Shown piece by piece: positions 1-64,000 of a stretch of 64,000 bases of DNA. The translations under genes and the position numbers were made by a program. Positions within the stretch are counted from its first letter, which is position 1, and every line of letters begins with the position of its first letter. The notes beneath the pieces are model-generated. The model was given only the letters and a program-made list of their open reading frames with translations, was not told the DNA's origin and ran no database searches. The DNA comes from Mesaphorura yosii (lineage: Eukaryota; Arthropoda; Collembola; Poduromorpha; Tullbergiidae): contig WIXG01000125.1 of NCBI GenBank assembly GCA_009869945.1, positions 1 through 64,000 on the forward strand. Direction: 5' to 3'.

Positions 1-58
1 GGGGGGGGGCAACCTTTCATTATTCCGCCTTGAACGTCCTATTAAAGGTCCTGCACTC

Positions 59-890
59 TCAGAATCTGATGAGATTTTGTGCAAAGTATTTTCTGACCGT
101 TGCAAATACCAAAGTTTTTAGCTGTTTTTGTATGTCTGGCTGAATTCTATTCAGGAACACTTGCTCAATTTCTCTCTCGAGATCGAGCACAGAATCATCA
201 TGGCCGCCGTCATCCTCTCTATGCTCCTTGCCAAAGTCTGATATCTTCGTTGGTGACGTGAAGTAAACGGCTTCGTGAATGCTTGGCAGTTGGCCGTTGC
301 CAACCACATCGGACAATTTGTCCAAATTCACGACAAGTGGGTCCAGTTTAATTTTGACGGACATGGACCCGGTGTGTATGGGGAATATCGAGTGGATATC
401 GAAGAGGCGCACAGACTCGGCCTGGAATCTTGTCTCATGAAAGTAAAATTCCAAGTTTGGCGTGTCTTTGAAGTGTGGACCCGAACCACCGGGACATCTG
501 TAAAGCAAATACAATCAACAAGATCAAAATTGAGAGAATCCCTAGCCAAAATGACGCAGACTTACCTTAATTCAACAAGTGGCTCATGCTGAGGCTGAAC
601 AACTTGAATAGTGACAATGAACTTTGGATGCCTCTTCAGCCGCTGTTGGAATTTTAGATTATCCAATCCCCATTTATGGAGAATGATGGCTTTCTGCACT
701 TCGTGCTGCAGTTTTGTACATGTGCTCCCAACAAGCTGCGGATATTGCTGACCTGCGACAGTGTGAGGTTAGTTGCGTCCCAAAATTATTCCATCGTGTG
801 CGTACCTGAAGATTGTGACGCGGAGTCCGTAAGCACGAAAAACAATGCTGCGACAATGAAAATGGCGATCTGCGACTGAAATTCTTTCAT
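59..890 (-). CDS. Secreted protein of unknown function, possibly BPI-like fold (3 exons)
   Basis: Three exons join in phase: 890-806, 752-566 and 497-59, giving about 236 residues. The first exon encodes a clear signal peptide (MKEFQSQIAIFIVAALFFVL, residues 1-20, cleavage soon after). Splice sites are CAG/GTACG, GCAG/GT, AAG/GTAAGT and TACAG/A. No catalytic motif is visible. The C-terminal third is acidic (EDDGGHDD) and then amphipathic and helical (IEQVFLNRIQ, QLKTLVFATVRKYF). A small secreted protein with one long terminal helix recalls the takeout/JHBP and group-7 mite allergen families that bind hydrophobic ligands; that family suggestion is inference and weak. The gene model itself (signal peptide, phase-consistent introns, stop at 59-61) is better supported than any function. 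No poly(A) signal is seen in the 58 bases left before the window edge. Confidence 0.55.
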
Positions 891-2786
891 GATTGTCTAC
901 AAACTGGTAACTTCGTTCAAATTTCAAAAAGTAGGATTTTGAACGGATTAATGCGCTGATGTCTTCATCACGGTATCGAAACGATAACTGAATCTCAAAT
1001 TGACAGATCTCAAATTTGTTGCAGCCCAGAAACGAACAAGAATGGCGTGATTCTGGGAGAACAAATGCGTTTCTCTGCACTCGAGTGATTTAGTATAAAA
1101 GGACATTTTAAAGTAACAGTTACCTGGTTTTATGCACACAATTAAACTCACGTATCGCGTTTCTTGCGTGCATAAATGCAGAATGTGCGAGACAGGCTTA
1201 ATAGTCAGGCGAAACTGTTATAAGAACGATATCCATTTTCGCCTTGCACTCTGTCGAAACGCTGCTGCTATCAAGATTAAGATGTTATGAGAATCTGCAT
1301 CGTTCGCATCGCGTAGCATGAAGGAAGAACGGACACTCACCTCAGCGCAGAGTCGCATTGAGAATTGTTTGAAATTAGACATTTCGGTGCATCTCATTTG
1401 CGTGTGCATCTGCGAGACGAGTATAATTTATTAGCGGATTGTGTTGGGAATGAGAGGCTCCACTAAAGCGTGAGATTCTCGACACAGGAAATTGATGCAT
1501 CGGATCGTTTGTTCAAATCTGAGCCTGTCAGGTGCAGAATTGACTGAGCCCAGTCACCCACTAAAATCCTGTCCCACAACCGACCAAAAATACCAGAAAT
1601 AAGACATGAGTTTCGTTGCAATCAAGTTGAAGCAGAAGAGACATAGTACTTTGGACGTGGGATACGATCTCAGACGTTGGCACCTGTCGTCTTCCTCTTA
1701 ACAGGACTTGGTCGTTGCAATTAAATCTGAAATATTGACAACATTGCGTTAAGCGCCATGAGTGACTGAACAAGAACAATGGAGAATAAAGGGGTCAGTG
1801 CTTCTGAGATAATTATTAGGTAAGAAATGACAGCCGTGTGAAAGACAATTCTCTGCCTGTATCAACTGTCATCAAGTTGGTCTTGGATTAATAGCCTGCT
1901 GCACAAACAAAAGAAATTGAGTTGAGTGAGATTAAGATTTTGCATTTCGGTTACGGACAGCGACTGCAACATCACAATTTTGCGACGAAAACCAGTGTTT
2001 AGGAATTCTTTGCGGTCAACCGCCTCGCCTCTTCTTTTGCGCACTTGTTAGATTCCACGAAGTCTATTCTGACCTTGACTACAGAAATCAAAAGGGGACA
2101 CTCTTTTATTTTGCTCGTGTTCATGTTTACCGAACGATTCATTGTGATGGTGTGAGCTCGTGTTGTGTGCTCATGTCGTCGTAGACAAAGACACGACTTT
2201 CATCTCCGCCGCACGCAGTGTAGCATCCACATCCACTCGATTGACTGTGATTTGAAGCCTGTGGTCTTGAAAGTCTCAACTCGAATCTTCGCAGTTTGCG
2301 GATTTTTCAATAGTCACAGGCACAAGTACAAATTAAATGTTGGTAAACAAGCTGCGAAAACAAACTAAACAGAGTGGAACCATCTTTATTATACCCAGCG
2401 ACCAATGGTTGCGTATTTACTTTAATGAATACGCGTAAATACTCGTCATCTGCGCGAAATACTGCTTTGCACCGTTCTACTTTTTATCTCCGTCTTTCCC
2501 GCTTAACACGGTGTTTCTCGGGAAGAAAATCTTACGAGTGAGTGTCAGCAAATCATGAGTCTTAAAAATGTATTTAGAAGTCTCGGAAAAAGAAATCGTA
2601 TATGTGAGGTATGCCATGGCCAAATCCACAATAGCATAATCAAGAGCTTACCGTATTTATTTTGTTATTTTGTCACAATTTTTGAGTCAATAGCAAAAGT
2701 ACGTCCGGAAGGCTTATTGCGTACACGTGGAGCACAGATGATAGAGAGACGGACAAGAGAAATGTGCCGCTGGTGAAGCCATCGAA
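891..2786. other. Intergenic, no gene seen
   Basis: No reading frame here looks like a conserved protein. A plus-strand TATAAAAGG lies at 1094-1102 without a recognisable coding region behind it. The lipase poly(A) signal (TTTATT on the plus strand, 2656-2661) lies at the right-hand end. Confidence 0.5.
2656..2661 (-). terminator. Poly(A) signal of the lipase gene
   Basis: AATAAA on the minus strand, about 126 bases past the lipase stop codon; the first such hexamer downstream. Confidence 0.5.
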
Positions 2787-4476
2787 TTAGGAGACGAATT
2801 TGTTTTTTGAAGTACGAAGGTAGAATGATCCGATCAATCTAAAATACAATACACCGAAAATGGACATCAACTTACATGAGGTCATGTCTCTACGAATTTC
2901 GAGTTTTACTTACGACGTCGAGCAGTGTTCTCCCATCAGATACTTTGAGTCGTCGCATGGGCACAGGTTCGCCACAAATTTGCGCCAGGATGAGCAGGGA
3001 CACGAAGGGTACAAGTCCTTGAACAGAATTGTCCGCTCGTAGTAATTGACAGCTTTTATGTGACTGCAAATTCCTGTCCAAAAATGTACGTAATAGAAAA
3101 ACATGACTAAAACAAAGCGTAAAGCGAGATTTTGAAATGTATGCCAAACCAAACGTGTCTTGTCCATGTGTGGTGCAACCGGGCTGCTGTTCACCTCCGT
3201 TGGGGTAGAAGTCCGCGTGTCCTACGAGAGCAGACTGTCACTAGTCAACACAACTCAACGCTGATCAGCCGTCAGTGTGAAAATGGGAGACTTACCAGAA
3301 ACTAAGGCCGTGCCAAAACTAACTTTCAAGGGATAGCTGGGTCTCCTTTTGGGCATGTCTGTGTGGATGATATCAACAAACTTCGCGTCTGTCTTGTCCA
3401 ACCTTTTGGATCGCCCAACTTTAGTGAAGCCTGGGCCTGCAGGGTCCAAACCTAAGAACAGTCAACAGAGAATTTTGGCTTTCTGGCTTCAACGTCTGTG
3501 GCCGAATCGTTAAACAGTTGCTACCTGTGATCCTTCCAATGGAATGTCCCCTTTGTTTTAATCGCGCCCCAATTGCACCGGCAAGATGACATCCTAGGCT
3601 GTGCCCAATTAAATGAACCGATGCGTAGCTGTGAATCATGTCGGAGCCCCAGAGGAATACAATAAAGTTAGTCACGATTTTGGAGACAGGGCCCAACAAG
3701 CTTGTAACTGCTTTCGAGTAAACTCCGTCCGAGTACGCTCCCCAATCCACCACGACGATGTTCGCTCGAGTCCTTGCGACTAGATAAGCTGTACAGTGAT
3801 AGAATTCAAGAATCAAATACACAAGAACTGCATTGTTCAGGCATTGATGAACTTACATTGTGACAGTTCTTTGGGCATGAAATCAAACGGTTCCGATAAA
3901 TAACCACCGATAAGCATTTTGACAGACCAGTTCGACTTCCAGCCAGCTTCCTCCAAGGCTGCAATGTTTTGACTTAATTGTTTACCTTTTGGACTAAAAT
4001 TCAATTTCTTTTAACTCGATGACAAAGTTCAAGCAGGGATCTGGAGGAGCTTACTGTTTGTGTGTGTGCAAGATGAACTTGACCTTGTCTGGATCGACAT
4101 GTGGATTGCCTTCACTGTACCCGTCTGTGACGCCCAAAATTCCGAAATAAGTGGAGTAAGTGATGGTTCGTTCGGCAGATGGATCCATTTGGAGTGTGGA
4201 CATTACCGCACGCTCAATCGTTTCGGGTGCCGAATCCGTTGTGAACGGATCATAGTCTTCAAGTATGTGACTCCTTTGGTCCGTTGAACCGCCGGCTGGC
4301 GAACACAGATAAAGATGGCAAGAAGCATTCGAACATTAATGGAAGACTGTTATTAACAGGTTTATTGTACTATTTTCCTCTTTACCTGGTGTTTCATCTT
4401 GAAGAGAGATACGGATAAAGGCGCTACAATACACCAACACTAAAGTCACTGATTTCAAGTACAACCCAAGCTTCAT
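2787..4476 (-). CDS. Pancreatic-type (neutral) lipase, secreted, 8 exons
   Basis: Exons 4476-4386, 4295-4055, 3993-3857, 3788-3525, 3451-3296, 3221-3150, 3073-2914 and 2838-2787 join in phase to about 390 residues. It starts with a signal peptide ([20 protein letters not shown]). The alpha/beta-hydrolase triad of the pancreatic lipase family is intact: nucleophile Ser220 in HLIGHSLG, Asp247 in GLDPAGPGF and His325 in GICSHIKAV. Other family marks are IVVVDWG (167-173), a Cys-rich CPCSSW segment and the terminal GSFYLRTS block, found only by splicing in the small last exon. The loop after the nucleophile is short, as in invertebrate and phospholipase A1-type members rather than classical pancreatic lipase. 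Expected role: extracellular hydrolysis of acylglycerols or phospholipids, for example in the gut. The substrate cannot be told from sequence. Stop TAA at 2787-2789. Confidence 0.92.
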
Positions 4477-4540
4477 GATCCAAAACTCAGAGCCAACTGC
4501 TTAGCATTCCAATTTTCTAGTACTCGAGCGCTCGGAACGA

Positions 4541-4547
4541 TATAAGT
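4541..4547 (-). promoter_or_regulatory. Possible TATA element of the lipase gene
   Basis: The minus strand reads CTTATATCG about 65-70 bases before the lipase ATG, which would place a transcription start near 4510. Short AT-rich motifs are common here, so this is a suggestion. Confidence 0.3.
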
Positions 4548-7500
4548 ACACGGTGCAAAGGGTTTTAAATAATCATTAGCGGTCGCCTTTCATGAAGAGC
4601 ACAAATCAAGTCGGTCTCTAAAGTGCATTAGATTAAACATTAATGTTGTTTGTCTCGATGTTGCAGGGCCTTAAAATTATTTCTGCTGTTCCCGAATACG
4701 TGTGACACGTGGAGAGGCATTAAGTTGGTTGGAGTTCTTTTGCATGTACGAGACAGATTAGCCATTGGGACTGTGACTGCAATCGGCCGCCCGTCCGCGT
4801 TGTGCGAATCGAAGTAATCAGCATTAAACAAGCGATGGATGTACTATGAAGGCAAAAATGGTTCCATTTTTATTCCAATCAGTCGGCTTTACTCATTATT
4901 CGGCAGAGCAAAACACGGCAATTACTCTCGGGCGGTTGGGTAGAGCGGGCTTTTGATTTGAAGACACGGTACGTTGTCACTGCCAAGTATAAAAGTCATT
5001 CGTCGGTCTGGACAATCGTCATACAATAATTAATAATCGTATAATTAGTTAACTGTAGCGTATTTTGACAAAGCTCTTAGAGAGCTGACAGGTGGGAGGC
5101 AAGAATTGGCAGCGAATTTGTCAGATCACAAGCAAAATTTCTCATTTACTTAACCTTGTTTAAATTATTAGGTTCACATCTCCGAGTCTAATCGTAGCTT
5201 AACTTCAGCCATGATACCATCATTCTCCTTTCACATGCCTTCTTCACATCCGCATTGTTTATGAATTTTGCCACACCACTCAACCTATGGAAAGTTTCCG
5301 AGTCCTTTGCCCTTTCACCGTCTCGCAGCAATTAAATGAGTCCGAATCAGAAAAACAATATCTGTAAATAATTGGAGGAACTCGAATCTGAAATGTTCTG
5401 GGTTGAAGAGGCAAGGCAAGGCGTAGTAGACGTGAAATTAAATAGCTGGTTTAACGAAGCCGTTCAGGCACAAAGGAAATGTGTGTATTTACCCGGAAAT
5501 GCCAATTAAGCATGACTTCGACAAAGAAAACATTCGGTCGAGAACTTTGAACCCAGAAAACCCAGAAATGAGTTAATGCATCTAAATCCTCGCTTTCTGC
5601 GGTGCAACGTTTGACATTAATTGCGTCTCTTTCCACTTGATACTTTTTATAGATTTCAAGATCAATGGCCAAGAGAGGAAAGCACAGACAAGTTCACGAT
5701 GAAACCGCGAACTGAACGTACGCGTGCTCAAGTGTGAAATCAAACAGATCTCTGGAAAGCGACGAGTTCGCGTCAGCATTTTGTAATAACAGCAATAGTT
5801 ATGATAAACACGAATGTTTGTTTACACTTTTCTTCTCATGTTCGCTGACTGACTGAGCCTAAAAATAAGACAAAATGCAGTACCGGGAAAATTTCGTAGT
5901 GGTTGAGTTCATCTTTAGCCAGAAAATTTCGGCTTTTAATAGATTATAACGATTATTGTGCATGCATGTTGCAAAATCTTCGTAAGAATTATGAATTGCA
6001 TTTTCGTGTTAAGGCGCCCGACTTTATTCCAAGAAAATTACTGAGAAGAGCCACGAGCCGTGCCGCTCTACTGTGAGTCTACTCACGCGGTAGATGCACC
6101 CATAATTCCTGTCACTATTTCTAACGTCTTGTAATTTTGTCAACATGAAATTCCAATTAATTTCCCACTTGAACTTGACGTCTTGAATTTATTACCTGCA
6201 AACGGGCCATTTTTTTCTAAACTCTTCTTTCTTACTGGTTTTATGAGTCAACATAAAATTGCTTAATGGTTTCAAAAAGCTAAACAACATTTTTAGCCAG
6301 GCCGTCAAACATCATGGACACTTTCTTTGCATGAGTTGAAATTGAATTTTGGCCATTTTATTAGAACATGATCAGTAGAAAGTATGCTATTACCAATTAT
6401 TGAAAAGGCAGAAGAAACTCATTATACATTATTGAACTGAAATTTGATACAAGCTGAGCGAATTGGCTATACGAGTTTTAGAGAAGGACTCCTCGGCCTC
6501 ACGCATTATCATATTCGTACTACTCGCTCGTAAATTGAAAGACTGGAATGTATGAAAATGGAAAATATATCGTAATTGACTTGTATTACAAAAACTCGTC
6601 ATTTTCAGCGAAGTACAGGAGAATGTATATCCGCTGGAAGACGAACTAAAGGAAGTACTGACCGCTTTTTCTTTCTTGGGAAACGAGATGCGCATCAGTT
6701 CCAATCAATATCTCCCGGTCCGGAAGCATGAATATGTGAAAAATGTGAAAAGCTCCCTACTTCCATGCTGTACTCCAGATACATTGGATCAGCTTTTTGC
6801 CTCCGTACATTGTACTTTCTCAAATTCAAAATATTTTTTATTACGCAGGTGAACGACGGAGAGATGAGAGAAGAACGCGAACCCGAATCTGCGTGGGAGC
6901 ACACGCAGTGATTGAGAATGATATTTTCGCTCTTAAATGATGAAATATGAGCATATCAAAATAAATTCGGAGCCTTTCGCATGGTAAAAGTGTAAGTAAA
7001 GGAGTAATAGTAGTATGTATTGAATGCAGTCTTGAATTCCGTACGTCAGTACCAGTGTTCATTGGTCAGCGTTTTATATTCACGATTCTGTTTTTCTGTT
7101 GGATAAACGGGTCTCGGAGACTAAAAATTTGAAGGTCAAAACGTTTCTTCAGACAAAAGACATTTGCTTATAATTTAATTTGTGAGTCTTATCTAAAGAG
7201 CAGCTATTTCTCAGAATTCTCGCAAGTGCAGCTTGAAACTTGAAGATGTGCCGTAGGTCGAAGATTTTCTTGGAACAAGACAAAATTTCAGAATCGCACA
7301 AGACATGTAAGTCGCGGTATATGAAGCAAAGCAGAGAGTAGCCAGACAAAAGTGCAGGAAGTAACGATAAATAAGAATCAAATACATTTAAAGAAGTATT
7401 ACCTGAGGTGACATATTCAATTCTGATCTTGCAAAATTCTCATAAATGAGTCTAACCTAATTACACGTACGAAGTGCGTCATTTATAAGTATTTCAGTGC

Positions 7501-7791
7501 GCTGACATCTGCCATGCACAATGCATGCATATACAACAAAAGGCTGAATGCTGGAGCTATACATAAACATCATACGCAGTTGCCGGAATTTCCAGTTTCA
7601 GCTCTTCTGTCATGTAAATTCTCTGCATGTCTTCTGCAATACTGAACTGTGACTCGTGTTGTTACTGTGAAAAAGAAACAAAGTTAAACCAAATTCTTCC
7701 AAGTTTTAGCGAAGAGCATGTTGCATAAATTCAAGAGCTCGGACACAAATACAAGGTGCTTCTCAAGAAGATTAGCAGTAAGATTTTAGAT
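4548..7791. other. Intergenic, no gene seen
   Basis: No supported exon on either strand. An isolated plus-strand TATAAAAG occurs at 4988-4995. All reading frames are short and of non-coding composition. Confidence 0.5.
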
Positions 7792-8136
7792 CAGGAATCG
7801 CCTTTGAGCCAAAGTATCTCCTCCCTCAATGTTGGCCACGATCGCTTGCGGTTGAGTTTTTCGGACTCCCAGATATCTTGGTCACAATATATACGCCGCA
7901 CTTTTTTTTACCAAAATATTTCTGGGATGCAGTATAAATTACCAAACATTTTATTCATAATTTTGACACTAAATTTCGACTTTGATAACTTCTAATACGT
8001 CGTCCCAGCGGCATTTTGGGGGAAAAGTGAGGTGTATCCATTGTGGTCCCGGTATCTGGGAATCGAACAAACCTAACCCCAGTCAAATCTGATCATTATT
8101 GAGGGAGGAGATAGTTTTGGCGCAAAGTGTGTTCTG
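7792..8136. mobile_element. Inverted-repeat (MITE-like) element, about 345 bp
   Basis: The left arm (from 7792, beginning CAGGAATCGCC) and the reverse complement of the right arm (ending at 8136) align with gaps over roughly 130 bases. Shared blocks include TATCTCCTCCCTCAAT, CTCCCAGATA, CACAAT and CCCAAAAT-like tracts. The centre is AT-rich and no transposase is encoded. No target-site duplication is obvious, so the ends are approximate and the superfamily is not assigned. Confidence 0.6.
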
Positions 8137-11100
8137 ACCGACTTGCCTCTACTCATTGCTGTATTTTTCCATGCGAGCAAACATTCAAACGGCGAGAAGC
8201 AGGCAGACTTCAATAAGGGAATCTGATGCCATTTGAGACAACTCCATGTATTGGCATGTATTGGAGGACGTCTTGTTCACCAAGCAAGTATTATTTGGGG
8301 GTCGGAGTCCGATAGATCCGTTTCTTGACGACTACCTTCGCTCCAGGCAGAAAAGGCTTGACTGGCTACTGACCTCGTCATTAGCTGGCTAATCGTGTAA
8401 AATGTTTTCTTAACTCTTGCAAAATCCCAGATGACTGAGATCAAGAAAAGAAGCAGTGAATCCAACAGCGAGACCGTACAAAAACAACGCGGGCTGCTTA
8501 CCCCGAAGCACGTAGAGCTCATAATTGTGATACACTGGCCGAGAGCATTTTATCTTGAAACCACTCCAGATAAAATGTAAGCAATAAGCACCGCGCTATC
8601 TCGAAAGTTGTGTACCGTTTGCTGTCTTCACAGAAGAGAAAGCAATCTGGAGAAATGTTGTATTTGAGCCAACTGCAACTGGACTGGACTTTCTCATGTA
8701 TTTTAGCTTCCGAGAGCGATGTCTTCAGCGCATAGGGAAAACACTGCCGGCAATCTGCCATGAGTAGGCAAAGCATTTTGGAAAGAAATTCACCGGAGAA
8801 TTCGCAAATATTCTGCACAAATAGGATCAGGGAACAGCAGTAATCCTTTGTCGGCCTTCTTTCTCAAGACAAATGAGCTGGCATGAAGCAAGATGATGAA
8901 ACCTTGTCAAACTGACTTTGACCTGAATCGAATAATCTACTTATGCCATATGTATGTCCCCTGGCGATTATTCGGAAGGGACGCCCAGAATATTAGATTA
9001 TTATTACATTCAAGAGGAATGCAATATTGAACACTTTCTTTTGCGTCAAACCCCAAAATTGTTTACTTCCGGCCGGGCCAGGTGTGGTGAAAGTAATTTT
9101 TCAACTCGGCAGGTTATTCTTGCGTACATTCCAAAGCTTTTACCTTGCCACCTTGCGTTTCTACGGGAAGAAAATGAATGAGAAGCCGCAAAAGTTCTTA
9201 TCTTTTTGCGTTGCATGCTTTATTTCATTTCCAAGAAGGCTTTGGTTAGAAATTGAGATTTGACCTAGCCTTGCCTCAACCATGCCATCGGGTCACGTGG
9301 CATGCCCAGCCTTTCATCATCAGCTGTCTTTGCTTACGCTCTTCTCGTGTGAAAGCAGTGAAAGCGAATGGGCGTGCCCGTATAATTACTTGAAACGTAG
9401 CGGCAATGGCAATTTCGTCGGAACAGAACAATAAAGATAAGTGGAGCCGAATCTTTGCTTGTCTGCTGTTGGCGTTTCCCAGAAATGACGGTTATTTGCC
9501 GTCATAAAACGATGAAAATGGAATAAAGCTTGCTTGAGTTGAGAGTCAACTTCCTCGAGCGCCTTGAAGGCAAAGTTTATCCAACTCAGAGGTCATGTTG
9601 CAATGTGCTAGTGCAATAACCGTTTGGCAAGCTCCAAACTTGTCATGTCTTGTCTAGCTGCCCGACTCCGTGTGATTGAGATAAGCCAAGCCACGCATGA
9701 AACCCGAGTCACGAGGAAGATGAAGACTGGAAGAGTTCTTTATCCTTCTAACCAAACACGACGTAGTGCGTAATTACAGCAAGATGGCAGACGAGCAGGT
9801 TGACGTTGACGGCTGTTTTCGTTCAGCGTGTTGTCAGAATGAATGAAAATGGGTAACAATTCAACCGATTTAGGTTTCGTATTCCAGTTTCAGCTGCTGT
9901 AATGCTTATTGCGATGTGTGGAATAAAATCATCACGTTTTATCACCTCCAGCGCTAGTTCTTCACGGAATTCATTCAAGAAGTAGAAGTTTCTTCATTCA
10001 TCCGAACTTTCATTCCTGTGAGAACTGAATCACCTGCCACTGCCATGCGTTGTATTGCGCCACGTTCACGTTCGCTGGCTGAGTTCTGCATCACATTACA
10101 TCAGAAACCTTCAAACTTTCTCTTTCTCATGTTCCACTGCGACCGTACCTAGTGCTAGTTCAGGGCTCAAGCTGGATCTGAAACGCACATTATTTATGAT
10201 AATATAAGGCAATAACGCACATGGAAAGTGCAATTAATATTACTGATTGTGGTGCAAAACATTGTTCATAATATTTGCTCAGTTCTTTTAGGAAATGCAA
10301 AACGGAGTATTTGGTTTCACAATTCATTGTTTTTTAGCTTTTGTCCAGGCACAACGACGGGAAAAGAGGCCAAATGGAAGCATGGTCCATGATCAAAGGG
10401 AATTATACCGCTTTGACTGACTTAGAGGCTTCACTTTGATTCAAATTAATGGAAGCCATTCCAGTCACCCATCAGAACAAGGGATACAATGAGCGAGAAT
10501 CACAATGAGCACAATGAGCCTGGACGAATTCCATTTGCAACCTTGAAATTAATTTTCTCTTGTGGTCATAGCTCAAATCTCTCGGTCCTGATCATAGTCG
10601 TCTTGGTCGTCCGATGCCAGGTGAATCCAAGATTTCCTGCACACGATCAAATTATTGCAGAGAAAAGGCGCTCACATGAGCATTTAGTCGATTTAGCATA
10701 AATAATGGTAAACAGCGAGCTACTCGCCTGAGTGTTTATCTCATAAGACGTGAATCCAGAATGCAAGACGAACAAGCAAATCTGAGCCGTCTAGCAGTCT
10801 GCAGTAAAAACCCTGCAGTATTTATAAATAATCTCGTTTAATGACCGACTGGCTTACTGTACAATTCGTGCAAGCAAAGCGGCTGCATTGAATGGATTTT
10901 ATTACCTACTTTTTGTATACGTATTACGTATAACGTTATGATATCCATCCTGTGTGAATTTGTGTTTATACTCGTTCGCGATCGAAGCGCCGTGAAACTT
11001 AATCCTCTTATCGGAATTCTGCAATCAAGCGAATGATGTTTAAATCAAATGGGTTCAGAACTCATTAGGCCAGGGAAGCAATGCGCAAAGCGAATTTTAA

Positions 11101-14100
11101 TGCCAGCTCGACAGTGACAGCAGAATTTCGTTTTCAGGTAAGTTCCAGCTTGTTTATTATTCTGCTGCAAAACCCGCAACAGGCACAAAAAACAAGGCAC
11201 ACGTACACACAACTTTCACCTCACGTACAGCGAAATGGCTGATGAATTCGAATTTGCGTAATTGAGATTGTGATGTGGTTGCAGATCGTTTGTTCAAACA
11301 AAACAACAGCACGGTTCAATACTTGAGTTCGAACTTTCACCGCTGTTGTTTCTTTTATGATACCACAATTACATTGCCATAAAACAATTCAATTAAGTTG
11401 CTCGCTCTTCCTTTCCTGTGAACTGGTGCGATTTCTAATGTCGTGTCAGGCCAGCCTTTTATTGTATTTGGCAACGGGTTCAAAATAAACCTTTATTTGG
11501 TTTCGCCGTTTCGCGTTTCTGTCGCTGTGCAAATTTCATTTATTCAAAGTCAGCATAGCATGTTGCTTTCTGCACAGGTCCTGGCGTGGTACAAACACGC
11601 CTTTCCTTTCCTCAGACTTTCTTCTTTAGCCTAAACTAAGCTCCGCTTAGCATTGGTTCTGCTTATCCCTCCTTTTTCCATTGCCGTGCTCCATTTTCTC
11701 GTTTGGTTTTCCTTTATTCAGATAAATTACAAAGCTTAGCATGCTGTCATTTGATTATCACTTCCCTACGTAAAATGACAAACTGTAGGACAAGTTAATC
11801 GTTTCCTTATGACCTTCGGTGAGAAAGTTAACTTTTCATCATCACTGTCGCCGCCACCATCATTTTTCATCTTGGTTGTAGACCGTATCGTGCTGCATGA
11901 CTTTGTTTCACTATTTCGTGATCAGTTAACTCTTTGCACTGCGATAATCTCTTTGGCTTGCACGAGACATACGGGCGATAGTTGCATAATTTAGTTGCAA
12001 AACTTTCTTAGTACTTTCTGGAGTTAACTTCAATTAACTCGGCATGACAAATAAACTTGCACACGATGCCAAGTGTTGCATTCGCAATTGGACCCGTATA
12101 CTGTTACAGTTTGAGGCCTGTTCAGCCTGCACTCGACAATCTGGCGTTCCTGGGATTTTCCTCATCAAAAACGCAAATAACCGTAAATACTAATGCAAAT
12201 GTTGCAGAAAATGTTATTTGAAATGGCGCTACAGCTACGGTTCGTAGGAATCCACGGTTTTCCGCGACTCAACTTGTCCCGATTGCCTATAATTAGCGTA
12301 ATGAGTCTGGTATGAATAAATCAGACTGTCGGCCACCTGTTCTCATTCGCTTCGCACGTGGACATGGTTGATTAAAATAAACACTTTGCTAATACAGCAT
12401 ATGACTACACAATGAAAATACTCCCATAAAGGAAAAAGTTCATGAAAAAGTCTGGCTGCAGGCTAAAACTGGTGCTGCTAAGGTGTGAAGTAGCGATACC
12501 TTTAAAAATTAATCTCTTATAATAACAACTGACGGAGTAAAAAGTTCAAGCGCGTTGTTCTCGATCCGGACCCCAAAATAGAAAGCGCTGGAAGCACATT
12601 TTCAAATTTGTCAGATCGCACTTCGCATCGCGGCACACCGCACGGCCTTGATTAGAGTGAAAATTGAACCCCTAACTTGTTGCATGTGCTGACAACCATA
12701 ATTCCAAGTCCATCTTCGTATCGACTTGGGATTCCTTTTCCAGATTCATGTCTCGAAGTCTCGAGATGCGAGAAGCATAAATTCAAAACATAGGCACTTG
12801 TTATTCAGCACGGCGTTTCTGAATGTGATTGCGGCAGCCAACAAATTGAATACATGTGTGACAGCGTGTGAGTATGCAAGCGCGCTCCCAAATTTAATAA
12901 TGCGCTTAAGCGCCTTCGCGAGGCTTGGGTGTACCCGTTTTCATTACGTAAGCTAAAAATGAAGTGAAAGCCAGCGATACCGACTGCGAATTGAACCACA
13001 CACCACACGAGTGCGTACTCAGTTGCTATTGTGCTTGTCGTTTCCATTATTACTACAGGCAGGTGCCGACGGAATACAAAAGAGACAATTGAATCAATCT
13101 CTTGCTTACATTCTGCCATTTCTCATTTCATTTCAACTTCATGCTTGTCCGTGCAAATTCTAACATTATTTCCTTTGGTGATTGTTATTGTGAACGCAAA
13201 TTTTATTTGAATCGGCGCGTGACAATGAAAGATAGAATGATGGAGCTGAAAATGTAGTCGCACGGGGAGTGGATATTATTATTCTGTTTCAAGTACTTGT
13301 AAATAATTAATTAAATGAGCGAGAATTATGAACTTTGTGTGAATACCGAAAAGGCGATGGCAGAAGCCTCACAAGAGGGACGTTTGAGCTAATGAGACTT
13401 GTGTCAATTAGTAAATGAGCAATCGGAAATTAGAAAAATACCGAATTTCTGCTAATTTTTCCAGGCGATTTCACAAGTTTCACCGCAATGAAATATAAAT
13501 GTAATTCCCACAAAGGAGACATGTTAAAAGGAGCGTACAAAAACAAAAGCAATGAACCAATGTCAGCAAATATAATGAATTAATAATCCTGATATTTGAT
13601 ACAAAATTGTGCGGAGTAATTTAAGCTGCCTCCATCGGCTCACGGCAAATATGGACAGACAGTTTTAGACGCAGAACAGCCAAGTTACTTTTGAATATGT
13701 AGGGATAAAGTTGTGATTGAAAGGAAAAGAGAGCTTTTCCGAGGGGCGCAGGGATTCATGTTCAAGGTCAGCGTTTTGTTCTAACAGTCTGAGGAGTCTT
13801 CCTCCTTTTCAACAATGGCATTTGGCTGTTAAATTTTCCTCGACTCTTGCTGCAGTCCTCTTGAGAGTTTAATCAAAATGCTTGAGTCTTTCTCATGATA
13901 TGACGTTTTTGAATGACACTAATACGGAAGATGAATCATAAGGACTAGCAACTCTCAACTATGTCTTTAAGCTTCGCCGAGACCCACGTCATTATTAATG
14001 GGTTGCTGAGTTCAAAGCCAAGCCGCCCCAATTTCTTCAAGGCACGAGCCATTTGCCATTTCAAGAATTGTGTCTGGGAGGCCGGAATTCTGGTCTATTT

Positions 14101-17100
14101 ATTTTGGAATTTAAATCTCATTTCTTACTTTTGTAGCATTTATACTCCTTGTTTGATGCATGGTGTCGGTCTTCTGTCATAAGTTTCTCTCTCCTTTTAT
14201 GATCTTGAACAAACGACATCGCACCAGCATCCAGCTCAATGTGGGCGAATGGGCTCAGCTGAACTTCTCTCATCTTTACTTTCTCCAAAAGTTTTGCTGT
14301 TGCGTTGTTTCTCAGGCCGTATTTGCTTCCCACGTCGGCTGTTGGCTCCTGAAATATGGTAATTTGAAAGTGAGTTGTGGAGCAAACAGAAATAATAAGA
14401 CGTATACTTTGTAATCAACTATTTGATATGCTGGTTTCGTTTTTATTAATCTGACTTTTCCTTCCTCTCACTGCCTGCCACCTCCGTTCTGGTTGCCTGC
14501 CTGCCGGTAGAATTGAGTTACGATACAAGAAAACTTTTATTCCTTTAATATAGCTAGTTTCGGGCTTCTGCTCCGGCCCAGTTATCATAAAACCTCAACC
14601 TCAACATTAACAAGTGAGCCTGTACACAGACCCGTGCCTTCATTTCCAGCCAAATGTGTCACTCCATCTTCGCAGCTGACGCAGTAAATACGACCTCGAC
14701 ATCTTGGGCTTAATCAGGCTGACATCTGCTTCATTCGCTGTGTTAATCCATTGAAATTACACGCAAGGTTACACCAGTTTGGGTCTTCGCGACCGAATAC
14801 ACGGCACTACTACAGAGGAAATCTTCCACAGTTTACTTGTTTACTGCAGCAAATTAGCATCTAATGACGGAAGAACATGACAAAAGAGTACACGGAACGC
14901 TTTTCCCCTGCGACCCAGGTTGAAATTGAAACAAAGTTATTAAACTCTAAATACTGCAATTGATATGCCGGTGTGGAATTGGTAAACAGAGACAGGGAGC
15001 AAGTGCATTAATCCTTTTAGTTCCTGATGTGTTGCTCTGTCACGTTCCGCGTTCGCTTGTATGAACTTACAGTTCTAGGCGCTTCACGTGCGCCGTACGT
15101 CGTGCGCGCACACGACGCACGTACGTACAACGCGAATGCGTTTTTGTACTCTGTAGTCTCAGTTCTCAAGCCCATAAACACTCAATTGCATTTTTTATGT
15201 ACAAGCATGCCTGTGCCATGCCCTGTCGTGTATTGACATTTGCAAATGAAATATGATAAGTACATATTGCCATAAATTATGCAAGCAGCCGGAAGATTCT
15301 GTTTAAAGTCGTCATCATGCGGCGGCATTGCTTGATGGAAGTTACTGAACTTTGCATTGCCTCACTCGTCGACGTCTTTAAAAATTAAATGTCAAGGTTA
15401 TGTATGAGTACCAACTCAGGTGCTCAGTCAGGAATGAAAATCAAAATGCGCGCATTCGATCAATTTTTCATTATTATGTATCCAGAATCCAGACTCATAT
15501 TTCATATTTCACAAAAGGCTAATGCATAAAGGTGTGCCTTGAATGGACCAGGAGGAATACAGGAATGCTGGAATATTTTGCCTTTCGCGTGTGATGGCGA
15601 ATAAATTTCCCGACTAATCAAGCACATCTGGCCTCTTGTTTACGGTCTACTTGTTTACAGCCGGCAAACTGTGAACAAGAATCAAGTCAATACGACTTGA
15701 AAACGCGAAGTTCAAGCCGTAAGTTTTTCCTCGGCCAGACAAAGCTGAAATGACACCTCCCGATGCTGGAAGCGAGATTTACGCCAACTTCGTCGTTCTA
15801 TGTACCTTTTAGTTTGATTAATAGCCCAGCCGACCCGAATTTGATAACACATTTTGAAGTGAATGTTGACGCCGTGCGAGTTGCGAGCTGTCGCGCGATG
15901 TGAACGTGAACTCTGAAGTGACAATTAAATTATGAGTGACGGTTTCAAGTGCTTGAAAATAGTTTCGCATGTTTTGTTCCAGTCATCGTCGTATCATGAC
16001 GATGAGCCGAAGATTACATCAAAGTCGCATGCTAAAATGCTGCTTTTGGTGTGACAGAGTCCAGAGTTTGTGAATAAAGTCAACGTCAACGTGATACAGG
16101 ACAGGAGCATGTGGTGGTGGTTGCGTACAACACTCATGTGGTTGCAATTTGTGGCTTTCGCGCACCATGTTTGCAGAGATTAAGCTTATCTCTCCGGATA
16201 ATACACTCGGTAATTACTTGTATTTTTCTCACGCGCGTAACTGCAGCGGTTCGGGAGCCAAGAATGTTATTCATTCGTCTAGTGTTCCATTTCACTGGAA
16301 AATCCGCATCACGCCCCACGATTATCACCTCCGTCATTGAATTGCATCAGCAAGATACGATCTACGACTGAGATCCGCCTTGGCGTCGGCTTGCTTGTGA
16401 TTGGCGAGAAATATTTGAAAGTGCAAGGGTACCCTTGAACTCAGGCGATGGAAATTTTGTGGAACTCATCAAAAACTAAACTTGTAGAAAAATTCCGTTT
16501 TAATTTAAGCAAAGTTCTGCATCAACCAATGACTGGTTAAAGCTCAAGTGCAGTGCAGCCCGTCGATATGCAAAAATTAATAGACTGTAATTTCAACAGT
16601 GCTGGAACAAGTTTAACGAAGAAAAAAATTCTGAATCACTGGTGAATGTCAAGAGGAAGCAATCGCAGTTGAGACTTTGGAAGGCTTCATCAGAGACTTT
16701 GTAATTGGCAATATATCGAAGATCAAGTTCCGAGAATGTCTGAATTAGTTTCGTTCAAATAAGACGGACGTCTTCAAGGTCTCTGGGCCATGAGGTCGAG
16801 ACAATTTAGAACTCGACGCCTACTCTAGTAGAATCACATCGTTGAAGCCATAAGAGTAATAGTAGAATATTTTATTTCGATTAATTGGGAACTGAACCAT
16901 CTGTGGCAAGAAGCGAGCTGAGGCGAAGCATTGTAAAAGCTAGTCCGTCCATCAAAGAAACTTTTTTGCTAGAATCCTGCAGCAAAAGAGACCTGCAGGC
17001 AGGCAACAAGAATCAAGTTCACGCTCAATTGAAGAACTTACGTAAACTGAGAATACGAAGCACCGCAAGCACATGTGTTCAACAGGAAACAAAGGAATTC

Positions 17101-20100
17101 GAAAAGAATTCACTCGCCTCAATGAAGTCGACGAGAAAACTTCTCGAGTGGATGTACACTTGAAACAAGAAACTTTCCACTTTTAAAAATTGTATAATTT
17201 AAAGTGAGGAGTTTAAAAGAAATTAAGGCGGACGGCAGAAGAGTGAAAGTTGAAGAGAGCGGCAGTGAACAAGGGCGAGTGGAAAAGTTTTAATTTTTGT
17301 GGGTTTCCAATATCCCAATGATATCGTGAGTGTTTAATTGATGAGAATTCGGGGAAATGCAAATGTAGTGCATCATCAAGTTTAAGCAGGTGGAAGCATA
17401 TTTTCGTGATCTTGAGAGTTTTGGGTGATGAACACGATGAGACTCGAGATTGAGGCCATGTAGCCAATGTTTGGTGCTAGGAACTCAAGTCCAAGTACAT
17501 GCGGAAAAATTCGCGAGCCAGTAGAGCTATTCTGGATCACGACCAGAGCCAGCCAGCAACAGCAACCCAGCGTAGAAAGACCCTCATAGCCTCATAGCGC
17601 TTTGGAAAGACGCTGGCGTCGTGTTTGGGGTAAGCTCAGACTTTTCTCTGGATTCCCCGTTCGCCGTTTCTAGCCACCTTATCTTAAGTTGGCGAGTCAG
17701 ACGGAAGATTCTCTCATACTTCGTCCGACTTTCAAGAGGTCAACATCAACGGGAACTGAAGCTGATCCAAAACTTCGTTCAAGGTGCACCGCAGCAGCGC
17801 ACTGTGAGTTAGTACAAATTCTGGGATCTTTAGCAAACCATTATTTAGCAAGTTCAGCGAGAATTACGAGATTAGGACATCTAAACTCACGGCTCGAGAC
17901 CGTCAGAGTGTGTCGCATTCCAAATTGTCAATAAAGTAACAGTTGTGTTAAGAAAATGAAGCAGTTTCGCAGCTTGGTGTAAAATCTGGCATCTTTAAAT
18001 AGAAACTGTAAAAACTGAAGGTAAGTTTATTTATTTTTGTCACCTTTTATGTATACATTCAATCTTCATAATAAAAAATACATGAATCCCAAATTACGTA
18101 CCATCAAGCACTTTGGAGCTGCTAAGGTAAACAACGGGCTTCCCAAAATTCACATTCTCCAGAGGCTCGCGCTATCATACCATTCTATAAAGTGCACATT
18201 TGTCTCGTCTTGTGTTGAGTCAAAATTACGCGTAATTAACATGCAACATGCATCTGGAATGCACCTTTTGTCGCTGTTGCACGTATCAAAATTATTTCGG
18301 GCATGGCATCAGAATTTCTTGGCACAAGTCAAATATCAATACACAGTTAATTTGTTTCCGTGATTAAGTACCCACGAACCTCGATTAAAATTACTGTCTT
18401 ATCAAATAGCACTCGCATTAGAGTAGAACAAACAACTAAATGTCGCCACTTGACGATGAATAGATTGAATCGAAGTGAAGTTGCGTATGAGTAACGGACA
18501 AAAGAATTTATGTAAGAGTGAGCGACAGCGACAAGACAACCCACGTTGACGTCACGTAATCGTCTCGTATTGAGCCACATTTGGAGAGCATGTGCCAAAC
18601 AAATGACGTGACGAATTCCTGATTCACTTTTCCGGATTACTGACAGTCTTTTTCATTGACTCAAAACGAAGAGTAGAAGTCTTATAGGAAATGGGATTAC
18701 ATATTTGATTGGATTGCACACTTTGTTTCTAAACTCGGACAACATCGGGCGAGGCCCGAGATGACTTGTTTCTCGTCCCGTTTTTAGATAACGCTTTCAT
18801 TTAAGGAAAATCAATACATGGGTCCACCGTTGTTAAAAAATGATTCAATGCATTCAATTCAATGCAAAAGGGCGTACGCCCCGATTTTGTCAGCGAAATA
18901 GAAAAGGTTTAATCAAGAAACAATGAATAGCAACGCAACAATGCAATCCGAGTTTATTAATGATGCTCACTTCCTGGGCGAGCCGCGAGCTTTGCGTTTT
19001 CGCTTCCTTGAGACGTCATCCTCCACCTGTCTTTTCCTATCTGGAGCAATCTCTTGTGTGCTCACAAAACAAAAAGTCAAGGTTGCGTGTAAAACTTGCT
19101 TTCATTCTGCTCACTGATCACAATTTTGACTTGCTGACATAGTTCCCATTTTTACTTTTTTACTTTGCGCGTAAACTCTTTTCCAGGAAGCGAGAAAGCC
19201 TTAATGAAAATTTCTAAATAACGAAACTTTCGATCATAAATTAACTTTTATGCCGATGATGCGAAAACTCAAACTCGCAGAATGCCTCCAGAGCATTCAT
19301 TCATTTGCAATCAGCAGCCCAAAGTCGATCTTCGTCTTCATCTGGAGCTCGCGCTCGGGGCTGCGTACTGAAGTGGAAGTAATTTACGGCGACGCTAATA
19401 AGATTGGGGATGCAAATTAGGATATCGTTTCGGCTGACTGAACAAATTAATAATATGCATGGTCTCCACGAGGAGGGATGCGGCGGCGTGTACTAAATTA
19501 TTTAATGACTAATGCGAGAAATGTATACCAACTTCCACAGATTGCATAAAAATGATTTATGTGCTCGGCTCGAGAGCGCTTTGGTGCTATTTCAAAGCGG
19601 AGCAAAGTTTGGACCAGTTTTCTTACCGAATGTGCAAATATTTTACTGCTCTGTTGCTCGCTCAGCTGGATAAAGTTTTTGCAATTCGAGACGAGTAACT
19701 GCAGACGCTAGGCCCAGCGTCTAGTAAGAGGCCGCCTGGAGTTATAAAATGCAGGAGCCATTAAAGGAAAGACTCGAACCCATTAAATATGTATTATTGG
19801 GTCGCAATCACAACTTTGTGCTGCAGGAATAAACGAGCATTGATACATAATACACATAATGCACGTAGTATACGGCCGCAATATTTCTTTTTCGGCTTTT
19901 CTCTGCTGACTCAAATTCCGGACCGCCAGAGAGAAAAATAATGGAAACTGCGGAATGCGTTTTCGGAATCTAGGCAAAATACCCCGAATTAATATAAATA
20001 TGAATGCGAAAGTACTTCACTTAATCGAGACGCTCGATCGCATCGCAGGGGGTCTTGTGTTTTAGCATCTCTGCCCGTCTTCAACGCGGACGGCCTGTTT

Positions 20101-21091
20101 GAACTGGCAAAATAGATTTGCCAATGCATTGAACCGATACTTCATTACCATTACTTTTGCTATTCCATGCTGGTTTCTGTCAAAGCGTCATCTTTCCTTA
20201 CCGCGCACCGTGTCGAGTCGTGCTCTGAGAACGTGAAAGCGAGCAAAATCAACAAGGCAGAAGAAAATCGAATGGAATTGACATAGAAAAGGGCAAGGAT
20301 TCTCAACAGAAATTTCATCGACCCGACGCCTGACGCCAATGGGCAAAGAGATTGAAATTTCATCCACTCCGAGGACTCTGCCATGAACTGCATGAGCATT
20401 ATTATTATGAACTTAAAACAAAGGCGTGGTACAACTATTTCCGTTGTGTAACTCCAAAAGTTACGTCTTGCTCCGTCTTGTGCAGCTCGGAGAGTTACGC
20501 GGCCAGTACGTAAACGTAGGTCTAAATGAGTCACAGGCAAAAGATTTAATTCTGTTCATTAAAAAATATTTGCCCAAACTGCCGTCCATTTTAGTTTTAG
20601 TTGAATAGTGCATTGTTACAAAGTCCATCAATTGTCACCATGAAAAGAGCCAACAAAGTGCAGCAGAAGGGGAAGTCGAATGAAAAGGTAACACTAAACT
20701 AATCAAATCTAGTCGAAGGATAAACTTGGAATTTCGCCTGGCGGATGAAGGTCGTGTCGTGATGAATTAATGATTACAATGTGTGGTTTACTTTCATTTC
20801 AAAAGGTCTAATGACAAGTAGCTAGTTCACAAGTTCATGAAATACTTGGAATAAATCCCTAGACCATTTCGTCAAATTCGTCGATTTGTCGATTTCGTGT
20901 TACTAATTGGAATACACAAGTTAACTTAAATAGTCTTCTGAAGCTGGAGACTGGCACTAGAAGTAACCTGAAATTTGACTTCCTCTTAGACAAGTGTGAA
21001 AATTTGTGAGCAGACCACATATAATATAATATTTTTTCAAAGACTGCAACAATAATTTCTGATTCTTTTTAAAATCTACGAATGCAAAATT
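8137..21091. other. Gene-poor stretch, about 13 kb
   Basis: I see no coding exon that I can support on either strand. Open frames up to about 126 codons (for example near 12.8-13.1, 16.9-17.2 and 20.2-20.5 kb) lack domain features and family resemblance. A GC-rich imperfect palindrome lies at 15095-15126. The region lies upstream of the receptor gene that starts at 23240, so 5'UTR exons or enhancers of that gene may be here, but none can be identified by eye. Confidence 0.5.
15095..15126. repeat. GC-rich imperfect palindrome
   Basis: GTACGTCGTGCGC is followed by a near-mirror CACGACGCACGTAC. The CpG-dense patch contrasts with the AT-rich surroundings. Function unknown. Confidence 0.4.
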
Positions 21092-21770
21092 CTACAAGAT
21101 CTTCCCAAAGCTATATTCTACATGCACTCTCAAAGCGGACATATTTGCATTGAATTCCTTTTGCAGCGGACTCAGTTTCTGATGACTTTTATAACCCACT
21201 TTGATGAATTTTTGGTTACTATATCCAGGATTTCCATAAAGACAGTGCCATGATCCGTCAGGCATTACAAATTTGGCCTGTAAAGCTCCGAATAAGCCGC
21301 TCATACGGAAAATGACGCTGTCTTGTCTTCGACCATTGAAAGGTCCGTACAATTTTCCTATAAGACCGTTCGGAAATACGACGCTTTGATATTTAAGACA
21401 TGCTACTTTTTGTATCCCCTGTACTGATCCTTCTGACTTCGTTTCGGTCGACAAATCGGTCGTGCTGTGCCGTCAATAAAACCAACCAAATTGGAATAAG
21501 GTGATCCGGCTATGTATATTGCCTGGAAATTATAGACAGGTCCAGAACAAGTATCTTGCCAAATACACACCCTCCGAGAATTCGTCCAGTGTCCGACGAC
21601 CGGACACAATCCCTGTCAGTTAATATATTCAGCGAAAATGGTTGATGATTAAGTGCTTCTTCATTTCGGAGTCTGCACATGCGCTTGTATTCGAGGAAGT
21701 CAGTCACTGATATCACTTTTAGCAAGCACAATTTTCGTAATTGACTTGTTTTTAAGGGTGACATTTTAGT
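21092..21770 (-). pseudogene. Decayed PIF/Harbinger-type transposase (DDE_Tnp_4)
   Basis: Fragments in different frames match the Harbinger nuclease order. First comes GFIDGTARPICRP with the first catalytic Asp (about 21450-21490). After a frameshift at an AAAAAG run (near 21413), LKYQSVVFPNGLIG and YGPFNGRRQDS follow. Next is LYGNPGYS, where the family has a GDP motif, so the second catalytic Asp is Asn here. Last is VEYSFGKIL carrying the Glu. At least one more frame change lies near 21600, and the C-terminal end is missing after about 21092. Two frameshifts, a lost acidic residue and truncation mean this copy is dead. Terminal repeats were not found. Confidence 0.75.
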
Positions 21771-23099
21771 AAGAAAATGTATCTCTTGTGAAGTGCCGTG
21801 AATCCTGTGTTTGTGATACGTTAGAGGGGTCTACGCAAATACTAGCCGTGTTTCAACTGTATCACGTAACGTCGTGCGTAACGTAAGTCTAAGGAACTCG
21901 ACGTCTACGCTCACGCGTACAGACAGCACAAGTGCCTATTATCAAAATTATTTAATTTGTGCTGTGTTCTTGTGCGTTTTTATGAACTCTTGAGTACCGC
22001 GACAAAGCGAGCAATAGTTTTCCTATTCCTTCTTCTGCCTTGCCTTGTTGACGACGAGGAAGCCCGCGTCGGGCGTCCCACATAATAATGGTAATGGAAT
22101 TTCGATAATGAAGATGAGGCATGAATAAAGACGCTAAAATATTGCCACCGCTTTTTCTTGCCAGCGTAAGTACAAAGAACTTTTTCAAGCAGGGCGTCAG
22201 AACGTGCGCTCCTTTCGACATTGAAGAGCTTGCGAAATAGTGAAAAATAACGAATCTCAATTACTCAGTTCTGCCACTTTCTCTAAAAATGTCCCAAACT
22301 TAATGGAAGTTTCGTGCAAGGAGAACAATGCGAGCGATAATAATTTCTTAATGTCCTGTGTTCTCTTTTAATGGGACAGGCCTTCGACGACGTGATTTAC
22401 TGCCCAGTCAATATATTTTGTTGACACGTTTTCAGCGACGGAGTTGGCCGAATGCACGATTGTCCTCCTGTCTAAATTGACCGCATAATCCGTCGACGGA
22501 GGACTTACTGGGGCACTCCAATTAATTTGAAATGTGTTTCCACTGACATATTCCACTGGCGCTGCAGTATTTTGTTCATATTTCATGATTGCAATGTAGT
22601 AGCCTTATAATTAAGGAAATAAACATATCCAACCACTTGAGGATTACAAATGAAAGTAACACGGCCGAAATATCTGAGCAAAGGCAATAAATTGCAATCT
22701 GACAACTATACCGATGTCATGAAACCATTTTAATCCGGGTTTAATAATGCGAATGGGGCACAATTTTCCAATTTACTGCTCCATTTTTGTTCTGAACAAA
22801 GTGGGAGAAACATGCAAAGAGAAATGATTTATGAATTCAAAGGCAGGAAGCACAAACTTATATTTTGTAACAAAATACAGAACTCTGTGATGTATGTCTG
22901 GTTAAAGTTGATCTTTTATGTCATACAAAGTGTACACATTACATTGGTTTTTGATTGAAAAGCACTAAAATGTGCTCGTTCGGAGGAGTCAAGCGTAAGC
23001 TGTGACTTTGAAACTTGCTCTTCCAAATAATTTTTTGTCGCCAAGTCGCCTCACTGCATTGTGTTGTGAAAGTTAGATGAAAGTAAATGTGCGGTATTA
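21771..23099. other. Intergenic, upstream of the receptor gene
   Basis: No supported gene. A minus-strand open frame of 72 codons at 22586-22368 has coding-like composition and an internal strong GTAAGT, but no recognisable relative. Confidence 0.45.
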
Positions 23100-23117
23100 T
23101 TTTTATCTATTTGTAGG
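23100..23117 (+). other. Candidate 3' splice site of a 5'UTR exon
   Basis: A pyrimidine-rich run ending in TTTGTAG/GTG lies about 120 bases before the receptor ATG. It would allow a spliced 5' leader from an exon further upstream. Inference only. Confidence 0.3.
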
Positions 23118-23239
23118 TGTCTACATCGTTTAGAAACGAATTCCGTGAATCAAGCATCAAATGAATCACCGTTTGACACCCACGCTCTAAATCTCAAACA
23201 CGACAAGAATGTGAAGTTCCTATCACCAAAATCAGCAAC

Positions 23240-26200
23240 ATGACGCAACCAGCAACTCATCGGTGGATACCCGCGGCGGCCATGGACTCATTCATTGCCA
23301 GTGGCGAATCTAGGGAAAAGGATTTGGCCAGCGTCAATGAGTTCTTTGTACCGCTTTCATCACATTTCCAAGACTCAGCCGTGTTTGACACAAACGATCT
23401 CGGCGGCGGTGGAAGCAACAGCTACCTGGCAATGGACGGTCTCAACACAAGCGCAAATTCCGGCCTGGATTATTATCTGGGCGAAGATGGGAACGGCACG
23501 CGAGGCAACATGACTGACGTGCCACAGACAATCCGATTCTCACTTGCTTTTCAAATTGTCATCTACATAATTTATAACACTGTGTTCGTCGCAGCGTTGC
23601 TCGGAAACACGCTCGTGTGCTACGTCGTTTTCAGCAGTCCACGAATGCGGACAGTTACCAATTACCTGATTGGTAAGATTTAATTATACCAGAAATTACC
23701 TGTCTCGCCTTCTTCATTGAATGAAAGAGACTTCAAGAGGCATTTCTGATATCCTGCTTTTATTTTTAGCCAATCTGGCGATTGGAGATTTGTTGATGGC
23801 TCTCCTCTGCGTGCCATTCTCATACATTTCAGTATTACTGCAGTACTGGCCGTTTGGGGAAGTGCTATGTTTGGTGGTAGCTCCGGCTCAGGCGGTGTGC
23901 GTGTTTGTGTCAGCCTACACACTTGTTGCACTAGCAGCGGACAGATACATCGCCATCCTGTATCCTCTGAGACCGAGATTAAGAAGATCCCAGGCCATCA
24001 TCGTCATCTTCCTCGTGTGGACGGTCGCACTCTTGACGGCGGTCCCCATCGCAGTCTACACTAAGCTCAATAACAACGAGATAAACGGGCTGCCGGAATG
24101 CTACGAGGTAACCGAAACAGCTTCCAGCCGTCAGACATAAACCAGATAACTGATCTGGCGCTGCCGCATTGTCCATTAGTAAATTAATTTACAATTCCTG
24201 AGAGGCTCACGCTAAGCCGAGACAATGTCAGATCCTATTCACTCTCGGTATGCAGGTTTTATGCAAAGTATGCAATGTCAAAATTCTGAGAGGGTAAAAA
24301 TGCGTTCACATGTGTAAAGATCAGTCTTCGACGAAGAGGGCCTATGGTCCACATAAATAATGCATCCATCCATTATCGGATCAAGTTCTTGTGCATACAA
24401 GGAAATGCCGAATGCTCCAATAAGTCGCGACTTTTTAAAATGCCACCGAGGCAAAGCTGAAGCTTGATAAATTCACTAGAAACTGTGAACCCTCACTCAG
24501 TCAGTTCTTCGCAAGATCAATGAAATTGGAACATAGTTCTAGGAAATATTTTCCAGAATTTTCAAATGCCTTCGAATAATCTCAAATTGCTATCAACAAA
24601 ATTGCGAAAAACCTTCACTCGATTGAATTGCATGGTTTTTCACCCACTTGCATTTTAAAAGGAAGCCATTTAGTACTCCCTAGTTAGAAAAGGGAATAGA
24701 GCTTAGCCTATTCATACATGTTTTTATATGAAAACAGCTTCGAGCGCTAACGATTTATCTCAATGCGAATCCGACAAAGACTTTCTCTCAAGACGAATAT
24801 GTTTCGGATTTAATAATACGCTGAGTCATTCCTTTGATATAATCACATCTTAACGGTCCCAATTTCGCACGTCCACGCACTGGCAGCTGATTTCGAAGAA
24901 ATTTAGTATTTGTTCATGCAAATTAATAAATTAACATAGTTTGCTCAATGCAAGCAAAGTAATTCAAGACTGAGTTTGTACTTTGTATGCTCCGAATTTA
25001 AAGAAATCGTTCAAGCATGTTGCAAGACGCTAATTCTCTTCAAAGTCACGTTAGCGGCAAATTCTACGTCAATGGCTAGAACTTGAGTCAAAAATAAACA
25101 CTTTGTCTGTCTTTCACCTTGTTTGTACTGACAAGATAAAGTTGAGAACAATAACAAGCCTCTTCGTTCTCGTGCCTGTGATTGACAAGTTTACTTTGGA
25201 TATTTATGGATCGCGTCTTGAGGCATCTCGTGCGTCGAAATTCTGAATATTATAACTGCATGAGTCAGACTTGGAGAGTTACAGAGCGTTCAAGTTCCTC
25301 TCTCGTTCGACCAATAACCCACAGCATTGTTCCCGCCATAAGTAGAATGCATTGTTAAACATGCTCGAAACGAGTGTGATTGACGCGTGCAATTTCTGAG
25401 GCGAAACAAAGTAAAGTTGAATTCTTTCTGGCATCGCTCTCGGGATTCAGAATTATTAACGCGGAAACTTCTAGCATTTTCGTCTTGAATTCAGTTTTTA
25501 CTCTGATTTGTATGCTTCATTTCAGATTTGGCCCAACGACACTCACAAGTTGATCTACAGCTTAATATTAATGATACTTCAGTATTTCTTCCCACTCGCC
25601 GTGTTGATATTCACGTACGCAAGAATTGCGGTCGCTGTTTGGGGAAAGAAGGCGCCCGGAGAAGCGGAGGATGGAAGAGATCAGAGGCTCGCCAAAGCCA
25701 AGAGAAAGGTACGGTGTAAACTAGATTTATTTGTAGTTTGAATGAAGAGTGCATAAATTCACATGAGAAAAGTCATCCGCGCGTCTTCACTCACTCGCTG
25801 ATTGGAGATTATGAATAACGAATGTCAGGGCATTGAGGACATCGCACATCGCTCCATTTGCCCATTTACTTTATTATGACCGAGCTGAGTCACAAAGACA
25901 AAGCTGCAATCGCCGCGAGCACGGAAATATGAAGTGAAAGTGTCAGATTACAATTTTCCTTTTCGACGCAAAAGCGAATTTGGAAATCGAAAATCCAATT
26001 TTGGATGTGATCCATAATATTTTTTTTGACAGCGATGAGATAAACGAAAACAAATCGATAACGTCGACACATTGGATCTCACACTCTCATACAAAAATTG
26101 ATTTCCGGCAAAATTGTTTGAAGGCAATTGAGTTTGTCTGGCCTGCAGCCATCGTTTGTCCTTGTGGTTGCAACGTAATCGGCATTTTCGCACGAGTAAA

Positions 26201-27389
26201 CCTCCGTCCTGGTCCTGATACTGATATGATAAGATTTAAATCCTTTTTTTTATCGAACTGCCAAAAACTTGGAACTTCCAAAAGTTCCAATTCCCAGGCT
26301 TGGCCAAAGCCTAGACGACCTTTAAGCAACTTTTTATTAGGTTCTGAGTCTAATGCGATGATGCAGGGAAGCAGAATCAGGAAGTTGATAAATTTACAAG
26401 TCACGTCACGCCGTAATTAAACACCAAGTTTTTGATTCATAACCAACAACCAAGCTCAGATTTCCATTTTCCTAGTAATTAAGTTTGAAACTCAATTATA
26501 AGCTGTGAGTCTCCTGAAAAGTGCAGGTAAGTTTTTGGCGCCTCGTGAATCGCGGTTGGCTTTTGCTGCCAAAATTAACGCATCAGTATTCAGATTAGGC
26601 TGCAACCTGCAACGGCGTAATCCAGCATTGCGTTCTTTGTATCAGCATTAGCCCATTGGCATTTGGCATTGCTAACGTGTGATTGCTACTAATCAAAGTT
26701 ACTGTTCTTGACATGCCCCTGATTATTATTTTGTGTCTGTTATGTTTATTTTATCACAGACGGTAGTAATGAGCCTGGTCGTTGTTTGCGGATTCACTTT
26801 TGCATGGTTACCGCTGAATCTCCTCAACTTGTGCACTGAACTCCTGCCCTGGATCTTCCATGACCCACCCGCATATGTCATTCATATCTTCTTCGCCAGT
26901 CACTGTCTCGCAATGGCCCACACTGCATATAACCCGATAATTTATGCCTGGATAAATGTCCGGTTCAGAATTGCATTCAAAACTGTCTTTGCCAAAGTCC
27001 ACTGTCCTTGTTTATGTGCATTCTGCCCCGCTTTCCTCAAAGTTGGCTCCACGAGATTCTCTTCCTGCCCCGTCCACAACAACCTCCGTCTCCACTGCAC
27101 CACCACCAACGGAAGAGACTCCATGGGCTACTCAACCACGATCGGAGCCCGCAATGCGATCAACAAAGGACGAATCGCTCGCAACACGACAATGGCAACA
27201 ACACTCAACGGATCGAACGGAACCATTCTCGTCTCTCCAAATGGGTCACTGCATGAGAAAAAGAAAATGCAGGCGAACGGCAACGCCACCGCCAACGATG
27301 GCGGTGCCAGAGAAGAACAGATGAATGGCAGCGGGAGAGTGGAAACAGCCCGACTGCTCCTGAATGGCTCGGCCCCGATTTGGACGTAA
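23240..27389 (+). CDS. RYamide/NPY-like receptor, isoform with proximal last exon (TM6-7 set A)
   Basis: Exons 23240-23672, 23770-24107, 25526-25708 and 26760-27389 join in phase to about 527 residues. The N-terminus is extracellular with NTS, NGT and NMT glycosylation sites. TM1-4 include ANLAIGDLL, LLQYWPFG, a TM3 Cys (GEVLC) and DRYIAI; loop 2 has the partner Cys (LPECYE) followed by IWPND. TM5 ends in the long basic loop KKAPGEAEDGRD, which resembles arthropod RYamide receptors. The last exon continues directly from KRK with TVVMSLVVVCGF, FAWLPLN (TM6), a longer third outer loop with a PP pair, and NPIIYAW (TM7). The tail opens with a cysteine cluster (CPCLCAFCP), a likely palmitoylation site, and later carries NGS/NGT/NAT repeats. 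Both boundaries at 25708 and 26760 are phase 0. It should act as a plasma-membrane neuropeptide receptor; the ligand is inferred from family only. Confidence 0.8.
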
Positions 27390-30300
27390 ATTGAATTCTC
27401 TCATTCGTTTCGTTACTCTTGCTTGCTGTCGCTCGTTGTGGTTTATTAACGAACGTGTTGATGGTCTTGTGCTGTGCTGTTGTATTGCTTGCCTTCGAAT
27501 TGAACGAACTTTGTACCTGTTTGTGCTTGCGGTCCTCTATAAACAACAACTGAAATTCTTTGATTAATTGATTGAAGTTTCACAGTTCAATGGAATTTGT
27601 GGTATAAGATAAAGTGGTGCTTGAGTATGTTTCTCTGTCGTCGTATATCTTTAAAGCGCGCATCCATTTTTCGTGAAATGAACAATGACGGCCGACGAAA
27701 ATGTCAACATGTCACAAAGAAAAGGTCTAGTTACTTCCTTTAGAGAATGTAAAATATGATGATTGAATTGAAACTGCGCCGCGCCGACTTGCAGGACGCG
27801 TCTGCGACAAATTGTCGCAAGTAAGCTTGTTATTGACATAAAAGAGAGCTGATATTTAATATCCTTTATACTACAATAAAACAATGCTTTCCCCGAAAAT
27901 TTCCTGAGTACATCGACAACAAGTCGTAATAAATGAGTTATAAGCCCAAGGGTGCAGTGCAGTCGAGCCGTGATTTCGGGACGAGACTGATAACGACTCA
28001 GTTTTCGTTTTCTCCGTAACTGAAAAGGATGAGTGGAAGTCATGAAAGGAAAATGTGATATGCAATTTATTTTACGAAGTGTTACGAGCCCGACGATGAT
28101 GGCGTTGCATTGCAGTCATGTATAAAAGTAGACAGTAGCGTCGAATACTTTTTCGAATTACTTTTCATTGCACATTGTGCTTACGAGACATGACACGACC
28201 TCCATAATTTATCATACCAGTGGAATGGAATCGCAATGAAGGTCATGTCTGCCATCAGACCAGGCTGTCAGCTCGCGTGGTCGTGGTTGTGGAAATTGGA
28301 GACTTACGACCTCATAATTCATCCTAGCATGTTCTTTTAATGTGAAACGATGTTTTTATTCCGATAGTAGAAATGTGACCCTCGTTTACAACTTACCATA
28401 GTAGGTTACTGAGGCTGGCCTTATTTCTGTGACAAATCGCATACTTAGAACCAAAATTCGCATTACAGACTATTTAACGCGTCCCTTGGGGACGAAATCA
28501 AATTCCAAACCTAGATTTGTGACACATTTGTAAAATACTGAATACGATTGCACTTGCAAGTGCGACTGTACTTGAGGGTGCACGCTCACAACTAAGTTCC
28601 AAGCTCCGACAACTTCTCTGACGTGGGCTGCTGTTCCGTTCACGCGGCCATTTGTACGGAGAAACGGTCAGAAATCAAATTCACGGAAACGAAAGTGAAA
28701 TGTAAAATGAGATGTTGATGGATGTAATTTTTTTCGTGCATTGCCAATGCCCACTCAGTCAGCATCAGCATGCGATTGCATCAACAGCATTATCCCGTGA
28801 AGAATTCTTCCAATTCTCCTCATTATTCATGCAGATTCGTCATGATTCATGCAGAAGTAACATTGCCCGCTCGGATAAGCTTAATAGCTACACCCACGCA
28901 AAAGTCGTCTTGAATCGTGATAACAGATTTACGAGATGAAAAAACCTGACATGAGTCGTTATTACGTATTACACCGGTTTTGAATTTGCAAACGGAAATT
29001 AATCTTGAGAAAATTGCTTTTTTGAGTCGAAGCGTCGAAGGATTTTGGCTTGAGAATGGAAAGACTCCAGAGAAATTGCGCTCATCGTCATTCAGAGCCT
29101 CGAACGATCCATCCTAACGTCATTCTCCTGTTGTTCAGATGCACACTTCAAACTTCTGACGGTTCTTGATTAAAATAAGCTGTGCTCTAAGCTTTCGAGC
29201 ACAAGATTCTATTATAGTGATTACTTTTCGTTTTTCTGCTGCGCTATTTTCTAAATCAGAGAATGGCAGACGACGAACTTTTGCCTTTTGTCTTACTGAT
29301 GCAATGTTCGCATTGACAGTTTTAATTTAAAATTTTGGCGTGGCATTTGAAAGAGGAGATCAGTGACATCAGGAACATGAGACAAGGACAATGGCCTGCC
29401 CTGCACAGATAATTATGAAACGCACCGGGTTAAAAATAGGAAACATTCCACGAATTTGAATATTAAGCGATCAGTTTCACAGGCCGATCGAGTTACTAAT
29501 GCAAGCGTATCAAATCCGAAATTATATTAAGTCATAATTTGTAAAGTAACTTCCTATCTCGCCTATTCCTTTTTCCAACAAATCTACCCAGCACCCCAGT
29601 TCCTCGGCACTGATTCTTCCAGGAAGGCAAAAGGCTGAAAACACGGACTGAATTTAACAAAAGAATCCATTTTTGGAAGTGCCAATGCGGAAAAAAGATG
29701 AAATTGTGAGTGACAGGGCCGACAAGGCCAAAGAGTTGCGCGAATTGAATGAACGCGTTCGCGTTCCTGGCGGACAGACAGAAGAGGCGAGGCTTTCTAC
29801 ACGGATACAAATAAGAGAGATTCGTTTATTGAAGCTTCTGTCCTTGAACAGCATGAAGTTGATGAAAACGTGAACTGACGTGCCGACCCTTTTATGCTGA
29901 TTGCGGTGGAAAAATTTCCAAAGACGTACTCAATTATTTTTAATATGCTGTTCCTTCCTTTTAAAAAACGACAAAGTAGCAGCGAGTTTATAGCGTGCGC
30001 GTGCTCATCTTTTGCTCGAGGTTTCTTTTCAGTTTACTTCCTAATGGAAGTGATTTTGATTTAGAATGGATAATTGAGACCTTTCTCCAAATTATCCCAC
30101 ATAGCGTAGGAGTAGCACATCATTTATGCGAAACGCCAACAGCAAGAAAATAAATGAAGTAAAAGCTGTCTCACTTTTCTTCGTTGTTGCCACTCTTTTA
30201 TTGCTCAGAATGCTAATCACGCTGCCTTTTATTCACACAAAAGACCTTTCATGTCAAAGCTCCTTTGGCTGCTCGTAATTACTTCAACGGAAGCCAATAA

Positions 30301-31590
30301 GACATGAATGCTAATTCACTCTTTCAAATATGATACTCTAATTCGCAGTAGAGGCGTAGAAAGTAGAAAAGAAAGCTGTGCAGCACACTTACGAGCGATG
30401 CAAACCATCCACGAATTTGTAGTCAACACGCGTTGACGCGTTGTCGTATTCACGATGGTTTGGCTACACTTAGTGCTTATTTCCTTTGTTGCACAGAATG
30501 TCTTAAACCATCAACGCGAATTTAAGCTAATTTGTGCCTCTTTCACTATCTAGATGATCAAAATGATGCTGACCGTCGTCTGTGTTTACACAATTTCATG
30601 GCTTCCATTCAACACACTTGTGGTAAGTAAACCCTGCACTTAAAGTGGTACAATACAAAGCTAACATTTTCACGTGAGATCTGTTAACAATGTCAAAGTT
30701 GAAGTAGCTGAAGATAAACATTCATCCTTATTTTATGCGCGTATCTTCCGATTTGTTTTTCCCAGGTGTACGGAGATTTAAACGAGTCGATTTGGCGTTG
30801 GAGCTGCATGCCTTACGTGTACACGTTCATTCATTGGCTGGCGCTTGCTCACACAGTCTGTAACCCGATCATCTACTGCTGGATGAACTCACGTTTTCGT
30901 GCTGGTTTTCGTTCAGCCATCTCCAACGTGCCAGTGATTAAGAAATTACGCAGACTAGGATTCCGTCGTAATTACCAGCAGCAAGAGTACCAGCTCCATC
31001 GGATAAACACGTGCACCACGTACACGTTCGCCAGTCACATGGGGAAACTAGGTCGGAATTCGTCTCTCCTCTCCAGTGGCACTTGCGGCAGGTATGTGGC
31101 AAATGGAAGTCCTGTGCTCTGTCAGCGTTCTTGCCCCTACAACCATCTTCACAAGTACCAGCGGGGCAGTCTGCGCTCGTCCTACGTGAATAATCCATTG
31201 CTGACAGGAAACTCCACTTCAAACGGCATGGCTAACCACGGAGCCTGTGGCCACCTGTCTTCGCTTCCAAGGCCGAGTCGAAACAGCCCACCAGACACAA
31301 GCAACAGCCCAGACCTGATGAACAGTTGCAATGGAAGCAGTTATCACGATTCTGATATCGCGTACGGCAGATACAATCGCCGCAACACAGTCGACAATAC
31401 AAATTATAGCAGAGCACCCACAACTGAACTCGATTCTCCTTCCGTGACCATTACTTCAAGTTACAATTGCAATTCATCTCCTCCAAGAACTTCACTTCTC
31501 CTGAAAGCGGTCACAGGCAACGGGAGCAGGCACCGAAAAAGGAGTTTTGGTCGGAAATTTCCACGTCAGGACTCCGAGTCCTTTGTCTAA
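23240..31590 (+). CDS. RYamide/NPY-like receptor, isoform with distal last exons (TM6-7 set B)
   Basis: Shares exons 23240-23672, 23770-24107 and 25526-25708 with the proximal isoform, then skips to 30554-30622 and 30766-31590, about 615 residues. Exon 30554-30622 (acceptor ATCTAG) encodes 23 residues: MIKMMLTVVCVYTISWLPFN plus TLV. This is close to the canonical RYamide-receptor loop-3/TM6 junction. The next exon gives the outer loop and TM7, with HWLALAHT and NPIIYCWMN. The tail is about 200 residues long, rich in Asn, Ser and Tyr, has no Cys cluster next to TM7, and ends DSESFV, which fits a class I PDZ ligand (S at -2, V at 0). All junctions are phase 0. Because set A has its own stop and poly(A) signal, the two sets are mutually exclusive. 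No second set of TM1-5 exons was found between 27.4 and 30.5 kb. Confidence 0.8.
27875..27880 (+). terminator. Poly(A) signal for the proximal last exon
   Basis: AATAAA about 490 bases after the stop of the proximal receptor exon. It would end the short transcript before the distal exons are made. Confidence 0.5.
27881..30553. other. Intron before the distal TM6 exon
   Basis: About 2.7 kb without a recognisable exon. An isolated plus-strand TATAAAAG lies at 28121-28128, and a perfect tandem repeat of ACGCGTTG lies at 30428-30443, about 110 bases before the distal exon's splice acceptor. Confidence 0.4.
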
Positions 31591-32429
31591 CTCATTTTAA
31601 AGAAGCGAGCGGCCGAGGAAGCGGTAATGGAATTTTATTTTATTCGTACATGTGCTGATAAAGGTATAGAATACAAGAAACTTTCACTTTATAGCACGTT
31701 AAAGACGTTGAGAGCTGAAAGAGTGTAATTAAGGGAGAATATTAAACAGTTAAAATATTCATGTTGTCTTTCAGCGTCTCAGAAAGCCCACTATTGTTAG
31801 CAAAGAATCCTTCTTCGTTTGAAGTGAAACTCGCACAAAAATGTGTTGGGCTTGATTGCGTGGCCTCTTTCGGCAAGATGTGCGCTAGATTCAGTGAAAA
31901 TTTTGTCTGCCTAAGGGTAAGGCTTTCTTTCCAGGTGAATCACCGAAGAAATCTCAATGTTTAGCATTATTTCTTAAGAAGGAGTTGTTTTTGTACAACT
32001 ACATGGAAAATCAAGAGATCTGGTAAGGTAGAATAGTGCTACAGGATAGGTTAGGACTAAAGTATCTCAACTATCTTCTTAGAGTGAATGCGCGTACGGT
32101 CATAAATTGTGCGATATATTGTCAAATATGTCAATAGGTATATTTCTACAAGTTAACTTGAATCGTCACTTCTGCTATACAGTCGTTTGTTAAGATACAT
32201 AGATTAGAAGCGTTATGCACGTGTACGTGATGTATTCATTGTGATGCATGTAGAATACAAGAAGTGATGAAAATTATTGTGAAGGGAGCCTATTCTTGTC
32301 AAAACCTTTGGAGACATTTTAATTTTGCTATTTTTATAAAGTCGTTTACCTGAACTTGACTCATCCCGCTGATTTTTTACGGAATATTGCATGAGAGCGT
32401 GCTATTTTTATGTCCAATTTAAAGCGTGA

Positions 32430-32435
32430 AATAAA
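32430..32435 (+). terminator. Poly(A) signal of the distal receptor transcript
   Basis: AATAAA about 840 bases after the distal stop codon, immediately facing the 3' end of the SDR gene on the other strand. Confidence 0.5.
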
Positions 32436-32479
32436 AGTATGATATTTTTGTTGTCTGGAGCTTGGAAAACATTTTTCAA

Positions 32480-32485
32480 TTTATT
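32480..32485 (-). terminator. Poly(A) signal of the SDR gene
   Basis: AATAAA on the minus strand, about 233 bases past the SDR stop. Cleavage would fall within a few tens of bases of the receptor gene's own 3' end. Confidence 0.5.
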
Positions 32486-32717
32486 CCAGCTTTAAAATTT
32501 CCAGTGAAAAATTGCAGCATATCACGCCAATTATAACTAACTACAGGTAACTTTAGCTTTGTAATCCACGTCTGCTGCATACTGGCTACTGATTTCCGTG
32601 GTTGCTGAAAGTTTATCGAGAAGAAATGAAGTTCATTAGCTGCACTTGGCCAGAAAGTTAAGGACCCGGAAAGCATTTCCATTTGAAGTACTTTCAAATT
32701 CAGAAATTCACAAAATT

Positions 32718-33964
32718 CTATTGTTTCTTCGATCCAATTAGTTTTTCGCTAACTTCCCAAAGTTTACGTGCATCATCATCGGAGACTGGAGCTCGCTTTT
32801 CTGGTGGCCAATAACTGCAATTGCGATACATGTCGCCATTCCTGTCTGTCACATCATTGTGCTTTGAGAGAGCACAGAAGAGCGTAGTTTGGCATCCCTT
32901 CAAAATTCGAAGAATAAATTAATTAGCTAATTTACTCAAATCAGGTTAAAATAACTCAAGCACGTGTACCTCTTGAACAGATTTTCCAAGAAATTCTGTG
33001 AGCAAGAACAGCAACACCATTCTGTGGAAGGGGACATGTCTTCCCAAGTCGGTCGTCACGAGTCCAGGACACAGAGCGTACGTTTGGACTCCCGTTCCTT
33101 CCAGTCTCTTTCCCAATTCCTTTGTGAAGAGTATGTTTGCCATTTTGGAATCGGCGTACAAATCTGAGTATCCGACTTTGTCAATCTTCTTCTCAGCATT
33201 AACATCATCCAGGTCCAATTTGTGGTGTTTGTGCAATGTTGAACTGACATTTATGATTCTGTAAAACACATTGGCATTACATTACATGCATCAAGATTTC
33301 CAGCGCAATGCAACAAGCAATGTGGGGGAAAGTCAGATGACGAACCTAGCAGGAGCCGATTTCTTGATGTTGTCCAACAACAAAGTCGTGAGCAAGAAAT
33401 GTCCCAAATGATTCACACCGAAATGGATTTCAAATCCTTCTTTTGTCTTGGCTTGTTGGGCTGGTGGCATGTACACTCCGGCGTTATTGATCAGAATGTC
33501 CAAGCGAGAGTATTTGTTTTTAAACTGTAGTACAAATTCCCGAACAGAATCCAATGACGCCAAATCCAGTTTCATTGCAACCTGAAAGCAGCACCACCAG
33601 CGAAAGTTTTACATCGACTTTGACTTTGACACAGTATTCCATTGATTTCATCACTCTACACGGGTTCACTTTCACATACCAAATCGGCAAGCGGGACTTT
33701 CTGCTCGATATCCGACATTGCTTCTTTTGCAGAGACGAAATTCCTGCACGCCAACACAACAGTTGCCCCTCGCCTGGCCATTTCGACCGCCGTCTCTTTG
33801 CCGATTCCCGTGTTCGCACCGGTGATCACAACCACCTTGCCCTTGACGTTGATTTCATGATTTGGATCGATTTTACCCCAAACGAATGTGCGCAGAAGAT
33901 ATTGTACGAGGTACTTGAGGACATAATAGCCGATTACCCCGTAGAACAAGATCGTCAACCACAT
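32718..33964 (-). CDS. Retinol dehydrogenase-like short-chain dehydrogenase/reductase, 4 exons
   Basis: Exons 33964-33680, 33581-33346, 33258-32970 and 32897-32718 join in phase to 329 residues. An N-terminal hydrophobic segment (about residues 2-24) would anchor the enzyme in a membrane, as in the RDH11-14 group. The classical SDR signature is complete: cofactor motif TGANTGIG (48-55), NNAG (127-130), catalytic Ser180 in NVSS, and Tyr208/Lys212 in YADSK. Expected reaction: NADP(H)-dependent oxidation or reduction of retinoids or other lipid aldehydes and alcohols; the substrate is not decidable. The ATG at 33964 is the first one in frame with the anchor; a TTG further upstream is not a credible start in an animal gene. 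It is convergent with the receptor gene. Confidence 0.93.
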
Positions 33965-34960
33965 GATTACAGGCAATTTGTGTCAATACACTGGAGAACT
34001 GAATTCTGACACCGAAAAATACTTCAGCTTGGGTGTACCGGCTCACTGGTGCAGTATGATGCAAATTATATGATGATGATCAAGGTGGATTCAAACCAAC
34101 ACTGACGCAAATTGAAGGAGTCGACTCATCAATTCTCCACAACACGCTCAAGTTGGACGTGCTCACGTGCTCGCGTCGCGTTGCATAATCAGTTTTTTTT
34201 GCGTGTCATTATGATTTTTGACAATGTACACAATGAGCCGAACAAAAACTGCCGTTGCCGTTAACCCACCTACATTTAGCTACGGATAATGCACTATTGA
34301 TCTCTCGTCTGCGACGCTGCACACTACTCAGCAGGCCACAAAATAAGATAGATCAGCACCATGTTGAACACGAGGATTGTACAAAGTGCAAACACTGAGA
34401 TTACTGAAGAAAACATATCTGCAAGTATCTGTGATATATTGACTCCAACTAGTATTCAATTTGAGTGCAATTGATTGTGGGTTTGCACTTGTACTTTGTG
34501 AAAATGGGTCTTATTGATTTTCTCGTCATTAATTTTTGACAGCTGAAATGCTGACGTCATCTTATCCAGGGAAATGACCCCAATTCAAATTAAATTCAAA
34601 TAGCCTGGCCTGGTTTGCATCCACAAAGGATCATATAAGTTCCCACGTAAATTTGGGCCCAACGCAAATCCTTAAAGTGGTCATACTATTGCATGCGCCT
34701 CTTCAGTGCGCACAATTTGAGTATAGGGTTTGGGGTCCGGAAATGTTAGGCAGCGGAGTTACAGCCCGCTGAAGGTGCAAAAGAGTGCTTTTTTCGCCAC
34801 AACTTCAAATATTTATATCTCCCGCCTACCGTAAAAGTAGGTCGTCGGGGTGGGTGCATTTTGTAGCCCACAATTGGGAGATGTTTTGTGGAAAGTGGTG
34901 TCCGGGAGCAAGCCTTCCTGTAAGAGCACTGGCATACTGCTTGTTAGCATATTTACGTTA
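33965..34960. other. Upstream region of the SDR gene
   Basis: About 1 kb with no gene seen. It should contain the SDR promoter and 5' leader, but no clear TATA or initiator stands out. Confidence 0.4.
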
Positions 34961-35711
34961 GAGTGCGTTCAGTTGTTTAGACTCATACAGCTTTATTTCA
35001 ATAACTTCGGCGTGTATTTATAGATTATCTCCAAACTTAGTACACATATTGGGGAGATTAGACTGCACAATCAGTACAAGTTTGGGCCTTATTTGAATAA
35101 CGGTCGCCTTGTATCTTCAAAAATAGTGAAAGTAGCTTGTTCAGAAATTTAGACTCAGCTCATAAATTCAGTCCAATTCTCACTCGTGCTGTTCAGTATG
35201 GGGAGGGCAAACTCTTTAACGGAAACAAAAAAGGGACAAATAAGTGTGCTCCGTGAATGTGGAAACTCGCAACGTGAAATTGCAGAAATACATGAGCTGG
35301 GGTGACAAGGAGTGGAAGAGAGTCGTTTTCTCAGATGAGAAAAAGTGGAATTTGGACGGGCCCGACGGTTACGCACGTTACGAACTCTTATATCTTCGAT
35401 GAAGAATCGCATCTTTCAAGTTATTTACAATATAGGAGCCTATACGAAGTGATTCCCGTCATTCGATCCGGTCTGGTGTGCATACTAAGAAAGAAATTCA
35501 GATTTTTGTATTTTGAGTCTAGATTTTTGAACAGCCACTTTTCACTATTTTTTATGCTACTTTGATACCGTTATTCAGATGAGGTTCGAACTCGTGTTGA
35601 TTACGTAGGCTAATACCCCCCAACAGGTGTACAAAATTTGAGGATAATCGATAAATAAACGACGAAGTTATTAAGAAAAAGCTGTATGAGTCTAAATGAC
35701 TTACCGCACTC
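34961..35711 (+). mobile_element. Internally deleted Tc1/mariner element with long inverted repeats
   Basis: The element is bounded by GAGTGCG at 34961 and CGCACTC ending at 35711, each flanked by TA (34959-34960 and 35712-35713), the target duplication of this superfamily. The ends are imperfect inverted repeats of about 195 bp (34961-35157 and 35514-35711). Each arm carries two copies of TTTAGACTCA, one near the tip (34976-34985; complement at 35687-35696) and one at the inner end (35148-35157; variant complement at 35514-35523). This is the IR/DR arrangement of transposase-binding sites. Only about 355 bp of interior remains, with two transposase scraps, so the copy is non-autonomous. Confidence 0.88.
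35198..35400 (+). pseudogene. Remnant of Tc1/mariner transposase
   Basis: From the ATG at 35198, about 35 codons match the N-terminal helix-turn-helix (LTETKKGQISVLR, SQREIAEI) and end at a TGA. Overlapping in the next frame, from 35290, the catalytic-core segment WKRVVFSDEKKWNLDGPDG follows, holding the second catalytic Asp. The DNA for the first Asp and for the C-terminal Glu is absent. The joint is an internal deletion, which explains how the element became non-autonomous. Confidence 0.85.
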
Positions 35712-37638
35712 TATATTGGTCTTCTTTGTAGTTTGTTGCACCTTGAACCTCTTGGCAAAAGTCGTCTTGTTTTCAAAAGGAGTTCAAGCCTGTTGGATCG
35801 GAGAAATGTCGAAGCTATTATCAAAAGAATTTCCAATTTCTTGAGCGTGCTTAAAGGGAAAATGACAATTTATTATGCTTCTTCGGACCCCTTTCGCCTA
35901 AGATGAAAGAAGGCAAAAAAGTATTTCTTTCATCACGTTTCACTAATGTTGGTCTCACGTTCCGGCATCAAATACAAAATTTTAATAGTTGTGAGCGCAG
36001 ATTCGCTACCCTCTTTTGAGATATGACCATTATTAAAATTTGATTTCCAATTTGCATCATCTTCGTTGTAAGCCACCACGTAGGGTTCTCAGCAGAATGA
36101 CAGATTTTTCCCAGTTCTCGTTTAGACCTTTCGTTTTTCTACTTCATCCATTTTATATGAAATCCAAGTAAAGCTTGTTTATCTAAAGTGCACAGGATTC
36201 GAAAGGCTTCTGTGGCTCATTAAATTTGATTAACAATCCATACTTTATCAAGTTCAGCCTTTACTTTCTTACGAAAATTCAACTCTGTTTGCTAAACTTT
36301 CTTCCTGACGCACTAAAAATAGTTGACCTCTCGCATGGCAGAAACGGAGAAATCGAGGAGGGTGATTTTAGAGTAGCATATTGTCATTTCAAGGAGCAAC
36401 CATGCAATATTACAAGCAATTACAAGCATGCGATTGCGGTTTTGCTTGTTATTTGCCCTGATAGTTTAAATGTATTAATTATTCAACTTTGAACTTAAGC
36501 TAAGATCAAGAACTCAGCATCGATAACCCAGTGTGGGTTGCTCCAAATTGATAATAAGTTCTCATTATCTAAGTTTACAGAAAGTCATACGAGCAGTATT
36601 CGAGACGCAAAATTATACTAGAAAATCATTGGACGAATAAACACTTGATGTGGGTTGAAAAAAATTAGTTCTCAAAGTTGGCCACTGGAGAATCACTTCA
36701 AAATCCCTTGTAGTAAGCAAGTTCAGCTATTGCTGGGTTTTACACGCTGAATCTATGAATTTATATGAAGTTTCTTATGAAAAATGGAAGATGTCCTAGA
36801 ATAATAGTTCGTAGTTTAATATTATTGGACTTGCTTCAAAATCATCCAAATTGTTGACATGGCGTTGTGCCAAATGAATATTAAAATTGTGAAACTCGGT
36901 GCAAAATTGCTCTTGATCAATTCCTAGAATTCGGATCGATTGGCTAATCATCGACATCATTTTACAAGAAGAATTCGCTGAGCGAAAATAAAATAAAATG
37001 TGTCCTTGAACGGCATTTTAGCAAATAGCCAAGTTCTGATGCAAAATTGGCAAAATATTTCAAATTGTGACACGCCGTTCCAACTGAGAAAATTACTCGC
37101 AGCTCACGACACTCACGACATTTATTCATGAGCATTCTAATTATGTGAGAGGAAAGAATGCACGCCAAGCACGTACAATTAAATTGAAGTGTGCTGCTGA
37201 AAAGGTTCATCCGACTGCAAACAAATCGGAGGGAGCAGTTTACGGATTTGCGTCAGCGACAGACTGTGAAAGGGTTTAATGTGGCGTGAACGAGCTAACG
37301 GACTGGATGGCCATGTCCTGCCTCCTTTCACTATATTTGGCGTCTGACTTTTATATGCCACGCTCCTGCTAGTCTAGAATTAAGCAACCAGTCAGGTGTG
37401 AATTTGTTAGTAAAAGTACTTGGAAAAGCGACTGAAACCCGAAGCAGAAGGACGTGAAGCAAGTGAATCGTCCGTCCCAGTCTCACTAGTAATTTAGACA
37501 TCCGCTAATAACTAATACGATTAATCACCTCTGCAAAGTCTCTAAGCTGATTAACTTTTGCCTTGTCTCTTGCTTAAAGTCGTAAAAGCGCAGTAAATCG
37601 ATTCAGTCAAGATAGAACTTTCTCAGATTCAATCTTTA
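35712..37638. other. Intergenic, no gene seen
   Basis: AT-rich; no exon or repeat that I can support. Confidence 0.4.
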
Positions 37639-37882
37639 GAGCTCTGGAGCGCGTATGACTTATCGCTTATCACTTATAATTATAAGTTATAAGCTGTCGA
37701 TTGATTTAAATTTGACTTAAAATTATAGTTTATTATAAGTCATGGCTTTTCATACAACAAAGTTATAAGTCAGGCAAGGCGGCTCCAGAAATCACAAGTT
37801 TTATAACTTATCGCACATAACTTATAATTTTAAGGTATAGGTGATAGGCGTTAAGCGATAAGCCATTCGCGCTCCAGAGCTC
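37639..37882. mobile_element. Palindromic MITE, about 244 bp, TA-flanked
   Basis: The tips are perfect inverted repeats of GAGCTCTGGAGCGCG, then TTATCGCTTA on both sides, with weaker matching further in. TA lies just outside each end (37637-37638 and 37883-37884). The interior is made of ATAAGTTATAAG-like short palindromes. There is no coding capacity. Unlike the Tc1 element nearby, its tips do not match GAGTGCG beyond GAG. Confidence 0.75.
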
Positions 37883-40800
37883 TATTATCAAATGCGACTT
37901 CGTGGCGTTAAATAAATCTAAAAATATTCGTAAATAGTGACAGGGCATCGCATTAGGTACCCGGGCTCCGTCTTTGAGACTGAACTGAAACGCGTACGTG
38001 TTGGATAAGTTGGATTGATCAAACCAGATTTACGCCACTACTTGTAAGGTTTGGCTAGAAAGAGTAAATTCTTTCCTTCACCGTATCGTGGAGGATACTC
38101 GCGCCAGCCTGCCCATGGAATCTGGTGACAAACCGCTGCTTACAGGCAGATTAGTTTCACTTTATGGCAAGAGCAATGGAAAATGGAATCAGCGGCCAAT
38201 TTGTCGTAGCGCAGTAATGACGCCTGTATTTCGCTAGACACTTTTGGGAACGAGAATCAGGTACAGACGTACAGCCACAAAGGTCCAATTTAAAGTGGAA
38301 ATGTGTTCTGTCACCCTTCTTCTGAGTGCACTCAAGTGCGTTGCGGCATGTAATATGAGATTAGATTCAGTCGCTGGCTATTTGGACTCATCTCTTCAGG
38401 TTTCAAACTAAAAGGTTAAGTAATTGTTTGAAAAGTTTTGTCATGCCCAATGAACATCCATCTGAGACACGTATGAGCCCACAATTCAGTTATCTCCATC
38501 ATGTGTCATAGGCTGCTGACGTGCAAAGGTCAAGAATTCTGCCCACCATTACGAAGATATGAAAGTCAAACATTTCATTCAAGCCAAGACATTCTACATT
38601 ACTATGGCCAGTCACGCTTTACACACGGCATTACTTCCGCGGAAGTCAGTCTAATTTTATCCATTGATAACACAAGATGCTTGTACAAACGACGTAAACA
38701 GAAAACTTGACTCGGGAGACATTCGACTCTGGAGTGCATTCTCTAAAACTCCAACTCAATTCATCATTTATCGATTCTTCCGCATCTTTGTATTAGCGTA
38801 TGAGCTTCTGAGTCATCCGTCAACAGCCCGCCGACGCAAAAAAAGCGTATGTATTGGAATTCAAATCGCTGCACCAAATTCGCATTTATAGCGGAGAGAA
38901 TCAAGCGACAGCAGTACACACTGGGAAAAGTTCTTCAATGGGATTATGTCGTCAAGTCGTCACGATCCGAACAACAGGCATGTTGTCGTCCACATCTCAT
39001 CTCATAACCTGCTCATAAAATTCAATTTTAAATTGGCTCACTCATCTCTGACTTAACAGACTAAGCTATAGCTTGCGAACAGCGTTACGCTTTTCTCAGG
39101 CAACCAACACAGGCAGGCGGATTAAAACCTCGTTGATTATTCTTTTTATGCAAAATATCAACAGAGATCGTGAAAGAAATTGGAAAGGGCTGCGATAAAA
39201 ACCGCAAATATGGGACATATGCGGGAGGGCAAACGAGAAGAAAAAATTAACATTGCAAATTGGATTTTAAAGATGAGGGAATAAACGCGAACGAGCGCAC
39301 GTGGAGAAAGCAAAGATAAAGAGTTTTGAAATTGTCTTTGGATATTGAATTCGCTGAGGGATAATTTAATTGGGATTGGACTTTCATGTCCCGTGTGCCC
39401 AACTACCTCTTACACCAGACAGCGCCAAACCATAAACCAAATTTTCATCTGCGAAAGCTGGTGGGCTGGCACGTGCACTCTTTATTAAGTGCGCCTTGCA
39501 GATTCTGAAGAATGGTATCAAACCGCATGCATGCACGCGCTGCATTGGCTGCACTAGCTTATTTGTGGCAAACTACAGGAGCAACTTGCAATATTATTGT
39601 TTCCATTGTCATCATAGAAGAACCGATCAGGAAGAGAAGTACACGCCGACCTTGGTGCCAATCACGAAGGCACACTTTCTCCAGTGCAAATATGCTTGGT
39701 CTGAAGCTGGCACTTGTATTTACAAGCTGGGCAGAAGTACATGCCGCCTGGTGTCTGCAAAATAGTGCGGAAAGGAGGAAAACATTACTCACCAATGAAT
39801 GCAGCCGGAAGCGATTGCTTAACAACCGTACAAGGACGTTTTCGAGTTTGTCGGGAACGACCACAATCACAATCTTGAAATGTGTTTCCCTCGTCGAATA
39901 ACGAATTAATGAATGCCCTGCTTTGTTCGAGTCAATGTTTCGGAAGAAAGCAGGAAGGCGAGAGTCATAAGGCAAGTACCTAACTAACTTACGATTCCCT
40001 GGTTCTCAACATTCGATTCCGAGAAAAAACGCAGAGCCTTAAGAGTGTTCTGGTGAAATATAAACGAAGGAGAGGACGAAATCAGAGCTGCTTGTGTCTG
40101 GACAAATGGGGACCTGGGAATTAAACGCAAACTTTTCGCCACAATACCGACAACACAACGGCGAGATTTTAAACTTTTGGTATTGCTGTTGAGTGCAAGA
40201 TTTGCCGTTTCCGCCGTCGGCAATCAATAAGGAAGCATAAAGATTTTTGAGCGTGGATTCAGTGTGTTGCTTTCCATTCACAACATGCTACTGTATTTCC
40301 CAACACCCAACCAGATCACCTGGAATTGTCTTCTGTGGTCATGAGCCATGCACGAACTTTGAGTGCTCACGCACGACTCGTGGGAATGAACATTCCAGGA
40401 ACCTTGTCATTTTAATTATAGAAACATGAGGATTTATTTACGATGTACTTGCTTTCTAAGAAGCCTTCTACTGTACACACTTCCAAGTTACTCAGTTCTG
40501 ACAACAAGTTGGATTCTGAAATATATTTACAACAGACGTCTCACGTCTAGCGTGCCCAACTTCTGCAGCTGCATCGAATTGCCAGGTCCCACCCATTGCA
40601 TCTGATATAGCCCAGACTGCCGAGGCTGACGTGATAAGGAAATAAAAATCAATGTCAGCGTCACAGCGCTGTGGCCGGATTTCTGTTTACATGAAGTCCC
40701 ATGGCGAGTTAGTTCTAAACTCCGAGTTATGCCCTTATTTTGTTGTTTGCGGTGCGGTACGGTAAAAGCAAAGTCTCGAGAAAGGCAGTAAATGCAGGTA

Positions 40801-42519
40801 ATAATATTGTTACACGGTTGGACCGCGGACCGGAGCCGAGGAGTAAACCAGGCCAAAAATGGAGAAATGGATAAAAGCTAAAAGGATTCAAACAAAGCAT
40901 CATCACAGCGGAAGAAAAGAAGTATTACGGATGATGAGGAATAAAGCAAGATTATTAAACCCAAAATATGTTACACATTCAACCACAAAGTAAGAAAACG
41001 GACAAAGTTTTAGTAAACACGACATTCGCGTTTGTCCTGAAAAAGTAAATACTACGACAGTAGTAAAAGCGAGTACGAGAAAGTCCAAATTGTTTAGGCG
41101 AAAGCGTGCAAGAGTTGGATAAACACTCCGAGTTGATGGGATCCGGCAAACAGACAAGAGGACAAGACAGCACAATAAAAACTTGGCAGCGAGAGATGAG
41201 GTGCGCCTTACAGTCCGCCCTGCACCATGTAGGATTGTGAAATTGCGATGGCCTCGAATTATGTGCTGGACTACGAGACTCCAAGCAGACGTAGTTCAAG
41301 TGTCAACAAGTGCCCTTTCCGACGGAACGATGGTATTTCTCTTTCTCGTGGACTCACACGCTAGCTCTTGAATAAATACATCATAATAAATGCTCTGCTG
41401 GACTTTGAAATGCGAAATGGAAACAAAATTGAAACAGACACAGACCAGCGACAAATGGACCTTGTGCTCGCGCCACACCGGCTTGCACGGTTGAGCAACG
41501 GAGCAGTCTCAACTCGAATAGATTTATTCGGACTCTCGTCTCGTTTTAAAATACACTCAATTCAAGAGTTTGTGAGTTTGTCGCTTTGTAGTTGTAACAC
41601 TTTCCAAGAATTGTGCGCATCATGCCTCGTACGCGTACGTCCGATTGTGTGCACAAAGTCCCAACTCCTGCCTCGTAATCTTCGCCAACCTTGCTCATTG
41701 ATACGGAAAAACTCAGCTCTCATCTTGTCTTGTCTGAAGCTAAACCAAAATCCGAAAGTCTTCAGAAGACTGGACTAAAAGACCCTGATTATTGTGCTTG
41801 GTCACATATATTGTGCCTCGTGGCCACTCGTCGTCGTCATTCATAAAAAATGAACCGACCCATTATGAATGATGTTTTCAGTCTGGCATCTCTCCGGTTC
41901 GGTTAGCCGGGTTAGCTAAATTGGGAAGCACGTCTTGCTCGGATTTGTTCAACTTCTGAAGAAGGATTCGATCAAATCCTGGATCAAGAAACTTGTCCCA
42001 CCAGCCAAAAATTAGTCATAACTTTGTCTCAAAGCTTGAAGCAAGCACGCGATGCAGCATATTGCGCAATATTCCGTCCGAGAATAGCGAAAAAGACTGT
42101 CCGCGTTCCTATTTGCTTGTTGCTGATGCTGGGGACCATCCTCGCCATCTGGCTAGCCTCCAGCTTACACAGAATTCAAATTCAATCCTGATACGCAAAA
42201 ACTGAATCATAATATATCCTAGTGTTATTTTGCTATTACAAAGGACAATAGCTTTAGCTTGAAAGTCGTAGTCAAGTAACGTGATTCATGTTATCGTGGT
42301 TTGAGTTTAATAATTGAACTCCAGTTATCTGTTATTATTAAGCGATGTGAACGTGAGCGACCGACACGCATCAGTTAAGTTTTGAAAGTGACTATCTTAT
42401 TGCCAGTAGCTAGTTATACAATTTCGCTATTTGACAAGCAGCTGATCCTGTAATTAATTTATTTTTGGTGGACATCGTCTAACAAATTGAAAAGAAAACT
42501 TCAGAGCCGAGTCCACAAC
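37883..42519. other. Intergenic, no gene seen
   Basis: About 4.6 kb. Open frames of 129-138 codons near 39.5-40.0 kb (both strands) and 41.4-41.8 kb have no signal peptide, domain or splice context and are taken as chance. The prosaposin promoter should lie at the right-hand end. Confidence 0.45.
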
Positions 42520-45500
42520 ATGGATTTCAGGCACGCAGTGGTCATCGGACTTATTTGTGCGCTGTCCATCGCATCAGGTAAGATTATCGGGAAAATATCT
42601 TTTTTGTAGTTAGTTCACGCTCCTTGTCATCGCTTATCGAAATGCTTGGTCTCTATCTCATTAGTACAGCATTTGTGCTTGTGTTTCTTAATTAGCCTTT
42701 TGACCTATAAGTTGTTCCAATGATTCCGTGCCGAAATTCCATCTGCATTTTGTCATCAGGTGACGCATGATGCTTTCCTATTTTCGATTTCCCTCCTTCA
42801 TATTGCCACAATTAGTGAGTCAAACTCGTCATCATTGAATTTGGTGTATTGGGCACAGTTTGTTCTGTAAATTGAGACCGTTTTCTTATATTTGGCAAAA
42901 ACAGACCAAGGCTTTACAGTCTGCATCGTGGCACGAGATGAGATAACAAATATCACATCTGTCATGTTCACATCGCATCGTTATGTTTGCACTGCACGAG
43001 TAGTTCATGAAGTTCTTAAAATTGATAGGCATTAAATGACGTCAGATTTTCATATTTCAGTGATCAATAATTTGCCTTTTAATCATCCGAGAACATTTCC
43101 ATTGCCATGTCTCACAGCTTCGTCTCGAAAGCAAACCACACTCAAGTAAGGGTTGGGGTTGGTGTTGGTAATTTTTCTGACCATGCATCCGTGACTGAAC
43201 ACTGAATAAATAGAGATTCATAAGACCAATCACTCAGCACTATACTAACTCAGGAGCATTTAGTCTTAGTCATAGGCTGTTCGTGTTGACAATTTAATGC
43301 TTCATTATAATAGCAGAAGTCACAGCGTCGGCATTCCCCACAGTTGATTTGCTGGAATAAATACATAAGATCAAGTACAATTAAAAATGATTCACAAAAT
43401 TCACATAGCACGACGAATCTGGATATTTGTTTTGGGTAGTTCATAGCCAAGAAATTATTTTTTAACCTCCAGTTTTATTTAACCTCTTGTCTTTTAGAAG
43501 CTGGCAATGTACGTATTAAAGTGGTACATGGCGACAGGGAGGATTCTTGATATCGCATGTTTCTTGCATGTTGTATTAGTGCACTCGTTTACCAAATCAC
43601 CGTTGTTTGCTGCCTCTGTAAAGATGCTTCGTGCAATCATGCATATACATTAACACATACATTCGTATACATTAGCTTCTGATAAAATGAACGAGATATG
43701 TTGGTGACTTCTGACCTTTGACTCTTAAAAGGCAGAAACTTCTTATTTGTTGCCTAGTCCCATCTTCGTTCTCGTACACTAAAGTCTTGTGTATCCGTGT
43801 GCATTGACTCGATTACGGCTTAAGTGAATCAGACGCCATTACAAAAATGGCGTACGTGATGGAGTCCATTCTAATTTGCGTTTTGCTTTTAGCTGCGCAC
43901 ATCCAACCCTATGTGGTCAACTATGAAGATGACGAAGCTCTGGATCCTACGTCGCAGAGACCATTGTTGGGACGAAAACATTGCACGTACGGACCCAGTT
44001 ATTGGTGCCACAACATAACACAGGCCAAAGAATGTTCAGCGGTCCCGCATTGTATCACGAACGTTTGGGAATTGATGACCGTGCCTGACGATAACGATGA
44101 CGTTTGTGCTATCTGCAAGGAAATGGTGAAGGAGGCGAGGGATCAGTTACTCAGCAATGAGACCCAGGTAAGTTTATTTGGGACTGCATTTCTCACATTT
44201 TACCATTTGCACCTGAACACTGCTCTCATTTTATGCGAATTAACATTGCAGGACGAGCTTCGTCAAGTTTTGGAAGGCTCGTGCAACTTGATCCCATTGA
44301 AAATAGTCTCAAAGGAATGCTGCAAGTTGGCTGATGATTTCATCCCTGAGCTCGTCGACGCTCTCTCCTCGCGAATGGATCCCGTGACAGTTTGCACGGT
44401 CTCTGGCCTTTGCAACTCAGCCAGAATTGACGAAATGCTTGGGGAAATGAAAGAGCTTGACGAAGACGGGAACACATTCGTTCAAGTTAAAAAACCATTT
44501 GACTTGAAGGAAGACTCATGCCCGAAGTGTACTCATTTCATGGGAAGAGCTATCCAAACACTGAAGGATTTGGATAAGGACGAATTGCGCACAAAATTGT
44601 ATGAGGTATGTTACATGTATGCAAGTAACAATCGACAGAGATAAACCGAGTTGTGCTAAGTGACATATATCCACCAATGAATTTATGTTTCAGGTTTGTG
44701 GCTTCTTTGGGAGTTACTCGGACTCTTGCCGCGCCACCGTCACAAGAGACTTGGATGCCATTTTCATTCACGTTCAGAACATGGACGCAACCGAATTATG
44801 CGGACTGCTTGGACTTTGCTCTGTCGCCTCAATAAATCCAGTAATGCCGAAATTGATCAAACCAGCTAGATATTTCTTGAATTTTCCATCCAACTCGTAT
44901 GTCATTTCTTAAGGTGAGACTCCAGACGGAGACGACGAAGGTCAGAGTTTGGAATCCTCCCAAAAAAGTGGGAGAAGTAGACTGTGATTTCTGCAAGCAA
45001 TTGGTTGACCATGTCAGAGGTTGGTTGACGGCCAACACAACTCGTGAAGAATTTCACAAAATCATCGTTGGCCTGTGTCAGCAAACTGGAAAGTATAAGC
45101 AAGAAGTAGGTCGATGATGACTGTGGTATATAGATAACGTCGGGTAAGAAAGCTAACGTATGAATGTTTCTGCTTTTCTTTCACAGTGCGTTGGCCTTGC
45201 GGATCAATATGCTGGACCACTGTATGACTTCCTTGTTGAAGAAATGGACCCAGCAGAAGTGTGCAAGGAGATTGGGATATGTCACTCTACTATTAAAGGA
45301 AGAGCAAAGGTCGGAATGCAATTTGGTTGTGGCTATTGATGCAAACTCGTAAGGGAACAAGAGATAACTCAGAAATTTTCCACTTTCCGCAGCTCTTTAA
45401 CTCTGAAACAAACGTTGGCCCTATTTGGACATTACTCTCCGTTAAACCAGAAGGAGAAGGAATGGAAAGACTTGTTCCTGGAGAACGCGTCACCGGAGAT

Positions 45501-46918
45501 GATGAAAGGAATTCACACCAGCCAGGATTCACGTATCCAATGATGGAATTGGTTCCCGGCGAAGGCATTATTGGAGAAGACGAAGAAAACGCAATTTTGC
45601 TAGAAACAAACTCAGTTCAAAAGCCCGTGAACGACATTCTTCCAACTTGCCCACTTTGCACATTCACTGTGAATAAGTTAATCGAGTTAATTGGCAAGAA
45701 TTATACCAAGGTAAATTAAGTGCTTCATTGTATCCTCACTTTTAGACAGGGGAAATAATTCAATAATTCCATTTTCTCTGTTTTGCAGGAGTCGATTGAT
45801 CATGCAACTGAACAAGTCTGCTACATGATTCCGAGCAGATACAAAGAATCGTGCTTGAGCTTTATGAGAGAATACGGAGACCGAGTCATGGAGATGATTC
45901 TCATTGAGGGCACTTCTCACGAAATTTGTGCCGCCCTTCATTTGTGCTTGTGGTCAACTGCTCCAGTCTCATCGCCGAAGCCATCACTTACCGTTGTCTC
46001 CAACAGCGCACTTCCCTTCGAACGATATGTGCCAAAAGTTCCGGCAGCTGTCACCAACGTCCAACAGAAGCAAACATGCGTTCTTTGTGAGTTTATTATG
46101 ACTCAGTTGGATGGAATGCTTAAGGATAATTCCACAGAGGTAAGTTGCGCTGAACTGGCTGAACTCATTGAACGCTATCGTCTCGCCTGGCCGGTCCAAT
46201 TCAATTCATTTTTACTTTAACCGATAGGAGGAAATTAAGGATACTGTGGAGCACATTTGTGATTATTTGCCCAAAACTGTGCGGCCACAATGCAGAGCCT
46301 TCATTGAAGAGTACGGTGATATGGTCATCACCTACTTGGCGCAATCATTGGACCCACAGCAAATTGTAAACACTCCCTTTTTTGCGTTGCAAGGTGGTAT
46401 GAAATCTGAGCATCTTAACAGTAATTATTTCTTATTTTTGTAACAGTGTACGGAAATCAAGTTGTGCGACCCAACCTTTAACATCGATATCCGAACCATT
46501 CAAGGTGAGTTGATAACAGATAACCCTACAAACAATGGAAACGTAAACATTTTATAACGATTTCTACAATTTTTTCAGTTGATGAGAATTTGCAGCTCGA
46601 TAGATGCGAGCTTTGTGTCTTGATTTCTGATTACTTGAGTGCCTTCTTGGACGATCCAAATTTTGACACATCAGTTGACAAGTTGGTTGAGAAAATCTGT
46701 CCATTGCTTCCAACAGCTTACAACAATGACGTAAGTTCATTTCACAATGTCGAAGGAAAAAGTTATTCCAGCATGATTAATTTTGGTGCAAAACTTGTTT
46801 TCAGTGCAAAAACATGATTGAGGACTACGGGCCTTATCTTCTGAGTTTGTTGGCTCAAGAAACCGATAAAGGGAAGATTTGCACTGTAATCAACCTTTGT
46901 CCAGCTACACCAGCTTAA
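42520..46918 (+). CDS. Prosaposin-like precursor, one SapA and six SapB domains (12 exons)
   Basis: Exons 42520-42577, 43893-44167, 44252-44605, 44694-44840, 44914-45105, 45187-45309, 45393-45710, 45789-46139, 46228-46365, 46447-46504, 46579-46730 and 46805-46918 join to about 759 residues. After a signal peptide (MDFRHAVVIGLICALSIAS) comes one SapA domain (CTYGPSYWC to CITNVW, residues 50-78). Six saposin-B domains follow, each with the six-Cys pattern, beginning near VCAIC, SCPKC, DCDFC, TCPLC, TCVLC and RCELC and ending near SGLC, LGLC, IGIC, LHLC, IKLC and INLC. Known prosaposins are cut in lysosomes into small sphingolipid-hydrolase activators. The C-terminal SapA of vertebrate prosaposin is absent: the protein stops ten codons after the last Cys motif begins. 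The acidic linker before the fourth SapB repeats LVPGE twice. The donor at 45310 (GTCGGA) is weak, so that boundary is the least certain. Confidence 0.9.
43847..43892 (+). CDS. Alternative start exon segment of prosaposin
   Basis: An ATG at 43847 reads straight into the second prosaposin exon (starting 43893) in the same phase as the spliced first exon. It encodes MAYVMESILICVLLL joined to AAHIQ, a second credible signal peptide. The same bases contain the pyrimidine tract and AG used as acceptor by the upstream exon, so the stretch is either coding or intron. Without transcripts it may be only an intron end that happens to be open. Confidence 0.4.
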
Positions 46919-47875
46919 AAATTGGGCTTCGTTGTAAACTATAGAACAAATGGATTCTCAAAGAGATGTACCAAAATTATATCATGACATATATGTAACT
47001 TATAGTCCGCTACAAACGCAGAAATGACTGTCTTAGAAGCTATGATATTAGTTTCGGAAATTCCGTTCCGTTCCGTTGTAAAATTGATTGTGATTTGTAG
47101 AAAATCGACCGATCACACTTGAGCTTGTCTGCCCAAATATGTTGTGGTGATTATTATTAATTTGTTCCTTCTTGTACTACTATTATTGGTTGAGCTCTCT
47201 GTTATTTGTGGAGGTTCACCTTCTCTTGACTTTGTAAATTCTAAAATCTAAATGCACACAGTCTTATTCGTAAATAAATCGTTGCTAATTATCAAATGAC
47301 ATAACACACTGACCTGCTCATGAAAGTATGTACGAACTGAATTACTGAAGACCCTGCGATTATTACAAGCCGTCTCAGTCCGCATCTCCGCATCATTTAT
47401 GCTACGAGTTTGAGCCTTGGCCTGCTCTGCACATCTGCAAGAGTCCGAACTCAATGTCCAAAAGGAAGTGAAAAATTCCATCTTCGCACTACAATCTTTG
47501 AGTCCTTCCTGTTTTCTCTCGTATTTCTGCAGATAAAATGGCAGTTGACACTCTCCTATTGTTCAACTGCGATGCTCGCGCTGAGTGCACAAAATACTCA
47601 AGACGCAAGTTGTTCTTATCTCAATTGGACTACGGTCTTCCAGACGTCTGCTTTTCGGACAAAGTAGACAAAGGCTAATAATCTGTGTCCAGTTTGCCTC
47701 GAGATTCATCATCTAAATAAACAAATGCATGCGCTCGCTCCGTCAGTGAAGGAGTGAAGTCAGTATTGGGTGGACTTCAGTACTCAGCACAACAATGCCG
47801 TAGTTGCTCAACTCAGTATTCACATTCACACTCTTCACCTCTGCCAATGCAATTTTATGTGCCATATTCTTTAAA
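46919..47875. other. Prosaposin 3'UTR and carboxypeptidase upstream region
   Basis: AATAAA at 47273-47278 suits the prosaposin 3' end, about 355 bases past its stop. The rest should hold the promoter and leader of the carboxypeptidase gene. No further gene is seen. Confidence 0.5.
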
Positions 47876-50056
47876 ATGTGTACAAAGGAAATCAATTACG
47901 CTCCTTCGTGTGGGCGCAAAGCAATTTTGCTCAGCTTTATCCTGTTTGGTACAATTTGGTCACCCTGCTACGGATCTTCCGATCAAATCAGCTGCTCTTA
48001 TCCGAAGTTGACGTCATTTTTGCAAGAAGTGGCCAGAAACTACTCGCATGTCTCGAGACTCACGAGTATTGGGAAAACTGTCGAAGGTACGAAACCAAGT
48101 TTATGCTATTTTTATGTGTTCGCTAAAATCAAAGAGGGGCCAAATGAGACAAACGCTGATTTCAAGTCTGTTGCCTTTCGACTTTCAGGAAGGGAACTCT
48201 GGATGCTGATCATCTCGGACCAACCTCAAGAACGACCACTCTTGCGACCGCAAGTCAAATTCGTTGGAAATGTAGTTGGATACAGTGGACCGTCCTGCTA
48301 CATTTTGCTGAAGCTAATACTCGTAAGTTCCAAGTTTTGAGATTGAGTCGCGTTTGTGATGAGGTATTGATAGAATTCTAATCTCATCTCACTCGCGGCT
48401 TCCAGCACTTGCTCACCAGTTTTGGAAATGAGAGATCACCGGAAAAAAAACTGGTCCAGTCCAATGAAATTCACGTTTTGCCAAACATGAACCCGGACGG
48501 CTTCTGTAAGTCAATTCCAGGAAAATGTGATGGCGCGGTTGGAAAGTATGTGCAATATGTCAAATCAACAATATCCACGCCAAAGCTAACTATTTGACAT
48601 AAGAAGTTCATTTCATGAATTTGCTTTCAAAGGTACAACGGCGGAGGCCAACATCTCAATCGCGACTTTCCGCACATTTTCGATCCGCTGTACGACGATG
48701 TTCCTCGTCAACCTGAAACAGAAGCGGTCATGTCCTGGATCCATGCGAACAATTTCCTGACTTCGGTCTCCTACTTCTCCGGAGCGAAGGTAGTCACTTA
48801 CCCATTTGACTCCGTGCCTCCTCACGGTAAGTTTTCAGACAATTACATGTGACTGCAGTGCGGCGTTGTGAACTCACACACAGGATCTCGCTCTTTCACT
48901 TTGTTTAGAGCTTGATGCCCGCAGGAATCAGCCGCACTTGACTCCTGATGACGACGCCCTCCAGCATTTAACCTCGTCTTACGTCTCACATGTAGAGAAT
49001 AATGATTGGCATTGCCCAAGAACGGAAAAAATATTCCATGGTGGGAAAATCAATGGCGCTGAGTGGATGCCCTTGCCAGGTGACGCTCGACTCGTGTAAA
49101 TTTTTCTGCTTTTTCGTCATCAGCTGACGAAAGGATTCTTTAGGAACTATGATGGACTACAACTACGTCGAAGGCACTCTCGAGATATTTGTCGGTGTCA
49201 CTTGCTGTCGAAATGAAAATGATGAGAGTGCTTTGGAGAGGATTTGGGTAAACCACAAAATGGTGAGTGTGTTGGCAAAGAATTAATTCATAGGCCAGTT
49301 GTTAATTAATTTGAAGTTCATTCGTTTTCTTCATCATTCATCAAGAATCTGTTGACCAATTTGTTTATACACAGGCGATGCTGAAGATCATTCAAGAGTC
49401 TGAATACGCTGTGAAAGGTCAAGTATTGGACGCCGAAACAAAGGAACCGGTTCCATTCGCCAGGCTTTCCAAATCGTTCGAGAATTTCCGTTTGAACCAG
49501 AAAGTCGAACCCGTCGCATGGCACTCGAGCTTTCGCGGAGAATTTTGGCGTCTTATCTTGCCTGGAAAATATGTTTTGCAGGTTCTTGACAGCTTTCTGA
49601 TTCATTTAGTCGTCATATGTAGAACTGAGTCATTTGTTCTACACGCTTTTGCTGTCGCAGGTCTCTGCGGAAGGATACAAAACCGAAAATGTTCATTTCG
49701 AGGTCCAGCCGCTTTCCATACCAAAACTGTTTGTGGAATTGGTGCCAGAAAAGTCGAGGTTGCTCAGCAAGCGATTCGAACCGGAATCGCACACAACCAC
49801 CACAATCAGTCCTTTGACGGTGGACGAGCCGCACGAGGACGCCATGATGCAGAATGATCAAAGTCACTTACCGCACACACCTGCACTTGTAGACGCAGAC
49901 GCGGTCAATTCTCTTGCTGATGGGACGTTTACCGAAAATGTGCCAGCAGTCAACGTCACAAGCAACGAGAGTCTGTCTCAAATCTCCAATGCTCGCTCTT
50001 TGACTCATTTGCCGGCTCTGGCTTTGACTCTCCAAGCGATTTTGCTTGTATTGTGA
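47876..50056 (+). CDS. M14B carboxypeptidase (CPM/CPD-like) without catalytic residues, probably GPI-anchored
   Basis: Exons 47876-48086, 48189-48322, 48406-48545, 48633-48826, 48909-49079, 49144-49262, 49375-49581 and 49661-50056 give about 523 residues. There is a hydrophobic secretion signal (AILLSFILFGTIW). The fold is clearly M14B: SIGKTVEGRELW, NMNPDGF, HLNRDFP, RQPETEA, MMDYNYV, then a transthyretin-like domain (GQVLDAETKEPV, GEFWRLILPGKY). Asn171, Arg172 and Tyr291 of the substrate site remain. The zinc site does not: HxxE is replaced in GNVVGYSG (Val100, Ser103), the third His in YFSGA (Ser211), and the catalytic Glu in IFVGVTCC (Gly301). The C-terminus ends in a hydrophobic stretch (ALALTLQAILLVL) after a Thr/Ser-rich stalk, fitting a GPI signal as in CPM. 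Expected: a surface or secreted peptide-binding pseudoenzyme rather than a peptidase. Confidence 0.9.
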
Positions 50057-50623
50057 ACTGAGACGGCCGTCCCCCAAAATGCTATAATTGAGTTAAAATC
50101 TTTCACCCTTTGATGACAGTAATTGGAACTGTGCAATTGAACACGTGAAAGGCAATGCAACGTCTATCTCAAATATCTCTGTAATTAATAGCTCAACTGA
50201 CTAATCTTTAAGTATTCTCACGGCCAGTGACGTTTTGTATGTTTTGTATACTGATATGAGTCCGAGTACTGCACGAACACGACTGTTATCTACCTGCAAA
50301 TTAGTTACAGGGAAGACGACGATTAAAATTAAGGAAGACACGACGTGTCAGGTTCAAAAAGTATCAATGACGACGCCAAGATTCTGGCTCTAACTGACTG
50401 TCCATTTGTCACGGGACTCTCAAATCCTTTGAGATTCTCATTTGTCGCGTCTTGTACACATTAATGGTGGCCAAATTAATGAATCGTCCGCAATTTATTG
50501 CTTTCGAACCTCCATTCACGCGTTAACTCCTGAGTGCCTCACCTGCGCCAAGCCGTTGTTCGCAGCAGAGGTTTCGAGATTACGGTGATTGTAATTATTG
50601 CATTGCATTATGTATTGAAATTG

Positions 50624-50642
50624 TTTATTAAGATAAAATAAA
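50624..50642. terminator. Facing poly(A) signals of convergent genes
   Basis: AATAAA on the minus strand (50624-50629, small membrane protein) and AATAAA on the plus strand (50637-50642, carboxypeptidase) lie 7 bases apart and point past each other. The two mature 3' ends should therefore overlap by some tens of bases. Confidence 0.55.
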
Positions 50643-50679
50643 TACGAATCTTTTACTTTCGAATGGTCACTCATGCAAA

Positions 50680-51165
50680 TCAAATTGAAACTTTAAGATG
50701 AATATCTGCGAATGGGTAAAGGGTAATATTTCCTAGAGCACCGCCTAAATTTGTTGAGACGTTTCCTTGCAGCGATCCCGTAATATTTAGACCCGGATAC
50801 TTGGCTAGGGTTGAGACCAGGTAAATGGACAGGGCCACCACGATACAGAAGAACGTGAACACAATTATTCCGCAGCCAAGAAGAAACCACGGCCTTGCGA
50901 GCCTTTGTGCGATCTCGAGGGACGTGTAACTGCTCTTGCCGCTGCCTCGGCACCTGCCACAAACTCCATTCGGGTGCGTTTCTGCATTCTCTGATTAAGA
51001 CAAGGGAAAATGTTCACAAATTAATTTGCACGTCCACGTGCATTCGTAGAAAGCAATAATTCGCTGCGTTAACTAACCTCCGAGCATCGGAATCACAGCG
51101 TCGTCCTTCATCTTGAAAGTTTCGGGCGGTTTTTTGCTTGCGCCCTTCTTCTTTTCTGAATTCAT
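50680..51165 (-). CDS. Small single-pass membrane protein, unknown function (2 exons)
   Basis: Exons 51165-51078 and 50990-50680 join (GGAG/GTTAGT to AATCAG/AG) to 132 residues. The N-terminal part is basic and soluble (NSEKKKGASKKPP), with a CGRC motif before the membrane. One strong transmembrane segment follows (WFLLGCGIIVFTFFCIVVAL), then a short outer part with NIT, NVS and NIT glycosylation sites. This suggests type II topology. The acceptor two bases upstream is needed to keep the membrane-spanning frame open; the alternative frame loses the TM. I do not recognise a family. It shares its general plan, and a phase-1 intron in the cytosolic part, with the LRR gene 1.7 kb upstream on the same strand. 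Confidence 0.6.
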
Positions 51166-52910
51166 GAGAAATAAATTAATTCAGCACAGCGCGTCTCGAT
51201 GTCAAAGTCAAATGCCCAGCGTCAGAATCACAATTAAAAGATGTGAAGTCAGTTCTCTTTCCCAAGAGCGTTTGTGGCGATGTGAGCACTTCCTCACTCA
51301 CACGTTATCACGTCGTGTTCCTTCGTAAACAAACGCCTGACACCGACTGAGTCAGAAATCCAATCTCAAAATAGATCCGAACCCTTCGACGTTGCGCTAA
51401 CTGTTGTTATTCGTGAAAGGCGTTAGATGTTCGATCTGCGTTGCAGCTTTGTGCATTGAACCCTTCGGCTCTGTTGGCTGAAGACTAATTATAAACTTAT
51501 TTTGTAATTTTGTTTAGATTTGGATACAAATGCGAAACGGAAATCCTGCCTTCGTCGAGATTTGGTCGTCAGCTGCCCATGAATAAATGCTAATTGCAAT
51601 TGCTGACTATTGCTTTTGCTATTGCATTTTGTCGAAGAGTGTAGAACAATCGTCACTGCACCGTAACGAAGCGTGTTAATTTCTTTGCTGACTGCCAACA
51701 ATTAAAGCAATGGTGCGACGTGCAGCAGAATCTAATCTTGATATCAAAAGCACATTTACGCTTGTGCTCCTTTAAGCGATTTAAGCTGCGTCGAGCGTGC
51801 AGAGCATAAGATTTGGTAATAATGTAATTAGTCATCTCAACAGGCAATAGTGTACTTACATTTCGTACACGAAAGAATGGGACAGAATCCAATTGCCCAA
51901 AGTTAAATCTCAAACCAGTCCTGAAGTAGAATTGTTGTTCGCTGAGTTGACGCTCTTAACTTGTCTTGTAAGAAAACTTGTGCTCCTTCTCCTTGCCACT
52001 TGCCTTGATGACTTGATGGCAACGCCAGTGCCAAATACGTAATAACGCAATGCTTATTAATGTCAGATGCACGATGTAATGCACGGTCACAGGATTCCGA
52101 GAAGAATGAATGCAGCAGCAGAAGGAGTCTGGGTGCAATTAAGGATGGCTTTTCCGTCCGCTGCTAATCACGCGTGACAGCAGACAGCTGAGGTTAAGGC
52201 TAAATCGATTTAGTCATCACAATTCACAAGATTCGTGCAGGACACAAGACACTTAAATTGCTACTGATTCAATTTACAAAAAGGTGAGGGACCAGTTCAC
52301 TTTACATCCAGTTCACTACGCTACTGATTGTCGATTGGATCAACTTTTCCTTATGAGAATTAAGAACTCCAGTCCACCCGTAGTCTGCACATGATTCATG
52401 ATTCATAACATCATCAGCGTGCGAATCTTTTCTTTTGCTAACTAACAAGTATAGTACAGGTACGCGGATACGAGATGCATATATTTCTGTGTTTCCCTAA
52501 TGTGCCAATAATATCAAGCATGTGTCTTTGAGTATCAAGTTCAAGCTTGTGCTAAGTGCTGAATACTCTGGCGAGTCAAGGCTGACCACATTTGCCTAAT
52601 ATTAAGGCGTAGGTATTGCTCAGAGGATGGTTACATTAATTGCATGTGCCTTCGTGCCGAACTTGCTTAAGAATGGAAAACACATGAATAGGAGGTAGAA
52701 ACAAAAAATCATTCAGTACAAATCATTGACGTGCGGATTCTGAGACGCAGAAAACAACGCGCCAGCGTCAGGCGTCGCGAATTCCCCACCGAAGCGAAGG
52801 CGAACAATGCAACAAAAAGCAGCAATAAAATGAGTTACAATGTGCTGGAGTGGAGAATCTTTTTTATTGGGCTGCAGTAACGAATTGTGAGTAATTTCTA
52901 TACATGTAGG
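51166..52910. other. Intergenic between small membrane protein and LRR gene
   Basis: No supported gene. AATAAA on the minus strand (52863-52868) fits the 3' end of the LRR gene, only about 45 bases past its stop. Confidence 0.5.
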
Positions 52911-54732
52911 TTACATTTCAGTTGTCTCCCTTGCCGCAGCAGAGAATCGCAGTCTCAGAAACGTGTCGATGTTTATGAATGCCTCGTCAACATTGCCACC
53001 TTCGACGTACAGCGCGAAAGTGTCTTTGTCGTTGGTCGAGTCATAATTTCTGCCTTCCCACTTGCCCGTGACATTGTTCTTCTTGAGAACAAATGCCTGG
53101 TTGATGTTGATGCTCACTCCAAGCTCGGCCAGCTTGGCTTGGATTGTTGCGTTGATGGCCGGAGTCTGGAACTGCTCGCTGCCAGGGCTCACACGCCCGA
53201 GGAACTGGAAGCTTGTGCTGTCATCAAACAGGACGAACTCAATAGCCGGCATCTTCATAACGTTCAGCCAAAGCTCAAATCGTGAGAAGGGAACACTGCC
53301 AAAATTCTTGCCGTCGAAGAATATCCGCTTCGTGTCGAATATCTCGTGGAACTTGCTGATGATGGCTGGATTTTTTATTCCGATGTGATGAAGGTACAAA
53401 TGATTCAGGGTAAATTTGGTGTCAAGTAATGTGATGTTGTTTCTGTAGTCGATTTCAACCAATCCCAGTCTCAGCTCACGGACATTTGTGGTGACGTCGA
53501 CAAGATCGATTTGCTCCATTTCCTTTGGAAAGTGCTCTGACCCCATAAAGTAGAGTCTGTGCAGCTTCTTGAATTTACTGATGGTGCTCGACAGAAGCTT
53601 TGGGTTCTCGGTGAAGTTGATGCTGCCCAAATGCAGCTGAGTTAGCTGATCGTAGAATTTTGCCAGCAAAGAGAGCTTCAGTGGGCAGGTGCGGAGGTTC
53701 AGCTTTTTCAGCTGGAAATAGGGCGGATTTTCCTTCAAAAGATTTGTCAGAATTTCCTCACTGAACCCAAGCACGGACGTCAGCTCTCCTTCGTCCTTGT
53801 CCAGCGTGAATAAATGAAAGCCAAACAAAGTGATTTGGATTGTGGCATTAAGTTGGTACACACGCGATATGTCCAACCTCGAACTACGATAGTCCCTTAA
53901 AGAAAGAACGTCCCTAGTGTTAAAGAATATTAAGGACTTCAAACAGTCCTTATCTTGAAACGTAGAAAACGTCAACGCTGAACTCAAATCACTAACGGAG
54001 CAGTTTCGGTTTTTAAAGCGCAGCATTTCCCGTGCTCCGATGGGTTGATTCAACTCAAGCTTGTAATACCGCAATGCAGGCAGAAAGACTTCCTTTTGAA
54101 CACCCATTCGGCCGAAGAAGGTGACATTCACCAGCGAGAGTGTCTTCAACTTGCTCAAGCGATCGAGTTCATTGAGAAGAACAGCTGGATTGACTTCGAC
54201 ATTGTTGAGCCTCAGGTGAACGATTGACCACTTGTTGGGAATCGATACAAACTGCTCCATCATGTCCGACTTCTCCGTTCCGTTCAGGGTGAACGTGTAT
54301 TCGTACTTGGATCTGATTGTCTCTTTATCGTCGTCGATAATGTCCCTCCACGAGTCCCGCTCCTTGTAATATTGACGTTCAGTCTGCCTTTCCACTTCCA
54401 TTATCGCCAGGTCGAGGATCAGAACGAGGGAGAGGGTGATACCGATGGTGATCAGCAAAGCGAGCAGAGCAGTTCTTGCGGAGAAGCAGCAGGCGCACGC
54501 CTCCTTCGATGGTTGGTCGCTGCCAACTGCAAGAATTGTACACTTTAGCTGCTTTATTCTGGTGCTAGAAGGCATGCGATGCAAATTACAACTTGCAAAT
54601 CTTACCGTCACTTGTACTTTCACCACCGAGAATCTGCCTCATCTCAGTATCAGAATGAGCCCGTGTGCTGGTCACTTCCGGTTCCAGGTCCAACTCGTCC
54701 GAACCAGCGTCGAAAGAATTCCTGGTGGCCAT
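52911..54732 (-). CDS. Type II membrane protein with irregular leucine-rich repeats, unknown function
   Basis: Two exons, 54732-54606 and 54526-52911, give about 580 residues. The first 60 residues are acidic and cytosolic, starting MATRNSFDAGSDELDLEPEV, and end in a Cys cluster (ACACC). One transmembrane segment follows (ALLALLITIGITLSLVLILD), then an ectodomain of about 490 residues. Irregular LRR strands recur: VHLRLNNVEVN, LKTLSLVNVTF, LKKLNLRTCPLK, LTQLHLGSINFTEN, LHRLYFMGSEHF, VRELRLGLVEID and LNHLYLHHIGI. Several N-glycosylation sites are present. There is no secretion signal ahead of the TM, so type II orientation is inferred. No enzyme motif. The nearly intronless ectodomain and lack of a known family suggest a lineage-restricted cell-surface protein. 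Confidence 0.75.
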
Positions 54733-55269
54733 ATTTTGTTTTAAGCACAGGACCACAGGAGGCGACGTACAATTTTCTGTTTATACTCCTACTAGAAAGC
54801 AGGCATTTCCACAGTGCGCATTGGAATGAGCAACGAGGCATTGCATTATGAAAATTATGATCGAGTTGGTGCTCTGTCGAGATCTTTCAACGAATCGAAT
54901 GTTGTATTTTGACCTTTTGAACGCTTACATTGAAACAGGGTTATCAACGGATGTCACCACATAAATAAAGAGCTTGCTTACATCTCCGTGCTGTTTTAAT
55001 AAATCAGGATATTTTACTGTGTTAAAATAAACATGCAACAAAGATGACATATTTTACTGAAGTGTCTATATTTGTACAAGTGCAAGTACATATGAGAGTT
55101 ACCCTAAATTAATGCTCAACATTGTAAATTGAAACTATAAAGTTATACAAGGTCTTTACTAAAAGATTTATTTAACACTAGTCTTCCTGCTTGAAGTGTC
55201 GTCACGAGCATTTAAGTTTTCAAAGTCTAAGCACTAACCGGAAAAACGGACCTTACAGAATCTACCTTC
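54733..55269. other. LRR upstream region and SF1 3'UTR
   Basis: AATAAA on the minus strand at 55167-55172, about 100 bases past the SF1 stop, fits the SF1 3' end. The remaining 430 bases separate the two tandem minus-strand genes and must contain the LRR promoter. Confidence 0.5.
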
Positions 55270-58200
55270 TCAGTTCGGTGGTGGTGGAGGAGGTTTGTAG
55301 TCTGGCGGAGGAGGTGGGGGTGGGTTGACAGATGACATACCGTACGAGCCTCCTTGTTGCCAATACATACCTGAAAATACAGTGTCAATGTTACAACACT
55401 ATTAAAATCACTATCGTCGCCACTATTAAAATCTCTGATCTGATATTTACCAGGTGGTGGAGGTTGGCTTGGAGGAGGAGGCACAGGCGGAGGTGGAACA
55501 GGTGTCGACCACTGCTGAGCTCCCCACTGCTGTTTTTGAGTCTGCTGTTGATATGTTTGCGGTGGATATTCCCAAGATTGTTGCCCCATCAAAGAAGGTG
55601 CTTTTTCACCAGGAGGCTGTGGCTGCGTATTAGCCCAAGCATCTAAAATGAGACAAACCATAATGGTCAAATATGCTATGGAGTAAACGAAAGAAGCAAA
55701 TTCTAATGAATAGATTTGGATTTCGTTTTACCTTTCGGAGGTCGAGGCTGCATCATTTGTGGTGGTGGTTGTACTTGAATACTCATGAGTTGTTTCAATG
55801 GCGCAGGTTTGCCGAACAGGTTGCCCGTTGAGGTCGCCTGAGTAGGACGGTCACTGTTGCCTGAACTGGGAGGTGGACCCTCGCCAAGTTCTGCCATCAG
55901 CGACATATATTCCTCGTCGATCTTTGCCTTTTCACTCTCGTTTACAATAGGAGGTCCTCCAGCGCCAGGTCTTTTCATCCTTGGAGACAAAGATACCGAA
56001 AAAACGTTTAATCTCAACAAACTTTAGATTGTAAATTGCGGTATCTCATATCTTTCCAACCTGCAATCCTTCGCAATGTGGCCAGCTCCTCCACAGACTG
56101 TACACACAACACTGCTCGTGATGTTGGGCTTGTCCGGACAATTCCAAGTACGATGAGAAGTTGCACCGCAATTGGTACATTTCGGACCTTCGCCCTCCCT
56201 CAGAGTGCCGTTCAAGAGTGCCAACTCTCGCAGTTGATTTTTCCTTAAATCGTTCTGTGATTCTGGCATTTCTATTCCTTGACGAATTATCTCCTTGATT
56301 TTATCGCAAGCTTTCTTGACAGAGTCTGGGTTGTTGCTGGTGACGTACGCGTGGAGGGGCTCATCTTCTCCAGGCAGCGGGTGACCAGCTTTGCCACCGA
56401 CTTTGCCTTCTTTAACGGAGCCCTTCCCTCGTATAATAATTTTTGCGCCAGTATCCTTTTCCAATCCTTTCAATGTGTTTCCACGAGGTCCAATCAGCAA
56501 CCCAACGAAGTTTATTTCTGGGTTTTCTTCTTGGGGAATTGGAACTCGGTCCACAATCTTGATTACCGGGGCACTGTGTGGCAAAACCAAGGTTGTGTGT
56601 AATGTTGTATTGGATTATGCCTTTACTAATCTAGTGCAACGTAATGGCCTCTTACCGATAATCGGCCGGAGCTTTGTACTCAGGATTCAGTTTCAGAAGA
56701 CGCTGAATCAACTTGTGACGCTCTTCTTCCAACTTCTTTCTTGTGCGGTAATCTCTGGTGTTTAGCCTCTTTCCATCCGTTCCGTAGATTGGTTCCGGCG
56801 ACGGCGACCTGACAGAAACAAATAGTAACCCACATGGAGATTTGCTGAACATGATTACATGGTTCCTAAAATTATTTATTAGCGCTTAATAAATGCCCTA
56901 TGCAAAATCTCCTTGTGGGGGTTACTATTTGGCAGAATCTTAGAAGATAACAGAGTTAATCTCTCTCTTTTCCTAGGTTTACATTCATTTTGACAAAATT
57001 ACATTTTGAAGCAATTAACAGCATAAATCAGTGCTCTGAACGATAATGCGATAAATCCAACAAACTGAACTGGATAGGTTACCAGTCTGAGTTCACCTTA
57101 AACTGAAAATGTATGCCTTGTGTCTTTCAGCTGATGATGCTAGAATTGCTATTATTTGATGGAAGGCATAGTCAAGATTATGAACATTAAGCATTATCAA
57201 GCCAGAGCACTGATCTTTATAAAAACATTAGTAGAGAGTATAGTGGAATCCTGAAAAAGAGTTTGATTGAGGGTTCGGAGTATCCGTCGGACCTGTCTTC
57301 AGCATTCGGTGGTATTCCCAAATCTCCAGTGCGAAGTTTTCGTGTTAACTCTTCAATTTGAAGCTGAGCTGCAAGAAGATCAGTTAAAAGATGAGGGTCC
57401 GTTCGATCAAAGAAGAACAAACGTACCCCCACCCACAACAGTAAGTTATTGGTTCAATTAATGTCTTATTAACTACAACCTATAATAGAAATGGGTTATG
57501 TGTTGGACTTGACAGCTTCGCTTGCTGAGGAACGACAGTTAATCATCGACAGCTACGCTACATAATCGAAATTACAGGTCAGATTAAATGTAACAAATCG
57601 TTACATTTCCAGCCCTGAAAATGTAAATGTTTATATTTCCTGAAGCAATGGGGAATGATGTTGCCGTATCCTCACCATCTCATGAGCGAAGCGAAGCTTT
57701 GACGGGAGACGTCCTGAAATCTGTCTGGTTGTGAAGAACTTTTCGTGGAATTATTAGAACAGATTAGAACTGGTGTGTGTTCATACACACGTACTCACAC
57801 TCTTATCTTAACGAATAATTTGTATGGGACAAGGGCAAGGGCGAGTAAAACCTGCCTAAAGTAGCACTAGTCTAAATTATTTTTGTAAAGGTCGACCAAG
57901 AGGGACTTACCAACATAGGCCTCAGCTTGATCAGCAGGCAAATCCGGTGGTAAAATGGTTGGCATGCCTGGAATAACAGCCTTTTCATTCTCAGAACCCA
58001 TCCATCGTGAGCGTCTCTTCCTTTTTCTCTCCTTCTTTGCCTCGTCATCAACTGATCTATCACCATCTGAAATATCCCAAACAAATGAAATGGTAGAATG
58101 TGCCGGCTCTGGGTTGGAACGTTTGCTACGTTCATTTCTTAACAACTAGCAACTCACCTTCATTTCCACGCTTTATGCTGGTGTAGTCTGATGACACCTT

Positions 58201-58659
58201 CACAAGGGCGGAAGAGGGACCTGAATTACTAGAAGGTTCACTCCAAGAGGAGTAATCCGTTGACATTTTTGGACCTCCTGTATTTTGCTGCTGGATTTGC
58301 TGGCTGTACAGCGTTGCATAATTATTTACGGATGAGTTTGAGTTGGGCATGTTTGGATAAGTATTAAACGTTGTGGTAGAGGTGGAGTTAATGATATTAA
58401 AATATTGCTCATATTCATAGTGATGTTTCTTCAAGTCAAAGCTAATCGAAGCCGTAGAAGAAGACTGCCCAGGTGCTTGTGTTGGAATAGACATTAGTGG
58501 CTGAGGTTGTTGACTGGTGCTGCTGTAACTGTTGCTGTCCCCCATTAAGTATGACGGTTTAAGTAGTGACGAGCCGCTAGGCTTTGAAATTCCGGGATTA
58601 ACCGGAGGCCTGCCTAAGGGCACTTTGTTCGCGTCTGTGATAACTCTTTTAGATTCCAT
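55270..58659 (-). CDS. SF1: Splicing factor 1 / branchpoint-binding protein, 8 exons
   Basis: Exons 58659-58158, 58066-57911, 57368-57293, 56808-56656, 56573-56061, 55979-55732, 55642-55451 and 55370-55270 give about 646 residues. A Ser/Gln/Pro-rich leader of about 165 residues precedes the basic RKRKRRSRW U2AF ligand motif, so the N-terminus is much longer than in human SF1. Then come VIPGMPT, LTRKLRTGDLGIPPN and the SPSP motif (RSPSPEP). The KH-QUA2 branchpoint-binding domain has NFVGLLIGPRG (GPRG at 324-327). Two CCHC zinc knuckles follow (residues 428-441 and 453-466), then SLMAELGE and a Pro-rich C-terminal tail ending in PPPPPPN. It acts in the nucleus, binding the intron branchpoint with U2AF at the first step of spliceosome assembly. 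The donor after exon 3 (GTCCGA) is non-consensus, but the protein joint is exact. Confidence 0.97.
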
Positions 58660-59401
58660 GGTCTTTTAGAACAGTTGGCCTACTACCACAAGACAAATTA
58701 GTATCTTGACGGGACCGACCGGCACGTCAATCCATAATGTTTATTACGTCCTTACCAGAGAGAGTAGGAGCAAAATGCAGGAAACGAACGTACAGTCGAG
58801 GTACCAACAATTTAGCAATATGGCCAATCTTGCGTTGGTTAAAACGTTGGTCGACACTTGAAGTCAGTTTCTCGCCACAGTTCTTGGTTCCGATCGGTTC
58901 CTCCGATGTCACAAGACGCCCACGTCAAAGGTCAAATCGACTGGCACAAAAATACAACTACTTTGTACCTCGTGAATTGGAAAGCGTTTAACTTTAACTT
59001 GCTTCTAAATGAACTTTTTAAATGAGTTTTATTCAAACAGATTCGTTTTCGTAATTTGTTATCCAATACATGTACCCAGCAGCATAGCGCTCTCATTCGA
59101 TACTTACGCCAATAACCTTTTATATCTACACGCAAAATAACATTTACAAGCGTCGTCCGTCCGCGTCCGCCGCACAGCCAACGTCACTCGTAGCGCTAAA
59201 TCCACATGGATCAATTGCAAAAACGAGCCAAGCTTCGAATCTGTTTCATTGCAACCAATTCGGCACAACGAGATAACGAGAGAAATTGACTTTTAGCGTA
59301 ATTCTAATTCAAATTGAGAATTAACCGGTTCAATTGAAGGAGTTGTATTAGTTAACTTTCAAACATATCTTGGGTTTACGTGTGCATTCAATCGGAAGGC
59401 A
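58660..59401. promoter_or_regulatory. Bidirectional promoter region between SF1 and prefoldin 1
   Basis: The ATGs of two housekeeping genes lie head to head 742 bases apart. A CpG-rich patch (GCGTCCGCCGC, about 59160-59172) sits in an otherwise AT-rich interval. No TATA box is evident, as usual for housekeeping promoters. Shared control is inferred from position. Confidence 0.5.
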
Positions 59402-60050
59402 ATGAGTTCGACGGAAAAGGTCCCTGCAGTTGATCAGGAACTTAAAAGGGTAAGACTGTGACACCGGCATGCCTCTTCATGCAATTAATTAAGTATTGGT
59501 AACTTAATATAATGATGCTTCTTGCAGGCGTTCGCGGAATTACAACAGAAAATGATCGACACAAGGCAGAAGCTCAAGTTTGCAGACGGTCAAGTGGATG
59601 GAATCAAGCGCACAATTCTTCATAAACAAATTACGGACAAAGAAATGAGCGTAAGTAAAATTAATAACTGTAATTTGAAGTACGCTGATACGCACGGTAC
59701 GTTCAAATTCAAAGTTTTTAATTTGTACGTTATGCACAGGCCTTACCTCCAGACACGAAGGTGTATCAAGGAGTGGGAAGATGCTTCTTCAGCTCATCAG
59801 TCCCTGAAGTGCGACAAAATATTAATAAAGCGGTTAATGAACTGCAAGATAAAATTAAAGTGTACGAGGTGAGTAAATGAAAGTATTAAGGACGAATTGC
59901 CTCCTTGCCTGATTGAAGAGACGACGAAATATGATGACATGATGGCGATAATTTTGATTGCAGCAAAACAAGGACTTCCTCGAAAAAGATCTTAAAAACA
60001 GCGAAAATTCATTAAGAGAGTTGGTCACACAGAAGAAAAACGCGTTATAG
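59402..60050 (+). CDS. PFDN1: Prefoldin subunit 1, 4 exons
   Basis: Exons 59402-59449, 59528-59650, 59740-59868 and 59964-60050, all phase 0, give 128 residues, close to the usual length of about 122. Two long coiled-coil helices flank a central beta hairpin with the family marks AFAELQQKM, LPPDTKVYQGVGRCF and VNELQDKIKVYE. As a beta-type subunit it should assemble into the cytosolic hexameric prefoldin that hands actin and tubulin to the CCT chaperonin. AATAAA at 60197-60202 ends the transcript. Confidence 0.95.
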
Positions 60051-60196
60051 TTTTCGAGGTACGCCTAAGGTTCCCCAATTAGTTTGTTTCATGAGATGCA
60101 CCGTACTAGTTTAATTTGTAACCAATAACCTAACCTCTTGTCTTTTTATCTATGGCATGGTTCGATATTGTATACTTACTAAACTCAAATAATCCA

Positions 60197-60260
60197 AATA
60201 AACAGATGAAATTTAACGAATTCCCCATTAATTTGAGTTAATGAAACGTGTCAGTTTATT
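60197..60260. terminator. Facing poly(A) signals of prefoldin 1 and METAP1
   Basis: Plus-strand AATAAA at 60197-60202 and minus-strand AATAAA at 60255-60260 terminate two convergent genes whose stop codons are only about 275 bases apart. Confidence 0.55.
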
Positions 60261-60325
60261 GCATCTTTGCACTATTCATCAGAATTCATTTCACTTAAGA
60301 AATATTAACACTTTTATAATAAGAT

Positions 60326-62354
60326 CTAGGTCGATGTGGAGTCCATGAAGTACGGCTGTCCATTCCGATCCAGGCGGCGTGTCAGCACTTCGACTCCAGT
60401 GTCCGTCACTAGAAAAGTTTCCTCGAATTGTGCAGAAAGTTTGCCTGCGGTGAAAGAAGCATCAAATTAGCTCTAGAGGTTCGAGTGATGACAAATTATT
60501 TCGACCCGCCGGATTAGGAAGTTTACCATCTTGTGTGACAGCAGTCCAGTCGTCGGGCCAAGTTTCATCTCTCCAGATCCCTTCAGAAATCATAGGCTCG
60601 ATTGTAAAACAGTGTCCAGCCTTCATTACGCCGACGGCTTTGTTCTTCGCGTAATGAGGTATGCTTGGAGTGGTATGAAACAACGAGTGAATTCCATGTC
60701 CACAATCTGTCACGAATGTCAATTACGAATGTCAATTGTCAGACAAATATATATTATACTAAATAGAGATTAAGAAGTTAAATAATAGTTTATAATAATG
60801 TAAGAACGGCACCAAAGAGAATTCGCTAACGATTTACGAATTTAGGTAACGAGTGAGTAATATGGAGACTTCTTGAACGGCACGATAGACTGTGTATGAG
60901 AAGTGAGAAAGCAGTCTTGCTTGTGACGGTGCTCTTTTCCTCTTGCTTTTCTTATTCTGCGTCACCGAAGGATGCCCTTTACGTCACAACGGAAACGGCA
61001 GTGCCTTCTACGGGAAGTTCCACATTGCCGAAGAAGATATTGTTAAGTTAAACTTTCTTAAGTAAAAGAAGTTTCCATTCACTGTTAAACTAAAAACTTG
61101 TTCGTTGTTCTTCTAAAAATGTGAGCTACTTATAAAAAGAATTCATGCAAAGGTATCTTACTTACAACTTCTGACCACAGAGAATCCACTCGCTTGAGCA
61201 TGTTTCTGAATGACGTTTCCGACATCTCGATACTTCGTTCCAGGTTTAACTGAGAAAAAGACAGTACCGTTTGGTTAATTAATTACCCTGGGACCAGAAG
61301 GTCTTCTTCATTCTTCATAGCTTATAATTTAAAATTTACTCATTTCAATAGACTTCTGTAAGCACTCCCAAGTAGTCTTCACTAATTTCTCAGCTGCGGA
61401 CGAAACATTTCCAAGACAGAACGTCTCGTTCAGGTCACCATGAAATCCTCGATGGTAGACTGTAACGTCTACGTTGCAAATATCTCCGTCTCTTAATAAT
61501 CTCATGTCGGGTATTCCGTGGCAGATGACTTCGTTGATGGAAGTACAGCATGATTTGGGAAATTTGTAATAATTTAGAGGTGATGGGTAGCATTCGCGGT
61601 CAATACAAGCTTCATGAACAATGCGATCAACTTCGTCCGTTGTGACACCCACTCCAATCACTTTGGCAGCTTCGTCCAGTACTTCCCGCCCAAGCTGTTG
61701 AGGACGTTAGTAAAGATTAGGAATTTTTCAAGATGGCTCATTACAATTTGTTGCATGTGTTAAATGTATTTGTATATTTACCTTTCCGGCTACCCGCACT
61801 CCTTCGATTTCCTCATCAGTCAAAACTTTGATGCTTGAGTTTCCTCTAAGCTCGAGCTCACTGAAAGGAGTACCTTCAGGATTCTGGGCGTAATCAGGCC
61901 TAGTAATTGTGTCAGGAACAGTTCTTTTAGGTGTAACAGGCGCTGGACGCAGAGAGCCAGTGAAACGGTGTCCGGGCCACGGATTGTAGTTTGCAACCAC
62001 GTCCCCATTTATGAAATTGTTAATGACGGCAGGTTTATCCGCTTCTGCAAAAAGAGACAATTGCACAGAATTATTATTGCAAGTGCCAACAGAATAACAA
62101 GTGGTTACTGAGTGTGGTCGTACTTGGTGGTTTATGGGCCTTATGAACAGCCTTGTGTTCTGCCCACTGATTCTTGAAGCATTCCTAGAATAGCAGTCTC
62201 GTTAGCACTTGTCATCAGGTTTTTATTGAAATTATTGGTAGTGCATTACCTGAGAACAAAAGAAGGATCCAGAAATATTCAGCTTAATACATGTTGGGCA
62301 CTGCAATTTGGCTTCCTCTTCACACGATGGAGTGATACATTTCTGCGCGGACAT
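60326..62354 (-). CDS. METAP1: Methionine aminopeptidase 1 (cytosolic type), 7 exons
   Basis: Exons 62354-62250, 62184-62124, 62044-61782, 61694-61340, 61249-61166, 60706-60527 and 60444-60326 give 388 residues, the length of animal METAP1. The N-terminal zinc-finger domain (CITPSC, CPTC, FFCSQEC and a distal His) is typical of the cytosolic ribosome-associated enzyme and absent from the mitochondrial form. The catalytic domain has [16 protein letters not shown] and [11 protein letters not shown]. Metal-binding Asp residues lie in NVDVTVYH and GDLNETF, a His in GHGIHSLFH, and Glu residues in FTIEPMI and [12 protein letters not shown]. It removes the initiator Met from nascent chains. The donor after exon 4 is A/GTAAAT and the joint EMIKPG matches the family. 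Confidence 0.97.
60896..61051 (+). CDS. Possible small secreted peptide inside a METAP1 intron (opposite strand)
   Basis: An ATG at 60896 opens a 51-codon frame with a signal-peptide-like start ([20 protein letters not shown]), then a short polar Thr/Ser-rich remainder and stop TAA. It lies wholly in the 459-base intron between METAP1 exons 5 and 6 on the other strand. No promoter, poly(A) signal or relative is evident, so chance is quite possible. Confidence 0.2.
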   Translation: MRSEKAVLLVTVLFSSCFSYSASPKDALYVTTETAVPSTGSSTLPKKILLS

Positions 62355-62927
62355 CTTTTCTGAATTCCGGAATCACAAAATTTTGGCGGCCGGCACCAAC
62401 TTCCTAATTTGGCGTTGCAGTGTTGAAAATTCAGTCTCGTTTAATGCGCTTACAACTTTGCGTTAATACAAAACGAGTTCAATTGACCAAACTTCAATTA
62501 AATAAAATTCCTGCAATTGCAGTGGACTAATAACAAAGCATGCGAGAAGTACATGAATCAAGCATCATGGTACAGTGGAATGAAGTGCCCGGTTCGTGCA
62601 GTCTATCCTTTTCTCATAGCCTTCCGCAACTCCAGCAAGAGTCTCGAGACGTTTGCTATTCGTTCTTTACGCTACGCGACGCGTGTAAAATGCAAAAGGG
62701 AATGAATGCAATAAATTGCAAACGTCATATAAACTATGACCGGCCCATGATTTACGGTATCGCAGGTACATTACGCTCGTGAGGTTTATTTTGCCACATA
62801 ATGCATGAATTGTAATTACAAGTAGTATTGCAGTTAACAGAAGCGTTCGTGTTCCTCGCCCAAGTCTTTCCCTTGAAATTGGAATCAACTTGACATATCA
62901 TGCAAATCATTTTCGCGTATCCTACTC
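62355..62927. other. METAP1 upstream region and aldo-keto reductase 3'UTR
   Basis: AATAAA on the minus strand at 62785-62790 fits the aldo-keto reductase 3' end, about 140 bases past its stop. The interval also must contain the METAP1 promoter. No other gene seen. Confidence 0.5.
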
Positions 62928-64000
62928 TTACTCCTCGTGCCATGGGTATTCTGGGTGGTCCTTAATCCTGAAATGATACAGATCTTGATAGATTCTACGG
63001 AACAGCGAGCCCAGGAGTGGGACAAGAAGGCAACGCTCACCCTTTCAACAGTTCCGTGAAGTAAAGTCTTTTGGATTGGCCATGTTTCCCACAATCCAAT
63101 TTCTCGAGTTGAGCGAGCTCTTTCTCACTCAAATGGAAGTCAAAAATCTGTACGGAGAAGAGATCATTTATAATTTGTTTCCAAGCGCGGTGCGATTAGA
63201 ATTGCCTCAAAGATTTACGTCAATGTTCTGAGCCAGACGCGCAGGTTGGACACTTTTGGGGATGACTGAAATGCCGTTTTGAGCAAGAAATCGTAGAAGG
63301 ACTTGAGCAGTAGTTTTCTTATGCTGAGCAGCCAATGCTTGGATAATTGGTTCGTCCAACATCTTCAGATTGTTGTTCTGTTCCTTGGAATGGTTTCTGG
63401 ATTAATTCAATACAGATATCGATTAGCTCAATGGAAAATATTGGACCTTTTCATGTTATACGTATTTACTGTAAGAAATTGATGGAACCAAGCGGCGCGT
63501 AGGCCGTAACGTGAATGTTCTTCGATTGACAGAATTGTCTCAATTCCTTCTGCTGACAGTACGCGTTCACTTCGACCTGATAATTATAATTGAAGTATTA
63601 CATAGATTATAGAGTCAAAAATGCAGATGATACAATGGTGATTGCCATCAGAACCGAAAGTTACCTGCAAAACTTGCGGCGGAATTTTGCCTGCTGCCAG
63701 AACCCTGTCAATCTGGCTCTGGTTGAAATTGCAGACTCCAATGGATTTGGTGCGTCCAACGCGAACTTCGCGTTCCATCGCCGTCCAAACTGCTTCCAAG
63801 CTTATCAGCGAATCCAGCTTTACATTTCCGTTTCTATCTTTCGGGATCATTTCAATTTCATCGACGAATCGAAGGCCGACCGGGAATTGTATGAGGTACA
63901 AATCAACGTAGTCCAGTTGCAGGTTGTTGAGCGATATTTTGAGGAATTCGTTCACTCTGAAGCCCCACATTGCAACAGGTGGAAGTTTCGAGGTTATGAA
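62928..64000 (-). CDS. Aldo-keto reductase, 5' part beyond the window
   Basis: Exons 64000-63665 (cut by the window edge), 63576-63470, 63396-63219, 63147-63041 and 62967-62928 give the last 255 residues of a protein of about 320. The AKR barrel is clear: FITSKLPP (with the active-site Lys), [60 protein letters not shown] for NADPH phosphate binding, and the typical terminal HPEYPWHEE. The catalytic-tetrad His, normally in YLIH, is Gln here. The tetrad Asp and Tyr lie outside the window. Expected: NADPH-dependent carbonyl reduction, possibly with altered chemistry because of the His change. Confidence 0.93.

Follow-up and report, generated by a model that had tools for sequence, protein, structure and literature searches.

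A springtail peptide-receptor gene with two candidate alternative endings that begin at TM6

A gene of the springtail Mesaphorura yosii combines one shared 5′ part, which encodes the first five transmembrane helices (TM1–TM5) of a G-protein-coupled receptor (GPCR), with two endings, each complete and in frame, that follow on its strand, as do GPCR genes of the ETHR and OAMB kind. Our preferred reading, to which we assign a probability of about three in four, is that of a single class-A peptide-receptor gene carrying a tandemly duplicated 3′ exon module, whose mutually exclusive last exons would yield two complete seven-TM receptors. The gene lies in the window, that is, the whole stretch of 64,000 nucleotides that was analyzed (positions 1 to 64,000 of WIXG01000125.1), which contains no N and belongs to a 197-kb contig (C125) of a 93.0-Mb animal assembly in 1127 contigs.

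Gene architecture

The shared part consists of three exons on the + strand. Exon 1 (23240..23672) is an open frame that runs from the presumed start ATG through a long N terminus with NxS/T sites, TM1, and the start of TM2 to the donor TTG/GTAAGA (slashes mark exon borders), and it contributes to the Pfam 7tm_1 match in both isoforms. Exon 2 (23770..24107), with its own acceptor and donor, encodes TM2–TM4 including the DRY motif, and here PF00001 matches at 23760-24146 (E = 2.9e-28). Exon 3 (25526..25708) supplies the end of outer loop 2, TM5, and inner loop 3, and ends with KRK in phase 0. Joined, the three exons encode 318 residues, the last of which read ...AKAKRK. The preliminary description of this DNA had given the gene a span of 25526..31590; the shared part is larger and begins at 23240.

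Downstream and on the same strand, exon A (26760..27389), set in an open frame that spans 26712-27386, encodes TM6 (FAWLPLN), outer loop 3, TM7 (NPIIYAW), a cysteine-rich stretch, the tail, and a stop codon. The second ending is divided between B1 (30554..30622, +), which carries TM6 (ISWLPFN), and B2 (30766..31590, +), which carries outer loop 3, TM7 (NPIIYCW), a tail of ~220 residues, and a stop codon. The isoforms assembled from these exons translate without internal stops into 527 (A) and 615 (B) amino acids. Both are class A (rhodopsin-like) GPCRs: each covers positions 1-260 of the 260 of 7tm_1 (PF00001), DRY, WLP and NPxxY are all present, and the score rises from 162.7 bits for the shared part alone to 196.6 with A and 206 with B. 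Taken without TM1–TM5, set B still matches 7tm_1 (5.7e-8), and set A has no Pfam family match at 1e-5. To avoid circularity, a TM6–TM7 profile was built from 21 other receptors, with A and B excluded, and run on both strands of the window against all 2461 frames with 18 or more codons between stops; its three best matches were the A frame (1.1e-16), B2 (3.9e-14), and B1 (1.5e-6), and the frame ranked after them had 0.08. An open frame of at least 225 codons arose in 1 of 500 dinucleotide shuffles of 25709-32500. The translations, the GT/AG borders, and the profile matches thus bear out the original proposal of two in-frame sets, each of which gives TM6, TM7, and a stop.

With residues numbered from W6.48, the cut falls between 6.32 and 6.33, which leaves inner loop 3 and KRK common to both isoforms. 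Just beyond it, the K6.35-M6.36-M6.37 of NK1R and NK3R is kept in B, and A reads V-M-S. After TM7, A has a cysteine cluster, CPCLCAFC, which could be a lipid-anchor site; B has no such cluster there.

Splice sites and polyadenylation signals

Every exon border that had been named at the outset is present at its stated base, is marked by GT or AG, and is compatible in phase. The donor of exon 3 is AAG/GTACGG at 25708 and that of B1 GTG/GTAAGT at 30622; the acceptors are TTATCACAG/ACG at 26760 for A, CACTATCTAG/ATG at 30554 for B1, and TTTTTCCCAG/GTG at 30766 for B2. By a generic splice-site score, whose base frequencies are general ones and not trained on the present genome, the donors of exon 3 and B1 rank in the top 0.7% and 0.4% of the 3692 GTs of the window, and the acceptors of A, B1, and B2 in the top 1.3%, 2.2%, and 0.4% of its 3713 AGs. 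Better-scoring AGs lie nearby: between 25760 and 31000, the A acceptor ranks 6th and the B1 acceptor 9th among 272 AGs, and those at 30497, 30209, and 29139, in the intron before B, outscore both and may be cryptic or unknown exon borders.

The poly(A) hexamer first reported after each set is also there, on the + strand. Candidates follow A at 27875..27933 (AATAAA at 27875 and 27928) and B at 31741..32435 (ATTAAA at 31741, AATAAA at 32430). Since the interval 27390-33000 holds seven such hexamers, the others being at 29169, 30149, and 32913, their presence is weak evidence.

Receptor family

Among the best 60 of 843 and 864 PDB sequences, the closest relatives of both isoforms are the tachykinin receptors NK1R–NK3R, then the NPY2 and NPFF receptors, which places the gene in the tachykinin/luqin(RYamide)/NPY peptide-receptor group. 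Isoform B outscores A on human tachykinin receptors (207 vs 172 bits on NK2R, 200 vs 181 on NK1R), and A outscores B on the prolactin-releasing-peptide receptor (164 vs 157 bits). Within the group, our leading guess, by elimination, is a RYamide/luqin receptor, because the genome has separate genes that we take to be tachykinin-like (TKR-like; C589), NPF-like (NPFR-like; C326 and C238), and, probably, kinin-receptor-like (C123). Elsewhere in the genome, three closely similar TM6–TM7 segments (L029, L031, and L032, on contigs C171, C593, and C353), presumably of the SIFamide-receptor type, represent an expansion of a receptor family. Searches of prokaryote genome contigs and viral contigs gave no relative of the receptor gene, as expected for an animal gene. 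Luqin-type and tachykinin-type receptors are reported to be paralogues (PMC5940834).

The window and the genome harbor further features around this gene. A DDE_Tnp_4 transposase fragment (21095-21472, − strand, E = 7.4e-15) lies ~2 kb before the start codon of the receptor. Saposin-type domains at 43808-44644 and 45759-46220 (+ strand), with SapA/SapB pieces in two frames, probably make up one multi-saposin gene. A 575-codon open frame at 52911-54638 (− strand) has no Pfam match at 1e-3 and is, by eye, leucine-rich with a candidate membrane segment. Rfam gives nothing within the window at gathering scores. A search for COX1 gave no match. The 66 matches to Chitin_bind_4, a family that marks arthropod cuticle, point to an arthropod. 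A tardigrade origin was considered on account of 14 lipocalin-family matches and set aside. Two of these were used as queries against PDB sequences; among the best 60 of 243 and 213 there were only proteins that bind fatty acids or retinoic acid and myelin P2 proteins, and no tardigrade heat-soluble protein.

Origin of the two endings and of their joint

A and B are 41% identical over TM6–TM7 (E = 8.5e-10; 43% if the four shared residues are included), and their DNA is 70% identical across 60 nt of TM7. Their kinship was placed in a tree of 23 hand-picked TM6–TM7 segments, comprising A, B, three human tachykinin receptors, and 18 genes of the genome (drawn from 36 segment rows, several of which represent one gene); 24 of 62 loci had been left out beforehand, being fragments of the window gene itself, loci of the lipocalin family, or loci that duplicate others. 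In this tree A and B are sisters with moderate support (88/86), and the branch of A (1.14) is twice that of B (0.58). Support for the sisterhood is not strong, and neither the grouping of A with the NPF-receptor-like C326 and C238 (p-AU 0.098, or 0.18 when C108 is added) nor that of B with the tachykinin receptors (p-AU 0.18) is rejected.

In the simplest history, the exon or exons 3′ of the joint intron were duplicated in tandem; B looks like the conserved form and A like the diverged one. Alternatively, A may have been captured from an NPF-receptor-like gene instead of arising as a tandem duplicate of B, a view of the origin alone that is compatible with our preferred reading and to which we grant a low but real probability. 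Such a capture would agree with the best genome match of A besides itself, the C326 receptor (45%, E = 1.6e-10), and with the unrejected grouping of A and the NPF-receptor-like genes; it is opposed by the best tree, which unites A and B, by the best match of B besides itself, which is A, and by the identical insertion point and order. A lacks the intron that interrupts B, as do 18 of the 18 genome genes of the tree, in all of which a single frame spans TM6 and TM7, so a gain in B is likelier than a loss in A. The C244 gene, outside the tree, is split further downstream.

How old is the joint before TM6? Among 11 other receptor genes of the genome in which this point was compared, two have a splice signal at the exact position and in phase 0, one side being seen in each: the tachykinin-like C589 gene has the acceptor TTTCCAG/ATT, and the TM5 exon of the C123 receptor (L038:6904-7107) has the donor AAG/GTAATT at the same place as that of exon 3. 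The other nine lack a joint at the exact place. Five of them (C171, C422, C447, C238, and C108) read through the point in one frame; in C353 and C593 an AG lies a few codons upstream of it, and in C421 and C326 an AG that resembles an acceptor lies some codons downstream. Being common to two relatives only, the joint intron seems to be older than the window gene and yet not general.

Proposed mechanism and alternative explanations

Under our preferred reading, exon 3 would first meet the acceptor of A, and if this were used, the poly(A) site of A itself would end the message; if A were skipped, exon 3 would join B1 and B2, and the distal poly(A) site would be used. The choice may be one of competition between the proximal 3′ splice site and poly(A) site on one side and the distal acceptor on the other, and both junctions, 25708-26760 and 25708-30554, would be used. 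The two products would be identical up to K6.32 and would differ in TM6, outer loop 3, TM7, helix 8, and the tail, with a change in the face of TM6 that meets the G protein. Coupling to G proteins, desensitisation, and/or the preference for ligands may vary between the isoforms. The ligand pocket, too, is lined by TM6, outer loop 3, and TM7, and for this reason ligand binding is not necessarily the same after the swap. The preliminary description was right in setting two complete endings on one TM1–TM5, and simplified matters in speaking of a common ligand-binding half.

Could the two endings instead belong to two genes? If the assembly had collapsed two tandem receptor genes and lost the TM1–TM5 exons of the second, the same layout would result, and tandem copies are a usual origin of duplicated exons; the fragmentation of the assembly into 1127 contigs would also fit. 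We nevertheless deem such an artefact highly unlikely, as the window has no N and the searches for a second front half came back empty. With the 318 shared residues as the query, the genome gave 74 matches at E <= 1e-3, of which those on C125 are the three shared exons only, and the best TM1–TM5 match outside C125 is just 39% identical, so that a near-identical second copy was not found elsewhere in the assembly. Within the window, phmmer with filters off (2461 frames) found no other TM1–TM5 piece, any extra matches having E >= 0.14, and the gap between A and B holds no receptor fragment; 10 of the 14 ORFs of at least 60 aa that overlap 27951-30553 were scanned, without a Pfam match at E <= 1. 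On these contig, window, and ORF searches, a TM1–TM5 of its own for the distal set was not found in the assembly, and separate TM1–5 exons, which would have told against one gene, were found neither in the window nor in the rest of the contig (E <= 1e-3). Even less probable is a promoter of its own for the distal set, which would make a TM6–TM7–tail fragment. The first codon of B1 is indeed ATG, but an in-frame TAG ends exactly at its good acceptor, so that B1 is readable only after splicing; it joins exon 3 in phase, and the fragment would be without known function.

A further account, unlikely though weightier than these two, accepts one gene and holds that only one ending is used, most probably B, the other being a silent or decaying duplicate exon with an open frame. 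The greater divergence of A, seen in its longer branch and in its failure to match Pfam on its own, speaks for such decay. Against it, A has kept its 225-codon open frame, a length so rarely reached by the shuffled DNA, and retains WLP, NPxxY, a splice acceptor, and a subsequent poly(A) hexamer. Taken together, we favor a single gene in which both endings serve as mutually exclusive last exons.

Comparison with known receptors and implications

A few insect receptors, ETHR and OAMB, already provide precedents for this layout. An ETHR identity was considered for the window gene and set aside: the best PDB relatives of the window isoforms are tachykinin, NPY, and NPFF receptors, and the exchange begins at residue 6.33, the start of TM6, and not at the end of TM4 as in Bombyx. 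The receptor family differs, the relatives of ETHR being probably of the neuromedin-U/TRH type. The likeness lies in the plan of one gene, a common 5′ part, and two complete 3′ endings. Insect ETHR-A and ETHR-B share their 5′ exons and differ by two mutually alternative 3′ endings, both being complete receptors; their expression does not overlap in the nervous system of Bombyx, and they are not equally sensitive to the ligand (PMC8175484, PMC8291126); the Bombyx exchange takes in ~60% of the protein (PMC8175484), and mites and the locust have a single form (PMC8291126). Drosophila OAMB likewise forms complete seven-TM isoforms via exchanged 3′ exons, K3 and AS, each of which elevates Ca2+ in cell lines, with a rise in cAMP in addition for K3 (PMC2650798). 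In contrast to the window gene, OAMB is an amine and not a peptide receptor, and its divergence starts within inner loop 3, not at its end. With complete 3′-swap isoforms thus on record (ETHR, PMC8175484; OAMB, PMC2650798), the contrast first drawn with the truncated forms usually reported was overstated.

Closer relatives in family vary in other ways. In Aplysia and vertebrates, the C-terminal tail is what distinguishes the reported tachykinin-receptor isoforms (PMC11365428), whereas in the window gene TM6–TM7 would vary along with the tail. The available part of PMC9624432 lists isoforms by alternative splicing for 14 of 49 Drosophila neuropeptide receptor genes, including RYa-R and ETH-R, with one form of CAPA-R truncated within TM6 and three isoforms of RYa-R treated as alternative C termini; an exchange of TM6–TM7 in RYa-R, likely a family neighbor of the window gene, was not seen in that part. 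Within the open-licence literature that was searched, no TM6–TM7 exchange was found in the tachykinin/luqin/NPY branch; as subscription papers lie mostly outside it, this absence is weak evidence. We put it at slightly better than an even chance that the window gene is the first of this branch to exchange everything from residue 6.33 on by alternative last exons.

If the preferred reading is true, one peptide-receptor front half is wired to two back halves that carry the G-protein, arrestin, and outer-loop-3 surfaces, with an ancient intron as the joint. The gene would then be a natural chimera, in which identical TM1–TM5 meet two TM6–TM7–tail modules at the cytoplasmic end of TM6, a contact region for G proteins, and a comparison of the isoforms would show what share of coupling, desensitisation, and peptide selectivity is seated in the exchanged module. 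Taken with the cases of ETHR and OAMB, it suggests that the diversification of receptors through alternative 3′ exons happened more than once in arthropods, here at an old intron before TM6.
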